A stretch of DNA of 34,600 nucleotides from a virus, in the IMG/VR virus record IMGVR_UViG_3300031673_000258, positions 1 to 34,600 of that record; one strand, written 5' to 3'. The notes below the pieces were generated by a model. That model did not search any database. It saw only the letters and a list, made by a program, of their open reading frames with translations, and had not been told where the DNA came from. This document shows, in pieces, positions 1 through 34,600 of the stretch. The first letter of the stretch is position 1. Every line of letters starts with the position of its first letter. A program made the translations under genes and the position numbers.

Positions 1-257
1 GCACAAAAGCGATACTGGACAGCCTTGGTGCTGTCCATACCCCTGGACTGTTTTCGGGGATACTACCAGGTGAAAATTGCTTAGCGGTATCAATCAAGCA
101 AGGCATGTCCACACGTGGAAGTGAGGGCAAGACGGTTGACCAACATATCACTCGTGATATGTTGTCGTTCCGACTTATAACAAGGGCAAGTGTTTGTATC
201 TTTTGTAATGAGGAAGCTGTCATACAGTTTGCCTGCGGAAACTGTGGTGCAACATGA
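1..257 (+). CDS. C-terminal part of an unrecognised protein with a zinc ribbon
   Basis: This frame is open from the left edge of the window to a TGA at 255-257, giving at least 84 residues whose start lies outside. The last 25 residues hold two Cys pairs (CIFC and CGNC, nine residues apart), a pattern typical of a C-terminal zinc ribbon. I do not recognise the family. The stop overlaps the next ATG as ATGA, so the two genes are probably translationally coupled. The direction is opposite to the adjacent phage early operon. Confidence 0.6.
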   Translation, partial: TKAILDSLGAVHTPGLFSGILPGENCLAVSIKQGMSTRGSEGKTVDQHITRDMLSFRLITRASVCIFCNEEAVIQFACGNCGAT

Positions 258-637
258 AAAAATATTGCACCCAGAACAACGCACAGTGCGAGTCATGTTC
301 CCTCTCCAACTACGGTCGGGATTGTCGGAATAATCCCGTCTCACCTAAAAAGAGTCGGAACTTTCGACTCTCAGACGAAATAATGCGCCAACTACGCGTA
401 CTAGCTGGCGAAAGGTCCGTGACTAGCTACCTAGAAACGCTAGTCGAGAAGGAATACAAGACGATGGAGGTAAGGAAAATGAAAAAAGTAACGTTAGTCC
501 ACGATGACCTAAAAGGGTTTATGCTAGTGGACGATGTTGGTGATTTTGTAACGACCGTAGATGTTGGTGAAGAAGAAGATCCTGATTGGGATCTTATCGA
601 GAAGCAAGCCAATAAAAAAGGATATACTTTAGATTAA
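254..637 (+). CDS. Small Cys-rich / ribbon-helix-helix-like protein
   Basis: The 127-residue product starts with a Cys cluster (C5, C12, C15, C24) that may bind a metal. Residues 33-68 look like a ribbon-helix-helix or Arc-type DNA-binding segment (RNFRLSDEIMRQLRVLAG, then a second helix). The acidic tail carries DVGEEEDPDWD. The start overlaps the stop of the upstream gene (ATGA). A second ATG at 479 is preceded by GGAGG at 467-471 with good spacing, so a 52-residue C-terminal product could also be made. The function is unknown, and a regulatory role is only an inference. The gene ends at a strong terminator. Confidence 0.65.
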   Translation: MKKYCTQNNAQCESCSLSNYGRDCRNNPVSPKKSRNFRLSDEIMRQLRVLAGERSVTSYLETLVEKEYKTMEVRKMKKVTLVHDDLKGFMLVDDVGDFVTTVDVGEEEDPDWDLIEKQANKKGYTLD

Positions 638-650
638 TAGCATAACCCCA

Positions 651-686
651 AAAAGAGTTAGCCCCATAATCGGGGCTAACTCTTTT
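651..686. terminator. Bidirectional intrinsic terminator
   Basis: A perfect 15-bp inverted repeat (651-665 and 672-686) encloses a 6-nt loop. It has a GC-rich core (GGGGC/GCCCC), with T-rich flank for the plus transcript and A-rich flank that becomes T-rich for the minus transcript. It separates the convergent plus gene ending at 637 from the minus early operon ending at 690, so it probably stops both. Confidence 0.9.
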
Positions 687-689
687 GTA

Positions 690-1154
690 CTAATATCTAT
701 TGCTATCAAACAACACATTGAATCTTTCTTGTATCTTCTCGCATATCCTGTTGTCTATATGCTTGATATAACTAATGCATAGATGTACCTTCCGACTTAT
801 CATTTCGTAGGTAGGTTGTCTTTTCCCTGTCTCCCTGTCCAAATACCGCATATGTATTATTTTTGCCTCTCTTGTGTTGAGCTTATTAATTGTTGACTGT
901 ATCGATCTGTGCATCATCTTCAGATATAACAACTCATTTTCGAGGCGCATAATATGTGTTAATCTGTCTAGTACTAGCGTTTCGAGGCTGCTTGTTTCTG
1001 TGCTAGCTGACCTTGGCATGTCCGTAACTCGACTAATTTTTATGGATGATATATCCATTTTTTTGTAGCTGTCTATGTCGGACTGTAGTATCTGTATATC
1101 TTCCTTCAATGCTTCCCAGTTATGCAAATAGTACCTTGTTTCCCCATAACTCAT
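690..1154 (-). CDS. ArpU/RinA-like late transcription regulator
   Basis: The product is 154 residues from ATG 1154, which sits a good distance from AAAGGGTGG; a GTG three codons earlier is less well placed. The N-terminal half is helical. The C-terminal part (TREAKIIHMRYLD ... YEMISRKVHLCISYIKHIDNR) has the look of a sigma-70 region 4 type helix-turn-helix. That combination, the length and the position at the end of the early operon match the ArpU/RinA/DUF1492 class of phage regulators that switch on late (packaging and structural) genes. The family assignment comes from pattern and position, so the function is probable and not proven. Confidence 0.72.
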   Translation of the reverse strand: MSYGETRYYLHNWEALKEDIQILQSDIDSYKKMDISSIKISRVTDMPRSASTETSSLETLVLDRLTHIMRLENELLYLKMMHRSIQSTINKLNTREAKIIHMRYLDRETGKRQPTYEMISRKVHLCISYIKHIDNRICEKIQERFNVLFDSNRY

Positions 1155-1168
1155 ATGCGCCACCCTTT

Positions 1169-1336
1169 CTATTTTTTCTCTTCATCCTGCAGATACACTT
1201 TCAAGTACACAATCTTTTCTTTCGGCTCTTCCTTCTCCTGTTCCTTGGCTTTTCTCTTATTGCTTATATGTGCCACTATCCACAGTACTCCTATTGCTAC
1301 CAGCCAAAGTAATGCAGCTTCACCGCTGTATGTCAT
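1169..1336 (-). CDS. Small single-pass membrane protein
   Basis: This is a 55-residue product. The N-terminus carries one hydrophobic helix (residues about 7-24, ALLWLVAIGVLWIVAHI), followed by a strongly charged Lys/Glu tail. The ATG follows the same leader (GTGGGTGGGCGAT) that precedes the methyltransferase gene upstream. Gene spacing is tight on both sides, so it belongs to the early operon. The function is unknown. Confidence 0.7.
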   Translation of the reverse strand: MTYSGEAALLWLVAIGVLWIVAHISNKRKAKEQEKEEPKEKIVYLKVYLQDEEKK

Positions 1337-1356
1337 ATCGCCCACCCACTTTCCCT

Positions 1357-2013
1357 TTATTTATTTGCCTTATAGAATGCTTGTGCAAATCCCTGTGGTG
1401 TTATTGCTCTTAGTGCTGCGCGATCAAGATTTAAGTGTTTATATTCTGGGTATTTTGGTGCCGCCCACGCTAACGTATTAACTTTTCCACTCTTATATCG
1501 TTTTGTAATGCCGTCAGGCATTGTGTGTACTGTCTTTTTTGGTTCGTCAAAATATCCCCAAACGTCTGTTGGTTTTACTCCTGCATCTCCAAATCCCCAT
1601 TGCTTAAAAGAAAATTTCGGACGGCCTAAAAATCTACGTAATAGCCCCAAAGGGTTCTCTAGTGCCCAAAACTTAATATTTCCACGCAATTGACAATTCC
1701 AAATAATTTTCATACATGCTTCAACTATTACCATGCCGGCGGTTAAGTCGCGTTTTCTTCGTGATCCGTTTTTTGCTAAACTAAATTCCGTGCATGGAGG
1801 AGCTGCAAGAATACCATAAATATCCTCATACAATACCGTTTGACTTTCTCTGTAATGTTTATCCTGTCTTTCAAATTGCATGCCGCACATTCCAAATTCG
1901 ACCTTAGTAACATCGTATTCCGGTAAAGTTATTACTCTGACATCATATCCGGCCTCTGCATACGGCTTGCTCCATGCTCCTGTTCCACCACACAAGTCTA
2001 ATATTATTTTCAT
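1357..2013 (-). CDS. Phage-type DNA cytosine-5 methyltransferase
   Basis: The 218-residue product has the core motifs of C5-cytosine methyltransferases. The S-adenosylmethionine motif I is LDLCGGTG (residues 5-12). The PPC motif IV is APPC (71-74), with Cys74 as likely catalytic nucleophile. The ENP motif VI is at 119-121. A C-terminal RAALRAITPQGFAQAF segment resembles the final motif. It is shorter than bacterial enzymes and the target recognition region is reduced, as in many phage orphan enzymes. The likely role is modifying phage DNA to avoid host restriction. The ATG at 2013 overlaps the upstream stop (ATGA), which favours it over a GTG three codons earlier. Confidence 0.85.
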   Translation of the reverse strand: MKIILDLCGGTGAWSKPYAEAGYDVRVITLPEYDVTKVEFGMCGMQFERQDKHYRESQTVLYEDIYGILAAPPCTEFSLAKNGSRRKRDLTAGMVIVEACMKIIWNCQLRGNIKFWALENPLGLLRRFLGRPKFSFKQWGFGDAGVKPTDVWGYFDEPKKTVHTMPDGITKRYKSGKVNTLAWAAPKYPEYKHLNLDRAALRAITPQGFAQAFYKANK

Positions 2014-2489
2014 ATCGCCCACCCACTTCCCCGACAGATGTTGTCAATGAAGGTAACCTTTGCATCTGTGTAGGTGTTCTTTTTCTCAGGCTTCAGCTTG
2101 TACTGGATTTCCTGATACCAAGCTACATTGCCTTTCCTCTTGATAATGCCACCATTTTTTTCTCTTTCCTGCTGATCTGACATTTTTAGGTTGAGATATA
2201 ATGTTGGCTGGTTAACTCCTGTCTCTTTTTGTATGCTGACTATAGCTTTCCCTTGACGGTACATTGCTACAGCCATTTCAATGTCACCTTTGTCCTTAAT
2301 GCTTTCAGTGTGTTTTTTAACCTTCTTTCTGCGGATACCGTTGCCACTTCCTCTTTGTTTCACTCCAGCCGCTTTCAAAATCCTATATACTGTTCCTGCT
2401 GACACTTTCATTGTCTTATATATATCATCCATTGCGTTGCCTTCCTCATGCATCTCAATTATTAATCGTTTAGTTTTCGCATTTATCAT
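2010..2489 (-). CDS. Helix-turn-helix DNA-binding protein
   Basis: The product is 159 residues from ATG 2489, preceded by AGGGGGAAGG. The first 50 residues form a resolvase-like or Hin-like helix-turn-helix (KRLIIEMHEEGNAMDDIYKT, then VSAGTVYRILKAAGV). A second similar segment lies at about 75-100 (AVAMYRQGKAIVSIQKETGV, then NQPTLYLNLK). The rest is basic. It could be a regulator or a small-terminase-like DNA-binding protein, but its position between the nuclease and the methyltransferase does not decide this. It is coupled to the methyltransferase through an ATGA overlap. Confidence 0.68.
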   Translation of the reverse strand: MINAKTKRLIIEMHEEGNAMDDIYKTMKVSAGTVYRILKAAGVKQRGSGNGIRRKKVKKHTESIKDKGDIEMAVAMYRQGKAIVSIQKETGVNQPTLYLNLKMSDQQEREKNGGIIKRKGNVAWYQEIQYKLKPEKKNTYTDAKVTFIDNICRGSGWAI

Positions 2490-2518
2490 AATCCTTCCCC
2501 CTGTTCTCATGTCCTCGT

Positions 2519-2866
2519 TTATATATCTCTTTCAAAATGTTGAACTGTTTTTTTATCTCTATCAGCTTCAAGTAATTTATGTACATCCGTCAGTTTATAA
2601 ACAACACCTGCTATACATCCCTTCTTTTTCATTTGCTCGATAAAATTAATCTGCTCTGGTGAAACTCTTCCGTTCTTGCCTTTGACCTCAAAAAAATGTA
2701 TTTTACCTTCTTTGATTGCAAACAAATCCGAAAATCCTTTAGGTAATCCAACATCAAACCATCTGCCATCAGCCATTTTAAATTTCCCAACATTGGCACG
2801 AAACACAGTAAACCCCAGTTTGCTTAATTCAATTCTGATTAGATTTTGAAGATCATGTTCTGTCAT
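2519..2866 (-). CDS. VRR-NUC domain nuclease
   Basis: The 115-residue product is a minimal VRR-NUC enzyme of the PD-(D/E)XK superfamily. The active-site pattern is visible as GFSD (Asp47), FFEVKG (Glu60, Lys62) and a following SPEQ (Gln72). Stand-alone VRR-NUC proteins of this size are common in phage replication modules beside an SF2 helicase, as here, and probably cut branched or flap DNA during replication or recombination. The gene starts 11 bp beyond the helicase stop, so the two are co-transcribed. Confidence 0.88.
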   Translation of the reverse strand: MTEHDLQNLIRIELSKLGFTVFRANVGKFKMADGRWFDVGLPKGFSDLFAIKEGKIHFFEVKGKNGRVSPEQINFIEQMKKKGCIAGVVYKLTDVHKLLEADRDKKTVQHFERDI

Positions 2867-2877
2867 GAATAATCCTC

Positions 2878-4308
2878 CTATTCTATAATATTTAGCGGAA
2901 CTTTAAGTTTAATGGCCATATCAACCGCTTTTTGAATAAAGCTATTTTCTGTCTCTTCTCCATAAGCAATCTTTGTGAGCTTGTCTAGTTTCTCTTGATG
3001 CTTCTTGTCAAAACCATTCATCTGATGCCATATCCAGCCTTTTTTATACCCACGCTCCTGCTGTACCTGTTTGAGTTGTTCCCTGTGTTCTTTCCTTGTT
3101 TTCTTGAACATGTTTTCAGTGATCTCAATCAGCTCAATAGTCTCTTGAATTTTAATTTCACGTTCGGATTTAGGTATTTCGGTATTACATTCAGGACATA
3201 TCCGCCCCTCTGACTTATCCCAGGTGTGATAACATTCCTCACATACCCAGATTGTGTTATCGTCTTTTTGTTTTGTTTTCTTCTTTGATTTCTTGCCTTG
3301 CAACGTCCATTCCCTGTCCTTTTCTGGCAGACCAAATCTAAATACATTGCCTACATGGTCAAGTATTATCGCTTGCTTGTCAGTCTTGTATCTCATGCAC
3401 CTCATTGATTGCTGAATATATAGAGTTAGTGATTGTGTTGGACGTAAGAGTATTACACATTCACAGTCAGGAACGTCAAACCCTTCTGATACTATGTCAC
3501 AATTACAAAGTACCTTTATTTCTCCTGACCTGAATTTACTTATAATTTCTTCCCTTTGTTTTTGAGGTGTAGTTCCGTCAAGGTGAGCCGATGATATTCC
3601 GTTTTGCACAAACATTTCCGATGTATTCTGAGAATGTTTTACGGATACGCAGTAAGCTATAGTTTGTTTATCCAGTGCTTTGTCTCTCCATGTTTTTAAT
3701 ACGTCACCATACACAGATGAATTATCAAGCAGGATTTCACATTGATGTGTGTCGTACTCACCTTTTTTAATTGAGATTTCCTTTGTGTTGATCAATGGAG
3801 CTGAAAATAGTTTTGAAGGTGATAGGTAATTATTTTCTATCAGCCATTTTGTAGTAACTTCCTCAATCAGAACATCATTTACATCATTGAACCCTGACCC
3901 ATCCAATCTGGTTGGTGTTGCTGTAGCTCCTATTCTGTATGTGTCAAATTTATCAAATATCTTTTTATATGATGATGCTTTAGAGTGGTGATTTTCATCA
4001 ACAAGGATTAGATCAGGTGCTTCTAATTTGTCAATGTGCCTGGATACTGTCTGTACCATGTGTATTTTGCAGTAATTCATATCAACGCCATAATTAACGA
4101 ATGTTTTCTCTGTCTGCTCACATAGTTCCTTTCTGTGTACTATGAACATAACATTCTTCTTATTAGATGTTGCACGTTTCGCCATTTCAGATAGTATGAT
4201 AGTTTTTCCTGCTCCACATGGTGCTACTATACAAGGGTACTTATATCCTTGGTTCCATGCATTCTTAACTTTACTTATTAGATTTACCTGATAATCTCTT
4301 AATTCCAT
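2878..4308 (-). CDS. Superfamily 2 DEAD/DEAH-box DNA helicase
   Basis: The product is 476 residues from ATG 4308, which lies 8 nt from AAAGGA; an ATG three codons upstream is too close to it. Visible motifs are Walker A PCGAGKT (30-36), motif II DENH (104-107), motif III GATAT (127-131), motif V SEGFDVP (274-280) and motif VI QQSMRCMR (299-306). A treble-clef-like zinc site (C356, C359, C371, C374) precedes a coiled C-terminus. It belongs to the phage DEAD/H helicases related to restriction-enzyme R subunits. The likely role is duplex unwinding during phage replication. The gene lies next to the putative origin at 4335-4590. Confidence 0.9.
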   Translation of the reverse strand: MELRDYQVNLISKVKNAWNQGYKYPCIVAPCGAGKTIILSEMAKRATSNKKNVMFIVHRKELCEQTEKTFVNYGVDMNYCKIHMVQTVSRHIDKLEAPDLILVDENHHSKASSYKKIFDKFDTYRIGATATPTRLDGSGFNDVNDVLIEEVTTKWLIENNYLSPSKLFSAPLINTKEISIKKGEYDTHQCEILLDNSSVYGDVLKTWRDKALDKQTIAYCVSVKHSQNTSEMFVQNGISSAHLDGTTPQKQREEIISKFRSGEIKVLCNCDIVSEGFDVPDCECVILLRPTQSLTLYIQQSMRCMRYKTDKQAIILDHVGNVFRFGLPEKDREWTLQGKKSKKKTKQKDDNTIWVCEECYHTWDKSEGRICPECNTEIPKSEREIKIQETIELIEITENMFKKTRKEHREQLKQVQQERGYKKGWIWHQMNGFDKKHQEKLDKLTKIAYGEETENSFIQKAVDMAIKLKVPLNIIE

Positions 4309-4334
4309 TAAAATCATCCTTTCTTCTTATTGTG

Positions 4335-4590
4335 TAACGGGATTGTAACGGGTCTGTAACGGGTATCCCGTTACGCTGTACGCTTTGATATTATTGCATT
4401 GTGCGTTTGTAACGGGTGTAACGGGTAATTTATTGTTTACACGCAGGAGATAAAGTTTTTTATGTTTTATGAAAAAAATATTTTTATACGCATATATGAG
4501 TTAGCTTTTACCCGTTACACCCGTTACACCCGTTACGCCCAGTAATACCAATATCTTTAGCGTAACGGGTATCCCGTTACGGGCACGTTA
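4335..4590. repeat. Iteron cluster around an AT-rich core, putative replication origin
   Basis: Eleven exact copies of the heptamer TAACGGG lie in about 245 bp. Plus-oriented copies start at 4335, 4346, 4357, 4410, 4419 and 4563. Inverted copies start at 4367, 4511, 4520, 4529 and 4573. The first three are 11 bp apart, others 9 bp apart. The palindrome GTAACGGG-TAT-CCCGTTAC occurs twice (4356-4374 and 4562-4580). A very AT-rich stretch of about 80 bp (4426-4505) lies between the two clusters. This is the layout of an iteron origin: initiator-binding repeats flanking an unwinding region. The location between helicase and primase-type genes fits. Confidence 0.75.
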
Positions 4591-6405
4591 CGCATTAAAA
4601 ACTTTTTCAACTTCATCAATACAAACTTCATTATTATCAATGTGAATTGCTACACATCTAGTTACTACACCATTAACTCTTGATCTTGTTGTGTTTTCGT
4701 TTTTTGATTTTTTTGATAATTTTCCATTTGTAGCCAACCAAGAAAGAAAAGCTGTCGGGTTATAATTTTGTTCTTCACACATTTTGTCAAAAATAGATTT
4801 TATGATATAACATTCCGTATCTGATAACTTCCCAAATATTTCGTTTGCACTGACTGTTGTAAACTTGTTAGAATTACGGCTGATAAACTCAATCATGTAG
4901 TTATATGCCCTGGCATGTACGCTCATAGCTTCTTTACTGCTTAAGAATTTTGATATCTCGTCAACCGTTAAAATCAGCTTGTTATCAAAAATCAATTCAG
5001 ATGCCAGATTAAACCCAGTTAATATTGCAGCTCCTATTGATGTCTGCTTCTCAGTTTTCAATGTTGTTTCCAGTTCCTTGTAATATTTTTTATATACATC
5101 ATTGATATCCTCACGACGTTCTATACCTCTGATGTATGCTTTTCCTGCATGACCGTAATTGTTGTAGAGTACATCACATGTATCCTTACCATTTTCTATC
5201 AGCTTACTGGTGCAATGTACTTCTATTATTCTGTTCATTGCTCCACCTTTGGAGTTTTCTGAAATAATTGGTTTTTCTCCAGTAGTAATAAAACAAGTGT
5301 TCCATGTGCTTGTCCTGTCTGTACTTCCGTGTTTGTTTCCTCTCAGTCTGCCTGCACCTTCTGATAGTTCATAGATTTCCCTGTCAAATGATTGCCTGTC
5401 AGTAGCAATCTCTAATTCATCGAAGAATACTGGAAGAGTGTTTGCTATTTCAGCGAACCTTTCCTTACCAACGTTGGTACTATTGAATGTTTGTATATAT
5501 TTCCCGACCTTAGGATTTGCCCATACCGATGCACCACTTACAATAGATACCGTCTTGGCTGTTTCAGTATCAGCCCAAAGATGCACGAAAAAATTGTTAA
5601 CTCCAAGTATCTTTATTAGAGGAGCTGCAAAACTCGCTCCTAAAACTATTTTATTTATATAGTTGTAATCACAGATATTAGTTATTTCTGTTTTCCATGC
5701 ATCATAGGACCCTTCTTGCTTTACTGCATTAAATACATGAGACAGGTTAACGTCACCATCAAATTCCAGATTGTCATTGTATGGAGCAAACCCTTCACCG
5801 TCAATCCAACCTAACCTTGAGCAACATCTGCGTTCTGGTATTTCTGCATAATTATAATGTTCCAGATCATTAAGAAATTTCACCAAGGATTTTGATGATT
5901 CCGAAGTAACACTTACACCCCTGTCAGACAAGTCAACTATCTTACTGCTAGAAGCAATTATACTCTTGGCAACAATAATATCTGTCCATCTATAATTTTC
6001 ACTGAACGATATTTTTAGCTTTACCATTCCAGTATCTATATTTCTCAATCTTTCCTTTATAGTTATGGGATGATTGCAAGCTATTTCTTCATCACCGAAC
6101 CTATTGATTTTATATACACCACAGTCACCAGCTACCCATTCACCTGTAGCAAGTTCAAAGTCACAGCCTGTAAAATCTGTTATATTACCTGCTTGCTCAT
6201 GTATCTTTTTATCTTTTTGTTTTGTGTCTTTAACATAAGCACTGTAATAAGATTTTACACCTGTTATTCCAAAAGGCTTAGCTTGTTTAGCCAGATTTTT
6301 AAGGACAATCTCAAACTTTAGCTGGTTGTTTGAATATTGGTGTAGATATTCATATGGTAATAATGTGTCCAGGAATTCTTCCTTCGTAAACTCTTTAAAT
6401 TCCAT
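4588..6405 (-). CDS. DUF927-family replication protein (helicase-like ATPase)
   Basis: The 605-residue product matches DUF927 proteins of phage and plasmid replication modules. Typical blocks are LGWIDGEGFAPY, the P-loop region, FFDELEIA as Walker B, and LSEGAGRLRGN followed by CFITTGEKPIISENSKGGAMNRIIEV. The P-loop is unusual: where the family carries a G-x4-GKT signature, this protein has ADTETAKT, with Ala in both conserved glycine positions. Lys and Thr are kept. The gene overlaps the CHC2 primase gene by 11 bp, so the pair probably acts as a split primase-helicase. Iterons begin at its 3' end. Confidence 0.85.
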   Translation of the reverse strand: MEFKEFTKEEFLDTLLPYEYLHQYSNNQLKFEIVLKNLAKQAKPFGITGVKSYYSAYVKDTKQKDKKIHEQAGNITDFTGCDFELATGEWVAGDCGVYKINRFGDEEIACNHPITIKERLRNIDTGMVKLKISFSENYRWTDIIVAKSIIASSSKIVDLSDRGVSVTSESSKSLVKFLNDLEHYNYAEIPERRCCSRLGWIDGEGFAPYNDNLEFDGDVNLSHVFNAVKQEGSYDAWKTEITNICDYNYINKIVLGASFAAPLIKILGVNNFFVHLWADTETAKTVSIVSGASVWANPKVGKYIQTFNSTNVGKERFAEIANTLPVFFDELEIATDRQSFDREIYELSEGAGRLRGNKHGSTDRTSTWNTCFITTGEKPIISENSKGGAMNRIIEVHCTSKLIENGKDTCDVLYNNYGHAGKAYIRGIERREDINDVYKKYYKELETTLKTEKQTSIGAAILTGFNLASELIFDNKLILTVDEISKFLSSKEAMSVHARAYNYMIEFISRNSNKFTTVSANEIFGKLSDTECYIIKSIFDKMCEEQNYNPTAFLSWLATNGKLSKKSKNENTTRSRVNGVVTRCVAIHIDNNEVCIDEVEKVFNA

Positions 6406-6859
6406 CGTATTTAAAATCCTCCGTATTCAGCAGTTTTTCAAGGTTGTCCCAAAATTCTTCATGTGGTGGTGATTTTCTTAGTTTTTTATGATTTAGCCAT
6501 AGCTGCCTGAATTCAATATCTTCTTTATGTTCTTTATTTTTCTTGATAGTCTCTTTTGCTTTATTTATATCTATAATTTTCCTTCTTACCTTAGGTGTTT
6601 CAGCTATTCCACCAAAATCATTATTAATTCTTTTTAGGGCTTCGTGAAAATCTAAACTGAATAGCTTCATTACAAAATCAATAACACTTCCCCCAGCTCC
6701 GCAACCAAAACAATAAAATCCTTTGCCCTCTGGGTATATTTTTAAACTTGGAGTTTTTTCATTATGAAAAGGACATTTCATGTAGCCATGTCTACTGATT
6801 TTATATCCATAACATTCAACTACTCGGTGCATTTTGGGTAAACTAGAACGGCAAATCAT
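6395..6859 (-). CDS. CHC2 zinc-finger primase fragment (DnaG N-terminal type)
   Basis: The 154-residue product starts at ATG 6859, seven bases after GGGAGGG. It carries the CHC2 zinc finger of DnaG-type primases: CPFHNEKTPS (C29, H32) and YCFGCGAGG (C50, C53), followed by SVIDFVMK. The zinc finger recognises template DNA in primases. There is no Toprim catalytic domain here, and the C-terminal half is only charged helices. Its partner is probably the DUF927 protein encoded directly downstream with an overlap. Confidence 0.88.
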   Translation of the reverse strand: MICRSSLPKMHRVVECYGYKISRHGYMKCPFHNEKTPSLKIYPEGKGFYCFGCGAGGSVIDFVMKLFSLDFHEALKRINNDFGGIAETPKVRRKIIDINKAKETIKKNKEHKEDIEFRQLWLNHKKLRKSPPHEEFWDNLEKLLNTEDFKYDGI

Positions 6860-6885
6860 CAAGCATCCCTCCCATTTAAAATTAA

Positions 6886-6947
6886 CTGCCTGCTCCTGAT
6901 CGGTTCACCTTGCATATATTTACAACAAAAAAGTTAGGAGCAGGCAG
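6886..6947 (-). repeat. 12-bp inverted repeat between ssb and primase gene
   Basis: CTGCCTGCTCCT (6886-6897) is perfectly complemented by AGGAGCAGGCAG (6936-6947) across a 38-nt, AT-rich loop. It fills most of the gap between ssb and the CHC2 gene. There is no T-tract, so it is not a normal terminator. An RNA hairpin that tunes downstream expression, or a protein site, are possible. Confidence 0.6.
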
Positions 6948-6953
6948 GAGTTG

Positions 6954-7325
6954 CTAAAATGGTAAATCGTTTGGCATTTCTTCGTATGCATCGCCTTTGT
7001 TGTCACTTTCTTTCTTGGAGTCTGCGAAATATACACTATCCACCATTACATCAGTGGTATATACTTTCTGTCCTTCCTTGTTGTCGTATGAGCCAGTTTG
7101 TATCCTTCCTTCTACAGCTATTTGTCTGCCCTTAGATAGAAACTTACCCATAAATTCAGCGGTTTTCCCGAAACTTTTGCAGGTTATAAAATCACAATCG
7201 GGCTGACCTTCTTTTTTAAACTGTCTGACCACTGCTAGAGTGAAGCTACAAAAAGCAGTTCCGCTCTGTGAATATCTAAGTTCCACGTCCTTGGTTAATC
7301 TTCCTAACAAGCATGATTTGTTCAT
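6954..7325 (-). CDS. ssb: Single-stranded DNA-binding protein
   Basis: The 123-residue product is a standard bacterial-type SSB. It has an OB-fold start (MNKSCLLGRLTKDVELRYSQ), the central DFITCKSFGKTAEFM block, KGRQIAVEGRIQTGSY, and an acidic tail ending in NDLPF. That tail recruits replication and repair partners. The ATG overlaps the stop of the Bet gene (ATGA), linking production of SSB to the annealing protein. Confidence 0.95.
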   Translation of the reverse strand: MNKSCLLGRLTKDVELRYSQSGTAFCSFTLAVVRQFKKEGQPDCDFITCKSFGKTAEFMGKFLSKGRQIAVEGRIQTGSYDNKEGQKVYTTDVMVDSVYFADSKKESDNKGDAYEEMPNDLPF

Positions 7326-8449
7326 GATGCTTTAGCCTCCTCTTTTGTGTTAAGAACTGCTTCTTTGATGTTCTTGCAGATTTCTTTGTAATCTGCTACT
7401 GATACATCCAGTGAAGATTTATACCCAGCTTTTACACATACGTCATGGATGGTCGCATGGTCTTTACATAACACATAGAAATATTTTCTTTGCTCTTCTG
7501 TTATCCTCGGGTATTCAATTTCATCCTCAGGGAATGAACCATCTTTGAGGTAATCAGCAATTATTTGTTTGATTGCTTCAAGGTCTGTCACTTTTATATC
7601 TTTAGAATGAGTGTAATTGAAGCGTTTTAATGCCATTATGTTATACAACAGCTTCGTGTCACGGTTAGCAGAAATGAACAGGTCTTGTATCTGTTTATCA
7701 TCAATTGTGGCTGGAAGTATTTCGCCTGTACCTGGGTCAACTATTTCTGTCTTTGCTTTTATATCTGCTTCTAGCTTGCCCTCAATAACCTCGACTTCTA
7801 TTGCTTTTAATTCTGGCTCGTCTGGTATCATATGACTCATTTCTTCTGTTGTAACCAGTCCGCTTATGCCGAATTGCCTTTTAAGTGCAAACACTTCTGC
7901 TACTTTTATTATCATAGCTGTGGGATATTGCTTCCAGGTAGTGGATTTATCAGTGCGGTATTCTTCGATTGGTACATAAGATATAACAGGTTTCTTTTTT
8001 GCATGGTCAACCTTTGCCCAGGCTCCGATAATTTTTCCTCTCTTGGATCCAAATTGATGAGTAACCTTATAATTTTCTGCATCAATTTCAAATTTATCTC
8101 CTTCGCAAACTGCCATAGATAATATGCCCATAAAGCTTACATCTCTTTGTGCTACTTTCAGATATCCGTCACGAGATGTATATATAAGTGTTTCTGCCTT
8201 ACTATAATCAACTGTTCCATCTTTTAACCTGGGATAATCCCAGTTACCCCTATTATCTTTTTGCTTTTTAACTGACTTGATAAACCATATTTCTTTCAAG
8301 AAAGGGTCAAGACCGTATTTTTCGGCAATTGTAGTAAACATTGCAAGCTCGTCATCATTAGCACCTTTGGCTATCTGCGATTTTATAACCTTGATTTGCT
8401 CCTGCGTGAAGGCAAATCCTTCGTTGTACTGTATAAGTGCATTATCCAT
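7322..8449 (-). CDS. bet: Bet/RecT-type single-strand annealing protein
   Basis: The 375-residue product matches phage recombination protein Bet. Family blocks include FTTIAEKYGLDPFLKEIWFI, TSRDGYLKVAQ, IGAWAKV and VFALKRQFGISGLVTTEEM. Such proteins coat and anneal complementary single strands in homologous recombination. The C-terminal 150 residues are acidic, with a probable regulatory or partner-binding role. The gene stands between the Gam-like gene and ssb, a classic recombination block. I see no separate exonuclease beside it; the VRR-NUC protein is the only nuclease in the operon. Confidence 0.92.
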   Translation of the reverse strand: MDNALIQYNEGFAFTQEQIKVIKSQIAKGANDDELAMFTTIAEKYGLDPFLKEIWFIKSVKKQKDNRGNWDYPRLKDGTVDYSKAETLIYTSRDGYLKVAQRDVSFMGILSMAVCEGDKFEIDAENYKVTHQFGSKRGKIIGAWAKVDHAKKKPVISYVPIEEYRTDKSTTWKQYPTAMIIKVAEVFALKRQFGISGLVTTEEMSHMIPDEPELKAIEVEVIEGKLEADIKAKTEIVDPGTGEILPATIDDKQIQDLFISANRDTKLLYNIMALKRFNYTHSKDIKVTDLEAIKQIIADYLKDGSFPEDEIEYPRITEEQRKYFYVLCKDHATIHDVCVKAGYKSSLDVSVADYKEICKNIKEAVLNTKEEAKAS

Positions 8450-8467
8450 AATATTTATTCCTCCTTG

Positions 8468-9001
8468 TTATAATTCAATCTCGAATTTATCCGGCTTAGT
8501 TTCAATCTTAATGCCTGGGATAACTTCTCCATCACTGTCGATTGCCTCAGCACCCTTTACCGTGATAGTTTCCTTTAACTCTGCCCACTTAACAGTTTCC
8601 TTGACCTGTACATAGTTCTCAGTTCCTCCATTATCCTTGACCCACTGGAGAAGCTTTTCATCATCTTTGATATAGTCGACGCCACCAAATTTCTTTTTAA
8701 GTTTGCCTGAAGGAAGAGTGTAAGTTTCCTGCGTTTTAGTTGCTTTCCTTGGTACAGTCTCAAAGTACTGTTGTAACTGACTTCTCAACCATGATGTGTG
8801 CTGTTCATAATCCTTATTAGCTTTTTCAATTTTTGATTTGTAAGTATCAATCATGTTCTGACAAAGTATTTCCATTCTTGCCAATTCTGCTGCTTCTTCT
8901 CTGATCTTTGACAATGCCCATTCTGCTGCTTTGTCGTCTTTCACTGTAAATCCTTCTGTTTCTACTACCTCATTAACAATGTTCATTGCTAAATTTTCCA
9001 T
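8468..9001 (-). CDS. Host-nuclease inhibitor Gam-like protein
   Basis: The product is 177 residues from ATG 9001, which follows GGAGG at good spacing. The N-terminal half is a long helical or coiled-coil region (AAEWALSKIREEAAELARME onward). It is followed by TQETYTLPSGKLKKKFGG, DDEKLLQWVKDNG and VKETVKWAELK, which are hallmarks of the Gram-positive Gam-like family. Such proteins are thought to bind DNA ends and block host RecBCD/AddAB nuclease. Its position before bet supports that role. Confidence 0.85.
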   Translation of the reverse strand: MENLAMNIVNEVVETEGFTVKDDKAAEWALSKIREEAAELARMEILCQNMIDTYKSKIEKANKDYEQHTSWLRSQLQQYFETVPRKATKTQETYTLPSGKLKKKFGGVDYIKDDEKLLQWVKDNGGTENYVQVKETVKWAELKETITVKGAEAIDSDGEVIPGIKIETKPDKFEIEL

Positions 9002-9026
9002 TCTCGTATCCTCCAATATTTTTTAT

Positions 9027-9236
9027 TTATACTGCTATCTTCACGACTGGTTTTTCCACTCCCATAAACCAGTCACACCATTCGTTATCTTCCTGCTGTC
9101 TTTCCTCTGTCCTGCATAGATGTATATATCCGTCTAAAAATCTTATATAATTCCATGCTGTGAGTTGATGTGTTTCAAATTCAATATCTATATCATCAGG
9201 CTCTTGTAATTCCATGTAATTACTGTATCCGTACAT
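9027..9236 (-). CDS. Small hypothetical early protein
   Basis: The 69-residue acidic product has a GGAGGTG ribosome binding site seven bases before its ATG. It is rich in aromatic residues and contains two Cys (LCRTEE and WCDWF). No family is recognised. It lies directly upstream of the Gam-like gene in the early operon. Confidence 0.62.
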   Translation of the reverse strand: MYGYSNYMELQEPDDIDIEFETHQLTAWNYIRFLDGYIHLCRTEERQQEDNEWCDWFMGVEKPVVKIAV

Positions 9237-9329
9237 TTGACACCTCCATTATGTGTTTTGGGGCAGCTTGTCCACTGCCACCTTGACAAATTGCAGAAAA
9301 TATGAGAATCTATATAAATAGTAGTGGTG

Positions 9330-9500
9330 TTATAAAAGTCCTTTGTCTTCGCGGATGAGGGCTTTTACTTTTGCTCCTGGAAATTTTCTGACAATGTTTC
9401 TTGCGAATACTTCTGATACAAATCGCCTTGCGTAGTCCAGCTCTGTCACCCAGCAACCGAACTTGTTTAGATAGTTGTTTCCTTTTTTAATCACGTACAC
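9330..9500 (-). CDS. Small basic hypothetical protein, GTG start
   Basis: The 56-residue product reads from GTG 9498-9500, with GGAGG nine bases upstream, to TAA at 9330. It overlaps the 3' end of the neighbouring gene by 14 bp. It is basic and contains FVSEVFARNIVRKFPGAKV. The family is not recognised. About 90 bp with no gene separate it from the next coding region. Confidence 0.55.
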   Translation of the reverse strand: MYVIKKGNNYLNKFGCWVTELDYARRFVSEVFARNIVRKFPGAKVKALIREDKGLL

Positions 9501-9720
9501 TGCACTTCACCTCCTTACATTCCCTTATTTTTTGAATGTTTTCCTTTGCTGCTTTTCTAAACATTTCCACTTCCCACTTGTTTATGACACCCATTTTCTT
9601 TTCAAATGCCTTAAGTGCTTTCACCTTACCTAGATTTGATTTCAAAGCCTGTTTCTCTACTTCTAGTGTGTTTGTTTTCTGTGCCATTTCATACACCCCA
9701 TTTTCATAAGATGTAACCAT
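9487..9720 (-). CDS. Small helical hypothetical protein
   Basis: The 77-residue product begins at ATG 9720 after AGGGGAT; an in-frame ATG at 9687 with GGGGTG before it is an alternative start. The sequence is Lys/Glu-rich and almost wholly helical (TLEVEKQALKSNLGKVKALK onward), probably a short coiled coil. The family is not recognised. It overlaps the following 56-residue gene. Confidence 0.58.
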   Translation of the reverse strand: MVTSYENGVYEMAQKTNTLEVEKQALKSNLGKVKALKAFEKKMGVINKWEVEMFRKAAKENIQKIRECKEVKCSVRD

Positions 9721-9723
9721 CAA

Positions 9724-9876
9724 CTAATCCCCTATGTCCCTTTTACGCTTACATGCTTCATAATGGCAGTCCCTAACAGAACCACAGTCATACAAGATAG
9801 TCATTATCTGTTCAATCCTTGCCTTTCTTTCCCTAGCTGCTTTCCTTTTCTGCAAAAGTTTCAGCAACCACTTCAT
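9724..9876 (-). CDS. 50-residue basic protein
   Basis: The ATG at 9876 is preceded by AGAAGGGGGTGGGG, a strong ribosome binding site that lies inside the end of the XRE gene. The product is highly basic (KLLQKRKAARERKARIEQI) with two Cys in the C-terminal third (YDCGSVRDC). The frame overlaps the regulator gene by 44 bp and stops one base before the next start region. Spacing and binding site support it as a real gene. The function is unknown. Confidence 0.6.
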   Translation of the reverse strand: MKWLLKLLQKRKAARERKARIEQIMTILYDCGSVRDCHYEACKRKRDIGD

Positions 9877-10096
9877 TTTCCCCACCCCCTTCTATTTCGA
9901 AAAGTTCGTCAAAAGTTTTTTGAAAACTTTCACACAGAATTTTTGCTGTCTTTGGGTGAACATATTTTGTATGGCCTGTTTCGATGTAATTATATGTAGC
10001 ACGATGTATTTTATCTTGAGTAATTTCAGAGATGGTTAAGCCATTTTTTATTTTTAGAATTTTAAAAAGGGAATTGTTTTTTACTTTTATTCGCAT
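9833..10096 (-). CDS. XRE-family transcriptional regulator
   Basis: The 87-residue product has a Cro/C1-type helix-turn-helix at about residues 10-65. It runs LFKILKIKNGLTISEITQDK, then HRATYNYIETGHTKYVHPKTA, then the closing FQKTFDELFE typical of this family. The ATG has GGGAGG eight bases upstream and a promoter at 10117-10145. As first gene of the early operon it probably controls the divergent region, acting as repressor or Cro-like switch. There is no second, larger C1-type repressor in the window. Confidence 0.85.
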   Translation of the reverse strand: MRIKVKNNSLFKILKIKNGLTISEITQDKIHRATYNYIETGHTKYVHPKTAKILCESFQKTFDELFEIEGGGENEVVAETFAEKESS

Positions 10097-10116
10097 GTTT
10101 TCGACCTCCCAAATAC

Positions 10117-10145
10117 ATTATATTTGACATCACTCGACAATGCAA
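10117..10145 (-). promoter_or_regulatory. Promoter of the early operon
   Basis: On the minus strand a perfect TATAAT (10122-10117) is 17 bp from TTGCAT (10145-10140). Transcription would start just ahead of the XRE gene. An imperfect TTG...CAA symmetry overlaps the spacer and may be a regulator site. Confidence 0.68.
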
Positions 10146-10188
10146 GACCTATTTTTCACTTTATCAAAAATAATCTCAAACGCTGTCG

Positions 10189-10200
10189 TATCAATTGATA
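10189..10200. promoter_or_regulatory. Palindromic candidate operator
   Basis: TATCAATTGATA is a perfect 12-bp palindrome lying between the divergent promoters. Its position about 45 bp upstream of the early promoter suggests a binding site for the XRE or ribbon-helix-helix protein. No second exact copy is seen, so the call is tentative. Confidence 0.4.
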
Positions 10201-10281
10201 TACAGTCTGATTATAATGTAAAAATTATCAATAAATATATGTATTTGTAAATTACGGTAAATTTTTGTCGAATGCAGACAC

Positions 10282-10395
10282 AAAAAAAAGCCCCATCTAT
10301 AGAGGCTACACATAATACGACTTATTTCCCTTGATTTGTCTATTTTATTATGATACACTGGATAGTTTCAATCCTTGTTTTAATGGATTATGTTC
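10282..10395 (-). ncRNA. Candidate RNA anti-CRISPR: solitary CRISPR-repeat-like unit
   Basis: Predicted minus-strand RNA of about 114 nt. The first 31 nt (10395-10365) look like one CRISPR repeat: GAAC lead, stem AATCC, 10-nt A-rich loop, stem GGATT, then GAAAC, so the 3' end reads ATTGAAAC, the tag common in type I and III repeats. About 57 nt of AT-rich sequence follow. An intrinsic terminator ends it: AGCCTC, 7-nt loop, GGGGCT, then seven T (10307-10282). No second repeat or cas gene is present. Phages are known to carry solitary repeat units whose RNA hijacks Cas proteins (Racr). Identity here is inferred from structure only. Confidence 0.55.
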
Positions 10396-10401
10396 TGTAG
10401 C

Positions 10402-10429
10402 ATAATATGTCAATGATTAATTTTGTTAA
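10402..10429 (-). promoter_or_regulatory. Promoter of the candidate small RNA
   Basis: Minus-strand TTAACA (10429-10424) and TATTAT (10407-10402) are separated by 16 bp, each one base from consensus. A start seven bases downstream falls on G at 10395, the first base of the repeat-like unit. An alternative TTGACA at 10413-10408 pairs with CATAAT at only 15 bp and would cut into the repeat. Confidence 0.6.
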
Positions 10430-10454
10430 ATAGTCGTTAATTCCAGTATATAAC

Positions 10455-10483
10455 TTGTATTTGGGCATATTGTGAGGTATAAT
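10455..10483 (+). promoter_or_regulatory. Promoter of the plus-strand accessory operon
   Basis: TTGTAT (10455-10460) and a perfect TATAAT (10478-10483) are spaced 17 bp apart, closely followed by AGGAGGTGG at 10490-10498 and the ATG at 10503. The short leader means the first gene may be translated from a nearly leader-free message. Confidence 0.8.
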
Positions 10484-10502
10484 ATATTCAGGAGGTGGCT
10501 AT

Positions 10503-10646
10503 ATGGCGTCGAATAAAAAGACAACTATCAGGTTATTGGAAGACACGAAAGAAAAACTGAAAAAAGAAGCATCTGAAAAAGGTATCACAATGAATGCGCT
10601 TATCAACCTGAGACTTGCAGAAACGCAACAAAAAACAGGAACGTAA
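10503..10646 (+). CDS. Arc/CopG-type ribbon-helix-helix protein
   Basis: The 47-residue product has the compact pattern of Arc-like repressors: a short strand (KKTTIRLL), helix A (EDTKEKLKKEASEKG), and helix B (TMNALINLRLAETQ). It is the first gene of the plus operon, directly behind its promoter, and therefore a likely autoregulator of this cluster. The ribosome binding site is near perfect. A similar fold is suspected in the plus-strand gene at 254-637. Confidence 0.8.
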   Translation: MASNKKTTIRLLEDTKEKLKKEASEKGITMNALINLRLAETQQKTGT

Positions 10647-10681
10647 GCTCTACCCTACTATTAGATGAAAGGAGAAAAAGG

Positions 10682-10852
10682 ATGATTGATAGAGATTATG
10701 ATGATTATTATTTAGTGTGTGATAATTGCGGGCGCCAAGTTGATGAACCTTTTGATAGCTGGGAAAAAGCAGTTGAAGCAAAAAAAGAAAATGGATATAC
10801 AAGTAAAAAGTATGGTAATGGATGGAAAGATTTATGTCCAGAGTGTAAATAA
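10682..10852 (+). CDS. Small zinc-ribbon protein
   Basis: The 56-residue product has two Cys pairs, CDNC near the N-terminus and CPEC at the extreme C-terminus, separated by about 36 residues. This suggests a single zinc-bound fold. The ATG follows GAAAGGAGAAAAAGG. The same leader plus ATGATTGAT recurs at 11115-11136 inside the next gene, a sign of local duplication. The function is unknown; small acidic proteins in a phage accessory cluster are often anti-defence factors, but nothing here proves that. Confidence 0.65.
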   Translation: MIDRDYDDYYLVCDNCGRQVDEPFDSWEKAVEAKKENGYTSKKYGNGWKDLCPECK

Positions 10853-10890
10853 AAGGCTCTCCCCTACCTGAGCCGGAAAGGATGGAATGG

Positions 10891-11184
10891 ATGAATAAGT
10901 ATGCAATTGCAGTACACACAGAATGGGATCACACTAACACACTTAAAACTATTATAGCAAATAGTAGCCTAGAAGCCGTACAGAAGCTATGTAAGTTGTT
11001 ATCTCAAGAACACGAAATAAAGTACGTGCCATTTTGCAACATATCAGAATATGAAGATTATTTTGCTAGTTGTGACATGTATTTGAGCGAACCGTTAAAA
11101 TTAGGACATCTTAGAAAGGAGAAAAAGATGATTGATTGGAAATGTGAAGTATGCGGAGAACCTTGCCCCGATTATATGGAGTAA
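10891..11184 (+). CDS. Small protein with C-terminal Cys cluster
   Basis: The product is 97 residues from ATG 10891; an in-frame ATG at 10882 abuts the AAAGG binding site too closely. The N-terminal part (KYAIAVHTEWDHTNTLKTII) reads like a small alpha/beta fold. The last 18 residues carry WKCEVCGEPC. These residues begin with an internal ATG at 11128 that has its own GAAAGGAGAAAAAG leader, matching the previous gene's start. The tail may be a captured neighbour gene or a second product. The family is not recognised. Confidence 0.62.
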   Translation: MNKYAIAVHTEWDHTNTLKTIIANSSLEAVQKLCKLLSQEHEIKYVPFCNISEYEDYFASCDMYLSEPLKLGHLRKEKKMIDWKCEVCGEPCPDYME

Positions 11185-11202
11185 AGAAAGGTGGTGAGTA
11201 GG

Positions 11203-11451
11203 TTGAGGGTATGGAAGATAACAATGGACTGCGATAATGGTCACGGTGGTTATTATGTTGATGATCCCGAATGTCTAGAACCAGAATTTGAAGAATGTTG
11301 CGAAATTACAAAAGAAGCAATTGAGGAATTCACACAAAAATCAAAACAAATGGAAGTTGGACAAGTTTTATCCTTAGGATGTTTTGATGTTACTTGTTCA
11401 GATATAGAAAAAAATGAACTCAATAACCTGCTTGAGTTCTCAGGCTGGTAA
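11203..11451 (+). CDS. Small acidic Cys-rich protein, TTG start
   Basis: The 82-residue product most likely starts at TTG 11203. The leader AAAGGTGGTGAGTAGG before it is nearly identical to that before the 11609 and 11827 genes. GTG 11191 is in frame but overlaps the binding site. Sequence features are CDNGHGGYYVDDPECLEPEFEECC read in pieces and an acidic helix. No family is recognised. Confidence 0.6.
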   Translation: MRVWKITMDCDNGHGGYYVDDPECLEPEFEECCEITKEAIEEFTQKSKQMEVGQVLSLGCFDVTCSDIEKNELNNLLEFSGW

Positions 11452-11506
11452 ATAAAAGGAACTCCCCTACTCTACGTGGGATGATAATTGAAAGGTGGTG
11501 TAGGAT

Positions 11507-11590
11507 ATGAACATTGAAGATTATTATGACCCAAGAATAATTATCCATTTTGCAAATACTGATGGATATACAATGGATTTAGATTTATAA
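11507..11590 (+). CDS. Very small protein (27 residues)
   Basis: The ATG at 11507 has AAAGGTGGTGTAGG just upstream, the same leader type as its neighbours. The product is acidic and aromatic (MNIEDYYDPRIIIHF...). Its support is the conserved leader and tight packing; coding is plausible but not certain. The 55 bp before it include a CTCCCCTAC motif seen in other gaps of this operon. Confidence 0.42.
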   Translation: MNIEDYYDPRIIIHFANTDGYTMDLDL

Positions 11591-11608
11591 GAAAGGTGGC
11601 GAGTAGGA

Positions 11609-11824
11609 ATGAATGATTTATGTGGGATTTGCAAGAAAGAAATAAAGCCTGGAGACTTGCGTAAAAATTGCTTCCTTGCAAATTATCATCACGTTTGTTG
11701 GTATGATGGTCATGTTGTAGCATGGACAAAAGAAAAGGCAATTGATTATTTATGTTCAATCGGAATGACCCCGGAGCAGTATAAGATTTTATTTTATGCT
11801 TATGAAAAGAAAGGTGGCGAGTAG
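11609..11824 (+). CDS. Small zinc-finger-like protein
   Basis: The 71-residue product begins with CGICKKEI and continues through LRKNC and YHHVCW, a LIM or treble-clef-like set of Cys/His ligands. Its C-terminal half (AWTKEKAIDYLCSIGMTPEQ, then YKILF) is repeated almost unchanged in the next gene, showing a recent duplication. Its stop codon lies within the next gene's leader. Confidence 0.68.
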   Translation: MNDLCGICKKEIKPGDLRKNCFLANYHHVCWYDGHVVAWTKEKAIDYLCSIGMTPEQYKILFYAYEKKGGE

Positions 11825-11826
11825 GA

Positions 11827-11964
11827 TTGGATGAATATACTGAAATATGTAATAGCATAGAGGAAGCAGCATGGACAAAGGAAAAGGCTATTGAATACTT
11901 GATAAGTATAGGAATGACTCCAAACGAGTATAAAATACTTTATGAAGTAGAAACAACAAAATAG
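11827..11964 (+). CDS. Paralogue of the preceding gene's C-terminal half, TTG start
   Basis: The 45-residue product reads from TTG 11827 behind AAAGGTGGCGAGTAGG. Its AAWTKEKAIEYLISIGMTPN followed by EYKILYEVE aligns with the 3' half of the 11609 gene, while the zinc-finger half is missing. This is a partial tandem copy that keeps its own leader and is probably translated. The function is unknown. Confidence 0.6.
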   Translation: MDEYTEICNSIEEAAWTKEKAIEYLISIGMTPNEYKILYEVETTK

Positions 11965-12009
11965 GAGCCCTCCAAAACGCTATGTAAGTCAGGTTCCTAT
12001 CCGCACACA

Positions 12010-12050
12010 CCCAGTTAAGGGAGTATATGTATATTATATCCCCTACTGGG
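12010..12050 (+). other. Intercistronic RNA hairpin
   Basis: CCCAGT (12010-12015) pairs with ACTGGG (12045-12050). The stem continues with AGGGA/TCCCCT and TATAT pairing around a short AT-rich loop. No T-tract follows, so it is not a typical terminator. The right arm contains the TCCCCTACT motif found in other gaps of this operon. It may process or stabilise the message before the long gene at 12089. Confidence 0.5.
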
Positions 12051-12088
12051 CAAAAAAGTAAACTAAAATTTAAGGGGGATCAATAATT

Positions 12089-13288
12089 ATGAAAGATTTA
12101 CATCCAGGACTATTATTTTTAACATTCGTGGCAGGTATCGTAATATTAGCACTTAGTTCAGTATTTACTTACATATTTTTTACAACTCTTACACCTGGGT
12201 ATCTCGGAATATTACTGGGTGTATTTGGTGTATGTAACGATATTGGGAAAATTGCTTTCTTGCCCGCTACTGTATTATGTGTCATGGCAAATAGAAAGGG
12301 ATCGGCTGCCTTCTTTCTTTGTTTGTGGTTAGGTTGTTTTTCGATTAGCCTAGTAGCCAGTCAGGGTTTCGATTTGAACCAGAAAACAAAAATCAAAAAT
12401 GAGGCATTAACTACATCTGACGATTATAAAAGACAGCAAGCTTTGTTCGGAACTGAAAGTTCGAGCATTCAGGATTTAAAGAAAAGCATCACATCCCTTC
12501 GTTCTTCCAGAGACAAAGAAATCAAAAACAGTTCAGCTAACTTAAAAGGACAATTAGAAAATGCTCGTAGACTAGATTATATAACCACACCTGGTATTGG
12601 AGTAAATGCCATATCTGAAAAGATACGCAAGGCTGAGTCCTCTACTCGCTCTCGTATTGACTCTGATATAGCAATAAAGGAAAGACAGCTAAGACAAAAG
12701 GAAGCTGGATTAAATACTATTGATAAGGGCTTTGATAAAATGTCGAAGAACATTGACGCTACTGAGGGATTGATAACTTTCTCAAACTGGCTATCATCTG
12801 TAAGCGGACAGTATCCAGATAAAATAATAGGCTGGTTCTATATCTTCAAAAATGTATTCAGTGAGTTTTTGGGGCTAGGGTTGATAATGCTATCAGGGCT
12901 TGAGCTTAAACCTACCTCCCCTACCTCAAGAGAAATGAAGGAACCATCAAACAAACCAGGTATATTCAATAGATTAAAAAAATTCAGACCTTCTATGGCT
13001 ACAATAAAATCCAAGGTAACTCCTGAAAGTCAGTCCGGTACGAAACTACAAGACCACTACCCCACTCCAGAAGTTTCTAACGCAATTAAAGTTTATGCTT
13101 CTGCTGTCTTAAAAAATCCTAAGTCTGACAGGTCTTGCCCGGGGTTAACCACTATAGCCAAAAATACAACCCTTTCCCGGAATGATTTATTGAAAGCTAA
13201 GAGTTACCTGGAAGAAAAGAAAATACTGACAGTACAAGGAACTACCACGTATGTAAACGACGTAAATAAGCTAATGAGGTATACATAA
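12089..13288 (+). CDS. Membrane protein with coiled coil and C-terminal winged-helix-like domain
   Basis: The 399-residue product has three N-terminal hydrophobic segments (about 8-33, 37-66, 72-90). A long charged coiled coil follows (about 95-225), then a fourth hydrophobic segment (about 245-270). The C-terminal tail of about 130 residues ends in a winged-helix-like block (CPGLTTIAKNTTLSRNDLLK, then YLEEKKILTV). No family is recognised. The layout suggests a sensor or anchor that ties a DNA-binding domain to the membrane, perhaps for exclusion or partition. It is the largest gene of the accessory operon, and its ribosome binding site is AAGGGGG. Confidence 0.65.
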   Translation: MKDLHPGLLFLTFVAGIVILALSSVFTYIFFTTLTPGYLGILLGVFGVCNDIGKIAFLPATVLCVMANRKGSAAFFLCLWLGCFSISLVASQGFDLNQKTKIKNEALTTSDDYKRQQALFGTESSSIQDLKKSITSLRSSRDKEIKNSSANLKGQLENARRLDYITTPGIGVNAISEKIRKAESSTRSRIDSDIAIKERQLRQKEAGLNTIDKGFDKMSKNIDATEGLITFSNWLSSVSGQYPDKIIGWFYIFKNVFSEFLGLGLIMLSGLELKPTSPTSREMKEPSNKPGIFNRLKKFRPSMATIKSKVTPESQSGTKLQDHYPTPEVSNAIKVYASAVLKNPKSDRSCPGLTTIAKNTTLSRNDLLKAKSYLEEKKILTVQGTTTYVNDVNKLMRYT

Positions 13289-13345
13289 AACCTTGTAGCC
13301 TGTCGTATACAAACCTAAAATGAGAATCGAGAGGGAGGATAAATC

Positions 13346-13507
13346 ATGAAAGAAAATATAACAGTTGTATTTGAAGATAAAATAATAAAGTGCCTTCAAA
13401 TAGTAATAAAATATGGTTGCATAATATTTGAAACGCCTTATCATAGACTTTGCAATAAAAATGAGAGGGAGGGGAAGGGGAAGGTTACATTACAAAATTT
13501 TGAATAA
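13346..13507 (+). CDS. Small hypothetical protein at operon end
   Basis: The 53-residue product has an excellent GAGGGAGG site before ATG 13346 and stops at 13507, just before the operon terminator. It is hydrophobic in the middle (CLQIVIKYGCIIFETPY) and basic at the end. The family is not recognised. Confidence 0.5.
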   Translation: MKENITVVFEDKIIKCLQIVIKYGCIIFETPYHRLCNKNEREGKGKVTLQNFE

Positions 13508-13508
13508 C

Positions 13509-13543
13509 AAAAAGGCTATACACCAATAATGTATAGCCTTTTT
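13509..13543. terminator. Bidirectional terminator between accessory and late operons
   Basis: A perfect 13-bp inverted repeat (13509-13521 and 13531-13543) has a 9-nt loop, with A-tract on one side and T-tract on the other. It closes the plus operon after 13507 and the minus late operon after the amidase at 13549. Confidence 0.9.
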
Positions 13544-13548
13544 CATGC

Positions 13549-14283
13549 CTATTTATCTATCAGCGATTCATATTTTTCAACCAAAGTAGGCAACGATTTA
13601 AATATTTCTAAATCTCCCAAATCTCCTTTTTGATTTGCCATTTCAGTTAACGCATTAAATCCACGTATCCATTTCTCATTTTCAATTGTTCGTTTTTGTA
13701 GAGATTCTTTCCAATTCAAATTTACCACCGCCTTTTTTTGCAAATCATAGACTCGTACAATTGCATTTAGCACAAGATTTATATATTTATCGTAAAAATC
13801 AGGTGACTTTAAAATGGCTGAATCGTTGGCGCTGTCAATGAATAACGGCTCAATTATTATTGCATTAAATGATCCTTCTCTATGCATTGCATAGTAGTCT
13901 CCATTGTCTCCACGTTCTGAAAATACTCTCCTGAGTGGTACGTCAAATCCATTAGAAATATTTTGTGCAATAACATTTGCAAGAATAACTATATTTTTGT
14001 CAGCGTTTACGCTATGTATAGTCTCTGTACCACTGCCACCACCACCATTTACGTGCAAATCTAACACTAAATCAGCGTTTCTACTTTTTATAACATGACA
14101 CAATCTTGTTATGTCAATCGTTTGGTCATCAACTCTAATAGATTCAGTTAGAACATCTTCGTATTTTGATAGTTTTTTTTGCAGCATCAAAGCACACTTC
14201 AAATTAATATCTTTCTCACGAAGATTATTTGCACATGCTCCGGGGTCATTTCCACCATGCCCAGCATTAATTACTATTTTCAT
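13549..14283 (-). CDS. N-acetylmuramoyl-L-alanine amidase (endolysin)
   Basis: The 244-residue product is an Amidase_3-type zinc hydrolase. It has NAGHGG (His9), Glu23, DLHVNG (His77) and IIEP (catalytic Glu145). It cuts the amide bond between muramic acid and the stem peptide to release progeny. After residue 190 a helical tail (ESLQKRTIENEKWIRGFNAL) probably binds the wall or oligomerises. It is preceded by holin and XhlA-like genes and ends the late operon. Confidence 0.92.
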   Translation of the reverse strand: MKIVINAGHGGNDPGACANNLREKDINLKCALMLQKKLSKYEDVLTESIRVDDQTIDITRLCHVIKSRNADLVLDLHVNGGGGSGTETIHSVNADKNIVILANVIAQNISNGFDVPLRRVFSERGDNGDYYAMHREGSFNAIIIEPLFIDSANDSAILKSPDFYDKYINLVLNAIVRVYDLQKKAVVNLNWKESLQKRTIENEKWIRGFNALTEMANQKGDLGDLEIFKSLPTLVEKYESLIDK

Positions 14284-14286
14284 TCA

Positions 14287-14466
14287 CTACACCTCCATGT
14301 CCGGGTTATTAAAAATACCTAATAAAACTAATATTTGCAATAAACTTGCAACTACGTTTGTAATTAATTCGCCATTATCAAACGAAATTACTTTTGTAAG
14401 CAATAATATACTTACTATTTGTGCAAAAATAGCAACCCATAGTTTTTTATTTTTCAATTTACTCAT
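14287..14466 (-). CDS. Holin
   Basis: The product is 59 residues from ATG 14466, directly after GTAGGAGGAATT. A basic N-terminus (MSKLKNKK) is followed by two hydrophobic helices (LWVAIFAQIVSILLLT and ITNVVASLLQILVLLGIF) and the ending NNPDMEV. This is the size and pattern of phi-LC3-type holins. It would permeabilise the membrane for the amidase encoded next. Confidence 0.82.
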   Translation of the reverse strand: MSKLKNKKLWVAIFAQIVSILLLTKVISFDNGELITNVVASLLQILVLLGIFNNPDMEV

Positions 14467-14474
14467 AATTCCTC

Positions 14475-14666
14475 CTACTTTTTTACCCAATAAGTTATTA
14501 AAAATCCTGTTATGCCGAGCATTGTAAAAATAAATGTTGCCATGCATCCCTTTAACATGACAACCAAACTTTTCATTTCATCAATTAAATTTTCAAGTTT
14601 TACACTCATGATTGCCTCCGTATTTTCTAATTTTCTTAGTCTTTCTTCGTTTTTACATTCGTGCAT
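14475..14666 (-). CDS. XhlA-like hemolysin/holin-associated protein
   Basis: The 63-residue product has an N-terminal coiled coil (ECKNEERLRKLENTEAIMSV) and a single C-terminal membrane helix (GCMATFIFTMLGITGFLITYW) with a short basic end. That is the XhlA pattern. In the related system of Bacillus it acts with a holin in lysis. It lies just upstream of the holin gene. Confidence 0.82.
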   Translation of the reverse strand: MHECKNEERLRKLENTEAIMSVKLENLIDEMKSLVVMLKGCMATFIFTMLGITGFLITYWVKK

Positions 14667-14719
14667 GTTATATACCTCCGAAATTTATTTTATATCACCT
14701 TCTTTTTTCGTATGTATTT

Positions 14720-16585
14720 TTAGTAGTCGCCACCGCCCACAGATTGCATGTATACTTGCTTTACGACATTTGCAAATATTCGGGCCAATCCTTTTGGATT
14801 ATTTGCATCTGTTCCTGGTATAACCTCAACTGTGTGAAAAACTCCTCTATTTACTTTTGTTCCAGTTTTCGTAAGGTATGGTACTATGTCTATGTCAAAT
14901 CCTGTAAGTCCTACAACACCTGTAACAACGTTACCATCCACCTTTACAACAACGCTAGGTGGTAGATATCCAAATTCATATATACCGTGTTCGATATCAT
15001 GCGTATGGTCTGCAACCGTGTGAGTATGCGCCATTCCATGGGTATGCTCTCCACCTTGGTGAGTATGTGCCATGGAATGCGTATGCCCGTTAATATTAAC
15101 ACTGTGAGAATGGTCATATACATCATGTCCATGCAAGTAAAAATCGCTTGGTTCTTCTGGTACTGATACTTTACTGTTAAGTCCAGTATAATCAACAAAA
15201 ACTGAACCTAATGTCATGCTACCAATTTCCAGATTTTCATTTCCTGATACTGTTGTTGCTTCACTTGATGCTCCAGATGTTACCACACCTCCACCAGCTG
15301 TTGTTGCTTCACTTGATGCACTTGATGTTTGTCCACCTCCACCTTTTACACTAGCACTATATGCCCGAAATGCTGCAACATCATAATTCAACATACATTT
15401 ATTAAGCCTTACAACTTCATCACTAAGATAAAACTTAATTAAGGCTGCATGTGTAGCATCACAATTGTCCTGGAAATCATGACTATCGATATTTGTTGCG
15501 CCTTGACTATATAATTCATTTACGCTAGCTTTAACTTGCAACGTAGATATAGTATTGTTTATATCTTCAACTTTATTACTTATCTGCAACTCAATATCTC
15601 CAGGATTGCTAACAATATCACTTTTTGAAATACTCACAACTCTGGAATTAAAACTAAATCCTGTCTCTGAGTCATCAACTTGTACTAAATTACCCAACTC
15701 AAATTTATCAAGACTTTCTGAAGTAATTTGATATATATCAGCTGCTTTTACTGTATAAGTAATTTTAGGGATTTTATTTTCCTCTAAAATCGCTGTCATC
15801 ATTGCTTTTAGTGTAGTAGCATTTTCAAACTTTGTATCAGCAAAAATCCTTGAAATTGTGCCATACGTACCAATAGTTGATGCATCAATATAAGGTAGTC
15901 CACCGTTAATTGCAGATATAGTAAGCTGATTAACTCCTTCGCCATATCCAAGTCCATACAGCCGAGTTATAAGGTTCGTAGGGTCTTCAAACTTCTCTAT
16001 GCCTACTAGATTTCGCTTGTATAATATGCGTGCATCCACGTCAGCACTAGGTATAATCAAACTTAATTTCCATGGATAAACTGCTGTGTTCCATGTCCAT
16101 TGATAAGCAGTATTAAACGGTTTCGGTACTGCAAATACAGCATTAAGCAAGTTTTCATTTTCCCACTTATACTCATAAGTTTCGGTAAAACTACAAACAT
16201 CTAAAACCCAATTTGTAACTGTCTGAAACGCTAGTATATAGTCAATTACATCATTTGTGTGGTCTGTAATACTTCCGACAACTTGCAATTGAAACATTAA
16301 ATCATCTAGCAAAGTTGATAATACATGTTCGCATTGAAAATTAATTACATGTGAGCCTGAATCTTTGTTTTGTTTGGTCGGCATAATCCTAAACAAGTCA
16401 ATTCTTTCGGCTCCGTCAAAAATCTCTACGTAAGAGTAAGGCAGACAATCCGTAACTTTTGGATCGTCTGCAGGAAGTGAAAAACTTGCTGTATGTAGTT
16501 CGTTTAGTCGTTGTTCATACGATATGTTAAATGCGTTTTGAAGAATAGCGACTAAAACACGACTTGAATTATATAATTTAATCAT
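14720..16585 (-). CDS. Tail tip protein (prophage tail endopeptidase/Tal type) with His-rich region
   Basis: The product is about 621 residues. The first 380 residues match the N-terminal domain of phage minor structural proteins that form the tail baseplate hub (MIKLYNSSRVLVAILQNAF, RIDLFRIMP, FQCEHVLSTLLDD). A Ser/Thr/Gly linker with an internal repeat (SSASSEATT, then SGASSEATT) leads to a region at about 480-540 packed with HxH motifs, then a compact beta end. Such HxH sites in phage fibres bind metal ions in trimers. No peptidase domain is obvious. The upstream spike gene stops at TAATG. Confidence 0.8.
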   Translation of the reverse strand: MIKLYNSSRVLVAILQNAFNISYEQRLNELHTASFSLPADDPKVTDCLPYSYVEIFDGAERIDLFRIMPTKQNKDSGSHVINFQCEHVLSTLLDDLMFQLQVVGSITDHTNDVIDYILAFQTVTNWVLDVCSFTETYEYKWENENLLNAVFAVPKPFNTAYQWTWNTAVYPWKLSLIIPSADVDARILYKRNLVGIEKFEDPTNLITRLYGLGYGEGVNQLTISAINGGLPYIDASTIGTYGTISRIFADTKFENATTLKAMMTAILEENKIPKITYTVKAADIYQITSESLDKFELGNLVQVDDSETGFSFNSRVVSISKSDIVSNPGDIELQISNKVEDINNTISTLQVKASVNELYSQGATNIDSHDFQDNCDATHAALIKFYLSDEVVRLNKCMLNYDVAAFRAYSASVKGGGGQTSSASSEATTAGGGVVTSGASSEATTVSGNENLEIGSMTLGSVFVDYTGLNSKVSVPEEPSDFYLHGHDVYDHSHSVNINGHTHSMAHTHQGGEHTHGMAHTHTVADHTHDIEHGIYEFGYLPPSVVVKVDGNVVTGVVGLTGFDIDIVPYLTKTGTKVNRGVFHTVEVIPGTDANNPKGLARIFANVVKQVYMQSVGGGDY

Positions 16586-16596
16586 TTTACACCTCA

Positions 16597-19026
16597 TTAT
16601 GGTTTTATTACTTTAACTCTCCATGTTCCACTTGCTAAATTTATATTTCCACCTGTACCATTTTGCACTCTAATTTTAACACTATCAGTAGCATCTACAT
16701 ATGGATGAGCAATACAACCTTGCAAATCATAAGGAGCACTACATACAACTTGATCACCAAGTGCAGCCCCAGTAACCGTAATTGACGCCGATGTTTCACC
16801 TGTTCCAGTCACTAAATCAGCAGGATCCCAAGTTGTCGAACCAGATAGGTCAGTCACGCCAAATTTTACCCAAGTACCGCCAGCCCCACCAACAGTACAT
16901 ACCCAACCTATATTACCGCCTGCAACTGGAACAGTATTATAAATAATATCCCCAACAGACCATATGTCAAAATTAGGTTTAGCACTCAAGTAATTTATAT
17001 TAGCACAATTAATCTTTTTAACATTGTCTGTAAATCCTGCACCTATTATTCTAGTATTTTGTGCCCAACTAGTAAAATCGAGTCCATCCAGTAACCAGTT
17101 AATTATATAAGATGAAGCAACAGATGTAATCATTGCTATTGCGCCTGTACCTCGTTTTGATATATTACCTGTTATCGTAACGTTTTCAGCTGCTTTATTG
17201 CCTGATTTATTTATACAGTATGAGCCTGCTAGAACGCTCATAATATCCAAATCAAGTTTGATATCTTTACACTCTGTTATTGTTATACCTCCAGATACGG
17301 AATTTACAATAATAATTTTAGCGTTTAAATTAGTTACTTGTTTCTCAAAACCAATGTAAGAATACCCAACATTTGTTCCTTTAGCTAATTTAATATTTAC
17401 ATTGTCGCACACTTTATCAGTGGAACTACCACCAATGTATAGTAATTGGTCATAACCTGCACCATCAGCTTGTAACGAATTTATATATACATTTGATGCG
17501 GATATTATACAACACTTATTTATAGTATTTTGTTTTTTTACTTTTATTATATTAACGCTATCAACAAATATATCTGTTACGGTAGAATTATTTGTAGCCA
17601 TTATTGCAAAAGGATTAGTCCCAGCACTTTTTATATATGCTGTACCTATATGTACATTGTTTACAATATCTGTATTAAGACTTGGTTCAATGTCAAACCC
17701 ACCTGGCATTGTCATATGGCCAGTGTTGTCGCATATTAATGTATCTACAAAAATATTAATTCCTGTGATTATTGATAGACTATTTCTACCGACACATTTC
17801 GTTGATTTTGTATGTAATATATTAATTCTGACATTATTTGTATTTACAATAGTTAATCCATCACCTGTCGGATTTAGCGCATAAAATGTTCCAATTTCGA
17901 TATTATCGCAAGTGTCTAAACGTAAACAATGTAAAAATTCGAGTACGCTAGCTTGTAGTGGATTATCTTCATCGCCACCATTATTAAGAGCATTCCCATC
18001 CATATTTAAAAATGGTATTTTTACATTTGTACAACTAATTAATTCAATTATTGCTGAACCTGCGCTACTATCAGGTCTTTTCATAATACCTTTACAATTA
18101 ATGCCAAAATTGTCCTTGGTATTAAGTGTTATATTATTAGTTACCACAGTATTTTTTTCTAAAATTGTTAAATTTGCATGTGCTAACACGGCAAAATTAA
18201 ACGCTTTCTGTAAAATAATTGTCTCTGTTGTTCCGTCATACTGTACCCCAAACCATTCGGGGTAAACATCTATTACATTCCATGTTCCTGCCAAAGTACC
18301 ACCTAGACTTAAATCAAAAATTTGATATAATCCAGTAGCAATCTTAGTATTTGTCCCAGTTATTGTATATGTATTATAAATCTTTAATATAGAACCATAA
18401 AGTGGTTTTATTATAATGTTTTCAGGTATAATAACATTTGTTGCAATTTTGTAAGTTCCAATGCTTAAATATAGTGTAACTTTAGTTACTCCAATTTCTG
18501 TAATCCAAGTATTTAATTGTATAGCATCATTATTACTATCATCTCCTACCATACCAATATCTATAGAGTGATATCCTAATTGATTTTCAATTGATTCAAG
18601 TCGATCGTCTAAAACTGTAAAAACTTTATTTTTTACGCCAGAACTACGTGCATCTGTAACCTCAGCCGGACTGGTACCAGCGCCTACGATTAAATTATCA
18701 ATTCTTTCATCGAGTAAATCTAATCCTTCTTTTACTTCTGTTGCGCCTGCTACGCTGCCAGAATATACTATGTCTTGTGAATTATGAGCAGTCGATGAAG
18801 CTAAATGATTGTCAGCATCTAAATCTAATTTATCAAGCGCATTTGATACTTTTATACCCGTTACATTTACTGAGTCATTTGTTATATTGCTTGCTGGATG
18901 TATATCCGCCGTGCCATCAACGTGACTATTTATCATTGTTCTAAGTGACGCAAAATAGGCATTTAATCTTATATAATCATTTTTTAATTTACCTGTAACA
19001 TCTAGTATAAATGATGGTAAAGACAT
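16597..19026 (-). CDS. Tailspike/receptor-binding protein with right-handed beta-helix
   Basis: The 809-residue product begins with a short helical tail-attachment region (NDYIRLNAYFASLRTMINSH). A long stretch of beta-helix-type repeats follows (about 150-680, rich in NN, NVxI, IxxxN patterns). It ends in a GDIIYN...GGNIGWVCT segment and a final beta-sandwich (GETSASITVTGAALGDQV to GTWRVKVIK). This final domain is common on phage spike and fibre ends, and pectate-lyase-like spikes often cleave or bind surface glycans. The substrate cannot be read from sequence. Confidence 0.85.
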   Translation of the reverse strand: MSLPSFILDVTGKLKNDYIRLNAYFASLRTMINSHVDGTADIHPASNITNDSVNVTGIKVSNALDKLDLDADNHLASSTAHNSQDIVYSGSVAGATEVKEGLDLLDERIDNLIVGAGTSPAEVTDARSSGVKNKVFTVLDDRLESIENQLGYHSIDIGMVGDDSNNDAIQLNTWITEIGVTKVTLYLSIGTYKIATNVIIPENIIIKPLYGSILKIYNTYTITGTNTKIATGLYQIFDLSLGGTLAGTWNVIDVYPEWFGVQYDGTTETIILQKAFNFAVLAHANLTILEKNTVVTNNITLNTKDNFGINCKGIMKRPDSSAGSAIIELISCTNVKIPFLNMDGNALNNGGDEDNPLQASVLEFLHCLRLDTCDNIEIGTFYALNPTGDGLTIVNTNNVRINILHTKSTKCVGRNSLSIITGINIFVDTLICDNTGHMTMPGGFDIEPSLNTDIVNNVHIGTAYIKSAGTNPFAIMATNNSTVTDIFVDSVNIIKVKKQNTINKCCIISASNVYINSLQADGAGYDQLLYIGGSSTDKVCDNVNIKLAKGTNVGYSYIGFEKQVTNLNAKIIIVNSVSGGITITECKDIKLDLDIMSVLAGSYCINKSGNKAAENVTITGNISKRGTGAIAMITSVASSYIINWLLDGLDFTSWAQNTRIIGAGFTDNVKKINCANINYLSAKPNFDIWSVGDIIYNTVPVAGGNIGWVCTVGGAGGTWVKFGVTDLSGSTTWDPADLVTGTGETSASITVTGAALGDQVVCSAPYDLQGCIAHPYVDATDSVKIRVQNGTGGNINLASGTWRVKVIKP

Positions 19027-19038
19027 TAAATCAGCTCC

Positions 19039-19713
19039 TTATATATGTAATTGTCTAAAGTTAAAGTTAAAATCTACATTACCACCAGTTTTTGTATAAC
19101 TTATTACATTTGCGCCTGGCAATAATTTTAAAAATTCTGTTGTATCACCTGTTAATTTACTCATTTTATTAGTTGTACCATTTTTGCATGTAGCGTTTAC
19201 GTTATCTATTGTTATTGTCTGAGCCGTTACGCTTTCTGTATATGTAAGCGTTTTACCGTTGCAAGTTATACTAAAAACTGTAAATGTTCCTGTAACTAAT
19301 ATTTCAAATAATGATCCTTTTTCAGACCCTAAGCCAAGTTCAAAATTGCCGTTGTACCACAATGTCAAAGTTGCAGCATTTATTTGTTTTGTTGCTGTTA
19401 CTTTTACACTTGTAGTTATAATTTTATCTATATTTTTTCTGATTACTGGATTTACCTTGGTTGTAGTTGTTACATTTTTACCTATATCATGTACCATTAC
19501 TGGATTAATTTTAGTAATGGTTGTTACATTTTTACCAGTTGTTTTTTGAATCGTTGGATTAATTTTAATACTTGATGATGTTAATGTTTTTGTTATATCG
19601 TGTATCATTGTCGGATTAACTTTGGTAATTGTTGTTACAACTTTATCAATAGATTTTTGAAAAGTTGGATTTACTTTTATGCTAGTTGTTAATGTAAGGT
19701 CTGTATTAGCCAT
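19039..19713 (-). CDS. Tail protein with tandem 18-residue repeats and a Dit C-terminal-like domain
   Basis: The product is 224 residues from ATG 19713, preceded by AAGGCGGTG. Residues about 8-110 hold six tandem repeats of 18-19 residues built on TTxTKVNPxxxxxIxKxV. The remaining 110 residues (LWYNGNFELG...FEILVTG...LLPGANVISYTKTGG...FNFRQLHI) resemble the galectin-like C-terminal half of distal tail (Dit) proteins. The gene at 20397 encodes only the N-terminal half of Dit, so this protein may supply the other half. Confidence 0.68.
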   Translation of the reverse strand: MANTDLTLTTSIKVNPTFQKSIDKVVTTITKVNPTMIHDITKTLTSSSIKINPTIQKTTGKNVTTITKINPVMVHDIGKNVTTTTKVNPVIRKNIDKIITTSVKVTATKQINAATLTLWYNGNFELGLGSEKGSLFEILVTGTFTVFSITCNGKTLTYTESVTAQTITIDNVNATCKNGTTNKMSKLTGDTTEFLKLLPGANVISYTKTGGNVDFNFNFRQLHI

Positions 19714-19761
19714 ATTCACCGCCTTGGAGAGTGCCAATCGACACCCTCATTTAGAGTTTTA

Positions 19762-20154
19762 CTATCTTGTAAACACGTTATTTATAGTAAAAGTTATAGA
19801 ATCCCCTACTGAAACACTAATGTCAGAAAATGTACCTCTAATTGACAAATCACCGGTTGTCAGATGTGAAAATACTCCAACTTCCTTGATTATTTTATCT
19901 GCTCCAGTGCATGTTATAAGTGCAACAATTCTATATGTATCATTTGTTACTCCACCGCCAGATGTTTGCTGTGATACTGTACCTACTGTTCTTGCTTCTG
20001 CTCCGGGACTTTCAAGCGCGGTGTCTTCGTGGTCTGCTGCTGCTGCTGCTAATACTCCCCATCCTACCCAATGCGGAGTTATAACGCTTATGCTTGCCAG
20101 TAAATCTGTTATTTTTGCTAATCCAACATCTGTAAATACCGCTACATCAGCCAT
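19762..20154 (-). CDS. Putative tail-associated beta protein
   Basis: The 130-residue product resembles small phage proteins carrying a terminal IKEVGVFSHLTTGDLSIRGT and VSVGDSITFTINNVF pattern, found near tail fibre genes. The rest is mostly beta strand with an Ala-rich segment (GVLAAAAADHEDTALESP). It is likely a structural accessory of the tail tip. The gene overlaps the upstream small gene by 8 bp and has a strong GGAGG site. Confidence 0.6.
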   Translation of the reverse strand: MADVAVFTDVGLAKITDLLASISVITPHWVGWGVLAAAAADHEDTALESPGAEARTVGTVSQQTSGGGVTNDTYRIVALITCTGADKIIKEVGVFSHLTTGDLSIRGTFSDISVSVGDSITFTINNVFTR

Positions 20155-20386
20155 TTTTGTTGTCCTCCTCTATTTTTTTTAATTCCAATTTTTTTTGTAT
20201 ATATTTTGGGTCATTCCAATAATATTCCTTCATTTGTTTTAATTCCATTTCTTTTATTTCTAATCTTTTTTCGTAAATTTTCGCCATTTCTTTCCCACAA
20301 ATTACACCTAAATCTTCAATTGTGCCGTCTTTTCGCGTAATTACTGCCGATATAGTTATAGTAGGTCTTTTAACTTTTGCTTCCAT
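20147..20386 (-). CDS. Small tail-module protein
   Basis: The 79-residue product starts with a beta segment (PTITISAVITRKDGTIEDLG) and continues as a long Lys/Glu helix. Small proteins with this start occur in phage tail operons, but no function is known to me. The GAGGAGGG site lies across the dit stop codon and gives coupled translation. Confidence 0.58.
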   Translation of the reverse strand: MEAKVKRPTITISAVITRKDGTIEDLGVICGKEMAKIYEKRLEIKEMELKQMKEYYWNDPKYIQKKLELKKIEEDNKNG

Positions 20387-20396
20387 TATACCCTCC

Positions 20397-20882
20397 TCAA
20401 AAATGTATTATATGCGCATCTGTATTATCCCAAGCTATGTCCATTCCCCAAGTTGCGTCATCACCCCATACAATATCCTGATTGCTTGTAATTGTTTCAA
20501 TTGCGTGAGGTTGGCACTCAAGCTGTAGTGTTGTTTTACCCAGTCTAAAAAAATTCTCAAGTTCTGTTGCATCATAAATTTTAGCAAGATAATATTTGTC
20601 TGGTTCATCGTCAAATATAAGTTTTTTGTAACTTGTCTGACTTATCCATGCTGCAATATCTCTTGCATTAAGTCGTAAATCGTTAAAACTAGTGCCAACA
20701 TACTGTATTGCAATGCTTAAAACCCTGTTGTCGTAAGTGTTTAACTCAAAATCATAAGTACCATGTTTACCAGGTACGCTCAGTTCTCGTTTTCGCATAC
20801 TTGGCAATAATACCCTATTTGTAGACTTTGCAATTATGCCATATGTGGTATAAGCATTTATGGAATTAAACTCAAATCCTAT
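20397..20882 (-). CDS. Distal tail (Dit) protein, N-terminal half, non-standard AUA start
   Basis: Homology-type pattern begins right at ATA 20882: GFEFNSINAYTTYGIIAKST then VLLPSMRKRELSVPGKHG, as in Sipho_tail/Dit proteins. No ATG, GTG or TTG exists in this frame before Leu at TTG 20807, which would delete 25 conserved residues. ATA overlaps the tape measure stop as ATAG, as ATG does in ATGA overlaps elsewhere here. GGGGTG stands 8 bases upstream. The product would be 161 residues, lacking the usual C-terminal half. It forms the hub between the tail tube and tip. Confidence 0.72.
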   Translation of the reverse strand: MGFEFNSINAYTTYGIIAKSTNRVLLPSMRKRELSVPGKHGTYDFELNTYDNRVLSIAIQYVGTSFNDLRLNARDIAAWISQTSYKKLIFDDEPDKYYLAKIYDATELENFFRLGKTTLQLECQPHAIETITSNQDIVWGDDATWGMDIAWDNTDAHIIHF

Positions 20883-23800
20883 CGTACTAACACCCCATTT
20901 CCACGAGCTCTTGACCGTTGCTGATTGTACATATACTGTGATATTACTTTACCATCCAAGTGTAAATTAATGTTAATAGCTTGATTACTATTATTGTTTT
21001 GTCCCATAGCGGTTGCAATTTGCATAGAAATATCATGTGGAATTACATTTGCGCCACTTGGTAGATTAACAATTTCTCCACCACGTTCATTTATTCTGGC
21101 AATACCACCTGAAAAATTATTTACACCACTTGCAAAACTTGGCATACTAAAACTAGGTAGTGAAAAACTAGGTAGTGAAAAACTAAATTTATTTTTTATA
21201 TTGCTAACAATTCCATCTAAAGTACTATATAACCAATTAGCAGATGATTTAATCCCATTTATCAATCCGTCCATCAAATTTGTTCCAAGATTTATAAATC
21301 CATCATACATTTGTCCGGATATATTTTGGATAACGGATAATGCAGTATCCATTAATTCAGTAAAACTATTAGCCCAACCTTTCCAAGTTGCTAAAGCATC
21401 ATTAGTTCCACTTCTCCATGCTTCTTTCCAATCAGCAAACCAAACATCCCAATTAGATTTTATTTGTCCAGTTGTCCATTCAACTTCATTAACATGTTCT
21501 TTTGCTTGTAATTTTGCTTGTGATATTATTTTTGTATGCATATCAGTTGCAATATTAACACTTTCATCACGTTGTTTGGTAGCTTCTGCTATTAAATTTG
21601 CAGCTTGTTCGGCTGTAATAGCGCCTGATTCATCACGCATTTTAATTATTTCAGCTATAGATTTACTATATTGTTCCTCTGCATTTTTAACAGTTTCTTC
21701 CTTAGTTTTCAAGCTGTTTTTTACAATCTCAGCTGCTTGTAATGCTGTTATTTCGGATGCTTGCTGTTTCATTCTTTCAAGTATTATTTTAGATTCAACT
21801 TCACCCTGGGATAGATTTTTTACAGCATTATCTTTCATTGTTAATTGTATTTGATTTATTTTTATTTGTTCATCTAATGTCAACGCTCTTTTTGCTTCAG
21901 ATGCAAGTCTTAATATCTCTTGTATTTTTGCAACTTGTTCATCTATTATTTTTTTTCTATCCTCTGTATTTTGTTTCATCTTTTCAAGTGCTAATGTTTC
22001 CTCAGTTTCAGTTAAAGTTTTAGAATTCAAGAAAAAAGTACGCATAATTTCAAGTGATTTATTAAATTTTTCTTCCATTCCACCTTTTATTTGTTCACCC
22101 ATTTTTGCAAAAGTATCAGTTAAATTTATTGATGTTTCTTTGGATATAATTTCGCCTGATATTTTCATTTTTAATAATGATTTTTCAGCACTATTAGATA
22201 AATTCAAATATCCTTCTACTGCTTTTTTTGTAGCATCTGATATACCAGTTCCAAACAAATTTGCTGCTGGTATTGCATCTGACATTGCAAATTGTACGCC
22301 TTTTATTGCTGCAACTATACCAACTACCAATAATGCTGCTGGATTTAACAATGTAAATGCACTAACTAAGATTTTTATAGGACCAGGTAAGTCCAAAAAT
22401 GATTGTTTTACTTTATCCCAATTTAAATATAGTGCTGTTGCTGCTGCTACTAATGCACCTATTGCTACAACTACTAATCCCACTGGATTTGCTGTCATTG
22501 CCGCATTTAAAGCCCATTGCGCAAAGGTTAATCCTGTTGTTGCTGCTGTCCATGCTGTATATAATGCTATAGCTCCAGTTATTACCGATTGTGCTATTAT
22601 TGCTGCTGTTACTCCTGCTACTGCCGCAATAACTAAATCCATATTTTTAACTAGTAGTTTTACAACTACAATAAATCCATCAAAGGCAACAAATGCTGCA
22701 TTCATTGCAACTTCAATATTGGATTTAATTTGTGGCATATTGTCAGATGCCCATTTTGCAAGTTTATTTAACTCTGGTAATATTTTTTGACCAATTGGTA
22801 TTGCTAATCCAACCTCAAACTGTCTGCCTAATCCTGTTATTGCTTCACCAAAGGTATTGTATTTTACTTCATTTATTTTCTTGAGTGCATCAATAGTTAA
22901 ATTTATTTTACTGTTTGTCGTGTTTAAAGCTAGTATGCCTGATTTTCTTAAATCTTCCCACTTTGTACCAAATAATTCAACACCTTGAGCAGACTGTTCT
23001 AATGGATCTTTTATCAATGATAAGCTTAGTATAATGTCCTTAAACGCCTGATTTGCACTAGCTCCACCAGCCACAAATTTTTTGGTAGTCTCGTCAGCAT
23101 CAAGTCCTATCGCTGTAAATGCATCCTTAGTTTTTTTGCTACCATCTCCAGCTCTTATTACAAATTCTTTTAGCCCGTCTCCTAATACATCGATTGAAAA
23201 AGCTCCAGCGTCTGCACCAGCTAGTAGCATATTAAACATTTGTTCAGCCGAGACTCCAGCTCCAGCAAATTGAACTGAATACTCATTAATTATATCCATT
23301 AAATCTTCATTTTTATTAAGCCCATTCTGTGCACCTTGTGCAATCAAATTATAAGCATCGTTTCCGTTTAATCCAAATTGTATCATTAATTGATTGACAG
23401 CCCTTGTTGACTCACTTACTTCAAACTCAAATGTATCTCTTAATGCCAATGCTGATTTTGTAGCTTCTGTAAGTTCTATACCTGACAATTTTGTTTGAGT
23501 GGCAATAAGTCCCATTGACTTACTAATATCTTCAAAACTTTCACCAAAATTATTACCGTAAATGTCAAGCATACTTTCTTTCATGCCGCTCATTTTTTCG
23601 TCTGCTGTTCCTGTTGATGCTTGTAACCCATTAAGCGCTTTTTGTAATTCATCAGCCGCTTTTACTCCTGCTACTGCTAATCCTGCAACTGCTGCTGCTC
23701 CTAGTGCTGCAAGTCCTGTTGCTGCATTTTTTAAAGCATCTCTCATGGGTGCCATGCGCTCTGTCAATCTCTCATTTGCTTCTGTAAACCTTTGCAATCT

Positions 23801-24427
23801 TGTTTGATTTTCAGGTAATTGAGTCGCTTGTGTTGCTAATTCTTCGTTTGCTCTAACAAGACTAGTGCGCAAATCTCCTAATGTTTCTACAGACCGTTGT
23901 AACTGTGATTCAAGTCTTTGTGCTTGTGTTGAGCCTTCTCCAAACTGGTCTGTTGCTTGTCTCAATGCTTCCCGTGCTCTATCAACAACTTGTTCCTGAT
24001 TTGATATAGCTGCATTAAGTTGATTTACATGAGCACTACTACTATCAGATGCATTACCAAAGTTAGTTATTTCTTGAGTGGTCCTATCCAAACTAGTTCT
24101 CAGAGTTACAAGTGTAGTTTCTGCTCTTCTTAGCTGTAATTCATAATTAACTGCTTGCGCTGACCCTTCACCAAACTGCTCTGTTGCTTGTCTATGCGCC
24201 TCTCTCATTTGCTCTACAACACGTTCTTGCAGTCCAACAGCAGTAGTTAATTGTTCAGTTCTTGCCGCCGCAATTGTCATTGCATCGTCTACTCTATCAA
24301 GTCCAGCTGTAACTTGACGAAAATCCTCACGAGCAATCGATATTTGCTGGCCCATTGTTCTTATACCTTGCCTAAATTCCGCTGTATCTAATGCTACTCT
24401 TGCCGATATACTACCAACATTAGCCAT
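20879..24427 (-). CDS. Tape measure protein
   Basis: The 1182-residue product is the tail length ruler and the largest gene here. The N-terminal 220 residues contain two similar coiled-coil units (for example LRRAETTLVTLRTSLDRTTQ and its later copy). Then come the TP901-type minor tail core (TADEKMSGMKESMLDI...), hydrophobic segments at about 590-720, a long helical region, and a short SFSLPSFS-type repeat before the C-terminal end. The start follows AAAGGTGGTGAGTA. The stop TAG overlaps the suspected dit start. Confidence 0.93.
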   Translation of the reverse strand: MANVGSISARVALDTAEFRQGIRTMGQQISIAREDFRQVTAGLDRVDDAMTIAAARTEQLTTAVGLQERVVEQMREAHRQATEQFGEGSAQAVNYELQLRRAETTLVTLRTSLDRTTQEITNFGNASDSSSAHVNQLNAAISNQEQVVDRAREALRQATDQFGEGSTQAQRLESQLQRSVETLGDLRTSLVRANEELATQATQLPENQTRLQRFTEANERLTERMAPMRDALKNAATGLAALGAAAVAGLAVAGVKAADELQKALNGLQASTGTADEKMSGMKESMLDIYGNNFGESFEDISKSMGLIATQTKLSGIELTEATKSALALRDTFEFEVSESTRAVNQLMIQFGLNGNDAYNLIAQGAQNGLNKNEDLMDIINEYSVQFAGAGVSAEQMFNMLLAGADAGAFSIDVLGDGLKEFVIRAGDGSKKTKDAFTAIGLDADETTKKFVAGGASANQAFKDIILSLSLIKDPLEQSAQGVELFGTKWEDLRKSGILALNTTNSKINLTIDALKKINEVKYNTFGEAITGLGRQFEVGLAIPIGQKILPELNKLAKWASDNMPQIKSNIEVAMNAAFVAFDGFIVVVKLLVKNMDLVIAAVAGVTAAIIAQSVITGAIALYTAWTAATTGLTFAQWALNAAMTANPVGLVVVAIGALVAAATALYLNWDKVKQSFLDLPGPIKILVSAFTLLNPAALLVVGIVAAIKGVQFAMSDAIPAANLFGTGISDATKKAVEGYLNLSNSAEKSLLKMKISGEIISKETSINLTDTFAKMGEQIKGGMEEKFNKSLEIMRTFFLNSKTLTETEETLALEKMKQNTEDRKKIIDEQVAKIQEILRLASEAKRALTLDEQIKINQIQLTMKDNAVKNLSQGEVESKIILERMKQQASEITALQAAEIVKNSLKTKEETVKNAEEQYSKSIAEIIKMRDESGAITAEQAANLIAEATKQRDESVNIATDMHTKIISQAKLQAKEHVNEVEWTTGQIKSNWDVWFADWKEAWRSGTNDALATWKGWANSFTELMDTALSVIQNISGQMYDGFINLGTNLMDGLINGIKSSANWLYSTLDGIVSNIKNKFSFSLPSFSLPSFSMPSFASGVNNFSGGIARINERGGEIVNLPSGANVIPHDISMQIATAMGQNNNSNQAININLHLDGKVISQYMYNQQRSRARGNGVLVR

Positions 24428-24440
24428 TTACTCACCACCT

Positions 24441-24620
24441 TTATAAAACATCATCTGCAAAAGCTAATTGCTCAGGAGGGTTCTTTTCTTCATTTTCACA
24501 TTCCATGAATGCAACATATTGTTTTAGCGTTAGTCTACGTGTTTCAGTTTTTGTAAACCCCCATTTGACTCTACAGCGGTAATGGATTTGATTGAAGTTA
24601 ATTTTTTTTTTCTGTTGCAC
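24441..24620 (-). CDS. Second tail assembly chaperone part (gpT-like), likely frameshift extension
   Basis: This frame (59 residues from GTG 24620) has the gpGT-type pattern: IHYRCRVKWGFTKTETRRLTLKQY. It overlaps the end of the 24598 gene in a different frame. An A10 run (24611-24602) lies at the junction, so a +1 or -2 slip would fuse the two. A GTG behind GAGGTAAGTA could instead start it separately. Lambda and many siphoviruses make chaperone G and GT by such a slip. The ratio matters for tail assembly on the tape measure protein encoded next. Confidence 0.7.
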   Translation of the reverse strand: MQQKKKINFNQIHYRCRVKWGFTKTETRRLTLKQYVAFMECENEEKNPPEQLAFADDVL

Positions 24621-24978
24621 TACTTACCTCGTCTTTAGTTTCAGGCAAGCTTTCCACAAAACATCTTGTCAAAACTGTCAATATTTTGTGCATATTTCTA
24701 AATGTTATCATTTTTCTAATTTCTGCTTCTGTAATTTCTTCGTCCATGTCACATAATCCAGCATAAACTAGTGTTACGAGTGCGTCCAAATCTTCCAAAG
24801 TTATGCCTTTTGCCATGTTATCCATTACTTCAAAAGATTTCATTACGCTACCATGTGCCTTTGCTAATACCGCCATACCACCCATTCCATAGAGTAATAT
24901 TCTTTTTTTACCACCTAATTTTATTGTTTCACCCATATAATCCATGTCATTTATGTCAAGTATTTCATTTTTATTCAT
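24598..24978 (-). CDS. Tail assembly chaperone (gpG-like)
   Basis: The 126-residue helical product lies between the major tail protein and the tape measure genes, the usual place for gpG. It contains GETIKLGGKKRILLYGMGGM, LTLEDLDALV-type helices and an acidic segment (EEITEAEIRKM). The last codons are GAA AAA AAA AAT TAA, ending on a ten-A run that invites ribosomal slippage into the following frame. The ATG follows GAGGTG. Confidence 0.78.
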   Translation of the reverse strand: MNKNEILDINDMDYMGETIKLGGKKRILLYGMGGMAVLAKAHGSVMKSFEVMDNMAKGITLEDLDALVTLVYAGLCDMDEEITEAEIRKMITFRNMHKILTVLTRCFVESLPETKDEVSSATEKKN

Positions 24979-25007
24979 ATCAACACCTCATTTTTTAAAA
25001 ATTAAAA

Positions 25008-25023
25008 GGGGTATTGCTACCCC
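25008..25023 (-). other. Hairpin with GCAA tetraloop after the major tail gene
   Basis: As minus RNA, GGGGTA-GCAA-TACCCC forms a 6-bp stem closed by a GNRA tetraloop and followed by TTTTAATTTTT. It lies between the major tail gene and the gpG gene. It may be a leaky terminator or a 3'-stabilising element that sets high major tail protein levels. Confidence 0.62.
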
Positions 25024-25033
25024 AATTATAAAA

Positions 25034-25113
25034 CTTAACGTTCCCATCAAACACTGAAGGAGTTGAACCTTCTATTCAGCTACCGAGCTGTACGGAATCG
25101 AACCGTCATTAAG
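25034..25113 (-). other. tRNA-like folded element
   Basis: The minus RNA closes on itself with a 7-bp outer stem (25113-25107 with 25040-25034). It holds three hairpins: ACGG-TTCGATT-CCGT, CAGCT-CGGT-AGCTG and GAAGG-TTCAACT-CCTTC. Two of the three loops match the tRNA T-loop consensus TTCRANY. The last arm is followed by 15 extra bases before the outer stem, and there is no 7-nt anticodon loop. It is therefore not a working tRNA but resembles a tRNA-derived or tRNA-mimic structure. Confidence 0.45.
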
Positions 25114-25115
25114 TA

Positions 25116-26003
25116 TTATGCTGCTGTAAAGTTTGATACATTGATTGCTGCAAGCGCATTACCAGATTTGTCGACTACATTTGTAGTTGCAATTGCAATG
25201 TGTGCAACTGTTGTTAAGTCGCCAGTCGGATTGAACGTTACGACTGTATCATTTGTTGAGATACTAAGCACACCAACGATTGGAGTTCCATCCGATGCTA
25301 TCATTACGAAGAAGTTTGAAGCAGTTACGCAACTTGGCAAAATTGCTTCCGAAAAAGTCCAAACAATGTTGTTAGATTTTGGAAATGCACCCTCTGTATC
25401 AACTGGGACAATTGTAACGGTTGGTGCTACGACATCAGGAGAAATATCACCAGTTGTAAACCAACCAGTTCCAGTACCAGCCACCCAACTTGCTGCGCTT
25501 TCATCCGCTATTCTTTTCCTTAATCCATCGTAGATTCTCTGTACTGCAATCCCAACTACTTTATCAGTTTGAGGACTTACTTTATCTTTTTTAGTCTCTA
25601 AATCATCATCAGATTCGCTGAATTTTACCTTTAGAAACTTATAGTATTTATACGTACTGTCTCTCTTTTTTGCCTTAAAAGATACCGCAAAAAATGGTTT
25701 AACATCACTTGAAGTTGGTGTTCTAACTCCTGCAACCATAGTTTGACCATTTACATAAGCTCTTTCATCCTCTGTGAAATCTGTCAAATCAAGTGTGAGC
25801 TCACAGTCTCCATCATCGTCATATGTATCCACTACTATATCATCAGCATATTGCAGTTCCTGAGACGTTTTATTCTTTATCCCAGCTTTCATAAGTTTTT
25901 TAGTAAATGGAAATGCTACATCATAGGTTGTCGATACCGATGTGTCCGTTAATACCTTATGCATAACTAAATTTTCAATTCCAATTCTACTATTTGCAGC
26001 CAT
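25116..26003 (-). CDS. Major tail protein with C-terminal Ig-like domain
   Basis: The 295-residue product has the phi13-family major tail protein fold in residues 1-195 (RIGIENLVMHKVL, DDGDCELTLDLTDFTEDERA, FFAVSFKAKKRDSTYKYYKF). A linker follows, then an Ig-like Big_5 domain at about 210-295 (SPDVVAPTVTIVPVDTEGAF, WTFSEAI, VTFNPTGDL). Tube subunits form the tail shaft, and added Ig-like domains are thought to decorate the surface. The position just before the chaperone genes is classical. Confidence 0.9.
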   Translation of the reverse strand: MAANSRIGIENLVMHKVLTDTSVSTTYDVAFPFTKKLMKAGIKNKTSQELQYADDIVVDTYDDDGDCELTLDLTDFTEDERAYVNGQTMVAGVRTPTSSDVKPFFAVSFKAKKRDSTYKYYKFLKVKFSESDDDLETKKDKVSPQTDKVVGIAVQRIYDGLRKRIADESAASWVAGTGTGWFTTGDISPDVVAPTVTIVPVDTEGAFPKSNNIVWTFSEAILPSCVTASNFFVMIASDGTPIVGVLSISTNDTVVTFNPTGDLTTVAHIAIATTNVVDKSGNALAAINVSNFTAA

Positions 26004-26026
26004 TATATTACCTCCAATTTTTTATT

Positions 26027-26401
26027 TTATACTGTAAATGTACCTGTAAAACTCATTATTTTATGCTTTATAATAACGCCTGTATCCAAGGGTTCATCTT
26101 GGTCTTGAGCGTAATTTCTTGTAAATCCTATTGCGTTCATTATACGGTTTACATGCCCTGCTATAGTGCTATTATTAGCAGTACTCCAAATATGTATTCT
26201 AAATGTAACTTCGCTTTCTATTTCTGTGTCATCGGCAACTAATCCCCTTATATTACCTATTTCATCATAAGTCAAATAAGGATAAATAGGCTCACCCGTA
26301 AATTTTGCACTGCCATCAAACATCCTTATCTTAGGTACTAGTGCAATTAATGACACATCAGTGCTTAATGCTGTTGCGATAGTTGGTTTTGCATTATACA
26401 A
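26027..26401 (-). CDS. Tail terminator / DUF3168-like protein
   Basis: The product is about 124 residues. TTG 26401 lies six bases after GGGGTG; GTG 26410 is in frame but merges with the binding site. The YPYLTYDEIGN and ESEVTFRIHIWSTANNS blocks and the helix after them fit the DUF3168/tail terminator family. It closes the tail tube end that joins the head. It overlaps the gp10-like gene. Confidence 0.78.
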   Translation of the reverse strand: MYNAKPTIATALSTDVSLIALVPKIRMFDGSAKFTGEPIYPYLTYDEIGNIRGLVADDTEIESEVTFRIHIWSTANNSTIAGHVNRIMNAIGFTRNYAQDQDEPLDTGVIIKHKIMSFTGTFTV

Positions 26402-26792
26402 TAAGCTCACCCCTTATTACATCCGCTATTTTGTCTAAAACTTCTTGTCGTTTGCTTATTACAGATGGTTCTCCAAATGGCTTTGCTAGCATTTTTAACG
26501 TTCCCCATTCAAGCCACCGATCATAAAAAAACTCAGGTGAGCTTCGACTTCGTTCAATCGCTCCAACTAGTACGTATTTCTCCTCATCACCTTCGCCTTT
26601 TATATCTGTAACTATAATATTGTCACTAATATGGCGCCCTTGTGATGTTGCTCGTGATACTCTTTGAGCCATTTCTTGGCGCAAAACTAATGCACCTTTT
26701 AAGATAGCTTTTTCTTTTATTTTTTCTACATCTTTTCCCATTCTTTCAATTTGTAATAGCATTTCTTCAATTCCATCTACTTGCATAGCCAT
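26394..26792 (-). CDS. HK97 gp10-like tail completion protein
   Basis: The 132-residue product has a helical start (GIEEMLLQIERMGKDVEKIK, then KGALVLRQEM) and the block FFYDRWLEWGTLKMLAKPFG seen in HK97 gp10-like proteins. These lie between head closure and tail terminator genes, as here. Its role is joining the completed tail to the head. Confidence 0.85.
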   Translation of the reverse strand: MAMQVDGIEEMLLQIERMGKDVEKIKEKAILKGALVLRQEMAQRVSRATSQGRHISDNIIVTDIKGEGDEEKYVLVGAIERSRSSPEFFYDRWLEWGTLKMLAKPFGEPSVISKRQEVLDKIADVIRGELIV

Positions 26793-26793
26793 T

Positions 26794-27114
26794 TTATACC
26801 GCCACCTTCGCAGTTATGATAATTTCTTGATTTTTTTCGTCTGTGTTGATAACATCTAAGATTTCAAAATATTTGCACCTAAATAATAACCTTAAATGTG
26901 GCGATACTCCACCAATATAGCGTATTTTAAACGCTTCTGTTATATCTGAGTTTACAGTGGCAAGTTTATAGTATTCTTTTCCCGTTTTAGGCATTGGTTG
27001 CGCCCACAAAGTACGCCAATTTATCCAAGTTTCAATTGGATTCAGCTCGGAATCTTGGGTTATTGACTTTTTTTGTAGTGTTATTTGATGTGTTAATTCG
27101 CCAGCATTAATCAT
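26794..27114 (-). CDS. Head closure protein (head-tail joining, SPP1 gp16 type)
   Basis: The 106-residue product shows the family pattern MINAGELTHQITLQKKS, then WINWRTLWAQPMPKTGKEYY, then FKIRYIGGV. It is a small beta-barrel that seals the connector after DNA packaging. The start overlaps the connector stop (ATGA). Confidence 0.88.
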   Translation of the reverse strand: MINAGELTHQITLQKKSITQDSELNPIETWINWRTLWAQPMPKTGKEYYKLATVNSDITEAFKIRYIGGVSPHLRLLFRCKYFEILDVINTDEKNQEIIITAKVAV

Positions 27115-28046
27115 AATTGCACCAACTTATCCTGCCAAAGTAACGCTGATAATGTAAAATCTATCTCTTTTGCGCTGCCTAATGCTTGGTCAACAGGAGT
27201 TCGATTAGTAAACCAGTGTGATATCAATAGTTTCATGGCTTGTATAACCTTTTCAGGTACCGCACTAGCTGCACCAAAACCACATGTAAATGTTATTAAT
27301 ATAGCATCAAGCGGATATGGCGTAAATGATGGCCATGATTTACCATATGCCGGGACAACTCGACCAACTACACCTCTAATGCTTGTAATATAGTCAGTTG
27401 CAACCGTTAATGTTGTAATAGTACCAACACTATTCTTGTAACTAATAGAATCAATAGTTTGTAGATTGCCAAGTGGTATTTCAATTTCGTAGCAAGGAAA
27501 ATCTTGCATTGCCATCTCCCAAACTTGTGTGATATAAGCTTTGCCTTGATACTCTTCGCAATATTGACGCGCTGCTGTTATTAAGCTTGTTAAATAAGTA
27601 TCCTCGGACGTATACCCTTGATTTAAAATTACATTAACAGAATAAGTAGCATTTGCAAATGTAAGAACTCCAACAACTCTTATATATTGATTATCGCCTG
27701 TGTACTGATACTTAAAGGTTTGGTCATCATTTGTCGGAGTAATTTGTGTAAAACTGTACCAATCTACCCAAGTTGAATGATCGTTACTTTCTTGTATTTT
27801 TACGTCAAGTTTACCAGTAGCAACTACAGTCCCAACATTTAATTCTACTGTAGCACTATAACCTAATACATCAATATAGTCACCATTTACAGTAGCTGGA
27901 GTTCTTAATGCAGTTAATATAGATTCTTCGATTGTTAATCCTGCGCATGTGTCTGCATAATCAGATATTTTTAAATAATCTTTTATTTCAGAAAGCGTTA
28001 TTGGCTCAGATGTTGGAGGTGTTTTAAGTGTTAAATTATATTTCAT
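27111..28046 (-). CDS. Head-tail connector (gp6-like) with inserted beta domain
   Basis: The 311-residue product is three times the usual length of this family. The start (PITLSEIKDYLKIS) and the later helices (YLTSLITAARQYCEEYQGKA to VIQAMKLLISHWFTNR) are the normal connector fold. Between them, residues about 38-145 form a separate beta-rich domain (VLGYSATVELNVGTVVATGK, KIQESNDHSTWVDW). This insert resembles the free-standing surface protein encoded at 29920. The connector ring would thus carry outward-facing decoration. Confidence 0.82.
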   Translation of the reverse strand: MKYNLTLKTPPTSEPITLSEIKDYLKISDYADTCAGLTIEESILTALRTPATVNGDYIDVLGYSATVELNVGTVVATGKLDVKIQESNDHSTWVDWYSFTQITPTNDDQTFKYQYTGDNQYIRVVGVLTFANATYSVNVILNQGYTSEDTYLTSLITAARQYCEEYQGKAYITQVWEMAMQDFPCYEIEIPLGNLQTIDSISYKNSVGTITTLTVATDYITSIRGVVGRVVPAYGKSWPSFTPYPLDAILITFTCGFGAASAVPEKVIQAMKLLISHWFTNRTPVDQALGSAKEIDFTLSALLWQDKLVQL

Positions 28047-28055
28047 TTTTACCCC

Positions 28056-28410
28056 CTAATAAATATGGTATTCTACTCCTAGTGATATTGTGTTTGGTCC
28101 AGCATCTAATGTACATAATGATACAGATATTCTTTCTCCTGCAACAAATCTAGGGGTCATAATATAAATAGGCTCTAATGTATCTTGGGCGTTTGCCTTT
28201 ATTATTCTTTTAGTACTTACTCTTTCTTCGTATCCTGATAAGCCTTTCCAAAATATAACTTGGTAGGTTGTTGTTGCCGTAGGAGCGGAAGGTGTAAAAA
28301 AGTGTAAATCAAATGACTCTCCAACACCTACGCCCGGTGTTGTATGTACCTAACGTATGAGCCAAAGCAACTGCACCTGTATAATTTTTTACATCTAAAT
28401 GATTAATCAT
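28056..28410 (-). pseudogene. Frameshifted small head gene
   Basis: ATG 28410 overlaps the upstream stop (ATGA) and opens MINHLDVKNYTGAVALAHTL. The frame soon hits a stop in TGA. A second frame continues as TPGVGVGESFDLHFFTPSAP and runs to TAG at 28056, with YQVIFWKGLSGYEE and a beta end. One extra base near 28349-28350 explains the break; removing one G of TTAGG restores a single product of about 117 residues. This is either a real mutation or a sequencing error. It is probably a beta-type capsid surface protein. Confidence 0.7.
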
Positions 28411-28637
28411 TTTTTACCTCCAAATTTCTTTGTAGGTTTTATTGTTTCTACTATTTTTTCTGCTATTTCTGCTATTTCTTCAACTTTTTTAATTATTACT
28501 TCTTCTTTATTTTTAATTTCTATAGCCTGTAAATTTTGTATTAAAGCATTAGCAAGTTTATCAGATAAATTTGCAACATCTCCATTTTTAAAATTTCCTT
28601 CAGGACCACAAATATCAACATTTAATTTAACTTTCAT
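28407..28637 (-). CDS. Small head-module protein
   Basis: The 76-residue product starts with a beta segment (MKVKLNVDICGPEGNFKNGD, then VANLSDKLANALIQNLQAIE), a pattern I associate with short phage head-region proteins. It ends in a Glu/Lys helix. It has a GGAGG ribosome binding site. The function is unknown. Confidence 0.62.
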   Translation of the reverse strand: MKVKLNVDICGPEGNFKNGDVANLSDKLANALIQNLQAIEIKNKEEVIIKKVEEIAEIAEKIVETIKPTKKFGGKK

Positions 28638-28691
28638 TTTTACCTCCTAAAATATTAGAGGGAAATTAATCCCCCGTTATATTTTATTTAT

Positions 28692-29621
28692 TTATGCTAG
28701 TGCATCCTGTGCAGGATATACCATATTAGTTTTATTGCTAGTTGTGAAACGGTTATCCTGGGCTAATTGTACATTACATACTACTGCTCCTGCTATAGTA
28801 GCACCGCCAGATGTTGCAAGTGTCATACCTCTATTACCAATAACGTACACCTTATTAGATGCGTCATTAATACACGCTAAAGTGCTTGCAATCACATTGT
28901 TTTTTATCATGCCATATTTCCCAACTGCAAATGTAGCTGCACCAATATCTATTCCCATGTTTGCACCTTGAATCAAGCAATCTTCAACAAGGAAATCGTC
29001 TGCTTGACCAGCTCCCAATTCAATAACGGCATCCGAAAACGCACCTTTTGTTACGCATTTTCTGAACTCAAGACCAACACAAGCTGTTGCTAATACGGCT
29101 GCTGTTGCTGCTGTTGTTGAGTCTGCCATAAATTCACAATTATTGAAACTTATACCATGTTGACCTGTCAAAGTGATTATGTCTCCACCAACTAAAACTG
29201 GACCCTTAAACATGATATTGTGAAATTTGCAACCCATGTAACTAGTAGTAGCACCAACAACGATATTGCCAATCAATTGTGGTTTATCCTTCCAGTCAGT
29301 TGAGCCAATTCCAATTACATCTGTTTTCTGTGCAAGTTTTGTTAAATCCTCGCCTTCTGCTGTTGCAGTTTGGTCACCTTTAAATAAAATTACATTTCTT
29401 GCAGCATAACCAAGCTTATCTGCTGCTGCAATGTCAGCATGACTTAGTGCCATAGCTATTGACATTTTTTTTACGCATGATTCCCATGACATGCCATCGT
29501 TTGTGTCAACGCCTGCGTTAGAGTCAACCATATATACTGTATGTGCTGCCCCAAGTAGGCTTGCAATTTGTTCTGAAAACATAAAACTTGGAGTCGTATT
29601 ATAACCATTGGGTATTCCCAT
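28692..29621 (-). CDS. Beta-helix protein in the head module, probable capsid fibre/decoration
   Basis: The product is 309 residues from ATG 29621, which has GGAGG upstream; an in-frame TTG at 29642 is unlikely. An opening segment (VYMVDSNAGVDTNDGMSWES) leads to a right-handed beta-helix pattern with repeated GxxFHNI, ISFNNCEF, LEFRKCVT and IKNNVIAS rungs. The fold is that of pectate-lyase-like spikes. Here it sits among capsid genes between MCP and connector, so it may be a head fibre, not a tail spike. No catalytic residues can be assigned. Confidence 0.7.
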   Translation of the reverse strand: MGIPNGYNTTPSFMFSEQIASLLGAAHTVYMVDSNAGVDTNDGMSWESCVKKMSIAMALSHADIAAADKLGYAARNVILFKGDQTATAEGEDLTKLAQKTDVIGIGSTDWKDKPQLIGNIVVGATTSYMGCKFHNIMFKGPVLVGGDIITLTGQHGISFNNCEFMADSTTAATAAVLATACVGLEFRKCVTKGAFSDAVIELGAGQADDFLVEDCLIQGANMGIDIGAATFAVGKYGMIKNNVIASTLACINDASNKVYVIGNRGMTLATSGGATIAGAVVCNVQLAQDNRFTTSNKTNMVYPAQDALA

Positions 29622-29648
29622 TATTTGTTTACCTCCATTCAAAATTTA

Positions 29649-29666
29649 AGGGCTGTTTCCAGCCCT
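29649..29666 (-). other. GAAA tetraloop hairpin between head genes
   Basis: As minus RNA, AGGGCTG-GAAA-CAGCCCT is a 7-bp stem closed by a GNRA tetraloop. It lies between the NUMOD3-type gene and the beta-helix gene. It is followed by TTAAATTTT and may be a partial terminator or mRNA stabiliser. On the plus strand it is followed by CTTTTT, so it could also stop antisense RNA. Confidence 0.6.
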
Positions 29667-29674
29667 CTTTTTAT

Positions 29675-29923
29675 TTATGCGTTTTTTGCACGAATCCATA
29701 TTCTTTCACTGTAATTGTATTTGTCCTTAAATCTCTTTCTAGTCATACCATCCTTTACATCGTTAATCATTTCTTGCGTAATACTCTTTTGTCTATACGG
29801 ACGTGGTTCTTGAAGCTTTTTTTTAGTTAATTCTGATGGTATATGTCCTTTGTGAGATTCCGATAATTTTTGTCTATGCTCATCTGATAATTTTCTACCT
29901 AGATAAAGGAGAGGGCATGTCAA
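29675..29923 (-). CDS. NUMOD3-like fragment of a homing endonuclease
   Basis: The 82-residue frame starts at TTG 29923, which overlaps the upstream stop (TTGA), with no clear ribosome binding site. It contains the NUMOD3 DNA-binding motif of homing endonucleases (GRKLSDEHRQKLSESHKGHI) and a helix-turn-helix-like end (KDGMTRKRFKDKYNYSERIW). No GIY-YIG or HNH catalytic domain is present. It is most likely a remnant or a stand-alone DNA-binding piece left by a homing element between capsid genes. Confidence 0.6.
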   Translation of the reverse strand: MTCPLLYLGRKLSDEHRQKLSESHKGHIPSELTKKKLQEPRPYRQKSITQEMINDVKDGMTRKRFKDKYNYSERIWIRAKNA

Positions 29924-30378
29924 CTTAAACCGATTGAAACCGCACCATCGGCCAACGTTGATAGTTCAACAGTTGGAACGGTTTTTGAATTATATCTAAT
30001 AGCAATTATACTGTCTAAAGCGCTTGCTGCTGTATCAAGTACTAGGTCAGGTCTAATATATCTTTTGCCCGGTCTTACACAATCAAGCACAAGTATATTA
30101 TTATTTGTATCTGTTCCAGCAGCAGTTACAGTAGCAGTTGTTGTTGCGTATGCTTGACCACTTGCAAGTCCTGCCGTATTACCAGCCAAGGCTTTAAGCG
30201 TACAAACTGCAGTAGTTAACACTGTGCTAAAACTTGCTATAAAACAAACGCTATCAAACACGCCTTCGGTTGGGGATGCCATGTCAATTTCTGTTGCCGT
30301 TTCTACATCTGTTGTAGATGCTGCTTGATATCCAAAGCATCTAGTAATAAGGCAATTTTTAAAAATAGATTCAATCAT
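29920..30378 (-). CDS. Beta-rich head protein (decoration-like)
   Basis: The 152-residue product is rich in Ala, Thr and Val beta strands (TEGVFDSVCFIASFSTVLTT, LKALAGNTAGLASG, YIRPDLVLDTAASALDSIIA). It lies directly behind the major capsid gene with a GGAGG site. This position and composition fit a capsid decoration or head-fibre base protein. A comparable fold seems to be inserted in the connector at 27111. Confidence 0.65.
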   Translation of the reverse strand: MIESIFKNCLITRCFGYQAASTTDVETATEIDMASPTEGVFDSVCFIASFSTVLTTAVCTLKALAGNTAGLASGQAYATTTATVTAAGTDTNNNILVLDCVRPGKRYIRPDLVLDTAASALDSIIAIRYNSKTVPTVELSTLADGAVSIGLS

Positions 30379-30411
30379 TTACATTTACCTCCGTTAATTT
30401 ATTTTTATTAC

Positions 30412-31611
30412 TTATCCTAATTTAACTCTTGCGAATGCTTCTGCTAAAACTGGAGCACCATCTGTTTCTATTCTTGCTATATAATCAACCTGATTTGTTC
30501 TAGCTAATAGTTCGAGCAAAACATTTATTTCAAGAATCAAACTATCGCAAATCCAATAATTCATTAGGTCGCCATACAAACCTGTGTATAAACCAGTTGT
30601 AAATGTAGAAGGTGCATATTCAGACATGTTAACGGGCTTTCCAAGTAACATATCAGGAGTGCCCATTACTACGGATGGTTGCCAAATGTATTGACCATCT
30701 GAATCTTTCAATTTTGCAATTTGACCAATTCCAAGTCTAGCAAAAATCCATTCCGCTCTTGATTGATACTGTGCTTTTACGCTATATTTAGCATTCATAA
30801 GACCATCAAATTTCATTTCAGTTGCAGAATTTCCAGTCGAAACGTCTCTTGCTGCTGGTATTCCATCAACAGAATTAGTAAATAATCCAAGAGGAGAATT
30901 AACGCCAGTTCCAGTCATATATGCATTTTCAAGTAATTCAGCAAAAGCATAAACAAGTTCACTTCTAACAATTCCTTCTACTCCAGGTGCATTTCTGATA
31001 AGAGTTTTCGAAATTACTATTTCAGCAGTTGCAGGATTTGGCTTAAATTCCCTTTTGCCAAATGCAAGAGTAGTATCTGCGGTTGGTGCTGCAATCTCAG
31101 TTCCCCAAACAGCTGCGCTCATTCTAGCCGTACGAGTTGGATAACCTAAACTTTGCGCATCTTTCAATGGTGGTAATACTTTGGCTTTCTGTCTTATGAA
31201 CATTGTGTTATCAAGCTCTTTAATAAGCTCTGATACAAACTGTTGAGGTGATACAAGATAGCCTGCTTGAGCTGGATTGCCCTGTTGTAATGCATTGTAA
31301 ATTTGTTTTGGATGGTCGGAACCAGTTCTTAAAAACTCATTAAATGCATTTGTTATTTCTTCGTTTGTGTTTGTATTTTTCTTTTCAGGCTCTTGCTTTT
31401 CTCCGATGATTCTTTCTCGCTCGAGATTTTTTTCACCAGCTACGATATCAAGATTAAATGCGTCAAACTTAGCTTCAAGTTTTGCCATTTCATCCTTATT
31501 TGTAACGTCCATTTCCTTTCCCTCGTGCTCATTTATAAGAGCCTTTATGCTATCATAAATATTTGCACGTTCTTGCTTTGCTTCGATAATTTTTTTACCT
31601 GTGTTTAACAT
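30412..31611 (-). CDS. Major capsid protein, HK97 fold
   Basis: The 399-residue product has an N-terminal charged helical delta domain (about 1-95; scaffold function, usually removed by the protease). The HK97 core follows: GYLVSPQQFVSELIKELDN, SLGYPTRTARMSAAVW, TLIRNAPGVEGIVRSELVYA, GTGVNSPLG, PVNMSEYAP and LEINVLLELLARTNQV. It builds the icosahedral shell. Its start overlaps the protease stop (TAATG), with GGAGG inside the protease gene, so the two are coupled. Confidence 0.95.
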   Translation of the reverse strand: MLNTGKKIIEAKQERANIYDSIKALINEHEGKEMDVTNKDEMAKLEAKFDAFNLDIVAGEKNLERERIIGEKQEPEKKNTNTNEEITNAFNEFLRTGSDHPKQIYNALQQGNPAQAGYLVSPQQFVSELIKELDNTMFIRQKAKVLPPLKDAQSLGYPTRTARMSAAVWGTEIAAPTADTTLAFGKREFKPNPATAEIVISKTLIRNAPGVEGIVRSELVYAFAELLENAYMTGTGVNSPLGLFTNSVDGIPAARDVSTGNSATEMKFDGLMNAKYSVKAQYQSRAEWIFARLGIGQIAKLKDSDGQYIWQPSVVMGTPDMLLGKPVNMSEYAPSTFTTGLYTGLYGDLMNYWICDSLILEINVLLELLARTNQVDYIARIETDGAPVLAEAFARVKLG

Positions 31612-32348
31612 TATAAAATTCCTCCATAAATCTTATTTTTGATACGATTAATTTCTTGTTGCTGTGCTAATTTATATGATGATGTGGGCTGAGGGATTGC
31701 CTCCCCATTTTCATTTTCATTTGTGTTTGGTTGTTCTTTTTGCTTAGCTAAATAATTTCTCATTTTTTCAATTACTTTTTCTGAAATTAATCCATCTCCA
31801 GTACTCGCTGATAATCTAAGTTCGTTATCAAACATGATTTCATCTACAAACCCATTGTCTAAAGCTGTCTTAGCATTAAAGTAAGTTTCTTTATCCATCA
31901 TTTCTAATATTTCTTTTTTGTCTTTTCCAGTTTTGAGCATGTAAGCATTTGCTATTCCAACGTCATGCGAAGCTAATAATTCGGATATGCTTTCAAATGT
32001 TTTTGTATTTCCTGATACTGCAACCGATACCCGATGAATCATAACTTGGCCAGTAGGTGTAATTTTAAGTATTTGACAAGCCATTGCTACAACAGATGCA
32101 GCACTTCCAGCTAAACCAACAATTTTTCCAACAACTTTCCCTTTGTATTCTTTCAATGCTGTGTAAATTTCAGAACCTGCGTATACATCACCGCCACCTG
32201 AAGAAATTTCAACCTCTAAATCCTCATTATCTTTCGTGGATTCAATTGCCTTTATTACGTCTTTTGGAGAAACAGCATCCATTTCAAGCCAATCATAAAT
32301 CCATTTACTGTCATTTCTTACAATTGCACCTTTTATATTAATTTTCAT
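31611..32348 (-). CDS. ClpP-like prohead protease
   Basis: The product is 245 residues from ATG 32348 (AGGAGG upstream). The N-terminal extension seen in the longest frame overlaps the terminator and is not used. The catalytic Ser is in GLAGSAAS (Ser82) and the His in QVMIHRVS (His105), with an Asp farther on (KETYFNAKTALDNGFVDEI region). These are the signs of the ClpP/S14 class of phage head proteases that mature the capsid. It lies between portal and capsid genes. Confidence 0.93.
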   Translation of the reverse strand: MKINIKGAIVRNDSKWIYDWLEMDAVSPKDVIKAIESTKDNEDLEVEISSGGGDVYAGSEIYTALKEYKGKVVGKIVGLAGSAASVVAMACQILKITPTGQVMIHRVSVAVSGNTKTFESISELLASHDVGIANAYMLKTGKDKKEILEMMDKETYFNAKTALDNGFVDEIMFDNELRLSASTGDGLISEKVIEKMRNYLAKQKEQPNTNENENGEAIPQPTSSYKLAQQQEINRIKNKIYGGIL

Positions 32349-32373
32349 TTTGTTGCGCCTCCTTTTTTTGTGC

Positions 32374-32413
32374 AAAAAAAGAAAGCACATAATATTATGT
32401 GCTTTCTTTTTTT
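32374..32413. terminator. Perfect 20-bp palindrome, bidirectional terminator
   Basis: The arms at 32374-32393 and 32394-32413 are exact complements, with A7 and T7 ends and a GAAAGCACAT core. As RNA this is a hairpin of about 16 bp followed by a T-tract on either strand. It lies inside the late operon between portal/HNH and protease, and the HNH remnant's stop codon lies within it. Late transcription must read through, perhaps with antitermination. Confidence 0.78.
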
Positions 32414-32634
32414 GTATTAAAAAAATTTAATATTTTTTCTTCTCGTTGTTTATCGTAATATTTATATTTTGGGTACCATTCAAAAAAATTTTTATAACTT
32501 TTTGAATTATTGCATGATTTGCAAGATGGTATAATGTTTTTATCTGTATATTCTCCACCCTTAATTAGTGGTATGAAGTGTTCTTGTTCTAACTTTTTTT
32601 CTTTACCACAATATACGCATACATTAAAGGTAAT
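32395..32634 (-). pseudogene. HNH endonuclease remnant lacking a start codon
   Basis: The frame is open from 32640 to TAA at 32395. It has an HNH signature: VCVYCGKEK, EQEHFIPLIKGG and NIIPSCKSCNNSK, followed by FFEWYPKYKYYDKQ. No ATG, GTG or TTG precedes the first Cys pair; only ATT or other rare codons do, behind AAGGAG at a poor distance. The N-terminal half of the normal enzyme is missing. It is most likely a truncated homing or packaging-associated nuclease, and translation is doubtful. Confidence 0.65.
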
Positions 32635-32659
32635 TACTCCTTATCTATCTCACGTAACA

Positions 32660-33946
32660 TTATACATTATTATCTTTGGAATTGCCAACCTTTTGCATAG
32701 ATTTTGGTAAGTTATTTACAGCGTTTGCAAGACTTATAAAATTACCATTAACCAACAAAGCATCCCCACCATCTTCTGTTGGAATGTCATTTAAATCTTC
32801 AAATTCCCTAATATCGTTGGCACTCAATACACCATTATTTCTCATTGTGTTATAATAGTTTGTTCTTGCTGCTATATCTCCCTTCAACAAAGTTTTGGTA
32901 TCAAAGTTAGCATAATGGGTTTTCTTTTCGTTGAATGACAACAGATCCTTGTATATGCTTTGGGATAATCTAGCATTCATAGGCTGTATTGCTTCATTAA
33001 AATATTCAATGTTTGATTGTTCCATTGAGCTATAACTTACACTTTCCATTGCAAAACATTTTGAAGGTGGGACACCCATCATTCTACAAACTTCAATTAC
33101 TTGAAATTTTCTTGATTCTAATGCTTGAGCTTCTTCTGGGTTGCTATCCATCTTGTTTAGTTCAAATCCACCTTCAAGCAACACCCATTTATGTTGATTC
33201 ATAACGCCTGAATACATTTTTCCCCATTCTTCTTTGAATTTGTTAAAGGCAGCAGTATTAATTCCGCTAGGATACTGTATAAAACCACCAGGATTGCTTC
33301 CAGTAGTAAAATAATCATCTGCAAAATTATTTAAATTCATAGTTAATCCTAGTACATCACCGGCAATTCTAACGAAATCTTCTGATTGTTCTTCATCCTG
33401 AAATCTTAGTCCCGGAGTATACATCATATTTTGTTCATATATTCTCTCACCCATAATTCCTGTGTGAGAGTTCTGAGGATAAGTAACATCTATGTATCTT
33501 TCCCCTGTTACAAGATTTCGGTATGGTGTAACATGACTTGTTGGTATATTCCAAATCTCTGTTATAAATCCATTATTGTCTCTTATAATTTTTGCATATG
33601 CTCCACTTGTAAGCATAAGATTAAAAACATACATATGAAAAAAATCATATGAAGTTGTTTCTGAATTGGGCATAAATTTTAATAGGCTATATAATCTATT
33701 GTTTTTTGCTTTTTCTCTACCCGTCTTTGTTTCTCTAAACAAATCACAGCCAAGGCTAGCCATTGTTTTTGCTACAACATCCGCACATCTTATTACAACT
33801 GCTATCTTTAATGCTGTATCTGCGCCAACTCCATACCCTGCTCCACGCAAATAACTTGCCCATGCACTATCATCATGCAATGGCGGTAGCGTTTGATTTT
33901 TTATGCTATTTATATTTATATTTATTAATTTGTTAAATAGTCCCAT
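32660..33946 (-). CDS. Portal protein
   Basis: The 428-residue product matches HK97-type portals. Blocks include DDSAWASYLRGAGYGVGADT, AVVIRCADVVAKTMASLGCD, the ETTSYDFFHMYVFNLMLTSG core, WVLLEGGFELNKMDSN and VCRMMGVPPSKCFAMESVSY. Twelve copies form the ring through which DNA is packed. It follows terminase and a small membrane protein. The start overlaps the previous stop (TAATG). Confidence 0.95.
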   Translation of the reverse strand: MGLFNKLINININSIKNQTLPPLHDDSAWASYLRGAGYGVGADTALKIAVVIRCADVVAKTMASLGCDLFRETKTGREKAKNNRLYSLLKFMPNSETTSYDFFHMYVFNLMLTSGAYAKIIRDNNGFITEIWNIPTSHVTPYRNLVTGERYIDVTYPQNSHTGIMGERIYEQNMMYTPGLRFQDEEQSEDFVRIAGDVLGLTMNLNNFADDYFTTGSNPGGFIQYPSGINTAAFNKFKEEWGKMYSGVMNQHKWVLLEGGFELNKMDSNPEEAQALESRKFQVIEVCRMMGVPPSKCFAMESVSYSSMEQSNIEYFNEAIQPMNARLSQSIYKDLLSFNEKKTHYANFDTKTLLKGDIAARTNYYNTMRNNGVLSANDIREFEDLNDIPTEDGGDALLVNGNFISLANAVNNLPKSMQKVGNSKDNNV

Positions 33947-34113
33947 TAGTCACCACCCTTGCCTGAAGGCCATCCTAAAAATATTAAAAATAATCCTATT
34001 ATAAGATACATAGATGGTTTATAAATTGCATATAATCCATATGCTAGCATTAATAAGCCTATTATCATTATGATATCTTTTATATTTATAGTATTTTTAA
34101 AACTTTTTATCAC
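33946..34113 (-). CDS. Small two-helix membrane protein
   Basis: The 55-residue product reads from GTG 34113, after GGGTGGTG, to a TAA that overlaps the portal ATG. It has two hydrophobic helices (IIMIIGLLMLAYGLYAIY and LIIGLFLIFLGW) and a short basic N-terminus. Small membrane proteins between terminase and portal genes are known in phages, but the role is not known to me. Confidence 0.62.
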   Translation of the reverse strand: MIKSFKNTINIKDIIMIIGLLMLAYGLYAIYKPSMYLIIGLFLIFLGWPSGKGGD

Positions 34114-34125
34114 ATTAACACCACC

Positions 34126-34600
34126 CTATAACATTATTATTCCTCTATTTTCATCATATGGACACGCATCCTTACTCAATAATGCCCTAAACATTGCATT
34201 AATTATTGCTGCTAATAGGTCAATTCTTTGGCTATCATTCTTGTGTTTCTTGCTAAGTTTAATTAATTCACCTTCGCCGGTTACTTCGATTGCATTTGAG
34301 CAACACCAGGTCAGCAAAGGGCTTCCGTCGTGTACGATCTTCCCTTGCAATACTAATTCTCGGAATGTTTTCGTTGGTTCTGAAAGCGTTGTAAAACCTT
34401 GCCTGGTCTCTATGCAAGTATAACCCTCGTCAGTCATTTCGTTGGAAAATTGTCTGGCTCCATAAGGATCATAGCAAATTTCCCTCACAGTCCAGGCTTG
34501 CGAAAATTCAATATCATGCAGATATGTTCTTATTTCCCTGTCATCTGTTACTGCACCATCAGTTATAGTGCACCATCCATGATCTGACCAGTATTTGTAA
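34126..34600 (-). CDS. Terminase large subunit, C-terminal part (runs off window)
   Basis: The 157 C-terminal residues continue to the right edge. They belong to the RNase H-like nuclease domain of the packaging motor: VREICYDPYGARQFSNEM, TLSEPTKTFRELVLQGKIVH, LTWCCSNAIEV and the final acidic residue in SQRIDLLAAIINAM. The ATPase domain lies outside the window. Downstream gene order (membrane protein, portal, protease, capsid) confirms the call. Confidence 0.92.
   Translation of the reverse strand, partial: YKYWSDHGWCTITDGAVTDDREIRTYLHDIEFSQAWTVREICYDPYGARQFSNEMTDEGYTCIETRQGFTTLSEPTKTFRELVLQGKIVHDGSPLLTWCCSNAIEVTGEGELIKLSKKHKNDSQRIDLLAAIINAMFRALLSKDACPYDENRGIIML

Follow-up and report, generated by a model that had tools for sequence, protein, structure and literature searches.

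A solitary type I-B CRISPR repeat in a siphovirus-type genome as a candidate RNA anti-CRISPR

The window, as the whole 34,600-nt stretch of DNA analysed is called here, is a 34.6-kb virus record with siphovirus-type genes, and on its minus strand it carries a single 37-nt CRISPR repeat in non-coding DNA between promoter-like and terminator-like signals. This is probably a solitary type I-B repeat unit and a candidate RNA anti-CRISPR. The explanation favoured here, and held to be fairly likely, is that the unit encodes a small non-coding phage RNA, which imitates a host type I-B repeat and acts as an RNA anti-CRISPR (Racr) with a decoy-crRNA mode. It is an example of a recently described trick and not a new kind of system. 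Its interest lies in the subtype: the founding paper tested the function of no Racr directed against type I-B, a type with one of its main homes in Clostridia.

Anatomy of the repeat unit

On the minus strand a -35-like hexamer TTAACA (10424-10429) and a -10-like hexamer TATTAT (10402-10407), both located by a consensus scan and separated by a 16-nt spacer, lead directly into the repeat, which abuts TATTAT and reads GCTACAGAACATAATCCATTAAAACAAGGATTGAAAC (10401-10365). Transcription is predicted to start near G 10395, inside the repeat. The 25-nt core AATCCATTAAAACAAGGATTGAAAC (10365-10389) consists of a stem-loop, with AATCC (10389-10385) and GGATT (10374-10370) enclosing a 10-nt loop, and then a handle. 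The 3' end of the repeat is ATTGAAAC (10372-10365), giving a predicted 8-nt crRNA 5' handle AUUGAAAC (10365-10372), and as Cas6 products carry an 8-nt handle (PMC3783184, PMC4326828) the predicted Cas6b cut falls between 10373 and 10372. A 57-nt spacer-like segment follows (10308-10364), and then an intrinsic terminator detected by a terminator scan (10281-10307), the hairpin of which, AGCCTC-TATAGAT-GGGGCT at 10307-10289, has a 6-bp stem and a 7-nt loop and is succeeded by eight T as the U-run. A preliminary description made from the sequence had proposed this arrangement, and on checking, its promoter, start, stem, tag, 57 nt and terminator were all at the minus-strand places it had given. 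It had taken the repeat to be a 31-nt unit; the repeat is real, but the full-length match to the Rfam family described below gives a length of 37 nt, with the first 6 nt upstream of the presumed start.

The promoter hexamers match the consensus at 10 of 12 positions and lie within the 250 bp upstream in which SRUFinder looks for a promoter, but matches of such quality are common by chance (6 found against 3.7 expected in 600 bp) and the single match is not significant alone. The terminator is the rarer signal, with 1 found against 0.3 expected. The signals of the proposed promoter-terminator unit are present, the promoter match by itself staying at chance level. That they flank the repeat speaks for a transcription unit without proving one.

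No ORF of at least 80 aa overlaps the unit, which therefore lies outside confident ORFs. The absence of a second repeat, as originally described, was borne out, the core having no other copy in the whole window even with up to 6 mismatches allowed. Nor did the 100-bp flanks contain a full or partial second repeat, being no more repeat-like than shuffled flanks. No acr or cas gene was recognised beside the unit, as had also been claimed for cas genes.

Repeat identity and subtype

A cmscan of the whole window against Rfam matched 10365-10401 (minus) to CRISPR-DR7 (RF01320) at 49.4 bits (E 2.3e-7; model positions 1-37 of 37), where the gathering score is 37, and this was the only Rfam family above threshold in the window. 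The initial argument that the unit was more than a chance 8-mer is upheld by this score and by the identity of the core to array repeats; a chance origin of the repeat is excluded.

The core was found exactly in 34 stretches of GTDB genomes, most of which were real arrays with a period of 72-75 bp. Arrays with core-identical repeats occurred in both bacteria and archaea, including Clostridium sulfidigenes, C. simiarum, C. ihumii, Herbivorax, Marinisporobacter, Desulfobacteraceae, Bathyarchaeota and others. The cas proteins sampled at such loci were Cas6b (PF17262/PF17955), Cas7/Csh2, Cas5b, Cas3, Cas4, Cas8b/TM1802 and Cas1, a type I-B set. I-B cas genes together with Cas6b were found in the genome or contig of C. 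simiarum (L036), C. sulfidigenes (L027), C. ihumii (L020/L017), Herbivorax (L009) and Marinisporobacter (L026). Alignment with Clostridia repeats had been set as a test of the original idea, and the unit does match type I-B repeats; the tag had been ascribed to type I and III systems, of which type I-B with Cas6b was confirmed, whereas the few array loci typed showed no cas genes of type III. DR7 repeats were present in 11 of 391 genomes in an even draw from Clostridia, the class of Herbivorax.

The 5' 12 nt of DR7-type repeats differ among hosts, and the window version fits the 5' profile of the arrays (p 0.011). The full 37-mer of the window was in no GTDB contig and equals no known array repeat. 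The nearest array repeats found agreed at 32 of 37 positions over the full length, or locally over 32 nt with 1 mismatch (L011); for comparison, SRUFinder detects units at a threshold of at least 90% identity over at least 90% of the repeat in a database of 17,823 repeats (PMC10651486). Searches with mismatches in three Clostridia orders returned only arrays at 3 mismatches in 33, and a search of the literature for the repeat sequence string found none. From the type I-B array matches and the lack of an identical 37-mer it follows that the phage has an I-B repeat of the Clostridia kind, the exact host of which was not found.

The segment downstream of the repeat

A guide function of the 57-nt segment was considered and rejected, nothing above chance being found in the window (no self target), the fetched loci (no target), INPHARED phages (no match), PLSDB plasmids (a chance-level match only, 27 nt, E 0.2) or 2.9 million viral contigs (no 20-nt seed match). 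Conversely, no spacer of the fetched arrays matched the window phage.

These searches bear on the reading of the unit as a one-spacer mini-array, in which the phage would draw on its host's I-B machinery, with the ~36 nt directly following the repeat as a real guide against a competing phage, a plasmid or a host gene. Arrays with the same repeat have spacers of ~36 nt (~73-bp period), a second repeat is dispensable for a I-B crRNA (PMC4326828), archaeal virus mini-arrays act in such a manner (PMC11656645), and some viral contigs with the core have two repeats. However, an array or mini-array has two or more repeats, whereas the window unit has a single one and no second repeat bounding a spacer, and its segment is without a target in the searched collections, so that the mini-array reading is considered unlikely.

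The same core in other mobile elements

A slightly wider core pattern occurred in 24 stretches on 23 viral contigs, with 0 matches to a reversed-pattern control; about 14 of the stretches were clean single copies and a few were pairs. Several of the contigs carried genes plainly of viral origin (terminase, portal, tail, DNA polymerase, replication). Among the single copies only that of L123 lay in a long ORF, while three others overlapped ORFs of 83-91 aa that are possibly spurious. Agreement with array repeats could extend over the full length: all 37 nt of the unit in L002 equal the array repeat of L006, and the unit of L004 matches a Desulfobacteraceae array repeat (L008) at all but one of the 37 positions. 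A single copy was also found on a plasmid, a Clostridia contig with ParA and Rep3 (L104, G049:C10, 7947-7983, minus), where a terminator lies 34 nt downstream; the genome concerned (G049) has Cas6b beside its own DR7 repeats, so the plasmid unit matches the subtype of its host.

This recurrence is relevant to the possibility that the window unit is a captured host repeat without present function, left behind by an array or by recombination. Capture would be expected to yield identity to host repeats, and L040, a syntenic relative of the window phage, is without the unit. On the other hand there is no trace of a leader, a second repeat or cas DNA, the core is perfect, the repeat sits between a -10-like box and a terminator, and the core recurs, mostly outside ORFs, in unrelated virus contigs. 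In view of the perfect core, the placement between signals and the recurrence a relic is the less likely explanation, and it is regarded as quite improbable. It had been held that conservation limited to the flanking DNA would count against a functional unit; the opposite pattern was found, with the core in unrelated contigs and syntenic flanks in L040 lacking it.

About half of the viral units retain the 25-nt core alone with a random-like 5' end, and only the Cas6b stem-loop and handle were always kept in the other viral units; because the search was anchored on the core, such retention is merely suggestive. It is nevertheless of relevance to the idea, put forward for certain repeat-like sequences of viruses in the discussion of PMC10651486, that the repeat lures Cas1-Cas2 into integrating there or serves for recombination into host arrays. 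The leader-repeat junction, which lies at the 5' end, is where integration takes place, but several viral units keep the 3' core only, as far as the core-anchored and hence partly biased search can tell, and the integration reading is possible with little support, the most improbable of those weighed.

Two repeats were present in L003, L005, L106/L118, L114/L121 and L124. The mini-arrays of L106/L118 and L114/L121 lie on different viral contigs and have a common spacer and flanks, which reflects either the same virus or a conserved mini-array. In L109 (1705-1741), L117 (1673-1709, minus) and L113 (2759-2795, minus) the first 12 nt of the repeat belong to a long inverted repeat (10-13 bp) as its first arm, with the second arm tens of nt downstream; in L109 and L117 this second arm stands directly before a U-run, placing the repeat inside a terminator-like hairpin. 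Such a long-range inverted repeat is suggestive in L109/L117 and L113 and weak in the window. A solitary chromosomal DR7 repeat with an altered handle, ATTAAAAC, was observed near an AbiEii-like AAA ATPase (L102, G338:C1, 7086-7122, minus).

Proposed mode of action

Transcription, Cas6b cutting, loading and inhibition, and a decoy-crRNA rather than a RacrIF1-like mode, are all steps beyond the sequence that we infer for the favoured RNA anti-CRISPR. Transcription would run from ~10395, inside the repeat, to the terminator and yield an RNA of ~110 nt, of which host Cas6b would recognise the AAUCC/GGAUU stem-loop and cut 8 nt before the repeat end. The 23-nt 5' product may remain on Cas6b, and the 3' product would comprise AUUGAAAC, the 57 nt and the terminator hairpin. 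The latter would satisfy the minimal I-B crRNA, which has a 7-nt handle, a guide of at least 34 nt and no 3' handle (PMC4326828), and Cas5b, Cas7b and Cas8b might then assemble on a dud guide and be kept from real crRNAs. It is the predicted start inside the repeat that points to a handle-bearing decoy crRNA and an idle Cascade. More generally, it is suggested tentatively, as something that could well prove otherwise, that inhibition by type I-B solitary repeat units takes a route so far undescribed for Racrs, the downstream product with its handle serving as a complete decoy crRNA on which whole, idle Cascade complexes are built.

The isolated repeat folds as expected (-3.5 kcal/mol). In the full-length predicted RNA the repeat stem is present in only about half of the ensemble, where it competes with GGAU/AUCC and CAUAAU/AUUAUG pairings, and the overall predicted structure is no more stable than those of shuffled sequences. 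A further pairing concerns the alternative of a regulatory leader, in which the RNA, the terminator and Cas6b would form an attenuator tying the leftward early operon to the activity of the host CRISPR system. The HTH gene 9833-10096 and the replication genes do lie downstream of the unit on its own strand, and a 5' arm of the unit can pair with the pre-terminator segment, overlapping the first 3 nt of the terminator (12 bp with a 3-nt bulge). However, this pairing is weakly significant (p 0.018 against shuffled downstream sequence and 0.11 when the 5' arm is shuffled), alternative pairings are just as possible, and the early operon appears from its sequence to have its own TATAAT box near the first gene. 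An attenuator is accordingly possible with little support, and very unlikely.

Comparison with known systems

Like RacrIF1 and the other Racrs described by Camara-Wilpert et al. 2023 (PMC10651486), the window unit is solitary, intergenic and carried by a mobile element, has a promoter-like box just upstream, is without cas genes and matches repeats of a CRISPR subtype present in the presumed host clade. It differs in subtype, being of type I-B, whereas Racr function was established experimentally in that study for I-C, I-E, I-F and V-A. It differs also in geometry. In RacrIF1 a ~70-nt product upstream of the Cas6f cut inhibits through Cas6f and Cas7f (PMC10651486), whereas in the predicted RNA of the window unit only ~23 nt precede the cut, and inhibition would more likely come from the downstream product with its handle. 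A long RNA upstream of the cut for a Cas7 filament, as in RacrIF1, would thus be missing, which would change if the start lay further upstream, and the RacrIF1 mechanism is not applicable unchanged. The original proposal of an RNA anti-CRISPR is hence supported by the sequence at the level of a candidate, though not in the RacrIF1 mode.

With CRISPR-DR7 (RF01320) the unit has in common the full length, the stem-loop and the AUUGAAAC tag, but DR7 comprises array repeats and the window has a single one. Virus-borne mini-arrays (reviewed in PMC11656645) likewise have a host-borrowed repeat, from which the window unit differs in having one repeat and no target for its segment.

The window unit, the other viral units with the DR7 core and the one plasmid unit make up a compact, testable set. 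This set could decide whether repeat mimicry always acts via RNA upstream of the Cas6 cut, as in RacrIF1, or also through decoy crRNAs. If the anti-CRISPR reading is true, such units would also offer a natural means of switching off genome editing by endogenous I-B systems in laboratory strains of Clostridium. A small phage RNA has reportedly been found to inhibit Cas13 by crRNA mimicry (Hayes et al. 2025, cited in PMC13187072). There too a small phage RNA mimics crRNA and occupies the effector, but the target is of type VI and the likeness one of structural resemblance, whereas the window unit has sequence identity to type I-B repeats.

Genome neighbourhood

The window encodes a portal, an HK97-type head protease and capsid, a tape measure, a partial terminase, Gam, SSB and a primase/helicase. 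When relatives were sought by RecT and primase, L040 was the only close, syntenic relative of the window phage, sharing RecT and SSB to one side of the locus and, to the opposite side, the 399-aa and zinc-ribbon proteins. Since L040 is syntenic and, as the nearest relative, lacks the repeat unit, the unit is separable and was gained or lost in a lineage-specific way.

Two copies of TGTCGAnTGnnGnCA were observed, at 10125-10139 on the minus strand and at 10266-10280 on the plus strand, one of them just beyond the terminator of the repeat RNA. They are the only copies in the window within 1 mismatch, against 0.28 expected, and are likely operators of the HTH regulator 9833-10096. At 12089-13288 (plus) the window encodes a putative membrane protein of 399 aa, which belongs to no PHROGs family; it shows a weak C-terminal helix-turn-helix match and has a distant homologue (29%) in L040.
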